This document shows, piece by piece, positions 1 through 64,000 of a DNA stretch of 64,000 nt. Position numbers and translations under genes: made by a program. The stretch comes from Pyrobaculum sp. 3827-6 (lineage in GTDB: Archaea; Thermoproteota; Thermoprotei; Thermoproteales; Thermoproteaceae): positions 1,337,500 to 1,401,499 of the forward strand of contig NZ_JAOTQN010000001.1 in the NCBI RefSeq assembly GCF_025641885.1. The letters are read 5' to 3'. The notes beneath the pieces are model-generated. The model made no database searches, was not told where the DNA came from, and worked only from the letters and a program-made list of their open reading frames with translations. Position 1 is the stretch's first letter. The number at the start of each line of letters is the position of its first letter.

Positions 1-78
1 ACCAGTGTGCGCCGCACTGGGCCAATGTAGAAAAACTTAGTATATTTGTAAAGGTTTAGATATCTCGGCGCACTGGCA

Positions 79-169
79 AGGGCCTCCGGGTAGCCTCTGG
101 ATGCGAGTGATCCCGTCAAGCCCCCGCGTGGGGGCTTGGGACAGGGTTCAAATCCCGGCGGCCCCACCA
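79..169 (+). tRNA. tRNA-like element, Pro-like 3' end, degenerate or interrupted
   Basis: The 3' part is clearly tRNA-like: a T loop TTCAAAT at 147-153, a 3' strand CGGCCCC at 159-165, discriminator A at 166 and CCA at 167-169. The CGGCCCC-A-CCA end resembles archaeal tRNA-Pro. GGGCC at 80-84 pairs with GGCCC at 160-164, and GGGTAGCC at 88-95 looks like a D arm. However, A79/C165, T85/C159 and A143/G157 are mismatches, and the middle folds into a perfect hairpin (AAGCCCCC, GCGT, GGGGGCTT at 118-137) in place of a normal anticodon arm. It may be a decayed tRNA, or the end of a multi-intron tRNA whose 5' exon lies left of the window. Removing about 55 bases between the GGG at 88-90 and the GGG at 144-146 would restore a perfect CCGGG/CCCGG T stem. 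An AT-rich promoter-like stretch lies at 33-50. Confidence 0.4.
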
Positions 170-280
170 AATCTCTTGTCGTAATTGTATTACCGGACGG
201 TGTGTAGCTATTTTCGCCTGGTCGGCGTCTCGCCGTATTGCATAGTGCAGTGGGCGTGTGTCTGGTGAGTTTTGCGAGGC

Positions 281-310
281 GTTTAGTTTTTAAGTACTTT
301 AGTACTTTTG
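281..310 (+). promoter_or_regulatory. vapBC promoter with overlapping inverted repeat
   Basis: An AT-rich box (TTTTTAAG, about 287-294) lies about 26 bases before the GTG at 314. An inverted repeat AAGTACT-TT-AGTACTT at 292-307 overlaps it. Antitoxins of this kind usually repress their own operon, so the repeat is a plausible VapB operator (inference). Confidence 0.5.
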
Positions 311-571
311 GGTGTGGGTGAGAAGGAGGTTATTAAGGTTGAGGTTCCGAAATGGCTTGCGGAGAGGCTTAGGCGTTACGCCGCGGAGAGGTACGGCTTA
401 AGGAGGGGGGCGCTTTCGCGTGCCGTCGCTGAGATTTTAGAGAGGGAGCTCGGCGGCCCGCCTGCGGGGGGTGGGCTGGAGCGGCTTGTTGGACTTGGCT
501 TGGCTTCTGCCATGGAGTGGAGGGAGGAGGATCTGGGGGAGGCGTTGAGGAGGCGGTATGTATCTAATTGA
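308..571 (+). CDS. vapB: VapB-type ribbon-helix-helix antitoxin
   Basis: Short basic protein of about 87 residues. It has a predicted beta strand (VIKVEVP, residues 9-15), a helix rich in Arg (LAERLRRYA) and a second helix (ALSRAVAEILEREL), which is the ribbon-helix-helix order of VapB/CopG antitoxins. The C-terminal half, acidic and less conserved, would bind the toxin. It overlaps the following PIN toxin by 14 bases, the usual antitoxin-toxin arrangement. The start may be TTG 308 or, more likely, GTG 314, which fits a leaderless transcript from the box at about 287-294. The role as DNA-binding neutraliser of the toxin is inferred from family and context. Confidence 0.75.
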   Translation: MGVGEKEVIKVEVPKWLAERLRRYAAERYGLRRGALSRAVAEILERELGGPPAGGGLERLVGLGLASAMEWREEDLGEALRRRYVSN

Positions 572-953
572 CGCGAACGTCTTTCTGGAGGTTCTCTTCA
601 AGAGACAGAGGTGGGTGGACTCTCTCCGGTTTCTCGAAAGGGTGAAGAGAGGTGAGGTTGGGGCCTACGTGCTCCAGTTTGATCTCCACGGGATCTCTGC
701 AATTCTGGGGAAGCCGGAACTCGTAAAGATCTTCCTGGGAGAGGTCTCTACGTGGCGCGGTCTGGAGGTTGTTAGGAGCGACCTTGCTGACGAGGTTAGG
801 GCCGCCGAGGTTGCCGAGGGCGTCGGGCTTGATTTTGACGATGGTCTGCACTACTTCTACGCCAAGAGGCTCGGGTTGAGGCTGGTGAGTTTTGACAAGG
901 ATTTTGACAAGACAGATTTAGAGAGAGTCGAGCCGGGGGAGGTTGTCCAGTAG
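558..953 (+). CDS. vapC: VapC-type PIN-domain ribonuclease toxin
   Basis: A 131-residue protein with the PIN fold signature: D5 in YLIDAN, an acidic cluster LDFDD at residues 91-95 and D113 in SFDKDFD. These are the Mg-binding acids of PIN nucleases. Family members cleave RNA (tRNA, rRNA or mRNA) and are held inactive by the cognate VapB. The gene begins inside the end of the antitoxin gene, so the two are co-translated. The target RNA cannot be told from sequence. Length and motif order are normal and nothing suggests decay. Confidence 0.8.
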   Translation: MYLIDANVFLEVLFKRQRWVDSLRFLERVKRGEVGAYVLQFDLHGISAILGKPELVKIFLGEVSTWRGLEVVRSDLADEVRAAEVAEGVGLDFDDGLHYFYAKRLGLRLVSFDKDFDKTDLERVEPGEVVQ

Positions 954-993
954 CTAGGGTGTCACACCCGCCGGCGCCGGGGGTGGATCGCTT

Positions 994-2178
994 TTATTGT
1001 TCTTTTCTAGTTGCGGCGTTGGTTATTATGTGGGCTATTTTCACCGCCTCTTCTAGCTGGCCGTCTTGTGCCATTTTCTTAAGCGCCTCTATGAGGGGTA
1101 GTAGGGTTCTCTTTACCGTGGTTTTCGCGGCGAGGGCCGCGGTTTGGCAACCTGCCCTCTGCCCCTCCTCCTCGGCTACCGCCATGGCGTGGGCCATTAG
1201 GCTGGATATTGCCTCTTCGATGTGCCTCTTGGCGAGGTGCCGTGGCAGTTTTGCAAGCTCCTCCTCCACGATTGCCTCTGCCTTTACAGCCTCCTGCATC
1301 CTCAGGACGTTGTATTTCTCGGCCAGCTCCGCCAAGTCGCCTATCCTCACGGTCTTCACTGGGAGGCCGGGGGCTACGGAGTAGGGGACGCCCAGGTCTA
1401 TGATTAGCTTGACCGACGCGTCCTGGGGCACAGCGTCTATGACGTAGTCCAGGGTGTGGATTGAGGAAAACACGACGTCGCACTCCTTGAGGCACCGCTC
1501 CACCTCCTCTCTGGTTAGGGGCCTCGCCTCGGCGCCGATTTCAGCCGCCAGCTCAGCCGCCTTTTCAAAAGTCCTGTTTAGGATGTATAGCTTCGCCACG
1601 CCCCTCTCCGCCAGCTCTCTGGCGAGCCCTGCGCCCACGGCCCCGGCCCCCAGCACCGCCACCTTCGCCCTGCCCAGGTCGACGACTTGGGAGGCGTAGA
1701 TTATGGAAAGGGCGCCGAGCCCCGCGGGGCCTCTGGAGATGCCCGTCTCTGTCCTCACCCGCTTCCCAACATGTATCGCCTTTTCCACAATTGTTTTGAG
1801 GAGGCCCTTGGTGTAGCCTGCCCGCACTTGTCTGGCAAACGCCTCCTCCACCTGGCCTAGTATGTCTGTCTCTCCCACGAGCATAGATTCGAGCCCAGCC
1901 GCCACTCTGAAGAGGTGCCTCGCCGCGTCGAGGCCTTTCAGCACCTTTACCGAATCAACGTAGCGTCTGTACCGCGTGGCGACTGAGCTAACCTCCTCCT
2001 CCGAGGCGCCGTATAGATAAGCCTCCACTCTGTTGCATGTGTGGAGGACGAACATGGGCCTCCGGGGGCCCAGGACTTCGATGCAACCCCTCATCTCCTC
2101 GCCGACTTTGCCCAGCCTGTCGGCGTCGGCGTCTCTGTATGTTAAAATCACCGCCGAGAGGGGGGACAGGAGATCCAC
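994..2178 (-). CDS. hemA: glutamyl-tRNA reductase
   Basis: Reduces glutamyl-tRNA(Glu) to glutamate-1-semialdehyde with NADPH, the first step of C5 tetrapyrrole synthesis. The catalytic Cys is C48 in the HTCNRVE motif. A Rossmann segment [17 protein letters not shown] near residue 175 binds NADPH, and the C-terminal helices (from about residue 300) form the dimerisation domain. At 394 residues it is near the usual 400-430. It is transcribed divergently from purP (74-base gap) and no other heme gene is adjacent. The N-terminal acyl-tRNA-binding part is recognisable though divergent. Confidence 0.93.
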
Positions 2179-2251
2179 GTCTCTCCATATTTGTCCACTA
2201 TTTAAGCGATATTACACGAATTCTATACACATAACATGTTTAAACCCGGGC

Positions 2252-3304
2252 GTGCGCATCTACGTGGTGTCTGTGGCGGTGCTGGCCTCCCACAGCGCCC
2301 TGGACGTGCTGGACGGCGCCAGGGACGAGGGTCTTAAGACAATCGCCGTGGCGAAGAGGGGGCGGGACAGAGCCTACAGAGAGTTCCCGGTGGTGGACAA
2401 GCTCATCGTCCTAGACGACTATAGAGACATCTTGAAGATCGTCGACGAGCTCAGGAGGGAGGAGGCGGTCTTTGTGCCTAACCGCTCGTTCGCCGTCTAC
2501 GTGGGCTACGACGCCATAGAGAGGGAGTTCGCCGTGCCTATATTTGGGAACCGCTACCTACTTAGGTGGGAGGAGAGAGTGGGGCCTCAGAACTACTACC
2601 GCCTCCTCGACGAGGGGGGTATTAGGAGGCCGCGCACGTTCCGCGTCGACGAGGTCGACCGCCCAGTCATTGTGAAGATGCCGGAGGCGGAGAGGCGGGT
2701 GGAGAGGGGGTTTTTCATCGCCCGGGATAGAGACGACTTGTTGAAGAAGGCGAGGAGGCTGGCGGACGCCGGTGTCATAAAGCTTGAGGACCTCCAGAGC
2801 GCCTCTATTGAGGAGCTTGTGCTGGGGGCCCACTTCAACGCCAACTACTTCTACTCCGTGGTGAGGAGGAGGCTGGAGCTCCACAGCTTCGACAGGCGGA
2901 TACAGAGCGACCTCGACGGGGTCTACCGCCTCCCCGCCCGGGACCAGCTGGAGCTCGACCCGGAGGTGCGCTACGTGGAGGTGGGCCACGAGCCGGCGAC
3001 TATACGCGAGTCTCTCCTTGAGAAGGTCTTCGACATTGGGTATAGATTCGTCGAGGCGGCTAGGAGGCTGGCGCCCCCCGGCGTAATCGGCCCATTTACG
3101 CTTCAGTTTATCGTCACCCCTCAGCTAGACCTCGTGGTTTACGACGTGGCCCCGAGGATCGGGGGCGGCACGAACGTGTACATAGGGGTGGGCGGGCAGT
3201 ACTCAAAGCTGTACTGGGGGAGGCCCATATCTATCGGCCGCCGTATTGCTATTGAAATCCGCGAGGCGGCGGAGAGGGGGTTGCTATCCGAGGTCACCAC
3301 CTAG
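2252..3304 (+). CDS. purP: FAICAR synthetase-type ATP-grasp protein PurP, copy 1
   Basis: PurP formylates AICAR to FAICAR with formate and ATP, replacing the folate-dependent PurH step in archaea. The protein (350 residues from GTG 2252) opens with [19 protein letters not shown], the N-terminal nucleotide-binding fold, and ends with the ATP-grasp metal site region [15 protein letters not shown] and [11 protein letters not shown]. The reading frame extends further left, but those codons overlap hemA antisense and do not resemble PurP, so GTG 2252 is preferred. A paralogue lies at 4426-5433 in the opposite direction. Which copy is the true synthetase is not clear. Confidence 0.88.
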
Positions 3305-3526
3305 CCTCCTCCAGGTAATCCCACCGTTGGGGCAGGCCCTGGCGGCTCTCATGACGTTGGGCAACAGCTCCTCCCCCACGACGCCCTCGTCTATACGCCC
3401 GTCTAGTCTATACTCCCTCCTCACGGCCGACAAGCCCTCAACCATTTCAAAAACGGCACCTTGACACAAGCCGCAGCCAGTACACAGCCACCTATCAACC
3501 TTTACGTAAATCACAGAGGTGTACAC
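3284..3526 (-). CDS. small single-cluster ferredoxin
   Basis: An 80-residue protein with C15-x2-C18-x2-C21 near the N-terminus and C65-P toward the end. This is the ligand set of a single [4Fe-4S] cluster ferredoxin; the second Cys motif of bacterial two-cluster ferredoxins is absent. It would be a soluble low-potential electron carrier, and partners such as POR and AOR are encoded further along the window. Its last 21 bases overlap the 3' end of the convergent purP gene. Confidence 0.82.
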
Positions 3527-3560
3527 CCCCGGAGTAAATAATTTTGTTTCTACCCACCGG

Positions 3561-4385
3561 CTAATACTGGAGTCTATATATGTAGAACTGCTTGTCTATG
3601 AGCTTCCAGTCCTCTTCTTTCATCTCCCAGCCGATGGACTGGGCAATTTCCTCGATGTGCCTCGCGTTCGAGGCCTTGACCACGGGCACCACGTTGGGTA
3701 TCTTGGTGTACCAGTTAAGCGCGATCTGCACGGCGCTTTTCTCGTACCTCCTCCCAATACTCCCGAGGAGGGGGTCGAGGGCCAGGGCCCCCCGTTCAAG
3801 AGCGCTGTATCCCAGGTAGAGGAGCCCCTCCCTCTGGGCGAGGGGCAGGACGTCGAGCTCGTCTCTTCTATAGCGCAGGCTGTACCTATTCTCCACGGCG
3901 GCTGGCTGGAGCTTCTTCGCGCAGGTAAGCGCCGACGCAAGCTGGCTGTGGGTAACGTTGCTCAAGCCGTAGTGGTCGGCCAGCCCCCTAGCCACGGCGG
4001 CCTCAAGCACCTTGACGACGTCACATATCGTGTAGCCAGCGGGCACCCAGTGCAACATGGCGATCCAAGGCCTCCTCCCCAGCCGCTCGGCTGAGCGGGA
4101 CAGCCTCTTGAACACCTCCTCCGGCTCTAACGTAGTTGGGTGTATCTTCGACACGACTAACACCTCCTCGACGCCCGAGGCGGCGATTTTTATCAACTCC
4201 TCGGCGTGTCCGTCGCCGTACAGCTCAGAGGTGTCGACGAGGCGGAGGCCCAGCTCAAAGCCCCGCCTCAGCGCCCTGACCCACTCAAAGTCATTGGAGT
4301 CGTCACGCCTCCAGAAATCACCCCCAATGCCAAAGGTGCCGAGCCCAATCTCGGGGACGCATCCCACAGATTTTACACACTTCAC
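3561..4385 (-). CDS. aldo/keto reductase
   Basis: 274-residue TIM-barrel oxidoreductase of the AKR superfamily, typically NADPH-dependent reduction of aldehydes and ketones. The catalytic tetrad is visible: D51 and Y56 in DTSELYG, K80 in VSKIHP and H112 in MLHWV. The N-terminal GLGTFGIGG segment is typical, and a C-terminal VVPVVKASNARHIEE stretch fits the nucleotide-binding loop. Substrate is unknown. It sits between the ferredoxin and the second purP, all on the minus strand, with a 40-base gap upstream containing an AT-rich promoter (TTTTTAAG near 4406-4413) and an ATCTCAAA-like element at 4387-4396 (minus strand). Confidence 0.9.
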   Translation of the reverse strand: MKCVKSVGCVPEIGLGTFGIGGDFWRRDDSNDFEWVRALRRGFELGLRLVDTSELYGDGHAEELIKIAASGVEEVLVVSKIHPTTLEPEEVFKRLSRSAERLGRRPWIAMLHWVPAGYTICDVVKVLEAAVARGLADHYGLSNVTHSQLASALTCAKKLQPAAVENRYSLRYRRDELDVLPLAQREGLLYLGYSALERGALALDPLLGSIGRRYEKSAVQIALNWYTKIPNVVPVVKASNARHIEEIAQSIGWEMKEEDWKLIDKQFYIYRLQY

Positions 4386-4425
4386 GTTTTGAGATTCGTT
4401 ATCACTTTTTAAGATTTTTCTATCA

Positions 4426-5433
4426 TTATGTGAAAAGATGTTCTAATTTACCTATTTTCACCGCCTCCCTTATCTCGTGGGCTATTCTCTCCCCCATGTC
4501 CATAGGTCTGTCGAAGTAAAGCACTGAGTAGGGCGAGCCGTAGCCCATGTAGATGTTGGTGCCAGCCACGATCCTCCCTGAGAATTCGAAAACAACTATT
4601 GACATGTCGTCTTTTATTATCGACTCGAGGCAGTAGGGCCCGGCCATTCTACAGCCGACCACCTCCTCCACGGCCTTTGCGAACCTCTCGCCGTAGTCCT
4701 GTATCCTCGGCAAGAGGGACTCCCTGAGCACCAGGGGGAGGTTGCCCACCACTACAAACGTCGGCTCTGCCCAGCCGAAGGTCCTCCCGTCGACGTTGCT
4801 CTCGTATCTAATATCTGCGCCGAATATCTCCACTCTAGAATACACGGGAGAGGCGAAGTAGTGGTAGTACGCAGGTACGCCGAAGAGATATTCCTGGATT
4901 ATATACGGCTCGGACACCGCCGCGAGTCTGCGGGCGAGCTCCCCTCTGTCCCGCGCCACGAAGTACCCCCTACCCCCCTTGGCTCCGAAGAGCTTGACGA
5001 TGACAGGCCCCTCGGCCTCCTCAGCCGAGCGGTAGATCTTAGGAGTGGAGATGCCGGCCTTCTCCAGGAGAGACATCTTCTTGAACTGGTCAGCCTCCCA
5101 CCTCAACAGCTCTCTACACCCAAGCGTGGGCACCGGGGCCTCCAGCGCCTGCCTCCACCCCACGTACTCTACGTAGGATCCGTGGGGTATCAGCACCGCG
5201 TTGCTGGAGACCAGCCTTTCAGCAACCTTTCTAAAGTTGGAAAAATCCGCGGTCCACACCTCGTCGACGAAGCTAAACTGGCGGTAGAAACGCGCCGTCT
5301 CCTCCCCCCTGGCCACCGCAATAGTCCGGAAGCCGTACTTCTTAGCGCCTCTTAATATCTGGAGAGCTGTGTGGGAAGCTACCGTAGCTATGGCAAGGCG
5401 GTCAAGGTCGTATGTTTTTAGTATGTGCGACAT
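4426..5433 (-). CDS. PurP-family ATP-grasp protein, copy 2
   Basis: 335 residues, clearly paralogous to the protein at 2252-3304. Both share the LAxxxVASHxAL start, a GxRELLRWE / GNRYLLRWE segment, the VIVK strand and the end GRIVAGTNIYMG with RPMDMGERIAHEIREA. In archaea with two PurP copies one is often the FAICAR synthetase and the other is of uncertain activity, so the specific reaction is left open. The start ATG lies 26 bases after an AT-rich stretch. Transcribed toward the aldo/keto reductase and divergent from the dehydrogenase at 5614. Confidence 0.82.
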   Translation of the reverse strand: MSHILKTYDLDRLAIATVASHTALQILRGAKKYGFRTIAVARGEETARFYRQFSFVDEVWTADFSNFRKVAERLVSSNAVLIPHGSYVEYVGWRQALEAPVPTLGCRELLRWEADQFKKMSLLEKAGISTPKIYRSAEEAEGPVIVKLFGAKGGRGYFVARDRGELARRLAAVSEPYIIQEYLFGVPAYYHYFASPVYSRVEIFGADIRYESNVDGRTFGWAEPTFVVVGNLPLVLRESLLPRIQDYGERFAKAVEEVVGCRMAGPYCLESIIKDDMSIVVFEFSGRIVAGTNIYMGYGSPYSVLYFDRPMDMGERIAHEIREAVKIGKLEHLFT

Positions 5434-5574
5434 GTGGCAAGTTGCTGTCTTAAGTTTTATAGGTTTATTTGGAGTCCCATAGCGCGTATTAAACCTTCTC
5501 TTTAATTTCTTTTATAGTTTCTCCTTTCTTTTTCAGAATTTTTAAAATTTCATAAATTATTTATTATACGTTCT

Positions 5575-5594
5575 TTATTTTTAATATTTAAATA
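5575..5594 (+). promoter_or_regulatory. promoter of the dehydrogenase/ThDP-enzyme operon
   Basis: A long AT-rich box (TTAATATTTAAATAG) is centred about 26 bases upstream of ATG 5614, as expected for a leaderless archaeal transcript. The whole 5434-5613 intergenic region is strongly AT-rich and holds no gene that I can see. Confidence 0.55.
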
Positions 5595-5613
5595 GAGTTG
5601 TTATGACTCCCAT

Positions 5614-6618
5614 ATGGGGAAGTATAAGATTGTCGTCTTGTCGCCTGTGCCAGAGGCATTGTTAAGGATGTGGGCCGCGCCCATTGCGCAGAAATACGGC
5701 ATATCTCTTGAAGATGTTGAGGTAGTCACCTTCTTTGAGCCCAATTATGATGAGATTAGTCGAGAAGTTGCCAATGCTGACGTTGTTGTTGGGGATTACA
5801 CTTTTCGGATTAAAATCGATGCGTCTCTCTGTGGAAAAATGGCGAAGATAAAATTAATACAGCAGCCAAGTACTGGCTACGACCATATAGATGTAGAGTC
5901 TTGTGCAAAGAGGGGGATACCTGTGGCCAACATCGGAGGGGCTAACGCCATTTCGGTTGCTGAGCACACCATAATGCTTGCACTTATGTTGTTGAAGAGG
6001 GCTGTATATGCCCATGAGAGGCTTGTTGGCGGCCAGTGGACTCAAGGCGAACTTATGAACATAATCGGGGAGATATATGGCAAGACGTGGGGCGTCTTGG
6101 GCATGGGTAGGATAGGTAGAGAGGTGGCCGTTAGGGCTATGAGCTTCGGCGCCAAGGTGGTATACTACGATGTGGTTCGTAAGGAGGATGTGGAGAAGCT
6201 GGGCGTTGAGTACAGGCCATTTAACAGACTTCTGGCAGAGAGCGACATTCTCAGTATACATGTACCGCTTACCCCGCAGACCAGGGGGATGATAGGCGAG
6301 CGCGAGCTTAGGATGATGAAGCCCAACGCGGTGCTTATCAACGTATCACGTGGAGAGATTACCGACGAGGCGGCGCTTGCAAAGGCGGTTAGAGAAGGCT
6401 GGATCGCGGGGATCGGGGTTGATGTATTTTCTACAGAGCCGCCGCCGCATGACCACCCGCTTCTGCAAGCCGCCAGGGAGGGGTTAAACGTTATTGTGAC
6501 GCCTCACATAGCCGGCGCTACGAATGAGGCTAGGATGAGGATTATAAACGTCACTCTTGAAAATGTGTTTAAGGTACTCGCGGGTCTGAAACCGGATAAC
6601 GTCGTAAATATGCCATGA
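5614..6618 (+). CDS. D-isomer-specific 2-hydroxyacid dehydrogenase
   Basis: 334-residue NAD(P)-dependent dehydrogenase of the D-3-phosphoglycerate/glyoxylate reductase family. GMGRIG at about 163-168 is the dinucleotide loop. The catalytic Arg is in NVSRGEI (about 246), Glu in FSTEPP (about 275) and His in TPHIAGAT (about 298). A regulatory ACT domain is absent, so it is not a long-form SerA. It shares an ATGA overlap with the following thiamine-diphosphate enzyme, suggesting a joint pathway making or consuming a 2-oxo/2-hydroxy acid. Codons are AT-richer than in the flanking genes, a hint of acquisition. Confidence 0.88.
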   Translation: MGKYKIVVLSPVPEALLRMWAAPIAQKYGISLEDVEVVTFFEPNYDEISREVANADVVVGDYTFRIKIDASLCGKMAKIKLIQQPSTGYDHIDVESCAKRGIPVANIGGANAISVAEHTIMLALMLLKRAVYAHERLVGGQWTQGELMNIIGEIYGKTWGVLGMGRIGREVAVRAMSFGAKVVYYDVVRKEDVEKLGVEYRPFNRLLAESDILSIHVPLTPQTRGMIGERELRMMKPNAVLINVSRGEITDEAALAKAVREGWIAGIGVDVFSTEPPPHDHPLLQAAREGLNVIVTPHIAGATNEARMRIINVTLENVFKVLAGLKPDNVVNMP

Positions 6619-8263
6619 ATGTAGCGCAGGTTGTTGTTAAGTGCTTGGAACAGCTAGGCGTAAAGAGAATTTACGGATTGATAGGTACATCAATTTTAGA
6701 CTTCATAGACGCAGTTAGAGACAGCGGTTTAAGGTACATCTCAACGCGCCATGAGCAAGTCGCCGTGTCGATGGCAGATGCCGAAGGGAGGGTAACAGGC
6801 AAGCCAGGCGTGGCCGTCGTGCATGCAGGCCCTGGCTTTTTAAATTCTCTAATCTCGGTGGCAAACGCATACAAAGACGTGTCGCCACTATTGTTAATAT
6901 CTGGCGCAGTTAAAAAAAAGACTCGGCGGACTGGATTCATGGCTAGAGGTGCCGCAGAGAGATTATCAAGCCAATCGTCAAGGCCACCTATAGAATCGAC
7001 AAGCCGCTAGACGCGGCTAAGACGGTGGCGGAGGCCTATTCTATCGCCGCCTCACCACCACAGGGGCCGGTCTTTATCGAAGTTCCAGAAGATGTATGGA
7101 GTATGTCGTCTGAATACATGCCGTGCCGGGCAGAGGTGCGCCTCCCTCCACCAGTTCCGGTGGATGGAGTTAAGAAGGTGGCGGAATTGCTGTCAAGGGC
7201 TAGGAGAGTGGTTATTCTTGCCGGTGGTGGTGTGAATAACGAAGAGGGGTCGAGGCTTTTGCTACAGCTAGTGGAGAGGTGGCGAATACCGGTGGCTGTG
7301 ACTGGAAATGGGCGTGGTGCCTTCCCCGAGGACCACCCACTTTTCCTGGGGCGGGCTGGGTTTGGTGGGGGTAACATAGTTGCGGATCAAGCACTGGCCA
7401 GGGCTGATTTAGTATTGGCTGTGGGGGCGGGGCTCTCCGACACGACTACCTACGGCTACAACTACGTCCCCAGGGGGGACATCGTCGTGGTTAACCTCGA
7501 CCCGCTGGCTGAAAAGAAGCCTATTCCCTACACCCTATATTTCTACGGCGACGCGGTCGATTTCTTGAGAAAACTCCTAGCTACTGATCTAGATGTAAAA
7601 CTTGATGAAGATTGGTACAGAGAATTAGAGGGGGTGAGGGCGAGTTGGAACACGTTGCTGGAAGAGGCGCTTTCAAGAAAGTACCAAGGTTTTGTAAATC
7701 CCTCGAAGTTCTTCCACGAACTTGACAAGGCGCTTCCCAGGGAAGTTGTAATGATTGGCGGGCAAGGATTGCACATAGTCTACACCTTCAGCTTCGTGAG
7801 GATAAGAGCGGTGCGGGGATACCTTGCAGCCTTTAATCTAGGTGCAATGGGCTTCGCCTTCCCAGCGGCGCTAGGAGCTAAACTGGCGATGCCAGAGCGC
7901 GATGTATATGCCGTGGTGGGCGACGGCGAGTTTATGATGACTGTACAAGATCTAGAGACGGCGGTAAGGGAGAAGATTCCGGTAAAGGTTATAATCGTAA
8001 ACGATAATTCTTACAGAGTCCTTTACGCTAGGCAAAAGGCGCAGAAAATGGGCAGAGTCTTCGGCACACTCCACACAAATCCAGATTTTGTAAAACTAGC
8101 ATATGCATTTGGTGTAGAGGCCATGTCGATAAACTCAGACGAAGAGATACCCAAAGCCGTGAAATATATCACAGAAAAAAGCGAAGGACCCAGAGTTCTT
8201 GAAATTAAGATCCATCCAGACGATTTACCTCCAATGAACATAGAAGCCGCATTGAGATTTTAA
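6615..8263 (+). pseudogene. acetolactate synthase-like ThDP enzyme, broken by two frameshifts
   Basis: The two halves together give a full-length enzyme of about 550 residues. The N-terminal part carries the catalytic Glu in STRHEQVAVSMADAEGR. The C-terminal part has the ThDP motif GDGEFMMTVQDLE followed by VNDNSY. The reading frame changes twice between 6912 and 6962. The first change is at a run of eight A (6912-6919), where seven would keep frame. The second is at AGAGAGA (6956-6962). The bridging frame encodes GGLDSWLEVPQR, as expected for this family. Without correction, translation stops at 7010; a second open frame runs 7025-8263. The substrate (acetolactate synthase, oxalyl-CoA decarboxylase or 2-hydroxyacyl lyase type) is undetermined. 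It follows the dehydrogenase with a 4-base overlap. Sequencing error is the main alternative explanation. Confidence 0.78.
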
Positions 8264-8282
8264 TAACTGACATATAACATCC

Positions 8283-8801
8283 ATGTTTTTTGGCAGACAG
8301 TACAGCGAGGAGGAGCTACGGCTTATCCGCTGTATAGAGGAGGTGGTGGCGGGTTCGGGGGGAGGTGGCGACGACAGGTGCCTCAGGGCGGCTGCCGAGT
8401 ATCTGTGCCGGAAGAGGCTCGGCGAGGCGGCGTCGCTAGACAAGATTGCGGCTAGACACGGGGCCCAATTGCTCTGCGTCTATAGGTGGTACAGCAGGCT
8501 TTTCCAGATGGGGTACAGATACCCCAGGGACGAATTTGAACACCACCTAGAGACGGTGAGGAAGATCTACGGGGAGGCGGCCGCCGAGGAGGTGAGGAGG
8601 CTGTACGAATTTCTAAAGTCTAAGGGCGCCGTCCAGGGCCTGAAGCCAGGCGGCGTCGTGGCCGCCCTCCTGTACTACGCCGCTAAGAAACAACGCTTTA
8701 AATACGACGTGGTGAAGGCGGCGTATGAATTCGACACGTATCCAGAGACCGTGGAGAAAAACATAGTCCTCTTCCAGTGGTACATCCACGGAATCATCTA
8801 G
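8283..8801 (+). CDS. putative cyclin-fold TFB-like protein
   Basis: 172 residues with no firm family match from memory. Two segments look like cyclin/TFB core repeats: residues about 31-75 (CLRAAAEYLCRKR then LDKIAARHG then VYRWYSRL) and about 117-160 (GLKPGGVVAALLYYAAKK then DVVKAAYEF then ETVEKN). The second closely recalls the 'P-x-G-x-A-A-A-x-x-Y-x-A' helix of archaeal TFB. No zinc ribbon or B-finger is present, so it would not be a normal initiation factor. The start ATG is about 21-26 bases after a TTTTAATAA box at 8257-8266. Its 3' end overlaps the convergent serpin by 8 bases. Function is inference only. Confidence 0.5.
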   Translation: MFFGRQYSEEELRLIRCIEEVVAGSGGGGDDRCLRAAAEYLCRKRLGEAASLDKIAARHGAQLLCVYRWYSRLFQMGYRYPRDEFEHHLETVRKIYGEAAAEEVRRLYEFLKSKGAVQGLKPGGVVAALLYYAAKKQRFKYDVVKAAYEFDTYPETVEKNIVLFQWYIHGII

Positions 8802-10032
8802 GGTCGACCACGTGGCCGATGAAGTATATAGTCTTCGTGGACCTGTCGGCCAGTACGAATATAAACGGCTTATCTATAACGACGTGGCGGCCCCCCGCCT
8901 TGGCGCAGATAGGCTTCACAACTACCCCCGTGGCCGCGCCCGCAACGACGCCGTTTTCGTCGGCCTTTATGAACGCGCCGTGGAAAACGTCGTCGATGTA
9001 GAGAATCCCGTATTTCTTCACGTCCACCATCTGTGAGAAGTCCGCCTTGCCGGGGTGGAAGGCGTCCGTGACGCCCATGTCCATGAGGGGAGGCTTGATT
9101 GACTGCTTAAACTCGGCCTTGAAGAGGGGCATCTTCACACTCACCACCTCGTCTGGTAGCGTGGAGACGGCGTCTAGTAGCTTCTCGAAAGTCAGCGTCT
9201 CTACATATCTGCGGAAGTCCGCCGGCATAACTATGTACATGGCGACGTCTGTATCTCTGAAGAGCAACTCGACGACAACGACGTCGTCGGAGACCCTCCC
9301 CCTAAGAGAGGGGTCACTACAGCTCCCCAGGCTCAGAGACATGTACTCCACGGGGCCGACCCCTCTAAACTCGGCCTTGCCCACTCTCACAAACCTCTCG
9401 GGCCACCAGCTCCCGTTGAAAAACAGCGTAGAAACCAGCACTGCGTGGGGCTCCCAACCGACTGGGTAGTCCTCGGGGATTAAGCCCTTGATTAGGCCCT
9501 TGGTCCTCTCCTCAACCCACTTGTTGATATGTCTCAGAGCCCCCTTGACATCTCTTTTGAAATCTACCTTCCTCACCTCGGCGCCGATGCACCTCAGCCT
9601 CGACAAGTAGCTATCCGTAACCGGCATATCCGCCTGGAGCCAAGCGGCCACGCCCTCCTCCACCCCCCGGCCCGCCCTCGGCAACGCACAGGGATCTTCG
9701 CCGAAGCCCATCACCCTCTTGATCTCCTCCCTCGTGGCGCCGGAGGCCCCGGCGTATGCCGTGGCAAAAGCCTTGTAGACTGTGTACGGCGAGATGACGA
9801 GATTCCTGTCTATCCTCTGCAGTGCGATCCTCCTGTACAGCTCAACGGCGAAGCGGCCGTAGGAGCTGTAGTTCACGACGCCGCCCCTCTCCGTTAGGTT
9901 GAGCGGGGGGCTCCCCGTCGGGGGCTCCGCGGGCGGGGCCTCGGAGCCGACCTGTGCGGCGAGGTAAGCCAGGTAGAGCGCCACCGCTATGACCGCCGCC
10001 GTCGCTATCGCCGTCAGCACCGCGGTCTTCAT
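8794..10032 (-). CDS. membrane-anchored serpin (serine protease inhibitor)
   Basis: 412 residues. Residues about 4-27 form a hydrophobic signal anchor, followed by a Pro/Glu-rich linker, so the serpin domain should face outside. Serpin signatures are clear: NLVISPYTVYKAFATAYAG near residue 80, GVTDAFHPGKADFSQM, the hinge ENGVVAGAATGVVV, and the C-terminal DKPFIFVLADRSTKTIYFIG. The hinge keeps small residues (AGAAT), which in the family permits loop insertion and protease trapping, so an inhibitory role is likely. Pyrobaculum serpins (aeropin) are known. Potential N-glycosylation sites (NLT, NYS) sit just after the linker. The target protease is unknown. A palindrome at 10064-10080 lies just upstream of the promoter. 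Confidence 0.9.
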   Translation of the reverse strand: MKTAVLTAIATAAVIAVALYLAYLAAQVGSEAPPAEPPTGSPPLNLTERGGVVNYSSYGRFAVELYRRIALQRIDRNLVISPYTVYKAFATAYAGASGATREEIKRVMGFGEDPCALPRAGRGVEEGVAAWLQADMPVTDSYLSRLRCIGAEVRKVDFKRDVKGALRHINKWVEERTKGLIKGLIPEDYPVGWEPHAVLVSTLFFNGSWWPERFVRVGKAEFRGVGPVEYMSLSLGSCSDPSLRGRVSDDVVVVELLFRDTDVAMYIVMPADFRRYVETLTFEKLLDAVSTLPDEVVSVKMPLFKAEFKQSIKPPLMDMGVTDAFHPGKADFSQMVDVKKYGILYIDDVFHGAFIKADENGVVAGAATGVVVKPICAKAGGRHVVIDKPFIFVLADRSTKTIYFIGHVVDPR

Positions 10033-10051
10033 GGAGACGCGTGGGCACCTG

Positions 10052-10080
10052 CTTTAATACCTAATGTACCGCCAGTACAT
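10052..10080 (-). promoter_or_regulatory. serpin promoter and palindromic operator
   Basis: On the minus strand a GTATTAAAG box (10052-10060) lies about 26 bases before the serpin ATG at 10032. Directly upstream at 10064-10080 is ATGTACCGCCAGTACAT (read on the plus strand), an interrupted palindrome. A near-identical element lies at 11065-11081, at exactly the same distance (32 bases) from the start of the membrane-protein gene. Confidence 0.6.
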
Positions 10081-10317
10081 CTATAGAAGTTCGTCTAGGG
10101 CCCTCTCCAGGGCTTTTGCAACTTCGTGACCCCTCTCCGTCAGCCTCACCGAGCCGTCTCTCTCCACCACCAGCTCCCTCTGCTTCAGGAACTCTAGATA
10201 CTCGAGGAAGCGGGGGTAGTTGAGCCTGGTCCTCATGTATAGCTGCGTCCTCCCCATGGGGCCTTGGAGGAGGGCTAGGAGTATGCGGGCAATCACGTCA
10301 AGATCGTACTTAGCCAT
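10081..10317 (-). CDS. small winged-helix DNA-binding protein
   Basis: 78 residues from ATG 10317. The sequence fits one compact winged helix: helices DVIARILLALLQG and GRTQLYMRTRL, then PRFLEYLEFLKQREL as recognition helix region, and VVERDGSVRLTERGHEVAKAL as wing and C-terminal helix. Such 'phage-type' wHTH proteins are common archaeal regulators. It overlaps the end of the upstream membrane-protein gene by 25 bases, so both lie in one operon; the serpin follows 48 bases later. It is the natural candidate to bind the palindromes at 10064 and 11065 (inference). Confidence 0.75.
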   Translation of the reverse strand: MAKYDLDVIARILLALLQGPMGRTQLYMRTRLNYPRFLEYLEFLKQRELVVERDGSVRLTERGHEVAKALERALDELL

Positions 10318-11033
10318 ACGGCGAGCCTCCTCCTCGCCCGGTAGTAGTGCCAAACGCCCCACACCCCCGGCACGGCCAGAGCCGCATATAGGGGGCTTAG
10401 CGGGGCGAGGGAGGCGGACGCGGCTACCGTAGCCGCCGAGAAGGGCAGAATTGCCTTGAAGCGCCTCCATTTACACAAGGCGCCTCCGCAAGCCAGTGAG
10501 AGGTACACCGCGTAGGTGTACAAAGCCACTCCAGCCATGCCTGAGACGGCGCTCCACAGCGCCAGCACCCACCTCAACCCCGGCACGTAGTTGCCAAGTG
10601 GGACGTACCCACCACCCTCGGCGGGCTTCGGGGTCGTATTGCTGTAATTTACACACTTTACGTCGTAGTTGACGTTCACCAGCACAACTGTCACATTAGC
10701 TCTGCACAGCGCCTTCTTTGCGGTGTCGTTGTGAAACAGCCAGGGAGCGGCTCCGCCACTGCATATATCAACCGTGGCGGTGCGGCTGGCCGCCTCTGTC
10801 CAGTTCCCCTCCCTATTTTCCGCGGCGGGTCTTTTGGCTATAGTAGAGCCGTGATACACCTCTGACCTGTTAGCTGTCGTTTGGATCGCCGCGGTGTAGT
10901 GCTGGGCCGTGGGGGCGGCTAACAGGACGTGTGCCGATGTGGCTGTGTGTAGAGCCACCGCCACGACGCCGGCAGTCGCCAGGATGAACAAGAAGAATAG
11001 CCTCGCGCCGCCTAAAGTTCTTGGGCGAGCCAC
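10293..11033 (-). CDS. membrane protein of unknown function with external loop
   Basis: 246 residues from GTG 11033; I do not recognise the family. One hydrophobic segment lies at residues about 11-38 (LFFLFILATAGVVAVAL). A hydrophilic region of about 110 residues follows, with several Cys and N-glycosylation motifs (NRS, NWT, NVT, NYS, NTT), consistent with an outward-facing domain. Further hydrophobic segments lie at about 150-175, 190-205 and 212-225. It starts an operon with the winged-helix gene. Its promoter TATA (11052-11060) is shared, on opposite strands, with the DUF488 gene, and the palindrome at 11065-11081 is directly upstream. Proximity to the serpin suggests a cell-surface role. 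Confidence 0.65.
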   Translation of the reverse strand: MARPRTLGGARLFFLFILATAGVVAVALHTATSAHVLLAAPTAQHYTAAIQTTANRSEVYHGSTIAKRPAAENREGNWTEAASRTATVDICSGGAAPWLFHNDTAKKALCRANVTVVLVNVNYDVKCVNYSNTTPKPAEGGGYVPLGNYVPGLRWVLALWSAVSGMAGVALYTYAVYLSLACGGALCKWRRFKAILPFSAATVAASASLAPLSPLYAALAVPGVWGVWHYYRARRRLAVWLSTILT

Positions 11034-11050
11034 TTACCTACCGTGGTGGG

Positions 11051-11081
11051 GGTTTATAAGAGAGATGTACTGGCAGTACAT
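11051..11081. promoter_or_regulatory. bidirectional promoter with 17-base perfect palindrome
   Basis: GGTTTATAAG at 11051-11060 can serve as TATA box for both GTG 11033 (minus) and ATG 11080 (plus), each about 26 bases away. ATGTACTGGCAGTACAT at 11065-11081 is a perfect 8-base inverted repeat around one base. For the minus gene it lies where an upstream factor site would be. For the plus gene it overlaps the expected transcription start, where binding would repress. Confidence 0.6.
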
Positions 11082-12132
11082 GACAGTCTACACCATAGGC
11101 TACTCTGGCTTCTCCCCCGAGGAGTTTCTACACACCCTCGCCAAATTCGGCGTGGAGGCTGTTGTAGATGTGAGGCGCTACCCCCGTTCTAAAACCGCGT
11201 TCTACACGGCCAGTGCGCTGAGGGAGGAGCTGGGGAGGGTCGGCGTTGAGTATCTCTGGTTTGGGGAGCTGGGGGCCCTCGGCGTGAGGGGGCCCCGCGC
11301 GGGTTGCGTCGACTTGGCCACCTTCGACATGTACGTGTGGAGGCTGTACCACTACGCCCCGGCGATCCTGCAACTGGACGAGCTGGCTAGGCTAGCCGAG
11401 AGGCGCGTAGTGGCGCTGGTGTGTAGAGAGGAGGACTGGCGCCGCTGCCATAGGCAGTTCATCGCCGACTACCTGGCGAGGAGGGGCTTCCCAGTTCTCC
11501 ACATAAGGAGGAGGGGAGTGGAGGGACACGTAAAGACAAAATGCGCCGAGGTTTTCGACCCGCCTCCCGTCGACGTCGTGAGGAGGGTGTACGAGGATTT
11601 TAGACACCTGTGCTCCGCCGGCCCCGTCTACCTCTTCGGCGGGGCGCTGGAGGGCTCCGCCGCAGATGTAGACGTGGTGGTGTACGGCCTGGGGGAGGGA
11701 TTGCCGAGGGGCTACGACGCCCAGTTCATCCCGGCGCCTAGGGAGGACCTCTTCCACTTCCACGTCACGTACAACGGAGTCTTGATATGTGGAAAACCCA
11801 TCAAAATACCCTTCGAGAGGAGCCTCGCCAACGAGCTGGGCGAAACCGAGGAGAGGGTGAGGGCTTTTCTATACTCAAGCGATCCGGTTGTGGTTTGCAA
11901 AGCCGCTAAAGAGCTAGCCTTCGCCGCGGCGGCTGTGCTGTGCGGCCCGAGGACAAGCACGTGGAGGAGGGTAAAGCAGTGTCTAGAGGGGCGCGGGCTG
12001 GAGCTCCCCCAGGCCTTTAAAAACTGCATGACGCCTCCTCCCCCCGAAGTTTTGAAGCTACACAGGTCCTTCGTAGAAAAAGTTGCGGGGGTGCTGAGAG
12101 GTTTTCGGGCTAGTGAACCGCGGGGGAGGTGA
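11080..12132 (+). CDS. DUF488 domain fused to a nucleotidyltransferase-like domain
   Basis: 350 residues from ATG 11080, the codon placed correctly for the TATA at 11052-11060. Residues 1 to about 165 are a DUF488 domain: [50 protein letters not shown]. The C-terminal half is not part of normal DUF488 proteins (about 120-180 residues). It contains [20 protein letters not shown], resembling the G-S-x(n)-D-x-D motif of polymerase-beta-type minimal nucleotidyltransferases, then a helical tail that could be HEPN-like. No function is assigned. The last 23 bases overlap convergent ilvD. Confidence 0.75.
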
Positions 12133-13798
12133 CGGCGCCTTTGTCGGCTTGTTGAACCAAGGCGGCGTATTTAGCCAGGAGTCCTCCCCTGTACTTAGGC
12201 GGGGGTGGTGTCCAGCTGGCGCGCCTCCTCTTCAGCTCCTCTTCGCTTACGTCTAGCGTGAGGCGGCCCCCCTCGCCGTCTATTACAATCCTGTCGCCGT
12301 CTTGGACGAGGGCTATTGGGCCCCCCACGGCGGCCTCCGGCGCCACGTGGCCGACCATTATCCCCCTTGTGGCTCCGGAGAACCGCCCGTCTGTTATCAT
12401 AGCCACGTGCTCCCCTAGCCCCGCGCCGACGATGGCGGCGGTTACCTTCAGCATCTCCGGCATGCCGGGCGCCCCCCTTGGCCCCTCGTAGCGTATCACC
12501 ACGACGTCCCCCGGCTTTATCTCCCCGGCGGCCACCGCCTTGAAGGCCTCTGCCTCTCCGTCGAAAACCCTGGCCCTCCCCTCGAATCTCAACCTCTCCG
12601 CCGCCCCCACCTTCATCACAGCGCCGTCTGGGGCGAGGTTGCCCCGGAGGATTCTAATGCCGGCGTAGGGCTTGTAGGGCCTCTCCACGTCGTAAAGCAC
12701 TCCGGCCTCCGGCACCGCAGGTGGTTGCCACCTCTGCAACAACTTGCCGATGGGCTCTCCCTCCACCGTGAGGGCCTCCGGCCTCAGAAGGCCGGCTTTG
12801 TAGAGCTTTTTCAACACCCTGGGGACCCCGCCCAGCCTGTCCAGATCCTGCATTGCGTATGGGCCGGCCGGCCTCAAGGCGGCTATCACGGGGACTTTTC
12901 TACTAATCGCGTCGAAGTCGTCGAGGGTGAACTTCACCCCCGCCTCATGTGCGATGGCGATTAGGTGGAGTATGGCGTTGGTGGAGCCGGCGGTGGCGAA
13001 GAGGGCCACTGCGGCGTTGTGGAAGGCGTCGTATGTCAGCACCTTGCGGGGGGTTATGCCTAGCTCCGCGGCTTTGAGAACCGCCCTGCCGGACGCCACT
13101 GCGTATGCCCTCCGCCTGGCGGAGGTGGCCGGCGGCGAGGCGGAGCCTAGAAGGGAGAGGCCGAGGGCCTCCCCCAGCATGGCCATGGTGTTGGCTGTGA
13201 ACATGCCTTGGCACGTGCCGTAGGTGGGGAAGGACAGCTCCTCAACCCGCTTCAGCTCCTCCATGGTGATTTTACCAGCTACATAGGCGCCGACGGCCTC
13301 GAAGACGTCTTCTATCGTGAGCTCCCTCTCGCCCATGAACCCAGCCTCCGCAGACCCGCCGTATAGATAGACGGCGGGGAGGTCGAGGCGGGCCATGGCC
13401 ATCATGATGCCTGGCTGCGTCTTGTCGCACCCCCCTATCCCCACCCAGGCGTCTACTCCGTGGGCGTTGAACTGCGCCTCTATTGTATCTGCAATGAGAT
13501 CTCTACTTATCAGCGAGTACCTCATCCCAGGCGTCCCCATGTTTATGCCGTCGTTGACCACTATGGTTGGTGCGGCGAGGCCCACGCCCCCCGCCTCCTT
13601 GACCCCCTCCTTTACATACCTCACCAAGTCGAGGGTGTGGTAGTTGCAGGGCCCTAGCTCAGACCAAGACGCCAGCACCCCAACCAGAGGCCTTGCAATG
13701 TCCTCGTCTGTTAGCCCTATGGCCCGGAGGTAGGAGCGGTGGGGGGCGTTGTCCACGCCGTCGTACCACTGAGGGCTACGTATCTTCACCTTGACCAT
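12110..13798 (-). CDS. ilvD: dihydroxy-acid dehydratase
   Basis: Dehydrates 2,3-dihydroxyisovalerate and 2,3-dihydroxymethylvalerate in branched-chain amino acid synthesis; in some archaea the family also takes sugar acids. 562 residues, the usual length. Fe-S ligand motifs are present: GPCNYHTLD near residue 52, [10 protein letters not shown] near 122 and [12 protein letters not shown] near 195. The C-terminal half contains [19 protein letters not shown], typical of IlvD/Edd. No other ilv gene is adjacent; the ThDP enzyme at 6615 is too distant and damaged to be counted as its partner. Confidence 0.95.
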
Positions 13799-13827
13799 AT
13801 ATTGACTATAGGGCTGATATATATCTA

Positions 13828-14868
13828 TTACCTCCCCGCCGGGCGGGCTATGTATATGTTGTGGCTGTCCTCAATAACTTTTACACGCATCCGCTGCCCC
13901 ACCAGGTCTTCAGAGGCCCCGCTTCCTAACACCAGCGTCATCACTCTGTCCCAAACCGCCGTGCCCCGCCTAGACGTCGGCACGGCCAGCAACTCCCCTT
14001 TGAAAATCCCCCTACCCACCACTTCAACAGCTACGTAGTCCCCCACCCTGTAGGGCTTTGGCAACTCCGGCGCCTTGTGTATTCTGTACTCCCCCGGCTT
14101 CGGTATCAGGGCGACGCCCAGCTCCCGCTCCATCTCCCTCAGCCTCTTCCAGAACTCTCCCCAGGTCATGGGCCTCGTCTTTACACGCCTTCCCCTTTTG
14201 TGGGGGATGTACTTCTGTATCAAGACGGGGGTGCCTCCCCTCCCCACGCCGTGTTCCACCGCCCACTTCACGATTCTGGGCATCTCCGCGTCGTTGAGAC
14301 CCGGCACCCAGACGGGGCTAACCACCACGTTTATCCCAGCCTCCAGCGCAGTCTTTACCCGGCTGAGGACTAGCTCCACGTCGTACCAGTCGGCCCCGGC
14401 CAGCTTCTTCGCCAGTTGTGGATCCATGGCGTCGATACTTACGTTAAATCTGTCGAGGCCGGCCGCCGCGAGTTCCCTAATCCTCTCCACGTCTAGCATG
14501 TACAGACGGGTCTGCATGGAAACCACGGCGACGCCGGGTATAGCCTTCGCCCCTCTTACCAGCTCGGCGAGGTCCTTGTAGAGGCCGGGATCCCCCATGC
14601 CGTCGATGTGGACCTCCACATCGCCGGTGTTCTTGAACCTAACCACCTCCTCCAGCGCCGCCAGCAGAGCCTCGGGCTCCACAACGTACTCAGCCCACCT
14701 AGCCCTAGACAGAGGCCCCGCGTTGACTGAGCAAAACACGCAGTTCAAGGAGCAGAGGCTCGTAGGCCTCACCTCGACGACGTTGGTCCCCCTATCCACT
14801 ATGCCGAAAGCCAGAGTACCCACAAGGGGGGTCCCGGCCCCGATTACGTAAACAGGCCTGTCTCTCAC
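13828..14868 (-). CDS. radical SAM protein with C-terminal TRAM-like domain
   Basis: 346 residues. C39-x3-C43-x2-C46 in [12 protein letters not shown] binds the [4Fe-4S]/SAM centre. [13 protein letters not shown] and [10 protein letters not shown] are the following barrel strands. Residues from about 277 ([19 protein letters not shown] to [15 protein letters not shown]) look like a beta-barrel TRAM-like domain, as in RNA-modifying radical SAM enzymes, so an RNA substrate is plausible. Family members are MoaA/archaeal-type, and the specific reaction is unknown. The gene overlaps the small upstream gene by 4 bases and ends the nuoB/nuoD operon. Confidence 0.82.
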
Positions 14869-15143
14869 CTAGGCGCCTCGCCGAGGCCGTGGATTGGGAA
14901 CCTCCTGAAGGAGAGAGGCTGTTTTGTCTGGTTGGAGTATGCCACTAGCTGATCCACGGTGGCCGCCGGCACGTACCAGATGCGCCGCCCGTCTTGGCTC
15001 ACTCCGTATATAACCGTCTCGCGGCTTGACACCAGCCCCATCTCCCTCAGCTTTTCAATTATGGCGTTGGGGTGCGCGCCGCCGTCTACCTCAAGCTCGA
15101 CAACGCCGCCGCGGTCTAGGTCCAGCAACCTCACCCGCGTCAT
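14865..15143 (-). CDS. small conserved-looking protein between nuoD and radical SAM gene
   Basis: 92 residues, not recognised. It begins RVRLLDLDRGGVVELEVDGG, then HPNAIIEKLREMGL, then VIYGVSQDGRRIWYVPA, predicting a compact alpha/beta domain without Cys clusters or membrane segments. It shares 4-base overlaps with nuoD upstream and the radical SAM gene downstream, so it is translated in the same operon. It sits where a missing NuoC might be sought, but I see none of NuoC's motifs. Confidence 0.65.
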   Translation of the reverse strand: MTRVRLLDLDRGGVVELEVDGGAHPNAIIEKLREMGLVSSRETVIYGVSQDGRRIWYVPAATVDQLVAYSNQTKQPLSFRRFPIHGLGEAPR

Positions 15144-16360
15144 CGGTCCGCCTCAGGAGGGAAGTATCCAAACGACATGTAGACCGCCGGCATATCCGCA
15201 AGCCGCTGGCCCTTCATAGCCTCCACCATTCCCAGGAGGTTGCGCCAGCTGGGCGTGACGACCCTCATCCTGTACACCCTCTGTAGGCCCGTGGTCCACA
15301 GGTGGGTCATGGACAGGCCCCTGGTGGCCTCGGCCATGCCCATCCACTCCCCCGGCTCCGGGTAGAGGTAGGTGTAGACGCCTAGAACCCCGGATATCCC
15401 CTCCCTTCTGTACTCGGGGTTTTTAAACAGGAGTGCGTTGTCTATCACGTCGCCGCCGGGTAGCTCACTCAGCGCCTTCCTAACCAGCGCTATGGAGGCT
15501 TGTATCTCTCCCCACCTCACCACAGTCCTAGCCCACGCGTCGCCTCCCTTCTCCACCACCGGCTCGACGCCGAACTCTCTATAGGCGTCGTAGGGATATG
15601 CCTTCCTCACGTCGAAGTCCACCCCCGAGGCGCGGGCGAAGGGCCCCACCACGCCGAGCTCAGTCACCCTCTTGGCGTCCAGCACACCCACATTCTCGAG
15701 CCTAGCCCTGGTCACGGGGTTGTCTAGAAACAGCGTTTTAAAGTCTTTAAGCTTCTCCTCAACCTTCCGCAACAGCCTCTCAACCGCCTCCACATGCTCC
15801 GGCTTGAAGTCCCTCCTGACACCCCCCGGCACTAGATACGCAGTGGTAGTCCTAGCCCCCGTTATCTTGGCGAACACCTCGGCGAAGAGGTCTTGCAGAG
15901 CGAAACCCCACATAAACGCCGTGGAGTGGCCTAGGAAAATCCCCAAGAGCGAGAGGTCGTAGAGGTGGGTCCTGATCCTAGTCAGCTCGGCCATTATCAG
16001 TCTAAGGTACTGGGCCCTGGGAGGCGGCTCTAGGGCGAGGCCCTTCTCCAGCGCCAGCACAGTGGGGTATATAATATTCGCGCTGTCCATAATCGACGCC
16101 CTCTCCACCAGCGGAATCAGCATCCAGTACGGCCTGTTCTCCCCCAGCTTCTCTATACCCCTGTGCACAAAGCCGGGGTCCGGCACCACGTCCACGATGA
16201 CGTCTCCGTCCACCACGACGAACAGCCTCATGTGGCCGGAGCCCGGGTGCTGTGGCCCCACCACAAGGGTGAGGCCGCGGCGTCCCTCCATTAGAGCTTC
16301 CTCCCTCTCCAAATAGTAGGTGGTGCCGAAGTTCAGGTTGAACGGCCACTCATTTAGCAT
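15140..16360 (-). CDS. nuoD: complex I subunit NuoD (49 kDa type)
   Basis: 406 residues, the quinone-site subunit of the peripheral arm, homologous to [NiFe] hydrogenase large subunits. Signatures: LVVGPQHPGSGHMRL (33-45), PDPGFVHRGIEKLGENRPYW (60-79) and the C-terminal MRVVTPSWRNLLGMVEAMKG with ADMPAVYMSFGYFPPEADR. The NiFe Cys pairs are absent, as in true complex I. Overlaps nuoB by 11 bases. No separate or fused NuoC is visible; the N-terminus starts directly with NuoD sequence. Confidence 0.93.
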   Translation of the reverse strand: MLNEWPFNLNFGTTYYLEREEALMEGRRGLTLVVGPQHPGSGHMRLFVVVDGDVIVDVVPDPGFVHRGIEKLGENRPYWMLIPLVERASIMDSANIIYPTVLALEKGLALEPPPRAQYLRLIMAELTRIRTHLYDLSLLGIFLGHSTAFMWGFALQDLFAEVFAKITGARTTTAYLVPGGVRRDFKPEHVEAVERLLRKVEEKLKDFKTLFLDNPVTRARLENVGVLDAKRVTELGVVGPFARASGVDFDVRKAYPYDAYREFGVEPVVEKGGDAWARTVVRWGEIQASIALVRKALSELPGGDVIDNALLFKNPEYRREGISGVLGVYTYLYPEPGEWMGMAEATRGLSMTHLWTTGLQRVYRMRVVTPSWRNLLGMVEAMKGQRLADMPAVYMSFGYFPPEADR

Positions 16361-16787
16361 GGCTAATCTCCTCCTGGAGCTCCTTCACAGACTTTAAGAG
16401 GGCCTCCGGGGTTGGGGGACAGCCAGACACGTAGCCGTGGACGGGGACGACTTTGGAGGCGGGGACCATGTGGTAGCTCCCGTAGAAGACACCGCCCTTA
16501 ATCGCGCAGGCCCCCATCGCGATGACGTACTTAGGCTCCGGCATCTGATCCCAGATGTACTTCAGAAACTTGGCCATCTTCATGGTCATGGTGCCCTCGA
16601 TCACGATTATGTTGCTCTGCCTGAGGCTACCCATCGGCAACATTCCGAAGCGCTCCGCGTCGTAGACAGAGGCAAAGGCGTGGGCGAACTCCACGCCGCA
16701 ACACGCAGTGACGAGGTGAGGCGGCCATAGCGACCACTTCACGCCCCATTTCCCAACCCTGTCTATGATTTTTGACAACGGCTTCAT
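16350..16787 (-). CDS. nuoB: complex I subunit NuoB (PSST type)
   Basis: 145 residues carrying the N2 [4Fe-4S] cluster next to the quinone. The tandem cysteines C29 and C30 (TACCGVEF), C94 (MGACAIKGG) and C123-P (VSGCPPTPE) are all present. RFGMLPMGSLRQSNIIVIEGTMT is the typical core. Starts an operon with nuoD, the 92-residue gene and the radical SAM gene. The upstream 90 bases hold a CATATAAG-like box near 16806-16815 and two TTTTTATCA repeats (16820-16840). Confidence 0.95.
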   Translation of the reverse strand: MKPLSKIIDRVGKWGVKWSLWPPHLVTACCGVEFAHAFASVYDAERFGMLPMGSLRQSNIIVIEGTMTMKMAKFLKYIWDQMPEPKYVIAMGACAIKGGVFYGSYHMVPASKVVPVHGYVSGCPPTPEALLKSVKELQEEISHAK

Positions 16788-16877
16788 AAGTATAAATTTA
16801 TTCTTCCCATATAAGTCTTTTTATCACTTTTTATCATTGTAAATTTGACCATGGGTAAATATGGATATTGCAGTTAG

Positions 16878-17222
16878 CTAACTCCATTTCCTCACGTCTG
16901 CCAGCGTCTTTATATGCCTCGCCACGAATACGGCCACTAGTACAAGCGCCACTGCGAGGTACACCGCGAACTCCAGCGCGGCGGGTCTGGATAGATAGGC
17001 GACGATCATGAGGCCCACGAGTGCCTCCACCGCCGTCACGAGATATATGTACCCGATGTACTGCATCAGCAGGCGCCTCTTCGCCTCGCCGAATGGCGGC
17101 CCACCTGCCTCAAAGCGTCTATACTTTACGTCAGACGGCTTCTTAGGCGCAAGCACGTAGCCAATCGCCACTAGCAACACTAAGGCACCCAGCAGGACCA
17201 GTAGAAATATTAGGAAGGCCAT
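16878..17222 (-). CDS. nuoA: complex I subunit NuoA
   Basis: 114 residues from ATG 17222 (longer in-frame extension into nuoH is rejected because the family starts just before the first membrane helix). Three transmembrane helices: residues 1-22, about 57-80 and 85-107. The loop between helices 1 and 2 holds YRRFEAGGPPFGEAKRR, matching the conserved Y-E-x-G-x-P-x-G segment at the quinone-channel junction. Overlaps nuoH by 13 bases and is the last gene of the por-nuoIHA operon. Confidence 0.9.
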   Translation of the reverse strand: MAFLIFLLVLLGALVLLVAIGYVLAPKKPSDVKYRRFEAGGPPFGEAKRRLLMQYIGYIYLVTAVEALVGLMIVAYLSRPAALEFAVYLAVALVLVAVFVARHIKTLADVRKWS

Positions 17223-18193
17223 ACCGCCCTCAACAGAGCCGACAGAGCTACGGCGCCTAGGGAGATGGCCAACAGCTTGGTCCACCCAACTCTGAGCGCT
17301 TGGTCAATCCGGTACCTTGGGTATATAGCCCTGACCAGTATCAGCGGCAGTACGAAGGCTGCAAGTTTCAGAGCCGTGACGGCGGCGCCTGTGACCGTGT
17401 CGGCGGCGGGTAGCCAGCCTCCTAGGAAGAGGGCGACGCCGAGTAGTGAAGTTGCGTACATCTTTACATATATGCCGCCGAACGAGAGTATAAACAGCGT
17501 CGAGCCGTACTCTGTGTAGGGCCCCAGCACCACCTCCGGCTCGGCCTCCGGAATCTCAAACGGGAACCTGGTGGTGGACATCATGACCGATATGTAGAAC
17601 GCTATGAAGGCCAGCGGGTTGAGGATGATGCCCCACAGCCAGCTCTGCGACTCGACGACCTTGAGGGGGTCAGCGGTGTTGTACAGCATTACCATTGCCA
17701 GCACCGAGAGGAGTAGCGGCACTTCGTACGCCGCGGTTAGCAAAATCTCTCTCACAGCCCCGATGTATGTCCACTTATCCGCCTCCGTCCACGCCATGGC
17801 CACCAGAAACACAGCCACCAGTAGCCATACGACGACGGCCAGCACGACGCCGTATTGGCTGTATAGAATCACCAGCCCCGGCGCCGCCGCGATGAAGACC
17901 ACGGGGAGCGCCTCCGCGGCGAATAGAAGCACCGGCGTGGCCGCGAATAGAAACCGGTTGGTATGCCTGGGGATTACGAGCTCTGAGAACAACAGCTTCA
18001 CCAAATCTGCTATTGGCTGGAGAAAGCCGCCGATCTGCTTGGAGACGTACAGAGGGCCGTATCTCCACTGCACCTTAGCCACAAGCTTCCTCTCCCCCCA
18101 TATGGCCACTACTAAAAACCCGAAAAGCGCCAGTATTCCGGGAAACACCAAGGCGGCTATTAAGTCGGGGGTGAGGGGTATCGGAAACGCCAT
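17210..18193 (-). CDS. nuoH: complex I subunit NuoH
   Basis: 327 residues, about eight transmembrane helices. It is the membrane subunit at the quinone cavity. Family motifs include ERKLVAKVQWRYGP in the first cytoplasmic loop and FPFEIPEAEPEVVLGPYTEYGS, the acidic loop equivalent to 'PFDLPEAEAELVAGYNTEY'. ATG 18193 is chosen because upstream codons overlap nuoI and are not hydrophobic. Two bases separate it from nuoI. Confidence 0.94.
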   Translation of the reverse strand: MAFPIPLTPDLIAALVFPGILALFGFLVVAIWGERKLVAKVQWRYGPLYVSKQIGGFLQPIADLVKLLFSELVIPRHTNRFLFAATPVLLFAAEALPVVFIAAAPGLVILYSQYGVVLAVVVWLLVAVFLVAMAWTEADKWTYIGAVREILLTAAYEVPLLLSVLAMVMLYNTADPLKVVESQSWLWGIILNPLAFIAFYISVMMSTTRFPFEIPEAEPEVVLGPYTEYGSTLFILSFGGIYVKMYATSLLGVALFLGGWLPAADTVTGAAVTALKLAAFVLPLILVRAIYPRYRIDQALRVGWTKLLAISLGAVALSALLRAVWPS

Positions 18194-18195
18194 GG

Positions 18196-18594
18196 CTACA
18201 CCAGCGCCGCGGTCCCCCTCTCGGCCTTGACGGCCTCCGGCGTCATCTCCCTGGGCCTTCTGTAGGTATCGAGACTTCTCCAAGTGATCTCGACGTGGGC
18301 GGTGTGTTGCAGAGAGCCTGTGGGGCAGGCGTCTACGCAGTAGCCGCAGAGGATGCACCTACCCCAGTCGATTCCCGGGTACCGCTTCCCGTCTTCCTCT
18401 AGGTGGAATTTAATAGCCTTTGCTGGGCAGACAGCCTCGCATAGCTGGCACGAGATACATTTGGACTTGTCGTTTACTATAAACCCCCTTACCCTCTCCC
18501 CGTAGTCCCGCCTCTCCTCCGGCCATCTTACAGTCCACCGCCTCTCAAAAAGGTTTTTTACAGCAACTGTGAAGAGCTTTAGGTGCACGCTCAT
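18196..18594 (-). CDS. nuoI: complex I subunit NuoI, two [4Fe-4S] clusters
   Basis: 132 residues from ATG 18594. Two ferredoxin-type motifs: C46-C49-C52-C56 (KCISCQLCEAVCP) and C80-C83-C86-C90 (RCILCGYCVDACP). They carry electrons through the peripheral arm. Its ATG overlaps the stop of porB (ATGA), so it is translationally coupled to pyruvate:ferredoxin oxidoreductase. It is therefore a plausible entry point for ferredoxin electrons in a complex that lacks NuoEFG (inference). Confidence 0.93.
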   Translation of the reverse strand: MSVHLKLFTVAVKNLFERRWTVRWPEERRDYGERVRGFIVNDKSKCISCQLCEAVCPAKAIKFHLEEDGKRYPGIDWGRCILCGYCVDACPTGSLQHTAHVEITWRSLDTYRRPREMTPEAVKAERGTAALV

Positions 18595-19667
18595 CTCGCG
18601 CCGCGGGGCGTTATACAAGGCAGGCTTGGATCCACGGGTCCAATTACCTCTTTGCCCACTATCCTGTTTATCTCCTCGACGTCTCTATCTATCACCGCCT
18701 GTATTGCCTCCACCTCCTCGGGCTTTAGATGCTTGAAGCGGCCTTGTAGCTCCAGGAAGCACTTAACCGGCTTCCTCTTGGGCACCGGCAACGTCACTCT
18801 GAACTCCCCGTGGTCGATTTCGTAGTTGACCCAGTAGCCGGTCTCCGTGGCCAGCTCTAATACACGGATGGCGTACTTAGGCTCGAAGCGCCACCCCGGC
18901 GTGCAGGACTGCAGTATGTGGAGGAAGGACGGGCCCTCAGCCTCGGCTGCCTTCTTAAATTTATAAACCATGTCGTGGACATACGCAGGGTTCGCCGTCG
19001 CGACGTATGGAATGCCGTGTGCCGCGGCTATGGCGGCCATCGGCTTCTTGTGAGTCACATTCCCCGGCACCTTCCTCCCCGCGGGCGCCGTGGTTGCGGA
19101 GGCGCCGAACGGCGTGGTGCCGCTACGCTGAATCCCAGTGTTCATATACCCCTCGTTGTCGTACATGACGTAAATCACCTTGTGGCCCCGCTCAAACATC
19201 CCGCTCAAGGCCTGGAAGCCGATGTCGGCGGTGCCGCCGTCTCCGGCGAAAACCACTACGTTGATCTTCCGGTTTGGATCTATCACGCCGCGCCTCTTCA
19301 ACACCTTGATGGCCGCCTCTATGCCGGAGGCCACCGAGCCGCCGTTTCCAAACGCCACATGCATCCACGGCACAGCCCAGTTCGTCCTCGGATAAACCAC
19401 GGTGGAGACCTCGGCGCAACCAGTCGGGTTCACGACGATTGTGTCTGGGCCGAGGACCTTGAGCATGTGTCTAGCTATGACGCCTATTGTACAGCCGGCG
19501 CACAGGCCGTGGCCGGGCAGGAACAGCTCCTCCTGTGGGAGCTCGAAGTTTGCGTATTCGTACAGCCCCGGGTACTCCTCAGCCGCCTTCATCCCCGGGA
19601 GCAACAACTGCGGCCGCCTGATGTATATCTTCTCCTTTATCTCCTTGAAGCGGCCTTTCTCACTCAT
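18591..19667 (-). CDS. porB: pyruvate/2-oxoacid:ferredoxin oxidoreductase beta subunit
   Basis: 358 residues, binds thiamine diphosphate and a [4Fe-4S] cluster. C56 and C59 (GHGLCAGCTIG), C84 (PTGCAEV) and a later Cys in SCTPGW are the cluster ligands. The ThDP motif is AGDGGTADIGFQALS followed by MYDNEGYMNTG. The reaction is 2-oxoacid + CoA + oxidised ferredoxin to acyl-CoA + CO2 + reduced ferredoxin. The gene overlaps porA by 8 bases and nuoI by 4. Substrate preference for pyruvate is by similarity. Confidence 0.95.
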   Translation of the reverse strand: MSEKGRFKEIKEKIYIRRPQLLLPGMKAAEEYPGLYEYANFELPQEELFLPGHGLCAGCTIGVIARHMLKVLGPDTIVVNPTGCAEVSTVVYPRTNWAVPWMHVAFGNGGSVASGIEAAIKVLKRRGVIDPNRKINVVVFAGDGGTADIGFQALSGMFERGHKVIYVMYDNEGYMNTGIQRSGTTPFGASATTAPAGRKVPGNVTHKKPMAAIAAAHGIPYVATANPAYVHDMVYKFKKAAEAEGPSFLHILQSCTPGWRFEPKYAIRVLELATETGYWVNYEIDHGEFRVTLPVPKRKPVKCFLELQGRFKHLKPEEVEAIQAVIDRDVEEINRIVGKEVIGPVDPSLPCITPRGAR

Positions 19668-20865
19668 ACCCCCTCAAGCCCACCGTGTACGGCGTATTTG
19701 GTGCCCACAGCCCTCTGTGGATTTTAACAGCGGCGTCGTATATCATGTCGGAGTCTATCGCCCTCATACCTATGGTGGCCAAGACGTTGTACACCGGCTT
19801 CTGTATCGTCGCCGCTATCTCCACGGCCATGGGCCCGTACAGCGGCCCGCCGTGGTTAATTGCCCGGTCAATCACGGCGACCTTGTCCACGTGCTCCAGC
19901 AACTTCTTAATCATGTCCCCAGGCCATGGACGTAGCACCCTCAGCTTCAAGGCCCCCGATCTGACGCCCTCGCGCCTCAGCCTATCCACAACCTTCTTGA
20001 CGATACCGAAGATTGAGCCGTAGGCTACGATTGCCAGCTCCGCATCCTCCAGCCTGTACGGCGTGAGGATTCCGTAGCTACGCCCGAACACCTTGCCGTA
20101 CTCCTCATCTGCCTCTTGAATGACCTTCAGCGAGGTGCGGAGAGCCTCAACCGCCTGCCATCTAATTTCCCAGTACCACTCCGGCGTGCCCACTGCGCCG
20201 AGCTGAGCCGGGTTGTCGACGTCCAGCTTCACCCAGCTCCTCGTAATAGGGGCGTAGCGCACCACCTCCTCCTCGTCCTCAGGGACGTCCAGCGGTTGCA
20301 ACACGTGGCTTGTCCAGAAGCCGTCGTAGGCCACGACGGCTGGGAGGTGGACTCTGGAGTCCTCGGCGACGCGGTATGCCTGTATCACGGTGTCAAAGGC
20401 CTCCTGGGCGCTCTGTGTAACGTAGATGATCCACCCCAGTTCTCTCATAGCCATGACGTCGCTGTAGTCGCCCCAGACGTTTATAGGCGCCGAGATAGTC
20501 CTAACCGCCATGCCCATCACCACGGGTAGCCTCAGCCCAACCGCTATGGGGAGGTTTTCGTACATGTGGTAAAGGCCTTGGGAGGAGGTCTCGGTAAAGG
20601 TCCTGGCGCCCATCGCAGACGCGCCTATCACCGCAGACATCGCCGAGTGTTCGCTCTCCACAGGTATGTACTCGGCGTCTAGCTCGCCGTTGTTTACATA
20701 CTCAGCGAGCCTCTCCACCACGGGGGTCTGCGGCGTGATGGGGTAGGCCGCTATCACCTCGACGCGGGCCATCTTAACCGCCAGCGCCACGGCGTGGTTG
20801 CCCGTGAGGGCAATGCGCTTCTGCGCGACTTTCCGCTCTTTTGGAGCTACAAGCTGCGCCGTCAT
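19660..20865 (-). CDS. porA: pyruvate/2-oxoacid:ferredoxin oxidoreductase alpha subunit
   Basis: 401 residues from ATG 20865, which overlaps the porCD stop in ATGA. GNHAVALAVKMARVEVIAAYPITPQTP is the typical PorA start, split here only for quoting; SSQGLYHMYENLPIAVGLRLP and MAVRTISAPINVWGDYSD follow. The last domain ALKLRVLRPWPGD is the transketolase C-terminal-like part. It forms the catalytic heterodimer with PorB. Confidence 0.95.
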   Translation of the reverse strand: MTAQLVAPKERKVAQKRIALTGNHAVALAVKMARVEVIAAYPITPQTPVVERLAEYVNNGELDAEYIPVESEHSAMSAVIGASAMGARTFTETSSQGLYHMYENLPIAVGLRLPVVMGMAVRTISAPINVWGDYSDVMAMRELGWIIYVTQSAQEAFDTVIQAYRVAEDSRVHLPAVVAYDGFWTSHVLQPLDVPEDEEEVVRYAPITRSWVKLDVDNPAQLGAVGTPEWYWEIRWQAVEALRTSLKVIQEADEEYGKVFGRSYGILTPYRLEDAELAIVAYGSIFGIVKKVVDRLRREGVRSGALKLRVLRPWPGDMIKKLLEHVDKVAVIDRAINHGGPLYGPMAVEIAATIQKPVYNVLATIGMRAIDSDMIYDAAVKIHRGLWAPNTPYTVGLRGYE

Positions 20866-21800
20866 AGCTCCCTCACCATCTGGATAGCTCCTGTGGGACA
20901 CACCTCGGCGCAGACGCCGCAACCCTTACAGTACTGGTAGTCGAAGTCGATGGCCTTCATCCTGAACCTCCTCCCACGGGGCCCCTCCACCTCTCTCCAC
21001 GCCTCTACTATGGCGTCGTCTGGGCAGTAGAGCCAGCACTTCCTGCACATAATACACTTCGAGTGGTCGATCACCGGCTTATCGATACGCCAGCCGCCCG
21101 TGGTGTATAACAGGCTTGTTCCCGGGAAGACGGCCCCCGCCTTGTTCACCTCTCTCCACCCCACTATCTCGTACGGCCCTGTGAGGAACGCCGAGGTGGT
21201 TGAGATTATCCCCTTGGGCTTAGCCGAGGCGTCTACTCTAGCTGGCGGGATAACCACGGCTTTTTCATAAGCCTCCTTGGTGGCGGCGAAGTTCTGCTCC
21301 ACAGCCTTGCCCAGCTGCGTCTCGAATGCCTGTTTTATGGACTCCAGCGTGGGGAACCCCATGACTTTTGAAAAGGCTCCTGCAAGAGGTCCGTTTGGAA
21401 CGTCGAGCTTCACGTGGCGCCTAGCTATGTCTATTGCGTCCAGCACGACTAGATACACGTCATCCCTCCCCACGAGCTTCTTAGCCTCCTCCGGGCTTTT
21501 ACCAGTGTTGATAATTACGTACCCCCCCGGCTTGACTGCGTCGATGGCGAATCTCATGCTGTCGATTAGCTTGTCGTCGAAAACCACCACCACGTCGGGG
21601 GTTTTCACCGGCTCCTGGTCCTCGATAGGTTCTTTGCTAATTGTTAGAAAGGCCTTCACGGGCGCCCCTCTTCGCTCGGCTCCGAACTCGGGGTTGGCTA
21701 TGGCGTAAAACCCGTCGATAATAGAGGCGTTAGCCACTATGTACGTTGCCGTGACGATGCCCTGGCCTCCCCGCCCCAGCCAGACGGTTTCTACACGCAT
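20862..21800 (-). CDS. porCD: POR gamma-delta fusion subunit
   Basis: 312 residues joining two normally separate subunits. Residues 1 to about 190 are PorC (VWLGRGGQGIVTATYIVANA, NPEFGAERRGAPVKAFLTIS). The C-terminal about 110 residues are a two-cluster ferredoxin PorD (CIMCRKCWLYCPD and CKGCGVCAEVCPTG). A linker of about 45 residues connects them. As first gene of the operon it follows an AT-rich promoter at 21819-21835. The fusion fixes a 1:1 stoichiometry of the two parts. Confidence 0.93.
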   Translation of the reverse strand: MRVETVWLGRGGQGIVTATYIVANASIIDGFYAIANPEFGAERRGAPVKAFLTISKEPIEDQEPVKTPDVVVVFDDKLIDSMRFAIDAVKPGGYVIINTGKSPEEAKKLVGRDDVYLVVLDAIDIARRHVKLDVPNGPLAGAFSKVMGFPTLESIKQAFETQLGKAVEQNFAATKEAYEKAVVIPPARVDASAKPKGIISTTSAFLTGPYEIVGWREVNKAGAVFPGTSLLYTTGGWRIDKPVIDHSKCIMCRKCWLYCPDDAIVEAWREVEGPRGRRFRMKAIDFDYQYCKGCGVCAEVCPTGAIQMVREL

Positions 21801-21818
21801 ATAGCTATATTCGAAGAT

Positions 21819-21883
21819 GACTTAAAAATTTAACTACGTAGCTTTCAATCATGGGAAAAGACACTTTTTATGAATCTCAAATT
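21819..21883 (-). promoter_or_regulatory. porCD promoter and upstream ATCTCAAATT element
   Basis: TTAAATTTTTAAG (minus strand, 21821-21834) lies about 26 bases before the ATG at 21800. About 45 bases further upstream, ATCTCAAATT at 21874-21883 is identical to the reverse complement of AATTTGAGAT at 26586-26595 in the nuoJ/AOR intergenic region. The shared element may be a site for a common regulator. Confidence 0.45.
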
Positions 21884-21885
21884 TT

Positions 21886-22992
21886 TTATAATGATAAAAT
21901 CCAAGAAAGCCACGCAAAGGGCACGAGGCCCAGCGCCAGGATCACCACTGCGGCGTGTAGAAAGCCGACGACTCCCCCGGGGAGTGTGTGGAAGACTCTT
22001 ATGTAATACGGCACAGACATGACGATATTCGCCAAGACGAAGAGACCCGCGGCCGTCCCCAGGACGTGGGTAGCCGCTAGGAGGAGGTAGAGCTTAGGCC
22101 AGAAGCCCAGCACCGGCGGGATCCCTATCTGGTTCATGACTAGGAGGAGGGCCTCCCACCTGGAGCCCCCGCCGTCTAGCTGGCGGAATAGGGCCATCTT
22201 CCCCACGGCGTCGGCGAATACCAACGCAAGTGCCAGGCCGGGGGAGAGGACATACGCAAACAGGGCGAAGCCGCTGTGGGCCACGGTGGAGTACGCCAAG
22301 ACTCTTCTAAGGTCTTGGCTGGTCAAGGCGCCGAGGTTGCCGACGAGCATTGAGAGGGCCCCCACGGCGAGGGACACGGCCTGCGGCACGGCGGGCCTTA
22401 GATACACCAGGGCGGCCGCCGCCGCGATCTTGGGCAGACTCGCCAGCAGAGCCAGCCCCGCGGGCGACGAGCGGCCGTAGACGTCGACGACCCACATGTA
22501 CATAGGCACCGCCCCCAGCTCCGTGGCTATCGCCAGAAACAGTAGCATATTTCCAACGTCTCCCCACGTCCCGCGGAGGGCGAGGCCCGATATAAGCATC
22601 GACGTGGAGATGGCGGAGATTAACAGATACCTAAACAAGCCGCCGAGGGACCCTTCGTCGTCGAGCACCGGCAACAGCGTGGCGGGGGCCGCGGCGGCCA
22701 TGACAAAGCCCAGCGCCGCTAGGTGGGGCGCCTCCTGCCCCACGGCCACGAGGTAGATTCCGGTGTATGAAACGGCGGCGGCGAAGCCTGCGTAAGGCGC
22801 CAGCCTTCCCCTGTCTAGAACAAAAACAGCGAGTATATACGGAAGGGCCAAAAGCGTGAGCAGTATATTGGTCTTCGCAGTCCAAACAGCCAGCGCGGCT
22901 ATGTACGCCGCGTCTAGCAGAGAGGCTCTTGGTATATACAGCCTAGCGACGACGTACGCGGGCAGTATGTAAATCAGCGGGTCCATAGCCAC
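21886..22992 (-). CDS. nuoN: complex I antiporter-like subunit NuoN
   Basis: 368 residues, almost wholly hydrophobic, about ten to eleven transmembrane helices; shorter than typical NuoN (about 450). Typical pieces: ATELGAVPMYMWVVDVYGRSSP, corresponding to the NuoN 'K/E-x-x-x-x-P-x-H-x-W-x-x-D' proton-channel segment, and ALTSQDLRRVLAYSTVAHSGF, the conserved 'R-x-x-A-Y-S-S-I-x-H' helix. It is the last gene of the nuoJKMLN operon and overlaps the preceding gene by 19 bases. The N-terminal region appears reduced. Confidence 0.85.
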   Translation of the reverse strand: MAMDPLIYILPAYVVARLYIPRASLLDAAYIAALAVWTAKTNILLTLLALPYILAVFVLDRGRLAPYAGFAAAVSYTGIYLVAVGQEAPHLAALGFVMAAAAPATLLPVLDDEGSLGGLFRYLLISAISTSMLISGLALRGTWGDVGNMLLFLAIATELGAVPMYMWVVDVYGRSSPAGLALLASLPKIAAAAALVYLRPAVPQAVSLAVGALSMLVGNLGALTSQDLRRVLAYSTVAHSGFALFAYVLSPGLALALVFADAVGKMALFRQLDGGGSRWEALLLVMNQIGIPPVLGFWPKLYLLLAATHVLGTAAGLFVLANIVMSVPYYIRVFHTLPGGVVGFLHAAVVILALGLVPFAWLSWILSL

Positions 22993-24602
22993 GTCAATAT
23001 GACTAACAAGGCCCCCACGCCGACCCCGGCGACGTATAGATAATACTCGAAATTCCGCCTTGCCACCTGGAGCGACGCCGTTTTGACAGCCGTCGGGAGA
23101 AGCCCATGCAACGCCAAGTCAATAGATTTGTCAAGCGCGGCGACGGTAGAGGCGAGGCTCCCCCACACGCTTGGGAGACCCATTAACTTTCTGTCTACGT
23201 ACCCGTCGAACTTAGCAACAGCCCTTGTCAACGCCGCTAGCAACCTAGGGGCAATCAGGTCGTAGGCTAGGGGTAGCCAAAACCTTCTATACAGCGGCGT
23301 GTACTCAGAGGTCTTCGCAAGGAGGAGGCCCGCCAGGGCCAGCGCCCAGAAGAAGTTCGGCATCTTAGCCACAGCGAAGGCGGCGAGGCTGAGTGTCAGA
23401 TACGGTAGCGCGGCGTCCCAGCCCCCAGCGGCGGTGCCGCTCTTCGCCAGCAACTTCCCCACGTAGCCGGCGGTGAGGGCCGAGAAGATCAATAGCCACG
23501 GGTCGGCGTGCGCCTTCGCCTCGGCGCCCAGGGGCGTCAAGCCGAGCAACGTCAGTAGAGAAAGGGCCATGGCCACCTTAGCCGGAAGGGGGTAGGCCGC
23601 TGGCGTCCTGCTGTGGGTTAGGTGGATGCCGTGTCCAACGGCCATGAATAGAGTTGCCTTGGCCACGCCGTGGGCATATATGAGGGCCACGGCCTCCTCC
23701 GGCTTCGTCAAGGCGAACGCCGTGATGAGGCCCAGGTACGACGCCGTCGAAGCTGCAAGCAGAACCTTGGGCTCTCTCTGCCCCAGCGCCACAAGCCCGC
23801 CGTAGAGAGCCGTGGCGATCCCCACAGCGAAGGCCACGTGTCCAGCCCACTGGGGCATTAGCCCGCCTAGCTTCAGCAGTAGGATGGGGCCGGCCTTGAC
23901 CATGGTGGAGCTGTGTAGCAACGCGCTGACCGGGGTCGGCGCCGACATAGCCGTCATAAGCCAGTCGGTAAAGGGTAGCTGAGCCGCCTTGGCAAACGCG
24001 GCGATCAGCACGAGGGCGGCCGCCGCGTCGGGGAGGGCGTGCCAATGGCTTATGTAGGGCGACTGGGCCGCGGCCAAGCCGAGTCCGGCTATTAGGGAGG
24101 CGGTGCCCACCTCAACCGTCAAGATGGCCCTTAAGGCGGAGGCCGAGGGAGTCCACAGCCACCTTAGCCCACCGGACACGTCCCCGCCCCCTACCCAGCC
24201 CGCCTCTTCCTCATCTCTGTAGGTGAGGATTAGGGCCCAGCTTGCCAAGTCGAGGCCGCCCCAGCCCAGCATCAGCACAGCCCAGTGATCTGCGGCGACG
24301 AAGGTTAGCATCGAGGCGTAGAAAACCCCCATCCACAGCCAGAACCAGCCCCTCCTCTCCACGTCTTTGACATACCACATGGAGTAGAGGACGATGGACG
24401 TGTAGACCCCGGAGATGAAGAATATCAACTGCGCCGTTTGATCCCCCACGCGTAGCAACTGAGTAGCCGGGTGGAGCTCCCCTCTGAAGGCTAGGTACGT
24501 CGTAAAGCCTCCGGCGAGGGCGGCGCCTATACCCCTTCTGGTGAATAAATCCGCAACGGCGGCTATGGCTATTAGCAGTAGCAACAGCTCTAGAGGAACC
24601 AT
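22974..24602 (-). CDS. nuoL: complex I antiporter-like subunit NuoL
   Basis: 542 residues, about 14 transmembrane helices, a proton-translocating subunit of the membrane arm. QLPFTDWLMTAMSAPTPVSALLH followed by STMVKAGPILLLKLGG matches the NuoL 'PTPVSALIHAATMVKAG' signature. The C-terminal tail is longer than in NuoM/N and might correspond to part of the NuoL lateral helix region (residues about 440-540), ending in one more membrane helix. Overlaps both neighbours. Confidence 0.87.
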   Translation of the reverse strand: MVPLELLLLLIAIAAVADLFTRRGIGAALAGGFTTYLAFRGELHPATQLLRVGDQTAQLIFFISGVYTSIVLYSMWYVKDVERRGWFWLWMGVFYASMLTFVAADHWAVLMLGWGGLDLASWALILTYRDEEEAGWVGGGDVSGGLRWLWTPSASALRAILTVEVGTASLIAGLGLAAAQSPYISHWHALPDAAAALVLIAAFAKAAQLPFTDWLMTAMSAPTPVSALLHSSTMVKAGPILLLKLGGLMPQWAGHVAFAVGIATALYGGLVALGQREPKVLLAASTASYLGLITAFALTKPEEAVALIYAHGVAKATLFMAVGHGIHLTHSRTPAAYPLPAKVAMALSLLTLLGLTPLGAEAKAHADPWLLIFSALTAGYVGKLLAKSGTAAGGWDAALPYLTLSLAAFAVAKMPNFFWALALAGLLLAKTSEYTPLYRRFWLPLAYDLIAPRLLAALTRAVAKFDGYVDRKLMGLPSVWGSLASTVAALDKSIDLALHGLLPTAVKTASLQVARRNFEYYLYVAGVGVGALLVILTWLWTR

Positions 24603-25867
24603 AGCAACACCACCGGCATCAATATGTAGGGCAACACCGCAGATGCCAACGTCGATATATACATCTCCCCGTCTACAGACACCTCACCGGCGCCGCCTTT
24701 ATAGATTCTGTTAAGTATATAGAAGCTGTAAAGCGCTGTTGTAAACAAGGCGGCGATTAGCAACACCACCACTGACAGGCTGTGAGGAGCCCCAAGCGCC
24801 ACGCCTATCTTGCCGAGGAGATTAATCCCAAACACTCCTGAAAGAGCTACGAAGGTCATCACGGCTATGGCGAATATCTTGAGGTCCCACCTCAGCTCGT
24901 CAAATCTCCTTGTATGTAGCCCAACTATGTAGATTCCGCTTAGCATAAAGCCGGCGGCTTTGGCGAATGCGTGTCCGACGAATAACAAGGCGAGCGCGAA
25001 GTAGCCGAGTGGGTGTTTCACGGCGGCCGCCGCCACCAGCAGGCCCATGTTGGCTATGGTGGAGTCGGCGAGGGCGCGTTTGATATCCACCTCTCTAAAG
25101 ACGAGGAAAGAGCCGTAGATAGCCGTCGCTAGGCCGTAGGCGTACAGGACCTCAAGCGGCCACTGCGCCCCCTCTCTCAGCCGCCAGATCCAATACGCCA
25201 TAAGCCCGACGTGCACGGGGCTGAGTAGGGCGGACAGCGGCGTCGGTGCCTCGGCGTGGGCGTAGGGAAGCCAGAAGTGCGCACCTGCGGTTCCCATCTT
25301 CACCAGCAGTCCGACGAGCACGAGGAGCGAGGCGAGGCCAAACGCCTTGAATCCCTCAGCCACGAAGTGGCCGGAGAGGGCGACGCCGACGAGGAATAGG
25401 ATAGATCCGACCTGCGCCCAGATGAAGTAGAGGAGGCCCACCCTCCTCCTGTCGCCGTAGCCGAAATACCATATGAGGAGGAAGCTGGTGATTATGCTCA
25501 GCTCCAAGGCCAGGAAGACGAAGACTAGGTTTTCGAATAGTATTATCCACACGAAGGAGAGCACGTAGAGCGCGTGGACGCCGTAGTACCACCTAGCCGC
25601 CTGTATATGTTCTAAGTATCTGGAGGCGTATAGAGTCACGAGGAGGCCCAGGGCTATGGAGGTGGCCGCGAAAGGCATCTTGTAGAAATCCAGCGAGACA
25701 GCCACTTCGCCAATGTAAGGCATGGAAACGAGGTGCTGGCGGCCTTGCTGAGCCAGGTAGAGGAACATGGCCAGCTGCGCGGCGAGGGCCGCCGGCCTGC
25801 CGGCTTTTAAAGCCGCTATTGACAAGGCGGCAGCCAGCGCGGTGGCTAGTAGAAATAGGTCAAACAT
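24590..25867 (-). CDS. nuoM: complex I antiporter-like subunit NuoM
   Basis: 425 residues, about 12 to 13 transmembrane helices. LLVKMGTAGAHFWLPYAHAEAPTP is the conserved channel helix with the key Lys, and LVFREVDIKRALADSTIANMGLL is the second conserved piece. FLALELSIITSFLLIWYFG contains the Glu of the conserved 'F-E-x-x-L' helix. The assignment as M rather than a second L copy rests on order and similarity and is not certain. Overlaps nuoK by 8 bases. Confidence 0.8.
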   Translation of the reverse strand: MFDLFLLATALAAALSIAALKAGRPAALAAQLAMFLYLAQQGRQHLVSMPYIGEVAVSLDFYKMPFAATSIALGLLVTLYASRYLEHIQAARWYYGVHALYVLSFVWIILFENLVFVFLALELSIITSFLLIWYFGYGDRRRVGLLYFIWAQVGSILFLVGVALSGHFVAEGFKAFGLASLLVLVGLLVKMGTAGAHFWLPYAHAEAPTPLSALLSPVHVGLMAYWIWRLREGAQWPLEVLYAYGLATAIYGSFLVFREVDIKRALADSTIANMGLLVAAAAVKHPLGYFALALLFVGHAFAKAAGFMLSGIYIVGLHTRRFDELRWDLKIFAIAVMTFVALSGVFGINLLGKIGVALGAPHSLSVVVLLIAALFTTALYSFYILNRIYKGGAGEVSVDGEMYISTLASAVLPYILMPVVLLWFL

Positions 25868-26096
25868 GGCCCCTCCTAGCCATCTTGAATAGCGTCGCGA
25901 CTAGGAGCACGGTCTCAAAAACGCCGGCGGAGGCCGCCACGGCGAGCATGTTGATGTCGCGGGCCGCCGCGGAGGCGTATATAGCGCCCAGGGTCATCAC
26001 CTCAGCCCCGATTATTGCCCTCACCAGCGACTTGGCTGTGGCTATTACTGCGAGGCCGCCCGCCATAATTAACAACGCAATATACACAGCCATCAC
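25860..26096 (-). CDS. nuoK: complex I subunit NuoK
   Basis: 78 residues with three transmembrane helices, shorter than the usual about 100. The pattern ATAKSLVRAIIGAEVMTLGAIY in helix 2 holds the conserved membrane-embedded Glu of NuoK/MrpC proteins. ASAGVFETVLLVATLF contains the second conserved Glu. The start ATG overlaps the end of nuoJ by 4 bases. Confidence 0.85.
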   Translation of the reverse strand: MMAVYIALLIMAGGLAVIATAKSLVRAIIGAEVMTLGAIYASAAARDINMLAVAASAGVFETVLLVATLFKMARRGHV

Positions 26097-26497
26097 AGAG
26101 TTATCTCAAAAGCCATCTTCAAGGCGAAGATGAACAAGGCAGATATCAGCGGTATTAATGCAAAGTCCACCGTCTGCTTCAGCGGCGGCTCCACAGCTGT
26201 TTGCGTAACTAAAGCCGCGGCGGCGAGTATAAGGAGGCCCCCCACCGCGGCCCACCTCCACTGCGTGGTGGTCGCCGACTCCTTAAGCGTGGCGGCGGCC
26301 ACGACGACCAAGGTCAGCGAGGCCACGATATATACCAGGGCTGTTAGTATGAACGCGAGCTCCCCGAGGTGTATATACGTGCCGAACGCCACGGCTACGC
26401 CCAGCGCTGAGAGGAGGAGAGAGGCGTATATATTATCTCTTGTGAGTAGAATTACGCCAACAAGGAGAGGGAGGAGAAATAACAGGAGTACCTCCAT
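26093..26497 (-). CDS. nuoJ: complex I subunit NuoJ
   Basis: 134 residues, five predicted transmembrane helices (about 4-18, 26-40, 46-70, 82-100, 112-130). LGELAFILTALVYIVASLTLVVVAA corresponds to the pi-bulge helix 3 region of NuoJ (quoted to show the LVYI motif; the key Tyr is in LVYIV). Similarity is weak, as usual for NuoJ; position before nuoK and topology support it. First gene of the operon. Confidence 0.8.
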   Translation of the reverse strand: MEVLLLFLLPLLVGVILLTRDNIYASLLLSALGVAVAFGTYIHLGELAFILTALVYIVASLTLVVVAAATLKESATTTQWRWAAVGGLLILAAAALVTQTAVEPPLKQTVDFALIPLISALFIFALKMAFEITL

Positions 26498-26705
26498 ATG
26501 GCTATGTCCCTAGCCCCATTTAAATTTCTCTATATCTTCTCTAATAAATTTAGATATAAGCTATGAGAAATCTCGAATTAAATATAATTTGAGATGATGA
26601 GCACTCCTTATCTCGAATATTTGATAAGTTTATTAATGTTTTATTGTGTCTATATAAATTTGTAAAGAATAGCTATACTTTTAAACTCAACACATATGTA
26701 GTTAC
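26498..26705. promoter_or_regulatory. divergent control region of nuoJ operon and aldehyde oxidoreductase
   Basis: AT-rich 208-base region. AAATTTAAAT (minus strand, about 26516-26525) lies about 26 bases before nuoJ, and CTATACTTTTAAAC (26673-26686) about 26 bases before AOR. Between them are three related elements: ATCTCGAATT (26570-26579), AATTTGAGAT (26586-26595) and ATCTCGAAT (26610-26618). The first two form a 10-base inverted repeat with one mismatch and a 6-base spacer. The arrangement suggests co-regulation of both transcripts. Confidence 0.55.
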
Positions 26706-28553
26706 ATGGCAGTGTTTAAAGTTCTGAGGGTAGATCTATCCACAGAGAAAATTAGCGAGGAGGTGTACAAAGATGATGTAGTTAGGAAGTTTCTGGGCGG
26801 CAGGGGGCTGGGGGCGTATCTCGCGTTGAAGGAGCTACCTAGGGGCATCGACCCGCTGTCCCCCTCGAATAAGCTGTACATCTTCGCCGGGCCCCTGTCG
26901 GGCACCGCGAACTTAGCCACTAGTAGAATCAACGTCGTCGGGAAGAGCCCGCTGACTGGTTCATATACTCACGCCAACGCCGGTGGGAACTTTGCCTACT
27001 GGCTGAGGAGGAGTGGGTACGACGGCATAGTTGTGGAGGGCAGGGCCGAGGAGCCTGTCTACGTATTAGTGAAGGACGGCGATGTTTCTATAAGGCCTGC
27101 GAAGCATATATGGGGTAAGTGGACGGGGGCCGCCACTAGGGCGTTGCTGGCCGACGCGGGTTTTGAGCCTGATGAGAAGAAGGCAGGCGTAATGACTATT
27201 GGACCAGCTGGTGAGAACCTTGTGAGGATCGCCGGCTTGAGGTTCAGCGACTACGAGAGGTTCGCCGGCCGCGGCGGGCTGGGCGCCGTGGCTGGTGCGA
27301 AAAAGTTGAAGGGCATAGTGGTGTGGGGGACCCACGACCCGTTGAGGGAGTTTGTGGATAGGCAGAGGTTCCTAAAGGTAGCTACTGAGTACTCGGTGAA
27401 GTTGATGAATGCCGGCACCACGAAGGCATTGCATCAATATGGTACGAATCTGTTGACTAATATCATAAACTCAATAGGCGGGTACCCCACCAGGAATTTC
27501 GATACGGGGTACTTCGAGGAGGCTGAGAAGATAAGCGGCGAGTATATAAAGCAGAACTACGTCAAGGAGGTTCACGCCTGTATGCTGTGCCCAATACAGT
27601 GTACTCAGATGACTGTGGTAACCTCAGGTCCTTACAAGGTGGCTGGGGAGAAGATTAAGTACGAGTACGAGTCTACCTGGGCTCTTGGAGGCAATCTCGG
27701 GCTCTCTCAGACCGACGCCGTGCTGAAACTAGAGAAGCTTGCTAACGAGCTAGGGATGGACACCATATCTCTGGGTAACACCCTGGGCACGTTCCTAGAG
27801 CTTGTGAAGAGGGGTAAGATACAGTATGACATAAGTTGGGGCGACGCCGCCCCCCTCATCGACTTGGTATATAAAATAGCGTATAGGGTAGATATAGGTG
27901 ACGACTTGGCCGAGGGCGACTGGAGGCTAGCTAATAAATACGGCGCGCCAGACGCCTTCGCTGGGTCAAGGGGCCAGGGCTTTCCTGCGTATGACCCCAG
28001 GGCGCTGAAGGGGTTTGCTATTTCTTACGTGACGGCTAACCGCGGCGGAGACCACCTGGAGGCCTACAGCCCGACGTGGGAGGTGCTGGGGGTGCCCGAG
28101 AAGGTAGACCCGCTGTGTGAAACGCCGGAGTGCATCTCGAAGCAGGTTAGGCTCGTTATATATGCACAACACCTGATGGCTCTCACCGACTCGGTGACTT
28201 ACTGCAAGTTCGCCACGCTTGACAAGGACGGCATCTTCGAGACTCACATATCTGATCTATTCAACGCGGCTTTTGGCTGGGACACGACTCCGCAGGAGAT
28301 GTTGACAATCGGCGAGCGCATATTCAACGTGGAGAGGCTGTTCCACGTGAAGGAGGGCAAGTGGGTGAAGGACGAGTTGCCTCCCAAGATGAGAGAGCCT
28401 ATAAAGACAGGCCCCGCCAAGGGCCACACGGCGTCTAAGATGTTTGACGAGGGAATTAAGGAGTTCTACAAGCTCAGGGGGTGGGTTGACGGTAAGCCGA
28501 CTTATGAGACTTTAAAGAGGCTTGGCCTAGAGGAGTTCCAGTACTTGTTGTAA
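26706..28553 (+). CDS. aor: tungsten-containing aldehyde:ferredoxin oxidoreductase
   Basis: 615 residues, full length. It oxidises aldehydes to acids and reduces ferredoxin using a tungstopterin and a [4Fe-4S] cluster. The N-terminal KFLGGRGLGAYLALKELP and FAGPLSGTANLATSRINVVG and GRGGLGAVAGAKKLKGIV are pterin-binding parts. C293-x2-C296-x3-C300 (CMLCPIQC) plus C500 (VTYCKFA) ligate the cluster. It is monocistronic and divergent from nuoJ. The family includes AOR, FOR and GAPOR; substrate is not certain, though the length and sequence fit AOR. Confidence 0.92.
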   Translation: MAVFKVLRVDLSTEKISEEVYKDDVVRKFLGGRGLGAYLALKELPRGIDPLSPSNKLYIFAGPLSGTANLATSRINVVGKSPLTGSYTHANAGGNFAYWLRRSGYDGIVVEGRAEEPVYVLVKDGDVSIRPAKHIWGKWTGAATRALLADAGFEPDEKKAGVMTIGPAGENLVRIAGLRFSDYERFAGRGGLGAVAGAKKLKGIVVWGTHDPLREFVDRQRFLKVATEYSVKLMNAGTTKALHQYGTNLLTNIINSIGGYPTRNFDTGYFEEAEKISGEYIKQNYVKEVHACMLCPIQCTQMTVVTSGPYKVAGEKIKYEYESTWALGGNLGLSQTDAVLKLEKLANELGMDTISLGNTLGTFLELVKRGKIQYDISWGDAAPLIDLVYKIAYRVDIGDDLAEGDWRLANKYGAPDAFAGSRGQGFPAYDPRALKGFAISYVTANRGGDHLEAYSPTWEVLGVPEKVDPLCETPECISKQVRLVIYAQHLMALTDSVTYCKFATLDKDGIFETHISDLFNAAFGWDTTPQEMLTIGERIFNVERLFHVKEGKWVKDELPPKMREPIKTGPAKGHTASKMFDEGIKEFYKLRGWVDGKPTYETLKRLGLEEFQYLL

Positions 28554-28590
28554 CTGTTTTTCTCTACCCTCTATATTTTTAATTGGAGGT

Positions 28591-29328
28591 GTGCCCGGGG
28601 TGGTGTTTGCCGTATATTACAGACCTGATTTGAGAAGCCTCGCGGAGGATTTTAAGCGGAGATACGGCGCGGCTGATTTGGGGTGTGGAACTGGGTTTAC
28701 GCATTTGTTTATATTCGGCGGTGATGGGACTCTGCTTGAGGCTATTAGGAAATATCCCTGTGCACTTGATTTGGTGGTGGTGCATCTGGGGTTGGGTAGG
28801 GTGAATTTTTACAGAAGTGCCGAGATAACACTGCCCCCCGACGACGCTGTGGAGAGGATTTCGAGGGGTGAATATAGGGTTTTGGAACTGAGTACACTTG
28901 ATGTAGAGGGTTGCGTCGCCCTTAATGAAGTAGCTGTTTATAGAAGGGAGCCGGGTCGGCTTCTGAGTTTTAGGGTGAGGAGCGACGAGGGGGAGGTGGT
29001 GGGTAGGGCTGACGGGGTTATCGTATCTACGCCTCATGGGACCTCCGGCTACGTCGTGTCTACCTTCGGCCCTGTGGTGGACTACCGCGCTGACGTCATC
29101 GTCGTGTCGTTTGTAGCTCCCTACACGCTGTATCTGAGGCCGATGGTCTTGGCTACTGACAGGATCGTGGTGGAGACCGCCGAGGACAGCGTGTTGGTTT
29201 GCGACGGGAGGGAGGCTCGTGTTGGGCGGGTTTTCGAGGTGGCGAGGGGCCGGAGGAGGCTTAGGCTCGCGGTTTTTGGCGACTTCCAGTTTCTCAACAG
29301 GGTGGCGGAGCGGCTGAGGAGTTTATGA
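28591..29328 (+). CDS. nadK: NAD kinase
   Basis: 245 residues; phosphorylates NAD to NADP with ATP or polyphosphate. The GGDGT motif is at residues 43-47, ALNEVAVYRREPG near 112 holds the NE motif, and VSTPHGTSGYVVSTFGP is the conserved third motif. A GGAGGT stretch at 28585-28590 directly touches GTG 28591, so GTG 28600 (Shine-Dalgarno spacing and TATA distance both right) may be the real start. Overlaps the next gene by 4 bases. Confidence 0.92.
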   Translation: MPGVVFAVYYRPDLRSLAEDFKRRYGAADLGCGTGFTHLFIFGGDGTLLEAIRKYPCALDLVVVHLGLGRVNFYRSAEITLPPDDAVERISRGEYRVLELSTLDVEGCVALNEVAVYRREPGRLLSFRVRSDEGEVVGRADGVIVSTPHGTSGYVVSTFGPVVDYRADVIVVSFVAPYTLYLRPMVLATDRIVVETAEDSVLVCDGREARVGRVFEVARGRRRLRLAVFGDFQFLNRVAERLRSL

Positions 29329-29657
29329 ACTGCTACGTGTTGGACGCCTCCGCCTTTATACATGGCAGAGACGCCAGGCTGTTCACCGGGGTGCTCTACA
29401 CCACGAGAGAGGTTGTGGAGGAGTTGAAAGACCCCAGGGCCCAGGCCGCGCTAGAAGTTATGAGGGTTGAGGTAGTGGAGGTCGACGAGGGGAAATTGAG
29501 GGAACTTCTCCGCAGGTTTAGGGAGCTGTCTCCCGCAGACGCGTCTGTCCTTGTCCTTGCCTTGGAGAAGGGGTGTGTCTTGGTGACAGACGACGGGAGG
29601 CTGGCGTCGGCGGCCAGGAGGCTGGGGGTGAGGGTTCAGGGGGTTTTCTACAGGTAG
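29325..29657 (+). CDS. PIN-domain ribonuclease, Nob1-like
   Basis: 110 residues. D7 (VLDASAFIHG), E33, D72 (SPADASVL) and D89/D90 (VTDDGRL) form the PIN active site. LYTTREVVEELKDPRAQAALE resembles the archaeal Nob1 endonuclease that trims the 3' end of 16S rRNA. The zinc ribbon normally C-terminal in Nob1 is absent, so it is either a short Nob1 or a stand-alone PIN nuclease. No antitoxin gene is adjacent, which argues against a VapC. Overlaps nadK by 4 bases. Confidence 0.75.
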   Translation: MNCYVLDASAFIHGRDARLFTGVLYTTREVVEELKDPRAQAALEVMRVEVVEVDEGKLRELLRRFRELSPADASVLVLALEKGCVLVTDDGRLASAARRLGVRVQGVFYR

Positions 29658-30349
29658 TGCGATATGTAGGAGCCGGCCGCCGCCGCTAGGGGGATGGTTA
29701 AGTTGTCCTCTGGACTCGCGGCGTCTGCGGCAATAACTAGTGCTGTAATGACGGCGGAGGCTGGCGGGGAGTAGCCCAGAGACGTGAGCGCGGCGGCGTT
29801 GAGCAACGCCCCTATAGCCGTGCCCCAGGCCGTGAGTTTGCCGAGAAACCTCCTGCCTCCGAGAGCTGAGCCCGCCACGGCGCTCGCGGCGTCGTACACC
29901 GCCATGCTTATGAGAGCGGCGAGCAGGTGCTGTTTTCCAAATAGGACTAGCGCCGTGAGGAAGCCCACGGCGCCCATTAAGATGCCTAGGTATCCGTGCC
30001 GCTTCTCGTAGTCCCTCTCAGCCAAAAGCACCAGCTCCTCGAACTGCCTAACGGCCTTGAGGTACTGATCTCTTAGCTGCGGCTTGTCTAGAGGCAGGAG
30101 TTGTTCAAGTCTTCCAAAGGCGTCTTCGAGAGCCTTGAAGAAGCTCTGTCTCCACTCCTCCCACACAATCGGCTGTCTCACCTGTATAGAGTAGAGCAGG
30201 CTCCCGACGAATGTCAACGCGGCTATGTAGAGCTCAGGTGGTATGTCGGTTATAAACGGCACAGCCAGCAACCCCACGAAGCCTACGTGGAATATCTTCC
30301 TCGCGACTAGGTTACGTAAATCCTCTAGGCGACTCACGGACCACTTCAC
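29648..30349 (-). CDS. dolichol/phytol kinase-like membrane protein
   Basis: 233 residues. RKIFHVGFVGLLAVP (17-31) and VYDAASAVAGSALGGRRFLGK (about 163-183) match the CTP-dependent polyprenol kinase family (R-K-x-x-H at the start, then D-x-x-x-x-x-x-G-x-x-x-G). A soluble helical insert of about 65 residues between the first membrane pair and the catalytic core is unusual. Likely role: phosphorylating dolichol for N-glycosylation or salvaging isoprenoid alcohols. Convergent with the PIN gene, overlapping 10 bases. Confidence 0.78.
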   Translation of the reverse strand: MKWSVSRLEDLRNLVARKIFHVGFVGLLAVPFITDIPPELYIAALTFVGSLLYSIQVRQPIVWEEWRQSFFKALEDAFGRLEQLLPLDKPQLRDQYLKAVRQFEELVLLAERDYEKRHGYLGILMGAVGFLTALVLFGKQHLLAALISMAVYDAASAVAGSALGGRRFLGKLTAWGTAIGALLNAAALTSLGYSPPASAVITALVIAADAASPEDNLTIPLAAAAGSYISHYL

Positions 30350-30421
30350 ATCTCGGTTTATAAACTGTGGTGAGGGCTGGACGCCATCCTACCCCCGGCG
30401 CTTTGGATAGTGAAGTTGCGG

Positions 30422-30883
30422 CTAGATCGTGGAGCAGACGCCGACGATAACCCTCAGCGGCACTCCACGTTTCAACTCGGCCACGAGTCCCCTATCTAGA
30501 TCCGAGGCGGCTTTACTGGCGTGGATTGCCACCGTCGAGTCGTCTACGTATCCGCTTTTCCTCACCACCATCCGCCATTTTGATGTAGGCGTTGCTATTG
30601 GCGTCTCGCCGATTACGTAATCCCAGCGGTTGCCGGTGTCTAGTATTAACACGACCACGCCGCCCCGCGCCAAGGCGCCCAGCACATCCCCCGCTAGTTC
30701 GCCAGCCGCCTTTTCTGAGCAACAAGCTACTATGCAGTCGCCCCTCTTAGTTAGATACGGGTCTTTTGTTATTTCTAGCGACTTCTGGTTTCTGGCAGTT
30801 ACATTGGGGTGCCCCCTGGCCGTGAAGACGTCACGCGGCGCCTCGCCGCGCGCCACTCTCTCGACACATTCCTCCACAGGCAT
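30422..30883 (-). CDS. DUF371 family protein
   Basis: 153 residues of an archaeal family of unknown function. Recognisable pieces are FTARGHPNVTARNQKSLEITKD and LTKRGDCIVACCSEKAA near the N-terminus, with WRMVVRKSGYVDDSTVAIHASKAASDL toward the C-terminus (only keys given). Soluble; no catalytic residues known to me. Stands between the dolichol-kinase-like gene and TyrRS with no obvious operon partner. Confidence 0.8.
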   Translation of the reverse strand: MPVEECVERVARGEAPRDVFTARGHPNVTARNQKSLEITKDPYLTKRGDCIVACCSEKAAGELAGDVLGALARGGVVVLILDTGNRWDYVIGETPIATPTSKWRMVVRKSGYVDDSTVAIHASKAASDLDRGLVAELKRGVPLRVIVGVCSTI

Positions 30884-30938
30884 ACCTTAGGCGGCTGTAT
30901 ATTATGGAGGCTTTTAAAAACACTGTTTTTAATCCGCC

Positions 30939-32057
30939 ATGGATGTTGAAAGTAAATTGGCGCTGATTTTGAGATACCCCACTGAGGAGATCTTGACGGT
31001 CGAGGAGCTTAGAGAGCTCCTCCAGGTCGGATATAGGCTGAACCACTACATTGGTTTTGAAATCAGCGGCTTCATCCACATAGGGACCGGCATCGTCAGC
31101 ATGTCTAAGGTTGTTGACTTGCAGAAGGCTGGAGTTAGGACGCAGGTGCTCCTGGCGGATATACATTCCTGGCTGAATAATAAGCTCGGCGGCGATCTGG
31201 AGACGATTAGGAGGGTGGCCGTGACGTACTATGTGGAGACTTTTAAGAAGATTATCGAGGCCCTGGGGGGCGATCCCGACGCGACGAGGTTTGTCCTCGG
31301 CTCGGATCTGTACCACCACAACGACGAGTACTGGCTACTGCTGATGGACATTACTAGAAACCTAACGCTTTCGCAGGTGAGACACAGCCTCACGATATTA
31401 GGTAGAAAGATGGGCGAATCTATCCCACTCGCCTACTTGGTGTACCCACCACTTCAGGTGGCAGACGTCTTCGCCTTGTCGGCCCACATACCCCACGGCG
31501 GCATCGACCAGAGAAGGGCCCACATCCTTGCCAGGCAGGTGGCTGACAAAATCAGATTCTACCCAATGGAGGTAGACGGGAGGCGCATCAAGCCCGTTGC
31601 TCTGCACCACAGGCTCCTCCCAGCGCTTAATATCTCCACCAAGCCCAGTAGCAAGGAGGAGCTCAGCGAGATAAAGATGTCGAAGAGCATACCCCAGAGC
31701 GCCATTTTTGTACACGACACCCCCGAGGATATTAGGCAGAAGGTAGCCCGGGCCTACTGCCCCCCTAGGGAGGTTGAGTATAACCCGGTGCTTGAGTTGC
31801 TACGCATATCTGCGTTTAGAGAGGAGAGGAAGGAGCCCTTTGTTTTGAGGCGGCCTCAGCAGTACGGCGGCGACGTAGAGGCTTGGAGTTATGAAGAGGT
31901 GGAGGCGATGTATAGGGAGGGCAAGATACACCCAGCCGACTTGAAAAACGCCACGGCCGAGGCTTTAATCACCCTGCTGGAGCCGATCCGCAGGTACTTC
32001 CAGGGCCCGGGGGCGAAGTTGCTAGAGGAGATGAAGAACATCACGATTACCCGCTAA
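30939..32057 (+). CDS. tyrS: tyrosyl-tRNA synthetase
   Basis: 372 residues, class I aminoacyl-tRNA synthetase of archaeal/eukaryotic type. HIGTG in [13 protein letters not shown] (about residues 39-51) is the HIGH motif and KMSKS at 246-250 the second signature. [14 protein letters not shown] and [12 protein letters not shown] fit the tyrosine and tRNA binding parts. A TTTTAAAAAC box (about 30911-30920) is about 24 bases before the ATG. The 3' end overlaps the convergent FAD gene by 36 bases. Confidence 0.93.
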
Positions 32058-33098
32058 AAACCTCAGAGCTTCTCTCAACACAAGGAGAGATCTCGCATCA
32101 GTCAAGGCGGCGGTTGCCAACGTCATGACGTGGTCGTCGTAGTCCACAGCCACGTAGTCCCCCCCGTCGAGGATCGCCAGGGCGCGGTCCACCAGCCTCA
32201 TGCCGTATAGTAGTCTAAACGCCGCAAAGGCCGCCCTCAGCCTAAGCCTAGTGGAGAGGGTGGCGGCCTCGTAGAGCTGGGGGTCGCCCTTCTCAACAGC
32301 CCTCGCCGCCAGGCCGCCGCTTTTGAGAGCCAGCAGTATCCCGCCGCCGCTGAGGGGCTTCACCAAGCCCGCGGCGTCGCCAACAGCAATGTATCGGCCG
32401 TGCGCCACCCTACGCAGTGGAGGCCCCGCCAGCACCCCCCCGCCGAACGGCTTCCCCACGGGGCTACCCCGTATCAAACCTACCAGCTTCCTCAACTTCT
32501 CCACCACACAGCAGGTGTCTGCGAGGCCTACTCTATACACACCTCTTTCTATTTCGACAATCCACGAGAAATAGGTTTTCGACAGCTTCTGGTTATAGAC
32601 AACGGTTATGCCAGGCAGATCCACCCCGCTCTTGACGTCTACCTGTAGGCCAGGTAGCCTAACTACGTGGCCAAGTCTGCTAGAAAACCTCCTGACAGAG
32701 CCCTCTGCTAGTATAACGTAGTCGTACGGCCCGTGCCTCCCGCCATCGGCGGTGTATATGTAGCCTCTGCCCAAGGCCACTACCTTCCTGCCGAGGTTAA
32801 GCCTAGGCACGTAGCTGGCGAGGCTCTGCTCAAGCCCCGGCCTATCTATTAGGTACACGCCGCCTTTAATTCTAAAGCGTATGAGGCGGCCGCCTAGATC
32901 TGTGACAGTCAACTGGTTGTATTTCGCAACGACTAACGACCTGGGGATGCCTATCCGATCAGCTGACGAGGCGCTTACCAAGCTTGTACAGTGACGGGGC
33001 AACCCCACCTCCGTGTGTTCTTCAAATACCTCCGCATCTCTGTACCGGCTGGCGAAGGCGAGCCCGGCGGGCCCCGCGCCGATGACGGCGACTCGCAC
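32022..33098 (-). CDS. geranylgeranyl reductase-family FAD oxidoreductase
   Basis: 358 residues. [13 protein letters not shown] (7-19) is the FAD dinucleotide motif, and [24 protein letters not shown] (about 240-263; the GDAAG core) is the second FAD site of the family. Members saturate isoprenoid chains of archaeal lipids or quinones, and others oxidise different substrates, so function is family-level. [10 protein letters not shown] keeps a Cys near the active site, as in archaeal GGR. Confidence 0.85.
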
Positions 33099-33151
33099 CT
33101 CCGCGTCTCTGTTTGAATTTAAAACCCTTAATATAGTGGCTTATTTGAGGT

Positions 33152-34582
33152 ATGAGGTTTAAAAAAGCCGTTAGAGACCCTATCCACGGCTTTATTAAAC
33201 TGACGGAGGAGGAGGTTAGGCTAATAGATGGGGAGCCGTTGATACAGAGGTTGAGGTACGTAAAGCAACTGGGGTTTGTCTACCTGGTATACCCCACGGC
33301 GACGCATACCAGATTTGACCACAGCTTGGGCGTTCTACACGTCGCCACTCTGCTGGGCACACGGATTATGCAACAACTCGGCAACGTAGACGAGGATCTG
33401 CTGAGGCACATACGGGTGGCGGCCCTCCTCCACGACATAGGCCACCTCCCCTTTTCCCACTCTTTCGAAATATTGACAAAACACCTACTTCACATGGCCG
33501 TCGCGAGGGGATGCGTCGAGGTGGACATGGCTCAGTTCGACGCGGCGCGTAAGCCGCATGAAGTCACTACGCAACTCCTGGTGAATAAGCTGGGGCCAAG
33601 GCTGTCGGAGCTGGGGTACGACCCCAGCCTCGTGGCGGAGTTGCTATTCGGCCGGGATGGCAGATACAGACTATTTAACAACATCTTAACCGGGGTGTTC
33701 GACGCGGATAGGCTTGATTACATAATGCGCGACATGTACTTCACAGGCGCCGCCGTGGGCACCAGCTTCACCCATATAGACCTCGAAAGGATTGTGGAGA
33801 ATCTGGAGGTAGTTGGAGAAAATTTCCAGTTTAATGAAAAGGCGCGTGTCAACCTGGAGGGCTACCTCATAACTAGGTACAACCTCTACCGCCACGTGTA
33901 CCTCCACCACAAGACTGTGCTCTTCACAGAGGTGGCCAGGAACATACTGGCGGAGAATATAGAGAAGTGTGGAGAAGGCTCCGGCGATCCCCAGATATGC
34001 CAGTATCTATGCGACCTGGCGCGGTTCGCCACGGGGAACGTGGATGAGGTAAATATCTGGAAAGCCACGGACGAGTATTTTGTCTCTGTGTTTATCCGCG
34101 ACGCCAAGTTTAGAGATCTTCTTTCTAGAAAGCCCCCCGACTACGTCACCCTGTGGAAGAGGGAGAAGGATTTCCTAGAGGTGTTTAAAGATCCCGTGAG
34201 GATAAACGAGCTGGTTGATAAAATAGGCCCCTTACACTGGGCACTGTTGAATAGGCTTAAGAAGAAGTTCGTGGAAAGGCTTAATATCGAGCTCAGCGAG
34301 GTGGCCAACTGCAGACTTAGCCCAGACGACGTCATACTCTCCTACGTCAGCTTCGACCCGTATGCAGAGGATCTCTTCATAACCACCGCCATGGGCCCTC
34401 TATCCATTTCTGACATCTCGCCGCTTGTAAAAGCTGTCGACGAGGCGTGGAAAAGGGCGCCCCACTTCTTTCTATACATTAGAAAGGGGGCGCTTGAGAG
34501 ATGCGGAGAAAAGGCGGTGAAGAGCTTGGAATTTGTCCTGGAACCCTTGATGGACCTCGCAGTTCGAAGAATATCAACCTAG
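33152..34582 (+). CDS. HD-domain phosphohydrolase, SAMHD1/dNTPase-like
   Basis: 476 residues. RDPIHGFIKL start, H57 (RFDHSLGVLH), H94-D95 (LLHDIGHLPFSHSFE) and the later D in FDADRLDYIMRDMYFTGA give the metal-binding H..HD..D set. This is the archaeal branch of SAMHD1/dGTPase-like triphosphohydrolases that hydrolyse dNTPs. The C-terminal 150 residues are helical and without a known motif. A TTTAAAACCC box lies about 30 bases upstream. Its last 9 bases overlap the convergent winged-helix gene. Confidence 0.88.
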   Translation: MRFKKAVRDPIHGFIKLTEEEVRLIDGEPLIQRLRYVKQLGFVYLVYPTATHTRFDHSLGVLHVATLLGTRIMQQLGNVDEDLLRHIRVAALLHDIGHLPFSHSFEILTKHLLHMAVARGCVEVDMAQFDAARKPHEVTTQLLVNKLGPRLSELGYDPSLVAELLFGRDGRYRLFNNILTGVFDADRLDYIMRDMYFTGAAVGTSFTHIDLERIVENLEVVGENFQFNEKARVNLEGYLITRYNLYRHVYLHHKTVLFTEVARNILAENIEKCGEGSGDPQICQYLCDLARFATGNVDEVNIWKATDEYFVSVFIRDAKFRDLLSRKPPDYVTLWKREKDFLEVFKDPVRINELVDKIGPLHWALLNRLKKKFVERLNIELSEVANCRLSPDDVILSYVSFDPYAEDLFITTAMGPLSISDISPLVKAVDEAWKRAPHFFLYIRKGALERCGEKAVKSLEFVLEPLMDLAVRRIST

Positions 34583-34870
34583 CACGGGGCCCAGCGTCTT
34601 CTTTACGTACTCCGCCACCTCCTCCCTGGTCTGTTCATATATCCACCTGCCGAGGGGGGTCAGCTCCACGACGCCGTCCCTCACGGCGACTTCCCGCTTC
34701 AACAGCTCCGGCCAGACCCGCCAGTCGTACCTAAACCCCGTCTTCTCAACGGCCTTCCTTGCCACGTCGTTTATCTCCTCGACGCTGGCTGGCCCCCTCG
34801 CCAGCCTCTGCAAAATAACGAGCCTCAGATACTCCCCCACGGGACTGTACATAACGTACTGGACGTACAT
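34574..34870 (-). CDS. winged-helix regulator, second copy type
   Basis: 98 residues. GEYLRLVILQRLARGPASVEE then INDVARKAVEKTG and WPELLKREVAVRDGVVELTPLGRWIYEQ fit one winged helix followed by a C-terminal helix. The first codons are part of ATGTACGTCCAGTACGT (34870 down to 34854), closely matching the palindromes at 10064 and 11065, so the mRNA start itself carries the element. AATAAATTAG at about 34888-34898 is 26 bases upstream, indicating a leaderless start at ATG 34870. It may be autoregulated (inference). Confidence 0.72.
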   Translation of the reverse strand: MYVQYVMYSPVGEYLRLVILQRLARGPASVEEINDVARKAVEKTGFRYDWRVWPELLKREVAVRDGVVELTPLGRWIYEQTREEVAEYVKKTLGPVLG

Positions 34871-34898
34871 GTAGTTTAGATTTGTATCCTAATTTATT
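34854..34898 (-). promoter_or_regulatory. promoter and operator-like element of the winged-helix gene
   Basis: Minus strand: TATA-like AATAAATTAG at about 34888-34898, then ATGTACGTCCAGTACGT beginning at the ATG (34870-34854). The pattern ATGTAC-x3-CAGTACRT is shared with the elements near the serpin and the membrane-protein gene. Because it lies within codons, chance similarity is possible. Confidence 0.35.
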
Positions 34899-34964
34899 CC
34901 CATGACTTAGAAACCCCCGGGGGGAGGGGGAGTAAGCTGAAAAATATTATGGCAACATGTAGCC

Positions 34965-35801
34965 GTGGCGCACTTTGCCGTGCCTGTGGTTTCTAGGTGG
35001 CAGATAGAGGAGCTGAGAAATAGAAGTGGGGAGGTGTCGTTTGACCTGGAGATCACCAAGACTCGTGTTGCGTATTCGGGGGGCGTTGCCAAGTTTGTCT
35101 ACAGCGGCATAGAGTACGAGTTTGATCTCGAAGAGCTACCCGGTGTCGACGAGGAGAGTTGCGAGGTGTATGCGCTGATTGGCGGCGAGTGGCGCGAGCT
35201 GTCTATAGCCGCGGAGCGTTTCTACAAGTTGTGTGTGTTTAAGAGGGGGTGGGCGCCTACGTTGATGATAGACGGCGTCACTATGCACAGCGTGTTGGAA
35301 AACCCCCTAGTCGTCACGGCTAGAAAGATAGAGCGGGTTTGGGGAAGGGTTTTTGAGTGTTGTACTGGCCTTGGCTACACAGCCATAGAGGCGTTGAGGA
35401 GGGGGGCTAGGCATGTGGTGACCGTGGAGGTGGATCCTCACGTGCTTCTTCTCGCCTCGTTTAACCCCTACAGCAGAGGGCTGTGGACGCCCGCCGTGGA
35501 TACAGTCGTCGGCGACTGCTACTCCTTCGTAAATTCGCTGAGAGACTCCTCCTTTGACTACATAATCCACGACCCGCCCAGGCTGAGCCACGCGACCCAG
35601 AGGCTGTACTCCGAGGCGCTTTACAAAGAGTTCTACAGAATACTCAGGAGGGGAGGCGGGATTTTTCACTACGTGAGCCAGAGCGGCGCCAAGTACAGAG
35701 GCTTAAACCCATACAGGGGCGTAGCTGAGAGGCTTAGGAGAGTGGGTTTTGTAGTAGAGAAGGTGAAGGTGGGCTACGGGATATATGGAAGGAGGCGTTA
35801 G
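34965..35801 (+). CDS. SAM-dependent methyltransferase, archaeal COG2521-like
   Basis: 278 residues from GTG 34965 (AAAAATATTATG box 26 bases upstream). Residues about 128-142 ECCTGLGYTAIEALRRGA form the SAM loop (E-x-x-x-G-x-G-x-x-A equivalent), and HDPPR near 201 is the catalytic-strand motif. FYRILRRGGGIFHYVSQSG continues the Rossmann core. An N-terminal domain of about 110 residues with ENPLVVTARKIE is specific to an archaeal group. Substrate unknown. Stop overlaps convergent M24 peptidase by 4 bases. Confidence 0.82.
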   Translation: MAHFAVPVVSRWQIEELRNRSGEVSFDLEITKTRVAYSGGVAKFVYSGIEYEFDLEELPGVDEESCEVYALIGGEWRELSIAAERFYKLCVFKRGWAPTLMIDGVTMHSVLENPLVVTARKIERVWGRVFECCTGLGYTAIEALRRGARHVVTVEVDPHVLLLASFNPYSRGLWTPAVDTVVGDCYSFVNSLRDSSFDYIIHDPPRLSHATQRLYSEALYKEFYRILRRGGGIFHYVSQSGAKYRGLNPYRGVAERLRRVGFVVEKVKVGYGIYGRRR

Positions 35802-36832
35802 AAAATATGCGGCAGTTTGTTCAAAACCACGGCGCCGCCGTCTATGTAAACCATGTCCTCAATACGCACGCCCCCCACCCCCTCTATGTAGATCCCAGGC
35901 TCTATCGTAACTACATAGCCCTTCTTCAAGATGTCTTTTGACGTGAGGTATAGCCTAGGCGGCTCGTGGACCTCGACGCCGACGCCGTGGCCCGTGGAGT
36001 GGATAAAGTAAGGCGCGAATCCGTACTCCTCGATAACCCCCCTCGCCGCCTTGTCCACCTCGGCCGCCGGCGCCCCCTCTCTCGCTACCTTCTCCGCAGC
36101 CTTGACGGCCTCGTAGACGGCGTACATTGCGTCTCTCAACACGGGGCCTCCGCCCAGCGTAAAGGTCCTCGTCATGTCGGAGCAGTAGACGCCTTTCTTG
36201 GCGCCTATATCCACCACGACGTAGTCGCCGTGTGATATCTTCCTCTCACCGAATCTGTAGTGGGGATACGCCCCGTTGGGCCCGGAGGCCACTATTGGCT
36301 CGAAGGCTACGCCGTCCGCCCCCTCCTCTAGAAACCACTTGTATACAAGCGCTGCCACGTCCCTCTCCCTAAGACCAACCAGTCTGCTCTGGCTCAGCTT
36401 CATATACACACTTTCCGTTATCGCCAAGGCCTCTTTCATAACGCCCAGCTCCCACTCGTCTTTCACTGCCCTCAGCTCGGCGATTTCCCCCGAGACGTCT
36501 ACACCCAATTCTTTACTGTCCGAGGCGATCCTCCCGCTTAGCTTTTTCACAACATCTGCAAAGCCCGGCGCGACCACGAGCTCCTCCCCAGGCCTCCTTG
36601 GAGGCACCTCCGCCGAGGCTATCGCGACGACTTTATCCACGCGCGCCGTGCTCCTAGCCCGCGTGTAGTCTAGCCTAGAGACGTAGAGAGTGGAGTACCC
36701 AGTGCCCAGCTCCACCACGAGGCCGGCGGCGTCCGGCATGCCCACGGCGTACGCCAGGTTGGGCCCCCTAGTCAGCACCAGGTAGTCGTATTTTTCACTA
36801 AACGCCTTCACCAGCTTCTCCAGGTTTCTCAT
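35798..36832 (-). CDS. pepQ: M24-family Xaa-Pro peptidase
   Basis: 344 residues from ATG 36832, preferred because a TTAAAACT box lies 26 bases upstream; a longer frame reaches 36871. Metal ligands of the pita-bread fold are present: D in VVDIGAKKG, D in YCSDMTRTF, H in HSTGHGVGVEVHEPP, E in TIEPGIYIEG and E in VRIEDMVYI. The enzyme cleaves the residue before proline in dipeptides or longer peptides; dipeptidase versus aminopeptidase cannot be told. Confidence 0.9.
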   Translation of the reverse strand: MRNLEKLVKAFSEKYDYLVLTRGPNLAYAVGMPDAAGLVVELGTGYSTLYVSRLDYTRARSTARVDKVVAIASAEVPPRRPGEELVVAPGFADVVKKLSGRIASDSKELGVDVSGEIAELRAVKDEWELGVMKEALAITESVYMKLSQSRLVGLRERDVAALVYKWFLEEGADGVAFEPIVASGPNGAYPHYRFGERKISHGDYVVVDIGAKKGVYCSDMTRTFTLGGGPVLRDAMYAVYEAVKAAEKVAREGAPAAEVDKAARGVIEEYGFAPYFIHSTGHGVGVEVHEPPRLYLTSKDILKKGYVVTIEPGIYIEGVGGVRIEDMVYIDGGAVVLNKLPHIF

Positions 36833-36854
36833 GTATGTGAGATATAGGGGAGTT

Positions 36855-37232
36855 TTAAGCCCTCCCTCCACGCAGATGGCTTAGCGGCACCGGCTTTTCA
36901 TAACGCCTCACAAGCGTGAAGAAGATCACCGAGACGGCGTCGTCGTCGCGCACCTCGCCGTATATCTCTCTCAGCTCGTTCACCAAGTCGTCTCTGGAGT
37001 GGAGCCCCTCGGCCGCCACCACGTCCTCCCCCAGTCTCCCCAGCTTTGTGTAGTACACACGTGTTATAACCGCCTCTCCATATATCTCGCCGCAACAGAC
37101 TATGAAGATGAAGCTGAAGCGGGGGCGCACCACGCCGTATCTCACAGTGACGTGCTTCTTCCCAGACAAGACGCTCTCTAGGTACTTCTTCTTAAACCTC
37201 AAGTATGGCCCCAGCTCTACGTCTTTACGCAC
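36855..37232 (-). CDS. ASCH (PUA-like) domain protein
   Basis: 125 residues. LRFKKKYLESVLSGKKHVTVRYG is the ASCH start (K-x-x-x-x-x-I/V-x-x-G-x-K-x-x-T-x-R), and IYGEAVITRVYYTKLGRLGEDVVAAEGL continues the beta-barrel (keys only). ASCH domains are thought to bind RNA. LHSRDDLVNELREIYGE is a family-type helix. Transcribed toward the peptidase with a 22-base gap, divergent from the gene at 37275. Confidence 0.8.
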   Translation of the reverse strand: MRKDVELGPYLRFKKKYLESVLSGKKHVTVRYGVVRPRFSFIFIVCCGEIYGEAVITRVYYTKLGRLGEDVVAAEGLHSRDDLVNELREIYGEVRDDDAVSVIFFTLVRRYEKPVPLSHLRGGRA

Positions 37233-37274
37233 GTAGTGGGTAAACCTTTAAAATTTTTACCTTACGGAGAGGAG

Positions 37275-37766
37275 GTGTGCGAGGTGTACACCAGCGACGA
37301 CTCGGTCCTCTTCACCGGGCCGGAGCTTGAGCTGACCATGGCGTATCTTACAGTTAAGCCTCTTGCGGAGAGAGTGGAGATAGGCACGGAGACGCTTCGC
37401 GCGTCGCCTGCCCCGCCGGAGGTTGTAAACGCGTTGCAGGCCTTGTGTAGGGCGGACGTCTCCAGCCTACTGCTAGATATTAAAGAATCGCTGCTGCACC
37501 TCGGGTGGCTCGTGGAGGGGTCTAGAGACGTTGTAAGGATTAGGAAAAGCCGCCGGGCGGGCGTGTCGGGCTTCACAACAGTTGAGTACGAGAAGAACAC
37601 TAGGAACATGACCGTCGTGACGACTCAGAAATGTCTCGCAGACTTTCTAAAACAAATAGGCTTTGAGGTGGTGGAAAGCAGGTATCTTGTCGAGGGGCGT
37701 CGGCACGTCTCGACACTTGCAGAAGCTGTGGAGATAGAGGAGCGGCTGTCGCAAGCTACATGCTAG
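37275..37766 (+). CDS. protein of unknown function
   Basis: 163 residues from GTG 37275; a CTTTAAAATTT box centred at about 37250 supports this over the longer frame from 37236. Not recognised. Predicted alpha/beta, no membrane segment; a basic stretch RIRKSRRAG near residue 87 may bind nucleic acid. Its stop overlaps the next gene by 7 bases, linking it to the membrane-anchored winged-helix protein. Confidence 0.65.
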   Translation: MCEVYTSDDSVLFTGPELELTMAYLTVKPLAERVEIGTETLRASPAPPEVVNALQALCRADVSSLLLDIKESLLHLGWLVEGSRDVVRIRKSRRAGVSGFTTVEYEKNTRNMTVVTTQKCLADFLKQIGFEVVESRYLVEGRRHVSTLAEAVEIEERLSQATC

Positions 37767-38116
37767 AGCTTGTGCTTCTAGTTGTTCAAATTTCGGCGCT
37801 GGCGGTGGCCACCTACGCCGGGAGGGCGAGGCTGAAGAGGTTGCTTAACGAGGCGCAGAACGGCAACGCCGCGACCCAGGTGGACGAGCTTAGAGACGAC
37901 CTGCCCGAGCTAGATAGATCTATCTTGAAACTACTCGCCGAGAGGCAGGGGGTTATGTACCAGAGCGAGATTATGAAAGAACTCGGCCTCCCGAAGAGCA
38001 CGTTACATAAAGCACTGCGGAGGCTGAGCGAGGGGGGCTACGTAGAGATTCAAAAGCGGGGCAGGTTCAACGTGGTGATACTGAAGAGACCTACTTCAGA
38101 GGCTTCAGCAACTTAA
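37760..38116 (+). CDS. membrane-anchored winged-helix protein
   Basis: 118 residues. Residues 1-20 (LELVLLVVQISALAVATYAG) form one membrane helix, followed by a linker with QNGNAATQVDELRDD, then a winged helix: LDRSILKLLAERQG, YQSEIMKELGLPKSTLHKALRRL, SEGGYVEIQKRGRFNVVIL. This membrane-tethered MarR/IclR-like layout occurs in archaea and could place a DNA-binding domain at the membrane. Signal and targets are unknown. Confidence 0.75.
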   Translation: MLELVLLVVQISALAVATYAGRARLKRLLNEAQNGNAATQVDELRDDLPELDRSILKLLAERQGVMYQSEIMKELGLPKSTLHKALRRLSEGGYVEIQKRGRFNVVILKRPTSEASAT

Positions 38117-38552
38117 CCTCGCCGTATTTCTTCAACACGTCGAGCACCAGGGGGATCGGGTCGTCGTCGAGGCTCTTGTAGCCAGCTAGCTTCACGCTGT
38201 CTTCAGACACGCGGATGAAGCCGCCCCCAGACCTAATGGTGACCTCCTTAGGTCCAAATATTACTTTAAACAGCCTCCTAGCCTCGACGAGGCGCTGGGC
38301 CACCACAGCCGCCAGCTCTAGCTGTTGCTTTGTGGGCTTCCCCCTGGGCTTCCTCTTTTTCAACTCGCCAAGATCCTCGCTGGAGAAGTCGCCCTTGACG
38401 ACGCCCTTCACCTTGTCCACCACAGCGGCGTCGCCCTCGTAGCCGACCACCTCCAAATTCTCGCCTCTGCCCACTCTAGCCACCACCTCGCTAACTGGGA
38501 CTCTGTCCACGCGTAGGTGATAATTCTTAAATAAATACATTAGCGGAGCCAT
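38091..38552 (-). CDS. conserved-looking protein of unknown function
   Basis: 153 residues, or 149 if ATG 38540 (before YLFKNYHLR) is the start. Soluble, rich in Lys and Val, with basic stretch ELKKRKPRGKPTKQQL in the middle and VTIRSGGGFIRVSEDSVKL as a likely beta hairpin. Family not recognised. It overlaps the convergent winged-helix gene by 26 bases, and its start overlaps the divergent zinc-ribbon gene at 38551 by 2 bases. Confidence 0.6.
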   Translation of the reverse strand: MAPLMYLFKNYHLRVDRVPVSEVVARVGRGENLEVVGYEGDAAVVDKVKGVVKGDFSSEDLGELKKRKPRGKPTKQQLELAAVVAQRLVEARRLFKVIFGPKEVTIRSGGGFIRVSEDSVKLAGYKSLDDDPIPLVLDVLKKYGEVKLLKPLK

Positions 38553-38724
38553 GGACAGCGACTACCTAGATTACCTAACTAGATGCCCCTCATGCGGCAG
38601 AAAAATGGAGGTGGCAAACCAGTACCTTAGAATTGACCAGCTGAACAGCAGGAGGACTCTGGATAGGTTGCTCTACTGTAGACAGTGTAACATTAAAATT
38701 AGGCAGTACGTCCAGCTCACATGA
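38551..38724 (+). CDS. 57-residue zinc-ribbon protein
   Basis: A short gene easily missed. ATG 38551 gives MDSDYLDYLTRCPSCGRKME and ends QYVQLT at TGA 38722-38724. C12-x2-C15 and C43-x2-C46 form one zinc ribbon. A TTCTTAAATAAAT box (38524-38536) is about 26 bases upstream, and the stop shares ATGA with the following membrane-protein gene. These three signs make it a convincing gene. The binding partner (RNA, DNA or protein) is unknown. Confidence 0.72.
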   Translation: MDSDYLDYLTRCPSCGRKMEVANQYLRIDQLNSRRTLDRLLYCRQCNIKIRQYVQLT

Positions 38725-39218
38725 GTAGGGCAACGCTGTACAAAAGGTCTGAGGAGTCTAAACAACGCTTCTCCTTCTATGGACTCCTCACTTCAATTCT
38801 CCACCTGGCGACCATGTTGGTGGGCGGCGTGGCGTACGCATCCAGTAACCTCCCAATCTACCTCAGCCTCAACGCCGCCTACGCCAGCGGCTACGGGGCC
38901 GCCGTCTTCGCCCAGAGCTTATTAGTGCTCCTCTCCTTCGTGGCCCTGGTAGCGTCGACGATCCTCGTATTCCTCTCCCGGGCCACCACGGCGAGGGGCG
39001 AGTTCACCTCTACAACGAAGTTGCTCTACTCAGCGGCGGCCGCGACAGGCCTAGCCTTTCTCTTTGCCCTCACGGCGCTGGCCCCTCCGGCGGCTCAGGT
39101 GGTGAGTCCTGTGTACTACGCCTACGTCGCCATGGTAGCCGTGTGTATAGCCCTCGTGATCTTCGCCTTCCAGCTACTGAGATCCGTCACTGCGTACTAC
39201 GCCCCCAGGCGGAAGTAA
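38721..39218 (+). CDS. four-helix membrane protein of unknown function
   Basis: 165 residues with four hydrophobic segments at about 20-45, 58-85, 100-122 and 128-152, short loops and a basic N-terminus (TLYKRSEESKQR). No family recognised. It is translationally coupled to the zinc-ribbon gene by ATGA. The last 22 bases overlap the convergent Cys-rich gene. Confidence 0.68.
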   Translation: MSRATLYKRSEESKQRFSFYGLLTSILHLATMLVGGVAYASSNLPIYLSLNAAYASGYGAAVFAQSLLVLLSFVALVASTILVFLSRATTARGEFTSTTKLLYSAAAATGLAFLFALTALAPPAAQVVSPVYYAYVAMVAVCIALVIFAFQLLRSVTAYYAPRRK

Positions 39219-39772
39219 CGACTTGGATCCCCAGTCTTTTCAATTAGCGATAGGCTTACTACGGCGTTGAGCAGGTTGTTCAGCGGCACCTCCAAACCCG
39301 AGCAGTTAAACACAGCGCAGAAATCTTTTAGGGGCCGGTAGACGTCTATTTTCACTATGTACGGCACCTTCGCCAGCCTGGAAACCACCTCTCCTCTAAA
39401 TATGGAAGCCACCCATAGAGGGAAGGCCCTCTCCTTCCTCTCCCTCTGAAGTAGCTTCACAAGACCCATTAAGTTCTTCAAGAAGGCTACTCCAATCTCA
39501 ACCCTGTCGTATGGCTCCAGCAGTCTCGTGACGTGCTTCCCCAGATCTATGTACATGTCCAACTTGGGCTCCAGAGTCTTGAGGAATTTCAAGCCCTCCA
39601 CCGCCACGTCGCATTGTTGCCTGTCGGGGCAGGCGGCGCATTTGTCGCCTAGGGCTTCTCTTGCACACACGACACATGTCTCAGTGAGTCTACACATGTC
39701 TAGAGCAGGGGCTGTAAATCCACAGTTTCTACACATGCCGACTCCCCTCGCGGTGTAGAGGTTGCCCACCAT
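39197..39772 (-). CDS. Cys-rich zinc-finger-like protein
   Basis: 191 residues. The N-terminal 60 residues hold CRNCGFTAPALDMC, CVVCAREALG, CAACPDRQQC, nine Cys in CxxC pairs suggesting two or more zinc or Fe-S sites. Two further Cys lie near residue 150 (FCAVFNC). The rest is helical with no membrane segment. Not recognised. Starts 27 bases from the divergent ATP-grasp gene, with a shared AT-rich TATATTTAC stretch between them. Confidence 0.65.
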   Translation of the reverse strand: MVGNLYTARGVGMCRNCGFTAPALDMCRLTETCVVCAREALGDKCAACPDRQQCDVAVEGLKFLKTLEPKLDMYIDLGKHVTRLLEPYDRVEIGVAFLKNLMGLVKLLQRERKERAFPLWVASIFRGEVVSRLAKVPYIVKIDVYRPLKDFCAVFNCSGLEVPLNNLLNAVVSLSLIEKTGDPSRYFRLGA

Positions 39773-39799
39773 ATAAATATTGCCATATATTTACTTACC

Positions 39800-40678
39800 A
39801 TGGACGTGGCTGTCGTGGCGGAGTCCCAGACGCCAGACGAACCAACTAGAGATATCTACTTCGAGGTGAAGAAGAGGGGTCTATCCGTGCGCTACATCCC
39901 CCTACAGCGGCTCTCGGTTAAGATAGCAAACGGCGACGCGGTTGTGGAGACGCGCAGAGGCCCCGTAGACGCCTCTGTGGTGGTTATTAGGGGGCTTGGG
40001 TACGTGATAGACACCAACACGTTGATGAGAAGGGTAACTGTTTTGAGAATACTTGAGAGGAAGGGCGCGGCGGCGATTAACCCCGTAGACGCCTTGCTGA
40101 ACTGTAGAAATAAGCTGGAGACTGTGTACCTCCTCAGCAGGGCCGGCGTGCCGGTGCCCCCCACCGTAGTCACCGAGGATCTGTACTACGGCTACGTGGC
40201 AACGAGGGACATGGGCAGGGTGGTGCTGAAGCCCATCCAGGGGAGCAGAGGCTTCGGCGCCATGATGTTTGAAGACCCGGAACAGGCCTTTCAGGTAATG
40301 AGAACTCTGCTCATCGCTAGGAACCCCCTTTACATACAGAAATACATAGAAAAGCCTAATAGGGATATACGGATTATTGTGGTTGACGGGAGGGCCATCG
40401 GCTGCATGTACAGAATTTCAACTTCGTGGAAGACTAACATAGCCCAGGGCGCCCAGGGCGTGCCGTGTAGACTCACGCCGGAGCTGGAGGAGGTGGCGGT
40501 CAAGGCCACGAACACCATGGGCCTCGTATACTCCGGCGTCGACATCGGCGAGGGGCGGGAGGGCTACGTCGTTTTTGAGGTCAACGCCAGCCCCGACTGG
40601 CGTGGCTTTAAACAAGCCACCGGAATAAACCCGGCGGTACATATAGCAGACTACATCCAACGCGTGGTGAAGAAGTAA
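39800..40678 (+). CDS. RimK-type ATP-grasp ligase
   Basis: 292 residues. NPVDALLNCRNKLETVYLL, VLKPIQGSRGFGAMMFED (phosphate loop) and VFEVNASPDWRGF (metal-binding E-x-N) are ATP-grasp marks of the RimK/LysX/MptN group, which ligate amino acids, often Glu, to a carboxylate. Substrate could be a tetrahydromethanopterin-like cofactor, F420, an amino-group carrier or a protein tail; sequence alone does not decide. The next gene encodes a zinc ribbon, but it lacks the EDWGE tail of LysW. Confidence 0.82.
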   Translation: MDVAVVAESQTPDEPTRDIYFEVKKRGLSVRYIPLQRLSVKIANGDAVVETRRGPVDASVVVIRGLGYVIDTNTLMRRVTVLRILERKGAAAINPVDALLNCRNKLETVYLLSRAGVPVPPTVVTEDLYYGYVATRDMGRVVLKPIQGSRGFGAMMFEDPEQAFQVMRTLLIARNPLYIQKYIEKPNRDIRIIVVDGRAIGCMYRISTSWKTNIAQGAQGVPCRLTPELEEVAVKATNTMGLVYSGVDIGEGREGYVVFEVNASPDWRGFKQATGINPAVHIADYIQRVVKK

Positions 40679-40707
40679 AATATTTCTACACGGCGGTTTA
40701 CAACGAC

Positions 40708-40902
40708 GTGACTAAATGGGTCTTGAAATGCACAGTCTGTGGAGAGGAGAGAATCTTTGAGGCGGGTTTCAACCTGTCGCTATTTGGGGGGAAGCTCTAT
40801 CTATACTGCAGGAGGTGCAAAGCGAATAGAGAGCACTTGATACTGGGCTGCGCTGACGAGACTGAGGGTTGCCCCGTGGCGGGCGTCGACGTTATTGATT
40901 AA
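40708..40902 (+). CDS. 64-residue zinc-ribbon protein
   Basis: From GTG 40708. C8-x2-C11 (KCTVCGEE) and C34-x2-C37 (YCRRCKAN) form a zinc ribbon; two more Cys lie near the end (GCADETEGCP). It follows the ATP-grasp gene after 29 bases on the same strand. Function unknown; comparable archaeal ribbons include small RNA-binding and translation-associated proteins. Confidence 0.65.
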   Translation: MTKWVLKCTVCGEERIFEAGFNLSLFGGKLYLYCRRCKANREHLILGCADETEGCPVAGVDVID

Positions 40903-41063
40903 AAAACCTCGTTTCTATACGCAATGTCTCTTAGAAGCCTCGCCAGGTGTGGCGCCGTGTTGTTAAGCCTCTCCGCCGCCTCTCGTACGTCTAGGTGGGG
41001 CGGGATTCCGTATCTCTGGAAGATGTAGGCATGGGGCCCTAGCATGGTTTGTAGAGTCGCCAT
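40899..41063 (-). CDS. 54-residue basic protein of unknown function
   Basis: Open frame from ATG 41063 (MATLQTMLGPHAYIF) to TAA at 40899-40901. In-frame ATGs at 41069 and 41078 are alternatives. A CATTTTTTAAAG box (minus strand, about 41082-41093) is centred 26 bases upstream of 41063. The C-terminal half (EAAERLNNTAPHLARLLRDI) is predicted as an amphipathic helix. It fills an otherwise unexplained 200-base gap and follows the coiled-coil gene on the same strand. Not recognised. Confidence 0.5.
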   Translation of the reverse strand: MATLQTMLGPHAYIFQRYGIPPHLDVREAAERLNNTAPHLARLLRDIAYRNEVF

Positions 41064-41106
41064 GTACATGGTGTACATCCACTTTAAAAAATGCTCCGTA
41101 GCGCCG

Positions 41107-41778
41107 TTAGCAGATAAGCCTCAACTGGATGATAGAAGAGGTTATTAGGTGGCTCAGAGCGTTTATGCTACCCAGCGTGTTGAGGATTTTGCCTAGCTCC
41201 TCCGCTTCTGATTCGTCAAGCTTGTCCAGGAGGCGTTTGGCCTCTAGCCGCTCTCTCTTCTTCTCTAGCTCCATCTTTAGCTGGCTGAGGGACTGGCCCA
41301 CCGACGCCACGCTCTTCTCCATGTCTATACAGGCGTTTCTCAGTCTCTTCTCCCTCTCCTGGAGGCGCTTAATCTGCTCGTTGTACACATCCATCCCTAT
41401 TACCCCCTTCAGGAGGGCCTCCTCCAGCTTGTGGTAGGACTTATCCAGCTCGCTCCTGGACTTCTTCAACTCCTCAATCATCCCGTTGACCTCCCGGACC
41501 TTAATCTCGAAGAACTTCGGCAAGGCCGCCACGTCTAAGTCGACGTATTCCCGCGTGATCTTCACCCGCGTGGTTGAGGTGTCTAGGTAGTAGCTGTGTC
41601 CGCCGGCGTCTTTTATCTCTATTGAAATGAGTTTTCTCCGCTTGACGTCAAACTCCCCCCTCTCCGCCACGCCGATGAGGAGGACCCCGCCGATGTAAAC
41701 CGGCTTGCCCCTCACCGTAGGTAGCTTCGCGTCTTTTCTCTCCTGTTTGCCCAGCGGCGGAAAAAGCTTCCAAATCAC
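41107..41778 (-). CDS. coiled-coil protein with N-terminal beta-barrel-like domain (CdvA-like layout)
   Basis: 223 residues from GTG 41778, set by a GTTTTAATAC box 22-26 bases upstream (the frame continues to 41844 but that part overlaps the divergent UDG gene). Residues about 1-85 (GKPVYIGGVLLIGVAERGEF, ISIEIKDAGGHSYYLD) look like a PRC-barrel-type domain. About 95-205 is a long charged coiled coil (EELKKSRSELDKSYHKLEEA, KMELEKKRERLEAKRLLDKL). This order recalls CdvA of crenarchaeal division, but similarity is architectural only. Confidence 0.6.
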   Translation of the reverse strand: MIWKLFPPLGKQERKDAKLPTVRGKPVYIGGVLLIGVAERGEFDVKRRKLISIEIKDAGGHSYYLDTSTTRVKITREYVDLDVAALPKFFEIKVREVNGMIEELKKSRSELDKSYHKLEEALLKGVIGMDVYNEQIKRLQEREKRLRNACIDMEKSVASVGQSLSQLKMELEKKRERLEAKRLLDKLDESEAEELGKILNTLGSINALSHLITSSIIQLRLIC

Positions 41779-41794
41779 GTAACCCACTGGGGAG

Positions 41795-41806
41795 GTATTA
41801 AAACTC
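41795..41806. promoter_or_regulatory. shared promoter element of the coiled-coil gene and UDG
   Basis: GTATTAAAACTC lies between divergent starts GTG 41778 and ATG 41820, 20-25 bases from each. It is nearly symmetric in AT content and is the only TATA-like stretch for both genes. Confidence 0.45.
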
Positions 41807-41819
41807 CAGGAGTTAAGAA

Positions 41820-42428
41820 ATGGTAATTTATAGCAAGTATACACACGCCGTGGATCTCCAAGAGCTTCATGAACAAATTAGGAACTGTACAAAGTGTCCA
41901 CTCCATAGACACAGAAAAAACGCCGTGCCCGGCGAGGGGAGTATGAAGCTGGGCGTCATGCTTGTGGGCGAGGCGCCCGGCGCCGTCGAGGACGAGCAGG
42001 GCCGGCCCTTCGTAGGCTCCGCGGGTCAGCTCCTCACAAAGTCCCTTAGCCAACTAGGCGTCCGTCGGGAAGACGTGTTTATTACTAACGTGGTTAAGTG
42101 CAGACCTCCGGAGAACCGAACTCCCCGGGAGGACGAGGTTGAGGCGTGTATGCCATACCTCCTCAAGCAGATAGAGATATTAAAGCCCAGGAGGGTCGTG
42201 GCGCTCGGCCTGGTCAGCGCGGGGGCGCTTCTGAGACACATGGGGAGGGGGGTGGAGAGACTCAGCGACGTGCGGGGGAGGTGTTTCAAGGGACGGGTCG
42301 CCGGAGTTGAGCTTGAGGTTTGCGTGACTTACCACCCCGCCGCTGTGCTGAGGAACCCGAAGCTGAGGGGCGAGTTTCAGAGCGACTTGGCTGTGTTTTT
42401 CGGCGGGGGGTTAGAGAGGTATTTCTAA
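41820..42428 (+). CDS. udg: family 4 uracil-DNA glycosylase
   Basis: 202 residues. Removes uracil from DNA, starting base excision repair; important where cytosine deamination is fast at high temperature. The [4Fe-4S] ligands C23, C26 (NCTKCPL), C94 (VKCRPPENR) and C110 (EACMPYL) are all present. Motif 1 GEAPGAVEDEQGRPFVG (50-66) contains the water-activating region of family 4, and YHPAAVLRNP is motif 3. Similar to Pa-UDGa of Pyrobaculum. Confidence 0.94.
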   Translation: MVIYSKYTHAVDLQELHEQIRNCTKCPLHRHRKNAVPGEGSMKLGVMLVGEAPGAVEDEQGRPFVGSAGQLLTKSLSQLGVRREDVFITNVVKCRPPENRTPREDEVEACMPYLLKQIEILKPRRVVALGLVSAGALLRHMGRGVERLSDVRGRCFKGRVAGVELEVCVTYHPAAVLRNPKLRGEFQSDLAVFFGGGLERYF

Positions 42429-42450
42429 ATTTATATAGGGGGATTTACTT

Positions 42451-43338
42451 GTGGATTTTTCCTGCCACCGCCGTGGGTGCACCGCCGAGGATCACCTAAG
42501 GGAGTTTGAGTACTGCGCGGCAAATTTCGGCGTTGAGAAGATGAGGAAAGCGCTGGTGGAGTTCTCGGCGGATCACATCGCCTTGTTGCAGAAGATTAGC
42601 CTCAACTGGATCAATACGAAAAACCCGGTGTATATGTTTCTGTCGGGTAGCTTCGTCGTGGAGTGTCTGTGGGACGAGCCTATCTGCAAAAGCCTGGAGG
42701 CCATGAGGCTGGCCGGCGCTGCCGAGAAGGCGGGCTCGGCGTATTACCTCCCCCACACCCTGTTTTCTGAGGAGGTGTTGGAAAACATGCCGCTTCCCGA
42801 GGTGTCCGAAGAGGAGTACGAGGTGAAGAAGTTCTACGTGGTGAGTATGAGGGGCATGTCTGGGGAGGCTGATGTTTTAGACTCCTTTGCCAAGTTTCTA
42901 GAAGCCGCGCCTGCCTTCCTTGGCAAGCGGGTGGCTAAGGTGGTGAGGGGCGTCCCCTACATGCCGCAGCTAGCCAACAAGTATACGGATAAAATAGATA
43001 TATTGCTACGGGGGGTGGACGGCTCTTTGACTGGTTTCGGCTATGTAGACGTGGCTAAGACGTACCACCTGGGGTTCTCCATGGCTAAGAGTTTTCTCCT
43101 CTACGGCCTTGACAGAGTCGTGGTGCTCCACCCCTTTGTGGACACCGGCTTCCATAGAGATGTGGCTAATAGGGTTAAGAATAGGTGGGATATTTCGGAG
43201 GTGGGCTACGCCGTGATTAACCCAATGGAAGAGGAGCTGTACTTCTACAAACTCCCCCGGCGGAATAGGTACCTCCATATGAGCCCGTCGGCTCAGAAGT
43301 ATTCAAGTGCCATTAGGCGCTACATAGAGCTGTTATGA
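42451..43338 (+). CDS. protein of unknown function upstream of DUF2070
   Basis: 295 residues from GTG 42451. The N-terminus has HRRGCTAEDHLREFEYC, three Cys that could bind metal with C5. The middle and end are alpha/beta (FYVVSMRGMSGEADVLDSF, VAKVVRGVPYMPQLANKYTD, GFGYVDVAKTYHLG, VVVLHPFVDTGF). There is no membrane segment. The end DIDILL/GYVDV pattern could hint at a nuclease-like fold, but I cannot support that. It overlaps the DUF2070 gene by 4 bases, so the two probably work together. Confidence 0.68.
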   Translation: MDFSCHRRGCTAEDHLREFEYCAANFGVEKMRKALVEFSADHIALLQKISLNWINTKNPVYMFLSGSFVVECLWDEPICKSLEAMRLAGAAEKAGSAYYLPHTLFSEEVLENMPLPEVSEEEYEVKKFYVVSMRGMSGEADVLDSFAKFLEAAPAFLGKRVAKVVRGVPYMPQLANKYTDKIDILLRGVDGSLTGFGYVDVAKTYHLGFSMAKSFLLYGLDRVVVLHPFVDTGFHRDVANRVKNRWDISEVGYAVINPMEEELYFYKLPRRNRYLHMSPSAQKYSSAIRRYIELL

Positions 43339-44945
43339 GGTCGTTTGAGAAGAGCTATTCTATTCTATTCGGCCGCTCGCCAAAGAGAATTGCGCTCTAC
43401 GCCACCTCGTTGCTTCTAGTCTTCGCAGTCTTGAAGGGGGCTCGGCAACCCCTAGCCCCCCTCCTCTACATCGGCTTCGGGGGGGCGCTCCTCTTGATTT
43501 TTCTGCTGGTGGACCGCGCCTTGATTAACCCCAGGAGGTCGTACTACGTCGCCGTGGTGTCTACGACGTTTGTGGCGTTTTTTGACTTGGTTTTTCAAAA
43601 ACCTGCGCTGTCCTTCTCTCTAGTTGGGGGGATTATAAGCGCCACGGTTCTACAGTCGCTTAAGTGCAGGACGCCGGCGTACGTGCTACCGCTGGCGGTG
43701 TCTTCCCTGGTGTATTACCTAATGGGGGAGTACTACCTCTTCGTGGTGTCTCTCTCCTACATCGCCGTCCTTCAGATAATGAGGGCCGTGATTAACAAAA
43801 TGGCCCGCGGTCTTGACGCCATGTGTATGTTCTCCAGCTTCATATACGCCGTGTTTGCAGAAGACGACGTCTTGGAGGATGCCTTTAGGGAGCTGGGTAG
43901 GGTGGAGGCTGTGCCTCTCCATGTCTACACAATAGGGGGACGGCACGTGGTGGTGGTTTCCGACTTCCACCCGGGCCCCTTTAGACACATAGGGGGAGGC
44001 ATGTTGGTGGATTACCTAAATAGTGAAATAGAGAAGATGGGGTACCGCTTCACGTTCCTACACGGCGTGGGTAGCCACGAGCGCGACCCCGTCACCAGCG
44101 ACTCCGTGAGGCGTATAGTCGACGCGGTTAAGTCAGCTCTCGGATCTATGCACAACGGCTCGCCGCCCTTGGGCGTGCGCCCTGTGAAGCTCGAGATCGG
44201 GGACGTTAAGGTGGTAGGCTTCAGCATAGGGGCCCCGCCCCACTTGGCGATAGTGAGTAGGGTGGAGTCGGCGTCTGACGACATACCCACGTGGGTGGGT
44301 AGGCGGGTGGACGCGGGGGAGTACGTATTAGTCGACGCCCAGAATAAATTCGACGGCGCCGTGCATTGGGGGGAGGAGGACGTCGTATCGCTCTCTAGAG
44401 GCCTAAAGGCGCTACACGAGACTAACGTATGCCGCTCTTTCAGAATCGGGGTTGGGAAGGCTTATGCACAGCACCTCGATCCGCTGGGTTACGAAATTGG
44501 GCCTGCGGGGATCTCGGCTATTGTAAACGACTGCGACGGGGCTAGGGGGTTGCTGATTGTTTTTGATGGGAATAACCTAGACAGCGCCTTGTACGAGCAA
44601 CTTGTTAAGATCTACGAGGCGCGTGGGTACGAGGTAGTGGAGGTGGTGACCACAGACACCCATAGGGCCACCGGCGTTGGGCTGGGCCGTGGGTACAGGA
44701 TAGTGGGGGAGCGTATTGAACACAGCCGTATAGTGGAGCTCGTGGAGAGGGCGGTGTCTGAGGCGGAGAGATCGCTGGCGCCGTTGCCGGTTGCCTACAA
44801 GAGGGTGGAGGTCGTGGCGGAGGTGCTGGGCGAGGAGGGCTTCAGGAGAATCCAAGACACCGTCAGGATCTATAAGAAAGTTGGGTTGGTTATAGCGGTT
44901 GCTGTTTTCGTCATACCTTCTCTTTTAATTGCGCTTTTGGCATAA
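43335..44945 (+). CDS. DUF2070 membrane protein
   Basis: 536 residues. Residues about 15-160 contain five to six transmembrane helices; about 180-500 is a soluble domain, and a final helix (VGLVIAVAVFVIPSLLIALLA region) returns to the membrane. VVVVSDFHPGPFRHIGGGML and HGVGSHERDPVTS, with VLVDAQNKFDGAVHWGEED, are rich in His and Asp and look like a metal site. The family is archaeal and uncharacterised. A hydrolase-like role of the soluble domain is a guess. Confidence 0.85.
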   Translation: MRSFEKSYSILFGRSPKRIALYATSLLLVFAVLKGARQPLAPLLYIGFGGALLLIFLLVDRALINPRRSYYVAVVSTTFVAFFDLVFQKPALSFSLVGGIISATVLQSLKCRTPAYVLPLAVSSLVYYLMGEYYLFVVSLSYIAVLQIMRAVINKMARGLDAMCMFSSFIYAVFAEDDVLEDAFRELGRVEAVPLHVYTIGGRHVVVVSDFHPGPFRHIGGGMLVDYLNSEIEKMGYRFTFLHGVGSHERDPVTSDSVRRIVDAVKSALGSMHNGSPPLGVRPVKLEIGDVKVVGFSIGAPPHLAIVSRVESASDDIPTWVGRRVDAGEYVLVDAQNKFDGAVHWGEEDVVSLSRGLKALHETNVCRSFRIGVGKAYAQHLDPLGYEIGPAGISAIVNDCDGARGLLIVFDGNNLDSALYEQLVKIYEARGYEVVEVVTTDTHRATGVGLGRGYRIVGERIEHSRIVELVERAVSEAERSLAPLPVAYKRVEVVAEVLGEEGFRRIQDTVRIYKKVGLVIAVAVFVIPSLLIALLA

Positions 44946-44975
44946 GGTTTATATACGGATACGGGAGCGGGATAC

Positions 44976-45443
44976 ATGGATCGCGAAATTCCGACTACGG
45001 AGGCCGTTCTGGAGTACCTGGAGTCGATGATGGAGCGGCTGGACCAGTGGGTTAAGGAACAGGAGAGGCAGGTGAAGGAGCTGGAGGCCCACGGGGAGTC
45101 TATGAAGATGGCCGACAGGCTTGAGTTGCTCTACTCGGCGCAGGCGATGTTGGGCTACATAGCCAAGGTTCTGAAGGATTTCGAGTCTTGGCTCAGCAAC
45201 CCAGTGGTGACGTCGGTGATGCCTGAGGAGATGCTGAGGCGCCTCGAGTCGATGCTTAGGGAGGTCGCCATTAAATTCATCCAAGTCGATATTTCTCACA
45301 CCAGCGAATATAGGGATCTGCTTTCTAAATTCGCGAAGGAGGGGAAGGTGCCGAGCGTCCTTACGCTGTATATACAGCAGAGGCCGCAGGCGCCGCCGCG
45401 TAGGCGTGGGGGAGAGGAGGGGGGTACGCCGCGGTTCTTCTAG
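44976..45443 (+). CDS. helical protein of unknown function (possibly DUF2153)
   Basis: 155 residues, almost entirely helical and charged: EAVLEYLESMMERLDQWVKE, QVKELEAHGESMKMADRLEL, MLGYIAKVLKDFESWL, MLRRLESMLREVAIKFI. The tail is Pro/Arg/Gly-rich (RRPQAPPRRRGGEEGG-like). It resembles a crenarchaeal family I remember as DUF2153, though weakly. A TTTATATACGG box lies about 26 bases upstream of ATG 44976, so it has its own promoter. Confidence 0.65.
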   Translation: MDREIPTTEAVLEYLESMMERLDQWVKEQERQVKELEAHGESMKMADRLELLYSAQAMLGYIAKVLKDFESWLSNPVVTSVMPEEMLRRLESMLREVAIKFIQVDISHTSEYRDLLSKFAKEGKVPSVLTLYIQQRPQAPPRRRGGEEGGTPRFF

Positions 45444-46261
45444 GGCTTGTAGATATCCAGCCTAACCTTGTACACGCCGGGGGCGTAGTCCCTCACCACC
45501 CGCCGACCTACCACTTGGCAGTGGGGACATATCTGCGTGACAATCCCCTCCGCCTCCCCAAATGGATCCTCTTCTTTGCCCAAGTGGTAGAAGTGAATCA
45601 CCCCGCTCTTCTCTAGACACTCAAGAGCCGCTGGCAGGTATTTATAGGCGCCTAGAGGGAGCGTTAGGAGGACTCTGTCGAATTTCCGCCTCAGTAGGGG
45701 TGCAACCACAGCCACGTCGCCGTGTATCGCCACGGCGTTTTTAATCTTGTTAAGCCGGAAGTTGTCGACCATGTACTTAAAGCCCCATGGGTTGAGCTCT
45801 ACGGCTACTATCAGCCTCGGCTTTGCCAACTTGGCTATGGCCACTGCGTAGGGCGCGACTCCGGCGAAGAGGTATAGAACTCTCTCGCCCTCGCCGACTC
45901 TACTAGCCACGTCAAGCCTGTCTGTCTGGTCCCTCGAAGAGAAGAAGACTTTGGTGGGATCGACTTTTATGTAGTAGCCGTGTTCCTTGTGTATAACCTC
46001 CGTGGGGCCCTCCAACAGCACCTCGTAGTTGTAGAGCCTGTACTCCCCGGCCCGGTTGCCTACTCTGCGCAACACGGCGCGTACGTGTTTATTCGCCTCA
46101 GCCACCGCCTTAGCTATGGCGAATTTGTAGTCCTCAAGCTCCGGCGGTATTTCGATAACCGCGACTGCGCCGCTCCTGGATCCAATAATTTCAAATGAGG
46201 ATGGGACCTTCTCAAGCAACTCCCCGGGCACCACTCCGCTGAGGCGGCGTCTAAGAGACAC
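45440..46261 (-). CDS. Trm5/Tyw2-like tRNA methyltransferase
   Basis: 273 residues. FEIIGSRSGAVAVIEIPPEL is the D1-type start, RLYNYEVLLEG and IKVDPTKVFFSSR are typical Trm5 strands, LYLFAGVAPYAVAIAK is the SAM loop, VAVELNPWGFKYMVDN the second acidic loop and LLTLPLGAYKYLP the catalytic-region loop (equivalent to N-x-P). Family members make m1G37 or wyosine intermediates in tRNA. ICPHCQVVG adds a Cys pair that could bind metal. Which product is formed is unclear. Confidence 0.87.
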   Translation of the reverse strand: MSLRRRLSGVVPGELLEKVPSSFEIIGSRSGAVAVIEIPPELEDYKFAIAKAVAEANKHVRAVLRRVGNRAGEYRLYNYEVLLEGPTEVIHKEHGYYIKVDPTKVFFSSRDQTDRLDVASRVGEGERVLYLFAGVAPYAVAIAKLAKPRLIVAVELNPWGFKYMVDNFRLNKIKNAVAIHGDVAVVAPLLRRKFDRVLLTLPLGAYKYLPAALECLEKSGVIHFYHLGKEEDPFGEAEGIVTQICPHCQVVGRRVVRDYAPGVYKVRLDIYKP

Positions 46262-46285
46262 GTCTTACAGAGAGGCGGCGTTTAA

Positions 46286-46340
46286 AAATCAGTCCCTGAC
46301 CCCATCTTCACGAGTCAGCCGGGTTAGTTATCCTCACAGC
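46286..46340 (-). ncRNA. C/D box sRNA (2'-O-methylation guide)
   Basis: Read on the minus strand: C box GTGAGGA (46337-46331), 12-base guide TAACTAACCCGG, D' box CTGA (46318-46315), 3-base spacer, C' box GTGAAGA (46311-46305), 12-base guide TGGGGTCAGGGA, D box CTGA (46292-46289). Two 12-base guides and a 3-base D'-C' spacer are the standard archaeal layout. C and C' each differ from RTGATGA by one base. By the N+5 rule the targets would lie in CCGGGTTAGTTA and TCCCTGACCCCA; I cannot search rRNA or tRNA here. An AAATATAG box about 25 bases upstream (46358-46365) could drive it. Confidence 0.8.
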
Positions 46341-46444
46341 CGTCTTTTCCTTGTTGCTATATTTGTTTTACCTCGGTGACCCAGATGCGCTGGTGTGTCG
46401 TGTCTACGACAAAAATTATTTATATCTAGCATGCAAGCCACTCC

Positions 46445-47446
46445 GTGTCTTCTAAAAAGAAAAAGGCTGACGCCGAGGCGGCCCAGGCGCAGGCCACCGT
46501 CGAAGTACGTGCCGATCTAGATGTCGAGGAGCTGGAGGGCATTGGGAGGGTGACGGGGGCTAAGCTGAAGGAGAGGGGGTACTACACGGTACGCGACATA
46601 GCCTTTGCATCTGCTAAGGAGCTCGCCGAAATTATCGGTAACGAGGAGAGGGCGCAACAGATTATTGAAGCGGCGCGGAAAATGCTGGGGCTCCACTCGT
46701 TTATCTCTGCCCTTGAGGTTTACGAGAGGCGTAAGATGATTAGGCGGATCTCCACGGGGGTGAGGGCGCTTGACGAGCTCCTCGGCGGCGGCGTGGAGAC
46801 CAGGGCCGTCACCGAGGTCGTGGGCGAGTTCGGCTCCGGCAAGACGCAGCTGTGTCACCAGCTAGCGGTGATGGTCCAGCTCCCCGAGGACAGGGGCGGG
46901 CTGGGCGCCAAGGCCATTTACATAGACACCGAGAACACCTTCCGCCCCGAGCGTATTATGCAGATCGCCAAGGCCAGGGGGCTCGACCCCGACCAGGCGT
47001 TGCATAACATCTTCTACGCCAGAGCCTACAGCTCGGATCACCAGATGATTCTTGTGGACCAGGCTAAGTCTATCATAAAGCAACACAACGTGGCGCTACT
47101 CGTGGTAGATTCGGTAATTGCCCACTTCCGCTCCGAGTTCCCCGGCAGGGAGAACCTGGCTGAGCGCCAGCAGAAGCTGAATAAACACGTCGCAGACCTA
47201 CTGCGCCTCGCCGACGCCTACGACGTGGCGGTGGTAATCACAAACCAGGTGATGGCGCAACCAGACGTCTTCTTCGGCAACCCGCTGAGGCCGGCTGGGG
47301 GCAACATATTGGCGCACGGCGCAACCTACCGCCTCTGGCTGAGGAAGTCAAAGGAAAACATTAGAATTGCGAAGATATTCGACAGCCCCTACCACCCGGA
47401 GGGGGAGGTTTCGTTCCGCATAACAGAGGAGGGGCTTGTGGACTAG
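46445..47446 (+). CDS. radA: DNA recombinase RadA
   Basis: 333 residues from GTG 46445, with TTATTTATATC about 26 bases upstream. N-terminal helix-hairpin-helix DNA-binding domain ([20 protein letters not shown]), polymerisation and ATPase core with Walker [10 protein letters not shown] and Walker B LLVVDSV, then L2-region [23 protein letters not shown] and C-terminal [17 protein letters not shown]. Forms filaments on single-stranded DNA for strand exchange. An Ala/Lys-rich N-terminal tail is normal. Confidence 0.97.
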
Positions 47447-48030
47447 CCGTACATAAGTAGAAGCCAGTTGTATATGGGCAGGTGTTTGAAGTTTGCCACT
47501 GCGAAGTCCCAGAAGCTCCTGTATTTTTCATATATTGGGTGGCTGGCCAGCTTTGTAACTAACTGAAGCGCCTCCGACATATGACCAGCCACGGCTAGGC
47601 TGGCTGATGCATCGACGGCGAGCGTGCGGACTAGTGTATAGGCGAGGGTGTCGCCCTCCACAACCTCCGGCCTTGCCCTTTCCATTACTAGCTGGGCATC
47701 TACCTTAGCGACCATGGCGTCCAACAGTCTCTTTAGAAGCGCGATGGATAACTCGTTGGCCAGCTGATCGGCGGCTAGCTCAGGTGAGGCGGCCCATATC
47801 TCTAAGAGCTGGGGATCTGTCAAGGCGTGGCTAAAGGCCACTTCTCTAAGAACCGCATATCTGTCTACTGGGAGGGCGATTTTTAAGATCTGAATCTCGC
47901 CGGGCTCCAGCCTCGTCTCCTCGGCCCCTATCACCACTACGTCGATAGGCGGCGGACCGATCAGCTCTATCAACTGCTTCACCAGCGTCACCACGTCGCC
48001 GCCCACCTCCCTCAAAGTAATTACCTCCAC
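47443..48030 (-). CDS. protein of unknown function
   Basis: 195 residues, soluble and mostly helical after a short alpha/beta start ([38 protein letters not shown]). No Cys cluster or nucleotide-binding loop. Acidic and Ala/Leu-rich. It is convergent with radA (4-base overlap) and divergent from the radical SAM gene at 48079. Family not recognised. Confidence 0.62.
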
Positions 48031-48078
48031 GGGGGTAGAGGCAGTTAATGCTTATAAATGGATAGCCGAGATAATAGC

Positions 48079-49677
48079 ATGCCTTTACCTAGATTTGACG
48101 TCGTGATTACCACGGACAGATCTATGATGTCGAACTACCACAGGAAGGAGTTTCTAGGGTTTGGGACCACGGGGCCTGTTTTCGTCGAGCTCCCCTTTGG
48201 CCTCTCTGAGCGCTTCCACACCTATCTCTTCGCCCCAAAGGTTAAGACAGATAAATGGGGGAGGCCCTTGGAGGCGCCCTACGGAATGAGGAAAATTGAG
48301 GCTAAGCTTCTAGACGCCGGCATAAACGCCGCCGTGATAGACCCAGACCACGTCCACAAGTACCTCAAAGACGCCAAGTTGCTTATGTTAAGTCACCACG
48401 ACTACTTCGGCCTCAACCCTCCGAGTAGCACCTGGGGGGTTATTGTGGGTAAGGAGCCTATGAACGCCATGCTGTTTAGGAGATTTATGGAGCGGCTGGC
48501 GCCGCGTATATGGGAGGCTAAGTCAAGCAACGGGCTGAAGGTGGTCGTGGGGGGGCCCGCGGCGTGGCAGTGGCTGTACTATCCAGAACTTGTTGAGAGG
48601 TGGGGGGTCGACACTATTTTCGACGGCGAGGGGGAGAAGCTAATCGTAGATCTTGTGAAGAGGGCTTTAGAGGGCAAGCCGTTGCCGAGGTATGTATATG
48701 TGGGGGTGGGCGAGGCCCCCGGCATAGATGAGATATCTACAATAAGGTACCCAAGTGTAAACGGCCTAGTTGAGATTGGGAGGGGGTGCCCCCGGGGATG
48801 CGCCTTCTGCCCTGTGACGCTTAGGGCGTTGAGGTGGTATCCTCTTGAGAAAATTGAAAAGGAGTTGAAAGTAAATGCAGATGCGGGGGTTGTCGACGGC
48901 ATTCTCCACTCAGACGAGGTGCCTCTCTACGGCTCTACTAGTGTGGAGCCCAATCCCGAGAAGCTGATAGCTTTACACAAACTGGCTAAGAAATACTACC
49001 GGAGGGTTGGGTGGAGCCACTCCACGCTAGTGGCGGTGTACCACGGCGAGAAGAAGATGGGGAAGCTCTTTACTAAGCTCTCAGAGATTATAATTGACGA
49101 CAATCAGGAGTGGTGGGGGGCGCAGATAGGGCTTGAGACCGGATCTATACGGCTGGCGCGTAGAATAATGCCGGGGAAGGCCGCCCCCTACAAGATTGAG
49201 CAGTGGCATGACATAGTTGTCGAGGCGGCCGCAGTTATGCACGAGATTAGGCTGATACCCGCCATCACCCTGATCGTAGGTCTCCCAGATGAGCAACCAG
49301 ACGACGTGGTTGAGACTATTGAGCTCGTGGAGCGGCTTAGGCCGTACCGCTCGTTAATCGTGCCGTTGTTCTATGTCCCTATGAGCCACGTGAAGAGCGA
49401 AAAGACTGGGTGGCTGGACAAGGTTAACCTATATCCAGAACACATAGACCTGCTTAAGGTGGTAGCGAGGCACTCTATATACTGGGCAAAGGATATTGTG
49501 AACAAGTTCTACTTCAAGGGGCCGCAGTATGCGCTGGTGCGTCTCTTAGTTAATTACTTTATTAACTACGTCGAGAAGAAACTTGACAAGATTCAAGAAG
49601 ATGTTGAACGCTATAAGGAGGAGCTTAGGATGGCGAGGGCGAGCTCTAGAAGAGAAGTGTTAACTTTCGCCTCTTAG
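48079..49677 (+). CDS. radical SAM protein with N-terminal B12-binding-like domain
   Basis: 532 residues from ATG 48079, set by a CTTATAAATG box about 26 bases upstream. Residues about 1-190 form a Rossmann-like, cobalamin-binding-type domain (AKLLDAGINAAVIDPDH, VVVGGPAAWQWLYYPELVER, IFDGEGEKLIVDL), but no D-x-H-x-x-G is visible. C-x3-C-x2-C in GRGCPRGCAFCPV binds the Fe-S/SAM centre. LIVGLPDEQPDDVVETIELV is the later barrel. Members methylate or thiolate varied substrates; the reaction here is unknown. Confidence 0.83.
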   Translation: MPLPRFDVVITTDRSMMSNYHRKEFLGFGTTGPVFVELPFGLSERFHTYLFAPKVKTDKWGRPLEAPYGMRKIEAKLLDAGINAAVIDPDHVHKYLKDAKLLMLSHHDYFGLNPPSSTWGVIVGKEPMNAMLFRRFMERLAPRIWEAKSSNGLKVVVGGPAAWQWLYYPELVERWGVDTIFDGEGEKLIVDLVKRALEGKPLPRYVYVGVGEAPGIDEISTIRYPSVNGLVEIGRGCPRGCAFCPVTLRALRWYPLEKIEKELKVNADAGVVDGILHSDEVPLYGSTSVEPNPEKLIALHKLAKKYYRRVGWSHSTLVAVYHGEKKMGKLFTKLSEIIIDDNQEWWGAQIGLETGSIRLARRIMPGKAAPYKIEQWHDIVVEAAAVMHEIRLIPAITLIVGLPDEQPDDVVETIELVERLRPYRSLIVPLFYVPMSHVKSEKTGWLDKVNLYPEHIDLLKVVARHSIYWAKDIVNKFYFKGPQYALVRLLVNYFINYVEKKLDKIQEDVERYKEELRMARASSRREVLTFAS

Positions 49678-50109
49678 CAAGACCTCCCTCAGCTTTTCTC
49701 TAAGGTCTACCTCTATGCCTAGTCTGGCGAGCCCCGCCACGATCGCCAATTGACACGCCACGCCGCACCCCCCGCAACAGCTTAGTTGCACCTCGTCGCC
49801 GCACTCCACAACGCCCGACGTGCAGAGGAGCTCATTTAAATACGCCCACGCTTTTCTCAAGAGCGTTGCCCGGGGAATCCTCTTTTCAAACGCGGCGGAG
49901 TTCGCTATGCCGTATATATCTGTGATGTAGAGCACCGACCTAATTCCCAACCTAGAGGTAAGCGAGGTTAGGCACAGCAGATTTCTCCGCTCGGCTAGAC
50001 CGCCGCAGAGCTCGACAATTTTTTTAAACTCCTCTAGAGCGTAGTCGTCCGCTTCTACGTAGGCTAAGACCCCCCATCTCCAATCCACCAGCGCGGCTCC
50101 TCTATGCAT
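49660..50109 (-). CDS. Cys-rich protein of unknown function
   Basis: 149 residues. The C-terminal third has CCGGCGVACQLAIVAGLARLG, preceded by Cys in LCTSGVVECGDEVQLS, so seven to eight Cys that could bind an Fe-S cluster or metal. The N-terminal half is alpha/beta (GVLAYVEADDYALEEFKKIVELCGG). Not recognised. Convergent with the radical SAM gene (18-base overlap); such neighbours sometimes supply or receive electrons, but this is speculation. Confidence 0.62.
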   Translation of the reverse strand: MHRGAALVDWRWGVLAYVEADDYALEEFKKIVELCGGLAERRNLLCLTSLTSRLGIRSVLYITDIYGIANSAAFEKRIPRATLLRKAWAYLNELLCTSGVVECGDEVQLSCCGGCGVACQLAIVAGLARLGIEVDLREKLREVLLRGES

Positions 50110-50156
50110 GCCTCCGCCTTAGTTGAGCTTTATAAATGGGTTTCTTCTCCAAGGCC

Positions 50157-50471
50157 ATGGAAAATCGGCTGTGTTTCGCATGTACTGAGCAGAGGTACGC
50201 AAAACCGACCACCAGGGTTAGGTGCTCTGTGTGTAAGAAAGAGGTTAGTTGGAGGCATGTTGTCTCCCACTACGCCGAGCATGGAAAGAAAAGCGGCAAC
50301 GACGTCGTCTGCCCCATATGCAACGCTAAGGTGAAGAGCCAGGAGTATAGACGGCATGTTAGAATGCACTTCGCGGTGAAAAGCGCGCCGGGCTATGTGT
50401 GCGGCATCTGCGGCAGGGGATTCGTAACTCTGCGGTCGTTGCTCGTACACCTATTGAAAACTCACGAGTAA
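50157..50471 (+). CDS. tandem C2H2 zinc-finger protein
   Basis: 104 residues from ATG 50157, placed by a CTTTATAAATG box (50128-50138). Three C2H2 fingers in a row: RCSVCKKEVSWRHVVSHYAEH, VCPICNAKVKSQEYRRHVRMH and VCGICGRGFVTLRSLLVHLLKTH, each C-x2-C-x(11-12)-H-x(3-4)-H in pattern (shown by keys). An extra CFAC pair lies at the start. Basic overall, so nucleic-acid binding is likely. Its stop TAATG overlaps the carS start. Confidence 0.8.
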   Translation: MENRLCFACTEQRYAKPTTRVRCSVCKKEVSWRHVVSHYAEHGKKSGNDVVCPICNAKVKSQEYRRHVRMHFAVKSAPGYVCGICGRGFVTLRSLLVHLLKTHE

Positions 50472-50965
50472 TGGATCTTGTCGCTTTTTTCATCCTAATC
50501 TGGCCCCCATACGTGGCGAACGGCTCCGCAGTCTTCTCATCCCGACTCAAGACGCGCCACCCCCTAGACTTTGGGAAAACGCTGTGGGACGGCAGGAGGA
50601 TTTTTGGAGACGGAAAAACTTTTGAAGGACTCGCCATAGGCGTCACGGCGGGGTCAACCATAGGCTACCTCCCCAACTTGCTCTCTCCCCACATCACCCT
50701 CCTGGACGCTTTTGTCCTGTCGACGGCGGCGGTGCTCGGCGACCTCCTAGGCGCGTTCATAAAGCGGAGGCTCTGCATGCCTAGGGGATACCCAGCCTTC
50801 CCACTTGACCAGCTAGACTTTCTCTTAACAGCCTTCCTAGTATACAGCCTATACGCAGAGATCCCGCCTATCTACATACTGGCGGCTGTGATAATCACCC
50901 CCCTTATACACAGGGCCACTAACTACGCCGCGTACGTCCTTAAGCTGAAGAGGGAGCCGTGGTGA
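50471..50965 (+). CDS. carS: CDP-archaeol synthase
   Basis: 164 residues. Transfers CMP from CTP to unsaturated archaetidic acid in archaeal membrane lipid synthesis. PPYVANGSAVFSSR near the start, GRRIFGDGKTFEGLAIGV (G-D-G-K-T-x-x-G) and AVLGDLLGAFIKRRL plus PRGYPAFPLDQLDFLL match the DUF46/CarS family. Four to five transmembrane helices. Starts in the stop of the zinc-finger gene (TAATG). Confidence 0.92.
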   Translation: MDLVAFFILIWPPYVANGSAVFSSRLKTRHPLDFGKTLWDGRRIFGDGKTFEGLAIGVTAGSTIGYLPNLLSPHITLLDAFVLSTAAVLGDLLGAFIKRRLCMPRGYPAFPLDQLDFLLTAFLVYSLYAEIPPIYILAAVIITPLIHRATNYAAYVLKLKREPW

Positions 50966-51033
50966 CTAGACGTTCACGTATCGCCTCTCTAAGAACGTCC
51001 AAAGTTTATTAATTAATTATTTTGCTTCTAGCT

Positions 51034-51324
51034 ATGCATATCGTAATTGGCGACAGAACTACAGTGGCCTTATTTAAGCTAATGGGATTTGAGGGCAGGC
51101 CCGTCGAGGAGCCGGCGGAGGCGCTTAACTTCGTAGTGAAAAATCTCGATGTGTATGACGCCATCTTCATAACTTCTAAAATAGCGCGGGTTATTAGGAA
51201 GGAGCTAGATGAGATAAGGATGAGAAATCCTCGTAAGCTTGTGGTTGAGGTGCCGAGCGTAGAGGAGGGCATGGAGCGGGAGGTAAATTATCTACAGATC
51301 GTGAGGCAGGTTTTGGGCGGATAA
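51034..51324 (+). CDS. atpF: A-type ATP synthase subunit F
   Basis: 96 residues from ATG 51034; a TTTATTAATTAATTA box (51004-51018) supports it over the in-frame codon at 51022. HIVIGDRTTVALFKLMGFEG and AIFITSKIARVIRKELDEI match subunit F of V/A-type ATPases (central stalk). Followed by E and A. Confidence 0.88.
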   Translation: MHIVIGDRTTVALFKLMGFEGRPVEEPAEALNFVVKNLDVYDAIFITSKIARVIRKELDEIRMRNPRKLVVEVPSVEEGMEREVNYLQIVRQVLGG

Positions 51325-51351
51325 TTTAAAAGTTGTTAAAAAGATGCCCTT

Positions 51352-51918
51352 ATGTCGCTTTTCGAAGACTTAATACGTTCCAAAATTACGGAACTTGAAG
51401 AATTAAAGAAGAACCTAGTTATAGAAATTGAGACTAGGATTAGGAGGGATGCCAATGCCTCTCTTAACAAATTTTCAGAACAGATTACTAATGTAGAAAG
51501 TGAAGTTGCTCTAGAACGTGAGCGTATTCTCTACGACGCCGTTGTAAGTTCAAGAAAGAAGTTGGCGGAGACCTATGAACAGCTTCTCAAAGACTTGGTT
51601 GAGGCGCTTTATGAGGAGGTAGATAAAATAAGAGGTTCAGAGAGATATGTGAAATTTCTCACTAAACTCGTGGAGGACGCCGTGAGATATATACAGTCTA
51701 GCGATGTTGTTATATATGCCTCGCCTAAGGACAGAGGGGTCGTTGAAGTCATCGCGAGGAATCTTGGCCTCACCGGTTTAATAGGCGAGAGGGACATAAA
51801 GGGCGGGGTAATAGTCACATCGCGGGATGGCAGAATAGCGGTTGACTACTCTATCGAGTCGATAGTTAATAACAAGCTGGAAGAGTTAAAACACCTCCTA
51901 TACCTCGAGACACGATGA
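51352..51918 (+). CDS. atpE: A-type ATP synthase subunit E
   Basis: 188 residues, peripheral stalk. A long N-terminal charged helix ([40 protein letters not shown]) precedes a C-terminal alpha/beta head ([40 protein letters not shown]), the family layout. Overlaps atpA by 4 bases. Confidence 0.88.
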
Positions 51919-53696
51919 GCGGCAAAATTGAATACATCTCAGGCCCCGTTGTGAAGGCTGACCTACCCGGCGCCAGGCTTTACGAGCTTGTCTTCGTAGG
52001 CGAGATTAAGCTGTTCGGCGAGGTGGTGAGAGTCCAGGGCGATAAGGCGTTTATACAAGTGTACGAGGATACCACAGGACTGAAGCCGGGGGAGCCGGTG
52101 GAGAGAACTGGCGAGCCTCTCAGCGCGTGGCTCGGGCCAACTATAATTGGCAAGATTTACGACGGTGTACAGAGACCTTTGAAAAACATCGAGGAGATCT
52201 CCAAAAACCCGTTCATAGCTAGGGGCATAGGCTACGACCAGGCGCCTCCCCTAGATCTGCGGGCCGAGTTCGACTTCAAGCCGTCGGTAAAGCCGGGGGA
52301 GGAAGTGCAACCTGGAGATGTGCTGGGCTCCGTAAAGGAGACTGAGTTAATGACGCATTACATCCTCTACCCGCCGTTGCCTGACCACGCCCCTGGCGTG
52401 GTGGAGTGGGTGGCCGACGGGAGGTATAAAGTTGACGACGTGATCGCCAGAGTTAAGACCAAGCGAGGAGTTATCGAGGTGAAGATGTGGCATAAGTGGC
52501 CTGTGAGGAGGCCTAGGCCGTTCAGGGAGAAGCTCCCGCCGGTGGAGCCTCTAATAACCGGTGTCCGCACAGTAGACACGATGTTCCCAATCGCCAAGGG
52601 CGGCGCCGCCGCCGTGCCAGGCCCCTTCGGCTCTGGCAAGACCGTCATGATAAGAACCTTGTCTATGTTTGCACAGAGCAGGTTTATAATCCCGGTGCTG
52701 TGCGGCGAGAGGGGCAACGAGGCGGCAGACGCCTTGCAGGGTTTATTAAAGCTGAAGGACCCCACCACCGGGAGGCCTCTGCTTGAGAGAACGACGATTA
52801 TTGTTAATACTTCAAACATGCCGGTGGCGGCTAGGGAGGCCTCGGTGTATATGGGCACGACCCTCGGCGAGTATTTCCGCGACCAGGGCTACGACGTATT
52901 GGTTCTAGCCGACTCCACGTCTCGCTGGGCCGAGGCGATGAGAGAGGTGGCTCTCCGCATAGGCGAGATGCCTTCTGAGGAGGGCTACCCGGCCTACCTC
53001 CCGACTAGACTGGCGGAGTTCTACGAGAGGGCTGGGCGCGTTGTATTGCTAGGTAGCAAAGAGCGGGTGGGGTCGCTCACCATAGCCGCCTCAGTCAGCC
53101 CGCCTGGCGGAGACTTCACCGAGCCGGTTACGTCAAATACCCTCCGCTTCATTGGGGCCTTCTGGCCGCTGTCGCCTAGGCTAGCCTATAGCCGCCACTA
53201 CCCGGCTATTGACTGGCTAGTTGCCTTCTCTAGGTACGTGGACACTGTCGAGGTATGGTGGTCTAAGAATGTGGCGCCGGAGTGGAGAAGGATTAGAGAC
53301 ACATTGCAGTCTATTCTGGTCAAGGAAGCTGAGTTGCAGGAAATCGTGAGGATTCTCGGAACCGAGGCATTGAGCGAGTACGAGAAGCATATCTTAAACG
53401 TGGCGTTTATGGTGAGGGAGGGCTTCCTAAAGCAAGACGCCTACAACCCAGTGGATACGCCCTCGGCGCCGATCAAGCAGTTCTTGTTGATGAAAGCTAT
53501 CTACACCTACTATGAGGAGGGTCTTAAGGCCATCGAAGCCGGCGTTGCAGCCTCGGTATTGAGAGAATTAGACACTGTCAAGAGACTGCCGAGGCTGAGA
53601 ATGGAAGTTAATAATGACGTCGCAAAAGAAGAGTTAACAAAGTTCATAGAGTCTCTTATTGCCGATATAAGGAAAGCCGCAGGTAAAAAGGCATAG
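51915..53696 (+). CDS. atpA: A-type ATP synthase catalytic subunit A
   Basis: 593 residues, full length. [11 protein letters not shown] (about residue 235) is the P loop, and [28 protein letters not shown] the catalytic/Walker B area. The subunit-A-specific bulge region is present between residues 110 and 200. With E and F it forms part of the A1 sector; B, C, D and the membrane subunits are not in the window. Start ATGA overlaps atpE. Confidence 0.96.
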
Positions 53697-53807
53697 ACGT
53701 AGCGGCATTTTTCACTTAATAGGACGCGCTGATGGTCTGCGCGTTTGTGATTTTTATGACTGTAGGGGTGTCGTGGGGTTTAACTACGTCGTTGGTGTAT
53801 TGAAATG

Positions 53808-53816
53808 TTTTTATAC
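53808..53816 (+). promoter_or_regulatory. rpoH promoter TATA box
   Basis: TTTTTATAC at -27 to -19 from GTG 53835. The same nine bases precede rpoB and rpoA1 at the same distance. The rest of the 53697-53834 gap holds nothing else that I can support. Confidence 0.55.
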
Positions 53817-53834
53817 TTCTTGGCGTAGGACGGC

Positions 53835-54062
53835 GTGGGCAGAGTCACTCTAGGTGTCAAGGAGGTTGCTGTGGTTCCGAAGGAGGAGGCGAGGGAACTC
53901 TTGAGGAGGCTGAGGCTGAGGCCTTGGCAACTCCCGTGGATTAGATCCAGCGACCCCTTGGCTCAATTAGCTGGGGCTAAGCCGGGGGATGTACTTAAGA
54001 TTGTTAGGGAGTCGCCGACGGCTGGGGAGGCGGTGGCTTATCGCCTAGTGGTGCCGGGGTAA
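53835..54062 (+). CDS. rpoH: RNA polymerase subunit H (Rpo5)
   Basis: 75 residues from GTG 53835, matching the C-terminal domain of eukaryotic Rpb5. [40 protein letters not shown] and [19 protein letters not shown] are characteristic. Located directly before rpoB, as in other archaea. Confidence 0.95.
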
Positions 54063-54068
54063 TTAAAC

Positions 54069-54077
54069 TTTTTATAC
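54069..54077 (+). promoter_or_regulatory. rpoB promoter TATA box
   Basis: TTTTTATAC at -28 to -20 from ATG 54097, between rpoH and rpoB, so rpoB can be transcribed independently of rpoH. Confidence 0.5.
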
Positions 54078-54096
54078 TTCACTCTCTGGGGGGGCA

Positions 54097-57000
54097 ATGG
54101 TTGATCTCCTCCCGTTGCCTGTAATTACCTCGCCCTCAGACGGGGGGTTCCCCACGAGGGATGATAGGTGGGTTTTGGTGGAGAGGTTTATTAAGGATAA
54201 GGGGCTGGCTAGCCACCAAATTAAGTCATTTAACGATTTCTTGGATAAGAAGCTACCTCGGATTGTTGAGGATTTCAAGGTTGTGGAAACTGAGATTAAG
54301 GGGCTTAAGCTGGTGTTGGAGAGGATTGAGGTAGGGTGGCCTAGGATTAAGGAGAGTGACGGCTCCGAGTCGTTGATATACCCCATGGAGGCGCGGCTCC
54401 GCAACGCCACCTACTCAGCCCCTCTGTACCTAACTGCGACTCTCTACGTCGATGACGAGCCCTACGCCACCGAGACTTTTTACGTCGGAGAGCTACCCAT
54501 TATGGTTAAGTCTAAGCGCTGTAACTTAACTAGGCTGAGGGCTAGTGAATATGCGAAGAGGTTCGAGGATCCGCAGGACTTCGGGGGGTACTTCATAATA
54601 AATGGTAGCGAGAGGGTAATTATATCGCAGGAGGATCTCGTCGCTGATAGGCCTATCTACGACAAGGGCGACAAGCCCTCGGTTAGGTATCTGGCCAAGA
54701 CTATCTCCACCGGCATTGGGTATAGGAGCACCTTAACTGTGGAGTTCAGCCGAGATGGGGTGATCTACGCCACGCTCTCGGCGATGCCTGTCAAGATACC
54801 ATTCCCCATATACATGAAGGCTCTTGGCCTTGAGACAGATGAGGAGGTTGTCAAGGCGGTGTCGGACGACCCTGAGATTCAGAAGGAGCTTCTCCCGTCG
54901 CTGATAGCGGCTAACCAGATAGCCATCACTAGAGAAGATGCCTTGGATTTCATCGGCGGTAAGGTGGCCGTGGGGCAACCCAGGCCTGTGAGAGTTGAGC
55001 GTGCTCTGCAGTTGCTAGACAGGTACTTCCTGCCTCACCTCGGCACGACAGTGGCCGACGAGAAGAGACAACAGGAGATTAGGTTGAAGAAGGCGTTGAT
55101 GCTTGGGCAGATAGTAAAGGGGCTGGTGGAGCTACACCTGGGCAGGAGGAAGCCCGACGACAAGGACCACGTGGCCAACAAGAGGGTGCGTCTCGTCGGG
55201 GATTTGATGACTCAGCTTTTCCGCACCGTGTTTAAGCAGTTTCTCCAGGAGCTGAAGAGCCAGTTGGAGAAGTACTACGCCAGGGGGAGGATACCTCATA
55301 TACAGACGGTGGTGAGGCCCGACATAATTACTGAGCGTGTTAGGCAGGCCCTCGCCACTGGGAACTGGGTCGGCGGCAAGACCGGCGTGTCGCAGATACT
55401 AGACCGCACGAACTACCTATCGACGCTGAGTTATCTTAGGCGGGTTGTGTCGTCTCTCTCCAGGACTCAGCCCCACTTCGAGGCGCGTGATTTGCACCCA
55501 ACCCAGTGGGGGAGGCTCTGCGCGGTGGAGACGCCGGAGGGTCAAAACGTCGGCCTTGTAAAGAACTTGGCACTCCTCGCGGAGATCACCACGGGCGTAG
55601 ATGAGGGGGAGGTTGAGCAGATGCTGTACGGAATGGGCGTCGTCCCTATCTTAAAGGCGAGGGATGAGGGGGTAGCCGGCGCCGAGGTGTACCTAAACGG
55701 GAGGCTCATCGGCGTGCATCCCAACCCAGATGAGCTGGCAGCCGCAGTTAGGGGGCTTAGGAGGCAGGGCAAGATAAGCGACGAAATCAACATCGCCGTG
55801 TTGAACGGAGTTGTGTACGTGAACTCAGACGGGGGCCGCATCAGGAGGCCCCTCCTCGTGATTGAAGATGGCAAATTGAAGCTAACCAAGGAGGTGGTTG
55901 AGAGAGTCAAGAGAGGCGACTTGACTTGGGACGACTTGGTGAAGACCGGCGTCGTGGAGTACCTAGACGCCGATGAGGAGGAGAATGCCCACATCGCGAC
56001 GGATCCACACGTGGATCTGTCCAACTACACGCATGTTGAGATTATCCCCTCGTCTATACTCGGCGCAGTTGCCTCCATAATACCCTACCTTGAGCATAAC
56101 CAATCTCCGCGTAATCAGTACGAGGCCGCCATGGCGAAGCAGTCGCTGGGTCTGCCGCAGTCCAACCTGCTCTACAAGCTAGACTCCCGTGGCCACATGT
56201 TGTACTACCCAGAGAGGCCGATAGTGACGACCCGCGGCTTGGAGCTCGTCGGCTATTCCAAGAAGCCGGCTGGCCAGAACGCCGTTGTGGCGCTGCTCAC
56301 ATACACAGGCTACAACATCGAGGACGCCGTCATACTGAATAAGGCGTCGGTGGAGCGGGGCATGTTCCGCTCGGTGTTTTACAGGACCTACGAGACAGAG
56401 GAGCAGAAGTACCCCGGGGGCGAGGAGGATAGAATTGAGATACCGGACAGCTCGGTGAAGGGGTATAGAGGGCCCGAGGCGTATAGCCACTTAGACGAGG
56501 ACGGCATCGCGCCGCCGGAGGTGTATGTGAGTAGTAACGAAGTTCTCATCGGCAAGACGTCTCCCCCCAGGTTTTACACGACGCTGGAGGCCGAGCGTAT
56601 TCTCAAGGAGCGGAGAGATGCCTCAGTCGCAGTTAGGCGCGGCGAGAGGGGCATTGTGGACAGGGTGATTGTCACCGAGTCTCCGGAGGGCAATAAGCTG
56701 GTCAAGGTGCGGCTGAGGGAGTTAAGGATCCCCGAGCTTGGGGATAAATTTGCCTCCCGCCACGGGCAGAAAGGCGTCTTGGGGATGTTGCTGAGACATG
56801 AAGACATGCCGTTTACAGAAGACGGCATAGTTCCCGACATTATTGTCAACCCACATGCTCTGCCTTCGCGCATGACTGTGGCGCAGCTACTGGAGAGCAT
56901 GGCTGGCAAGGTAGGCGCCTCCACGGGGCATCTCGTAGACGCCACCCCCTTCGAGGGGGTGAAGGAGGAAGACTTGAGAAAGTTGTTGCTGAAGCTAGGC

Positions 57001-57480
57001 TACAAGTGGGATGGCAAGGAGGTTATGTACAGCGGCATAACTGGCGAGAGGCTGGTGGCCGACATCTTTATTGGAGTTGTTTATTACCAGAAGCTCCACC
57101 ACATGGTTGCCGACAAGATACACGCAAGGGCGAGGGGCCCCGTGCAGATCTTGACGAGGCAACCCACCGAGGGGAGGTCCCGCGAGGGCGGCCTCAGGCT
57201 GGGCGAGATGGAGCGCGACGTCCTCATAGCACACGGCGCCTCTGCCCTTCTGTACGAGAGGCTCGTCGAGTCGAGCGACAAGTACGTAATGTATGTATGC
57301 GAACTCTGCGGCCTCCCGGCGTATCTAGACGCCAAGTCTAACAAGCCTAGATGTCCAATACATGGCGACACTGGCCAGTTCGCCAAGGTGGTGGTGCCAT
57401 ACGCATTTAAATTGTTGCTACAAGAGTTGATAGCCCTTGGCATATATCCAAAAATTGAGCTTTCCGAAGTCTTGGATTAA
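54097..57480 (+). CDS. rpoB: RNA polymerase subunit B (Rpo2)
   Basis: 1127 residues, undivided B subunit (B'' and B' joined), the usual crenarchaeal form. ETPEGQNVGLVKNLAL, RPIVTTRGLELVGY, GYNIEDAVILNK, GDKFASRHGQKGV (active-site Lys/catalytic region) and the C-terminal zinc motif CELCGLPAYL with CPIHG are present. It forms the active site with A'. Nothing unusual in length. Confidence 0.97.
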   Translation: MVDLLPLPVITSPSDGGFPTRDDRWVLVERFIKDKGLASHQIKSFNDFLDKKLPRIVEDFKVVETEIKGLKLVLERIEVGWPRIKESDGSESLIYPMEARLRNATYSAPLYLTATLYVDDEPYATETFYVGELPIMVKSKRCNLTRLRASEYAKRFEDPQDFGGYFIINGSERVIISQEDLVADRPIYDKGDKPSVRYLAKTISTGIGYRSTLTVEFSRDGVIYATLSAMPVKIPFPIYMKALGLETDEEVVKAVSDDPEIQKELLPSLIAANQIAITREDALDFIGGKVAVGQPRPVRVERALQLLDRYFLPHLGTTVADEKRQQEIRLKKALMLGQIVKGLVELHLGRRKPDDKDHVANKRVRLVGDLMTQLFRTVFKQFLQELKSQLEKYYARGRIPHIQTVVRPDIITERVRQALATGNWVGGKTGVSQILDRTNYLSTLSYLRRVVSSLSRTQPHFEARDLHPTQWGRLCAVETPEGQNVGLVKNLALLAEITTGVDEGEVEQMLYGMGVVPILKARDEGVAGAEVYLNGRLIGVHPNPDELAAAVRGLRRQGKISDEINIAVLNGVVYVNSDGGRIRRPLLVIEDGKLKLTKEVVERVKRGDLTWDDLVKTGVVEYLDADEEENAHIATDPHVDLSNYTHVEIIPSSILGAVASIIPYLEHNQSPRNQYEAAMAKQSLGLPQSNLLYKLDSRGHMLYYPERPIVTTRGLELVGYSKKPAGQNAVVALLTYTGYNIEDAVILNKASVERGMFRSVFYRTYETEEQKYPGGEEDRIEIPDSSVKGYRGPEAYSHLDEDGIAPPEVYVSSNEVLIGKTSPPRFYTTLEAERILKERRDASVAVRRGERGIVDRVIVTESPEGNKLVKVRLRELRIPELGDKFASRHGQKGVLGMLLRHEDMPFTEDGIVPDIIVNPHALPSRMTVAQLLESMAGKVGASTGHLVDATPFEGVKEEDLRKLLLKLGYKWDGKEVMYSGITGERLVADIFIGVVYYQKLHHMVADKIHARARGPVQILTRQPTEGRSREGGLRLGEMERDVLIAHGASALLYERLVESSDKYVMYVCELCGLPAYLDAKSNKPRCPIHGDTGQFAKVVVPYAFKLLLQELIALGIYPKIELSEVLD

Positions 57481-57482
57481 AT

Positions 57483-57491
57483 TTTTTATAC
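57483..57491 (+). promoter_or_regulatory. rpoA1 promoter TATA box
   Basis: TTTTTATAC at -27 to -19 from GTG 57510 in the 29-base gap after rpoB. Confidence 0.5.
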
Positions 57492-57509
57492 TGAACTATA
57501 TTAGACGCC

Positions 57510-60164
57510 GTGTCGTTAAGAGAGGAGTTTGATACTATACCTAGAAAGGTAATTAAGTCTATCAAGTTCGGCGTCCTCAGCCCGGAGATTATTAGGAAAT
57601 ACTCAGTGATGGAGGTCACGACTTCTGAAGTATATGACGAAGGTGGCCTGCCGGTGCGTGGGGGGATTGCCGACAGGAGGCTTGGGGTAGCTGAGCCGGG
57701 GGCGCGGTGCGAGACATGCGGACAGACACACGACGTATGCCCTGGGCATTTCGGCCATATTGAATTAGTCAAGCCTGTGGTGCATGTGGGGTTCGCCCGC
57801 GTTATCTACGATATTCTGCGAACCACTTGCCCCAACTGCGGGCGTATAATGCTTAAGGACGAGGAGATAGAGAGGTACAGAGAGAGGCTTACTAAGCTTA
57901 AGAAGAGGTGGAGGCTACTTGCGCAAAACCTTCACGAGAAGATTAGGAAGAAGGCCGCCGAGCGTGTGACGTGCCCCCACTGCGGCTACAAGAAGAACAA
58001 GATAAGGTTCGAGCGGCCGTATTATTTCTACGAGGAGACTGAAGACGGCGCTTTGGTGAAACTCGACCCCGAGATTTTGAGGGAGAGGCTGGCCAAGGTG
58101 CCTGGGGAGGACTTGGAGCTCCTCGGCATAAACTCCTCTGTGGCGAGGCCGGAGTGGGCAGTTTTGAAAGTTCTGCCCGTCCCGCCTCCACATGTGAGAC
58201 CGTCTATACAGCTCGAGACTGGGATTAGGTCTGAGGACGACTTGACGCACAAGCTCGTTGATATCATTAGGATGAATGAGAAGTTGAAAATTGCCATTGA
58301 GACCGGCGCTCCTACTAACGTAGTTGACAACTTGTGGGATTTGTTGCAGTACCACGTAGCTACTTATTTCGACAACGAGCTGCCGGGCATCCCCGTGGCT
58401 AAGCACAGAGGCGGGAGGCCCCTCAAGGGGATTGCACAGAGGCTGAAGGGGAAGGAGGGGAGGTTCAGAGGCTCGCTCTCCGGCAAACGTGTGAACTACT
58501 CGGCACGCACCGTGATAAGCCCAGATCCGCATATAGGCATAAACGAGGTGGGGGTGCCCTATGACATAGCTAAGGTGTTGACCGTGCCGGAGAGGGTAAC
58601 TGCGTGGAATGTAGACGTCTTGAGAGAGTACGTCATTAGAGGACCTGAGACTTGGCCAGGTGCTAACTACGTCATTACGCCAGAGGGCCGGAGGATCGAC
58701 TTGCGCTACGTCAAGGACAGGAAGACACTCGCCGAGAGGCTATCCCCCGGCTGGATCGTGGAGAGGCACTTGATAGATGGCGACATTGTGCTTTTCAACC
58801 GGCAGCCGAGTCTACACAGAGTTTCAATAATGGGCCACCTAGTCAAGGTGTTGCCCGGCCGGACTTTTAGGCTCCACCTGGCTGTCTGCCCGCCGTATAA
58901 CGCCGACTTCGACGGCGACGAGATGAATCTGCACGTACCCCAGACAGAGGAGGCTAGGGCTGAGGCTAGGACGTTGATGTTGGTAGAGAGACATATTATC
59001 ACCCCACGCTACGGAGGCGCCATAATTGGCGCGAGACAAGACTACATCATAGGAGCCTACCTGCTGTCGCTTAAAACTACCTTCTTAACCAAGAAGGAGG
59101 TCGCCTTCCTGCTGGGGGCCGGCAAGTCGAGTGAGGACCCGCCGGAGCCCGCGATTCTACACCCGGTAGAGCTGTGGACTGGGAAGCAGATAATTTCCCA
59201 CTTCCTTCCAAGGGACCTCAACTGGGTGCAACCCACGGCATTTAAGTCCAGATGCCAAGATGCCTACACCTGCTCCACTGACGAGTGGATTATAATTATC
59301 AACGGCTACATGGTGAAGGGCGTGCTTGACAAGAAGTCGATCGGTGCGGAGCAGGTGGACTCGCTCTGGCATAGAATCGCCCGGGACTATCCGCCCGAGG
59401 TGGCCAGACAGTGGCTAGACTCCTCGCTACGGCTCTTCCTGAGGTATCTAGATCTGCGGGGCTTCACATTCGGCATGGATTCCATATATATACCGCCCGA
59501 GGCTTATGAAGAGATCGACAAGATAGTGGAAGAGAGCTTGAAGAAGGTTGAGAGCCTTATCGGTGATTTTAGAGGCGGGCGGCTGGAGGCGATGCCAGGG
59601 TTCACCGTGGAGGAGACGTTTGAAAACAAGGTGACCGAGATACTATCAAGAGTTCGCGAGGACGCCGCGGTGGTGGTTGAGAAAAATATTGATAAAAACT
59701 CTGAGGGCTACCTAATGGCGAAGACGGGGGCGAGGGGGAGCATCGTAAATATAGTACAGATGGTGGCTACATTGGGACAGCAGACGATAAGAGGCGAGAG
59801 AATTAGGCGCGGCTTTAGGACTAGGACTCTACCCCACTTTCCCGTAGGAGACATAGGCGCGTTTTCCGGTGGCTTTGTGAGGAGCTGTTTTAGATGCGGC
59901 CTTACGCCGGTTGAGTACTTCTTCCACGCCGCCGCTGGGAGAGACGGGTTGATAGATACGGCTGTGCGTACGGCGCAGTCAGGTTATATGCAGAGGCGTC
60001 TCATAAACGCGCTTCAAGATGCCTATGTAGCCTACGACGGCACCGTCAGATTCGGCGGGGCCATGCTTCTCCAACTGCTGTACGGCGAAGACGGCGTGGA
60101 CGTTAGCCGCTCAGACCACGGCAGGGTTACCGATATAAAGTCGCTTAAGATGTCGATAAGATGA
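57510..60164 (+). CDS. rpoA1: RNA polymerase subunit A' (Rpo1N)
   Basis: 884 residues, N-terminal part of the largest subunit. N-terminal zinc site [17 protein letters not shown] near residue 66, second Cys pairs CPNCG and CPHCG, and the catalytic [10 protein letters not shown] at about 465-474 with three Asp for Mg. [13 protein letters not shown] precedes it. Ends in the region where archaeal A' and A'' split; its stop overlaps rpoA2 by 4 bases. Confidence 0.97.
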
Positions 60165-61300
60165 TGTCGAAACAAGAGCTGTTAGCCAGAGTCTCGCAGG
60201 TTTTGCCGCAACCGCTGTATAAAGAAGTGGAGAACGCTGTGAGGGATCTAGATGATGAAAAAGCCCTGAGGCTTATATACCGAGTCTTGAAGCTGTACGC
60301 CACGTCGCTGGTGGATCCCGGGGAGGCTATTGGTATAGTTACGGCGCAGTCCATAGGAGAGCCGGGCACGCAGATGATCCTCCGCTCTTTCCACTACGCG
60401 GGGCTGAGGGAGTTCTCCATGGCCAGGGGCCTGCCGAGGCTTATAGAGGTGGTGGACGCCAGGAGGAACCCCTCCACTCCGCTGATGTACATATACCTAA
60501 AGCCGCCGCATAACAAGAGTAGAGAGGCCGCCGAGGAGGTGGCGAAAAAGATCCAGCAGGTGACGCTTGAGATGCTGGCTAAGGAGGTCGACGTGGACTA
60601 CGTCGCCGGCGCCATAACGATAGTGCTGGACCAGGACCAGCTGAGGTACCGGGGGCTCAGCGTGAAGGACGTGGAGAAGATCGTAACCAAGGCGAGGGGG
60701 AAGGACGTCTCTATATCCATGCGCGGGCACACAATCACCGTGTCTCTCACCACGCCCGACATCCTCAAGATGAGAAAGATTAGGGACAAGGTCCTTCAGA
60801 CGAAGATATCAGGCATCAAGGGAGTGAGGAAGGTGGTGCTTCAGTACGACTCCAAAAACGACGAGTGGTATATAGTCACAGAGGGGACGAATTTAGAGGC
60901 CGTGCTTCAGCTGGAGGAGGTCGACCCGACTAGGACATACAGCAACGATCTCCACGAGGTTGAAGAGGTATTGGGGATAGAGGCCACGAGGGCCCTGGTG
61001 GCGCAGGAGATTAAGCGTGTGTTGGAGGAGCAAGGCTTGGACGTAGACACTAGACATATGTACATGGTTGCTGACGCCATGACCTGGTCGGGTAGGCTGA
61101 GGCCGATAGGGCGCCACGGCGTCGTGGGCGCCAAGGAGTCGCCGCTCGCCCGCGCGGCTTTTGAGGTGACGGTGAAGACTCTCATAGAGGCGTCTGTGAG
61201 GGGCGAGGAGGAGCAGTTCAAAGGCGTTGTGGAGAGCATAATAGCTGGCAAATACGTCCCAATAGGCACAGGCATTGTCCGCCTCTTGATGCAGTTCTAG
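60161..61300 (+). CDS. rpoA2: RNA polymerase subunit A'' (Rpo1C)
   Basis: 379 residues, C-terminal part of the largest subunit. [21 protein letters not shown] is the bridge-helix/trigger-loop area (keys given), followed by [18 protein letters not shown] and the C-terminal [17 protein letters not shown]. Start ATG lies in the rpoA1 stop (ATGATG). No intein or intron. Confidence 0.97.
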
Positions 61301-61340
61301 GTGCATAAATCTTTTTAAAGCTTTCTTTCACCTGAGCAAC

Positions 61341-61646
61341 GTGATTGACATAGGTAGAGAGCTCCAAGTAGCGATTAACACCGGCAAGATAGTTATGGGG
61401 TTTGAGGAAACTAAGAGGGCAATACTGGCAGGCACCCCCAGGCTGGTTATACTGGCGGCCAACGCGCCTAAGTGGGCGAAGGAGGATATAGAGTACTACG
61501 CTAAGCTGGCCGGCGTGCCGATTTTTGTTTTTCCGGGATCCAGCATTGAGCTCGGCGCTGTTGCTAAAAGGCCGCACAAGATTATGGCCCTGGCCGTTAT
61601 AGACCCCGGCCAGAGCGAGATTTTGAAATTAGCTGAGCATGCCTGA
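61341..61646 (+). CDS. rpl30e: ribosomal protein L30e
   Basis: 101 residues from GTG 61341; a CTTTTTAAAG box lies at 61311-61320. [40 protein letters not shown] and [19 protein letters not shown] are diagnostic of L30e, an L7Ae-fold protein. It starts the translation-protein part of the cluster and overlaps nusA by 8 bases. Confidence 0.94.
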
Positions 61647-62073
61647 CATTAGGCTCACAGAGGAGGAGATTAGGTACGCCACTCTTTTTGAAAGCATTAC
61701 CGGGGTTACGCCTATCGACGTCGTCATCGACCCCGAGTATTCGAGGATTATCTACGTTGTTCAGAAAAACCAGGCGGCCATCGCCGTGGGGAGGGGTGGG
61801 TCAAACGTCAAGATGCTGAGGCAGATTGTGGGCAAAGACGTGGAAATTGTAGAGAGCGGCGACTCGCCCGAAGAGTTGATAAAAAACAGTCTCTACCCCG
61901 CCAAGGTAATTATGGTAAAGGTGACAAAGGCCCCCTCTGGGGCGAAGGTGGCTATTACAACCGTCGCCCCAGAGGACAAGGGCGTGGCAATTGGTAAAAA
62001 CGGCCGTAACATTGCAAGGGCTAAGTTGCTGGCGAGGCGTTACTACGACATTGAGAAGATAATTCTGGCGTAG
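61639..62073 (+). CDS. nusA: NusA-like KH-domain transcription factor
   Basis: 144 residues, two KH domains and no S1 domain, the short archaeal form. [20 protein letters not shown] (KH1) and [20 protein letters not shown] (KH2) have the G-x-x-G loops. Binds RNA; involved in termination or antitermination in archaea. Standard position between L30e and S12. Confidence 0.93.
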
Positions 62074-62112
62074 GCGTTGTAAAATTTATTAACCGACTGT
62101 TGCCACAGGTGC

Positions 62113-62556
62113 GTGCCTGGTAAAAAATCGCCGTATGGGCTATTTGCAGGTGGAAAGTTAAAAAGAAAGAGGCAGAAATTTAAGTGGAACGACGTGACTT
62201 ACAAGCGTAAGATGTTAGGTCTTGTTGAGAAGTACGACCCTCTCGAGGGCGCCCCCATGGCGCGAGGTATAGTCCTTGAGAAGGTGGGCGTCGAGGCTAG
62301 GAAGCCCAACGCCGCCGTTCGTAAATGTGTGAGAGTCCAGCTGGTGAAGAACGGCAAGGTTGTGACCGCCTTCGTGCCGCTGGACGGTAGCCTAAACTAT
62401 ATAAACGAGCACGACGAGGTGGTAATTGAGCGCATCGGCGGCCCCGAGGGGAGGTCGCTCGGTGACATACCGGGGGTCAGGTTTAAAGTAATTAAGGTCA
62501 ACGGCGTCTCGCTCTGGGCTATCTGGCGCGGCAAGAAGCAGAAACCGACTAGGTAA
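62113..62556 (+). CDS. rps12: ribosomal protein S12
   Basis: 147 residues from GTG 62113; AAAATTTATT box at 62081-62090. [26 protein letters not shown] and [20 protein letters not shown] (keys) match uS12 of archaeal type. It lies in the decoding centre of the 30S subunit. S7, which usually follows S12, is not next; rpo3 begins immediately. Confidence 0.95.
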
Positions 62557-63338
62557 TGCCCCAGGCGCGGGTTGTTGAGAAATCCGGACTTTTCCTAAAG
62601 GCCGTAGTGGAGGGGGTGCCCCCCACTCTCATCAACTCGCTTAGAAGGGTAATTATCTCCGAGCTACCCGTCATGGCGATAGATTCCGTCGTTGTGGTAA
62701 ACAACACCTCTGTCATGTACGACGAGATGTTGGCGCACAGACTCGGCCTAATCCCCTTGACGACGCCGCTTAGCGCCCTTCCGCCGATAGAGGATTGCAT
62801 CTCCGGCCTCGCCGATCCGTCTGAGTGCAGCGCCAGGCTGACCCTGCAGGTGACGGCGGACGGAGACGTAACTGTCTACTCTGGAGATCTCGTCTCTGAG
62901 AGGCCGGACGTCGCTCCCGTGTATAAAGACATTCCGATAGTAAAACTAGTCAAGGGACAGAGCATAGTGTTGGAGGCATATGCGAAGCTGGGTGTCGCGA
63001 GAGATCACGCCAAGTGGCAGGCGGCGTTGGCCAGCTATTACTACTACCCCCGTGTAGAGGTGAGAAATGAAGAGTGTAGAGAGAGGTGTAGAGAGATCTG
63101 CGCCAAGCTTGAGGATCCAATTGAGTGCACGTTTAATAAGGCATGGACGTGTAAAAATCTGTGTAAAGACGGGCTAGAGGTCACGTGGGAGAGGAATAAA
63201 TACGTCTTCTGGGTGGAGTCCTTTGGCAACTACGACGTGGAGACCGCGCTGAGGGAGGCGTTTAGAATTTTAAAGAAGAAGTTCGCCTTTTTTGCCGAGG
63301 AGCTTTCCCGCAAAGCGTCTGTTGTGGAGAAACTTTAA
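62556..63338 (+). CDS. rpoD: RNA polymerase subunit D (Rpo3) with Cys-rich insert
   Basis: 260 residues. Alpha-like assembly platform: FLKAVVEGVPPTLINSLRRV is the start of the dimerisation domain and MLAHRLGLIPL the conserved loop. An insert at about 170-205 has ECRERCREICAKLED, IECTF and TCKNLCKD, six Cys in one stretch, fitting Fe-S domains found in several archaeal Rpo3 proteins. Whether the cluster is 3Fe or 4Fe, or lost, cannot be decided. It starts on the last base of S12. Confidence 0.93.
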   Translation: MPQARVVEKSGLFLKAVVEGVPPTLINSLRRVIISELPVMAIDSVVVVNNTSVMYDEMLAHRLGLIPLTTPLSALPPIEDCISGLADPSECSARLTLQVTADGDVTVYSGDLVSERPDVAPVYKDIPIVKLVKGQSIVLEAYAKLGVARDHAKWQAALASYYYYPRVEVRNEECRERCREICAKLEDPIECTFNKAWTCKNLCKDGLEVTWERNKYVFWVESFGNYDVETALREAFRILKKKFAFFAEELSRKASVVEKL

Positions 63339-63363
63339 ATACTGATTAACTCGGGGTGACGGT

Positions 63364-63732
63364 ATGCCTCCTAATCCAACAGGACCGACAAATAGGCAGT
63401 TGAGGATGCTGAGCCGATTTCTAAGGAAGGCTGCGAGAGCTAATTCTGCAAATATCTGGAGGGTCGTGGCGGAGTTTATCGAGAGACCTAGGAGGCAGAG
63501 GGTAGTTGTAAATGTGGGGAAGTTGGGCAGGTTAGTGGGCGAGGGTGAGGTGGTGGTGGTACCTGGCAAGCTACTTGGGGGTGGGCGGCTTGGCAAGAGG
63601 GTGGTGGTGGCGGCGGTCAGCGTATCTCCCAAGGCGGCTCAGAAGGTGGCGGAGGCGGGCGGGGAGGTGTTGACTATCCCGGAGCTTGTGAGAAGATTTC
63701 CAAAGGGGAGCGGGGTGAGGGTGGTGGTATGA
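63364..63732 (+). CDS. rpl18e: ribosomal protein L18e
   Basis: 122 residues; TTTAAATAC box about 26 bases before ATG 63364. PTNRQLRMLSRFLRKAARAN and VVNVGKLGRLVGEGEVVVVPG, KLLGGGRLGKRVVVAAVSVS are typical of archaeal L18e. Its stop overlaps the L13 start in ATGA. Confidence 0.93.
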   Translation: MPPNPTGPTNRQLRMLSRFLRKAARANSANIWRVVAEFIERPRRQRVVVNVGKLGRLVGEGEVVVVPGKLLGGGRLGKRVVVAAVSVSPKAAQKVAEAGGEVLTIPELVRRFPKGSGVRVVV

Positions 63733-64000
63733 ATATTGTTAAGAAAACTCTAGATATATCTAAGCTCCCGGAAGACGGCGAGGTGGTTATAGACGCAGAG
63801 GGACATGTGATGGGTAGGCTCGCCACGTACATCGCCAAGACATTACTTAAGAAGCCGCGTCTGCGGATTGTTGTGATTAATGCAGAGAAGCTTGTGGTAA
63901 CCGGCGACGAGAAGATGGTTGTTGAGTGGTTTAAGAGGAGGATAGGGGAGTGGCGTACTCACTACAACCCAGAGAAGGTGGGGCCTAAAATCCCGAGGAG
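63729..64000 (+). CDS. rpl13: ribosomal protein L13 (partial, runs off the window)
   Basis: Only the first about 90 residues are inside the window. VVIDAEGHVMGRLATYIAKT and RIVVINAEKLVVTGDEKMV, then EWRTHYNPEKVGPK, identify uL13. Coupled to L18e by ATGA. Confidence 0.93.
   Translation, partial: MNIVKKTLDISKLPEDGEVVIDAEGHVMGRLATYIAKTLLKKPRLRIVVINAEKLVVTGDEKMVVEWFKRRIGEWRTHYNPEKVGPKIPR

What the first reader, a model, noticed from the sequence alone, without database searches (positions are those of the whole stretch)
46286..46340. Unannotated-looking C/D box sRNA between a tRNA methyltransferase and radA
Boxes C, D', C' and D with two 12-base guides and a 3-base spacer fit the archaeal C/D layout very closely, with a promoter-like box upstream. 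C and C' are slightly non-consensus, so a strict search could miss it. Guides predict methylation within CCGGGTTAGTTA and TCCCTGACCCCA.
Basis: partly seen in the sequence, partly recalled or inferred. Interest (0 to 1): 0.5.

Follow-up and report, generated by a model that had tools for sequence, protein, structure and literature searches.

The report
Archaeal C/D methylation guide RNA
This is a real but ordinary small guide RNA gene of a heat-loving archaeon, which most likely directs two methyl marks onto neighbouring spots at the heart of the large ribosomal RNA.

Summary
On the minus strand, 46289-46337, lies a textbook archaeal C/D box sRNA gene: C GTGAGGA, 12-nt guide, D' CTGA, 3-nt spacer, C' GTGAAGA, 12-nt guide, D CTGA. 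It is the only such layout in the window and is not expected by chance. All 11 genus genomes searched hold an orthologue. Boxes and guides are about 80% identical, the flanks about 30%, near chance. The gene sits between the same TYW2/Trm5-like methyltransferase and radA genes in 9 of 11 genus genomes and in 5 of 5 fetched genomes of a sister genus. An A+T peak 25-30 nt upstream of box C supports its own promoter. The likely targets are imperfect: 23S rRNA, D guide at U1917 (helix 69) and D' guide at G1950 (helix 71), 33 nt apart, a standard double guide. In one species that pairing is not significant; across the family it is (3 of 20000 permutations). The D guide fits 16S position 1384 about equally well. 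No tRNA target was found. The family is probably already catalogued for Pyrobaculum, though I could not open that paper.

The parts
46289..46337 (-). C/D box sRNA core, box C to box D (49 nt)
   Evidence: orthologues in 11 of 11 genus genomes
46331..46337 (-). box C, GTGAGGA
   Evidence: family form RTGRNGA
46319..46330 (-). D' guide TAACTAACCCGG; predicted target 23S G1950 (E. coli numbering)
46315..46318 (-). box D', CTGA
46305..46311 (-). box C', GTGAAGA
46293..46304 (-). D guide TGGGGTCAGGGA; predicted target 23S U1917 (helix 69), alternative 16S position 1384
46289..46292 (-). box D, CTGA
46358..46364 (-). TATA-like promoter box (AAATATA) 21-27 nt upstream of box C
   Evidence: A+T fraction 0.91 in the -30..-25 bin over 11 orthologues; consensus inference, no transcript data
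46281..46288 (-). TTTTTAAA directly after box D: U-run end of the sRNA and possible TATA box of the downstream methyltransferase gene
   Evidence: A+T fraction 0.80 in the six bases after box D; inference

Best explanation
A single-copy, independently promoted archaeal C/D box sRNA gene. Its 50-60 nt RNA would form a k-turn (C/D) and a k-loop (C'/D'), bind L7Ae, Nop5 and fibrillarin, and act as a double guide on 23S rRNA. By the N-plus-five rule the D guide directs ribose 2'-O-methylation of U1917 in the helix 69 loop, and the D' guide that of G1950 in helix 71, 33 nt downstream (E. coli numbering). Shown here: box layout, orthology, synteny, conservation, and family-level complementarity. Inferred: transcription, protein binding and methylation.
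For: Layout unique in the window and not expected by chance. Orthologues in 11 of 11 genus genomes at up to 3 mismatches in C'-guide-D, flanked by both trm and radA in 9 of 11 and in 5 of 5 fetched g3 genomes. Mean pairwise identity 0.85 for C'-to-D and 0.78 for box C plus the first part of the D' guide, against 0.30 and 0.30 in flanks. A+T peak at -30..-25. Best common pair of 23S sites 33 nt apart, reached by 3 of 20000 column-permuted families (10 members) and 2 of 20000 with four chosen members. D' guide family alone: 11 of 20000 reach its best site. In 5 of 9 g6 genomes with this D guide, the D' guide contains ACTTCAGCGG, complementary to another 23S stretch just upstream of U1917, N+5 at E. 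coli 1898: a different partner guide, same neighbourhood. Helices 68-71 are a known hotspot and double guides within 100 nt are a usual design (PMC4644070).
Against: For this species alone the double-guide match is not significant: 872 of 20000 shuffled guide pairs and 2736 of 20000 genomic decoys score as well. The D guide family alone is not significant (2321 of 20000), and its best single site is in 16S, not 23S. The D' guide here has an internal mismatch at A1952, shared by 4 of 11 members (G000, G002, G004, G006), while 6 pair there. G001 has lost the D' core. With each member's own guides (common G003 rRNA), the 1917/1950 pair ranked best in only 6 of 11. No transcript or methylation data were available.
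Confidence: 0.85

Rival explanations
1. The D guide's main target is 16S rRNA near the base of helix 28 (U at E. coli 1384), not 23S U1917, or it serves both.
For: The family score of the D guide is 8.9 at 16S 1384 against 8.65 at 23S U1917, next best 6.65. The computed duplex is stronger: -22.3 against -18.1 kcal/mol for this species. Two sites this good were reached by 125 of 20000 permuted families. Guide position 3 is G throughout the 11 genus members (Watson-Crick with 16S C, wobble with 23S U). No separate exact 16S-1384 guide was found in 11 genus genomes. N. equitans sR17 is reported at 16S U1370/1371 on helix 28 (PMC4644070), which by that paper's own numbering offset is about the same nucleotide.
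Against: The 16S duplex has a mismatch at position 7, two bases from the modified nucleotide, in every genus member. The D' guide points to 23S next to U1917 in this genus, and in g6 a different D' guide does too, which favours 23S.
Confidence: 0.3
2. A tRNA-targeting or orphan guide with no rRNA role.
For: About a third of the RNA-seq-defined archaeal C/D sRNAs lacked rRNA complementarity (163 of 489, PMC4644070), and single-species matching here is weak.
Against: No convincing match in 45 tRNA candidates of the genome, also when split by an intron. The exact guide complements occur only in the gene itself. Family-level 23S match.
Confidence: 0.1
3. A 5' leader element (k-turn bound by L7Ae) of the downstream methyltransferase gene on the same strand, not a free sRNA.
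For: It lies on the same strand, with box D 27 nt before the GTG start of that gene, and most genus orthologues lie beside it (10 of 11).
Against: Both guides are conserved, which a k-turn leader would not need. TTTTTAAA about 20 nt before the GTG could serve the gene as its own TATA box. In g6 and g4 the D guide module occurs away from this gene (0 of 4 loci with trm or radA).
Confidence: 0.04
4. A chance look-alike of boxes.
For: C and C' are one letter off consensus.
Against: Conservation and synteny through the genus and no hit in 200 simulations.
Confidence: 0.01

Closest known systems
Archaeal C/D box sRNAs of Pyrobaculum and Thermoproteus (double guides; Dennis et al. 2015, PMC4644070; Lui et al. 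2018, known to me only through PMC7994747 and recall)
   Same: Box layout, 12-nt guides, N-plus-five targets within 100 nt in the helix 68-71 hotspot of 23S rRNA; intergenic gene with its own TATA-like box.
   Different: Nothing of kind. I could not match it to a published family name, since the paper with the Pyrobaculum families is not held and supplements could not be opened.
Rfam archaeal C/D families sR9 (RF01312) and sR14 (RF01145)
   Same: Same boxes and spacing; best sub-threshold matches of the locus (20.9 and 15.3 bits, E 0.028 and 0.036).
   Different: Below the gathering scores (36 and 38 bits); guides are not shared, so it is not a member.

Membership tests
archaeal C/D box sRNA | box C / D' / C' / D with RUGAUGA-like and CUGA boxes in archaeal spacing (guides about 12 nt, short spacer) | tested here: met
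   the fifth letter of C and C' departs from consensus here and in most orthologues
archaeal C/D box sRNA | evolutionary conservation of boxes and guides above flanks | tested here: met
   0.85 and 0.78 against 0.30 mean pairwise identity over 11 orthologues
archaeal C/D box sRNA | guide complementarity to a stable RNA with a pair at N+5 | tested here: met
   met at family level; not significant for this genome taken alone
archaeal C/D box sRNA | stable transcript of about 50-60 nt | not testable with these tools
   no RNA-seq data; only an upstream A+T peak
archaeal C/D box sRNA | binding of L7Ae, Nop5 and fibrillarin and guided 2'-O-methylation | not testable with these tools
   needs biochemistry or methylation mapping
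Rfam C/D families (sR9, sR14 and others) | score at or above the gathering threshold | tested here: not met
   no gathering-level hit in the window; best sub-threshold sR9, 20.9 of 36 bits
tRNA-targeting C/D sRNA | guide complementarity to a tRNA | tested here: not met
   45 tRNA candidates scanned

The most novel reading that the evidence does not exclude
The D guide is a compromise guide for both ribosomal subunits. Counted from box D, its first six bases pair perfectly with 16S helix 28 (U1384) and bases 4-10 pair perfectly with 23S helix 69 (U1917). One sRNA would then methylate a nucleotide on each subunit near the decoding-centre/helix 69 contact, while the D' guide anchors it on 23S. 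In relatives with a 23S intron inside the D' target (G008, G010) it could do so fully only after splicing.
Probability: 0.25. Interest if true: 0.5.

Novelty: new member of a known kind. Interest (0 to 1): 0.22.

Why it matters
It adds one well-supported guide, with named target nucleotides, to the 2'-O-methylation map of a hyperthermophile ribosome in the helix 69-71 region. It also shows that a family-wide test, not a single-genome complementarity, is needed to assign targets. If the two-subunit reading of the D guide is true, it would link 16S and 23S modification through one RNA.

Tried and rejected
Perfect complements as targets: rejected, the only copies are in the gene itself. tRNA targets, also across introns: no convincing match; the split matches in L090, L092 and L095 were judged not to be introns, since these are 85-nt tRNA matches and the halves would fall in the 3' arms; this was reasoned, not tested; the split D' matches in L087, L094 and L103 were not pursued. 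Secondary structure: the single strand does not fold better than shuffles (z -0.45), as expected for this class, so no covariance argument was tried. Rfam: no gathering-level hit. Separate guides specific for the 16S site: none in 11 genus genomes. 12 exact matches to a 23S-specific guide pattern were found in 7 of 11 genus genomes, but reversed-pattern controls were about as frequent, so they were not followed. Named-genome scan: only 2 records returned, P. oguniense TE7 and a Thermoproteaceae MAG. Literature: searches gave no paper whose listing names this sRNA; these searches cover open-licence papers only, so they do not show that it is unpublished.

Full report
What is there. The window belongs to a genome of 2302599 bases in 13 contigs. 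One genus relative, G002, has the length and coordinates of the Pyrobaculum oguniense TE7 record, so the genus is Pyrobaculum. On the minus strand at 46289-46337 lies the sequence GTGAGGA-TAACTAACCCGG-CTGA-CTC-GTGAAGA-TGGGGTCAGGGA-CTGA: box C, D' guide, box D', spacer, box C', D guide, box D. It lies between a TRM5/TYW2-family methyltransferase gene downstream on the same strand (45440-46261) and a divergent radA (46445-47446).

Is it more than chance. A search with RTGANGA and CTGA boxes and flexible spacing finds only this place in the window, and nothing in 200 simulated windows of the same first-order composition. BLAST with the 91-base region finds it in 6 of 41 genomes, all of the genus. 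A pattern of C', D guide and D with up to 3 mismatches finds it in 11 of 11 genus genomes; 36 of 41 genomes in all have some match, not all of them this guide, and the reversed-pattern control also hits in several genomes. I read the sequences for the 11 genus loci and for those outgroup loci that match the D guide core. In the genus, boxes and guides average 0.85 and 0.78 pairwise identity, against 0.30 in the 40 bases upstream and 0.30 in the 25 bases downstream. Both trm and radA flank it in 9 of 11 genus genomes; G005 lacks trm and G006 lacks radA within the 3 kb read. In the sister genus g3, 5 of 6 genomes have it, and all 5, which I fetched, have it between trm and radA. A+T content peaks at 0.91 in the -30..-25 bin before box C over the 11 members, which fits an independent TATA box.

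What it targets. The exact complements of the two guides occur in the genome only in the gene itself (for the full 12-mer of the D guide, for an 11-mer of the D' guide). In 23S rRNA the D guide pairs with CUCUGACCCU (8 Watson-Crick pairs and 2 wobbles without a break; N+5 is U1917), and the D' guide pairs with CCGGGUAAGUU with one internal mismatch at A1952 (N+5 is G1950). The sites lie 33 nt apart; numbers are from an alignment to E. coli K-12 23S rRNA. For this genome alone that is weak: 872 of 20000 shuffled guide pairs and 2736 of 20000 genomic decoys do as well, and only 6 of 11 members have this pair as their best when each is scored alone. Treated as a family it is strong: 3 of 20000 column-permuted families of 10 members, and 2 of 20000 with four chosen members, reach the observed best common site pair. 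G001 was left out of that test because its D' guide has lost the core. Six members have AACUUACC, which pairs fully with GGUAAGUU; four (G000, G002, G004, G006) have AACUAACC with the mismatch. The D' family alone is significant (11 of 20000), the D family alone is not (2321 of 20000).

An independent pointer to 23S. Nine of ten g6 genomes in the search carry the same D guide core. In five of these nine the D' guide contains ACTTCAGCGG (G033 and G031 have variants; G023 and G034 differ), complementary to 23S CCGCUGAAG, 19 nt before the D target, N+5 at E. coli 1898. G028 of genus g4 has a one-letter variant of it. So a different partner guide keeps the D guide in the same 23S neighbourhood. 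In g3 the D' guide has no consistent rRNA site.

The 16S alternative. The D guide matches 16S UCCCUGCCCCUU (N+5 at E. coli 1384, helix 28) as well as it matches 23S: 8.9 against 8.65 in the family score, next best 6.65. The computed duplex is stronger, -22.3 against -18.1 kcal/mol, but has a mismatch at position 7. Two sites this good arise in 125 of 20000 permuted families. Both target sequences were the same in every genome where I could read them, so covariation cannot decide. I put 0.3 on the 16S site being real, alone or in addition. Helix names are recalled from the standard rRNA maps, not from a call, apart from helix 69 near A1912 in PMC4644070.

Introns. In this genome a 23S intron sits between 1913 and 1914, at the 5' edge of the D target. 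In G008 and G010 an intron falls inside the D' target, after about 1952; G008 also has the 1913/1914 intron. In those two species the full D' duplex can form only on spliced 23S rRNA. This follows from the sequence; no effect on splicing was tested.

Comparison with the known. Layout, target region (the helix 68-71 hotspot) and double-guide spacing match what is described for archaeal C/D sRNAs (PMC4644070: abstract, results and methods read; PMC7994747: abstract and two sections read, the first only in part). P. oguniense alone has 83 predicted C/D sRNAs (PMC3558965, passages). PMC7994747 cites a six-species Pyrobaculum study (Lui et al. 2018) that I could not open; that it lists 110 families is recalled. 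Since orthologues exist throughout the genus, this family is very probably in that catalogue. No Rfam family reaches its threshold, so a standard annotation pipeline could leave it out.

Verdict. A real, conserved and ordinary C/D box sRNA gene.

Noticed in passing
L012 / L011 (G000:C5:100300-109800): The 23S and 16S rRNA genes of this genome carry introns: 23S at E. coli 1913/1914 plus a second one further 3', and the 16S match is broken into several pieces, with insert sequence directly before GCACACACCGCCCGTC.
   Followed up: partly
L055 (G010), L056 (G008): A 23S intron after about E. coli 1952 lies inside the D' guide target, so the full guide duplex would need spliced rRNA.
   Followed up: partly
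L042, L035, L033, L038 (G000, G004, G006, G002): Four genus members share a U-to-A change in the D' guide that creates a mismatch with A1952, although 23S is unchanged at that site in all four.
   Followed up: no
window 45440-46261 (-): The downstream gene is a TRM5/TYW2-domain protein that scores below the cut-off of all six NCBIfam equivalogs it matches (best Trm5b, 205 of 600 bits), so its exact role is open.
   Followed up: no
window 46281-46288: TTTTTAAA is the U-run after box D and may double as the TATA box of the methyltransferase gene.
   Followed up: no
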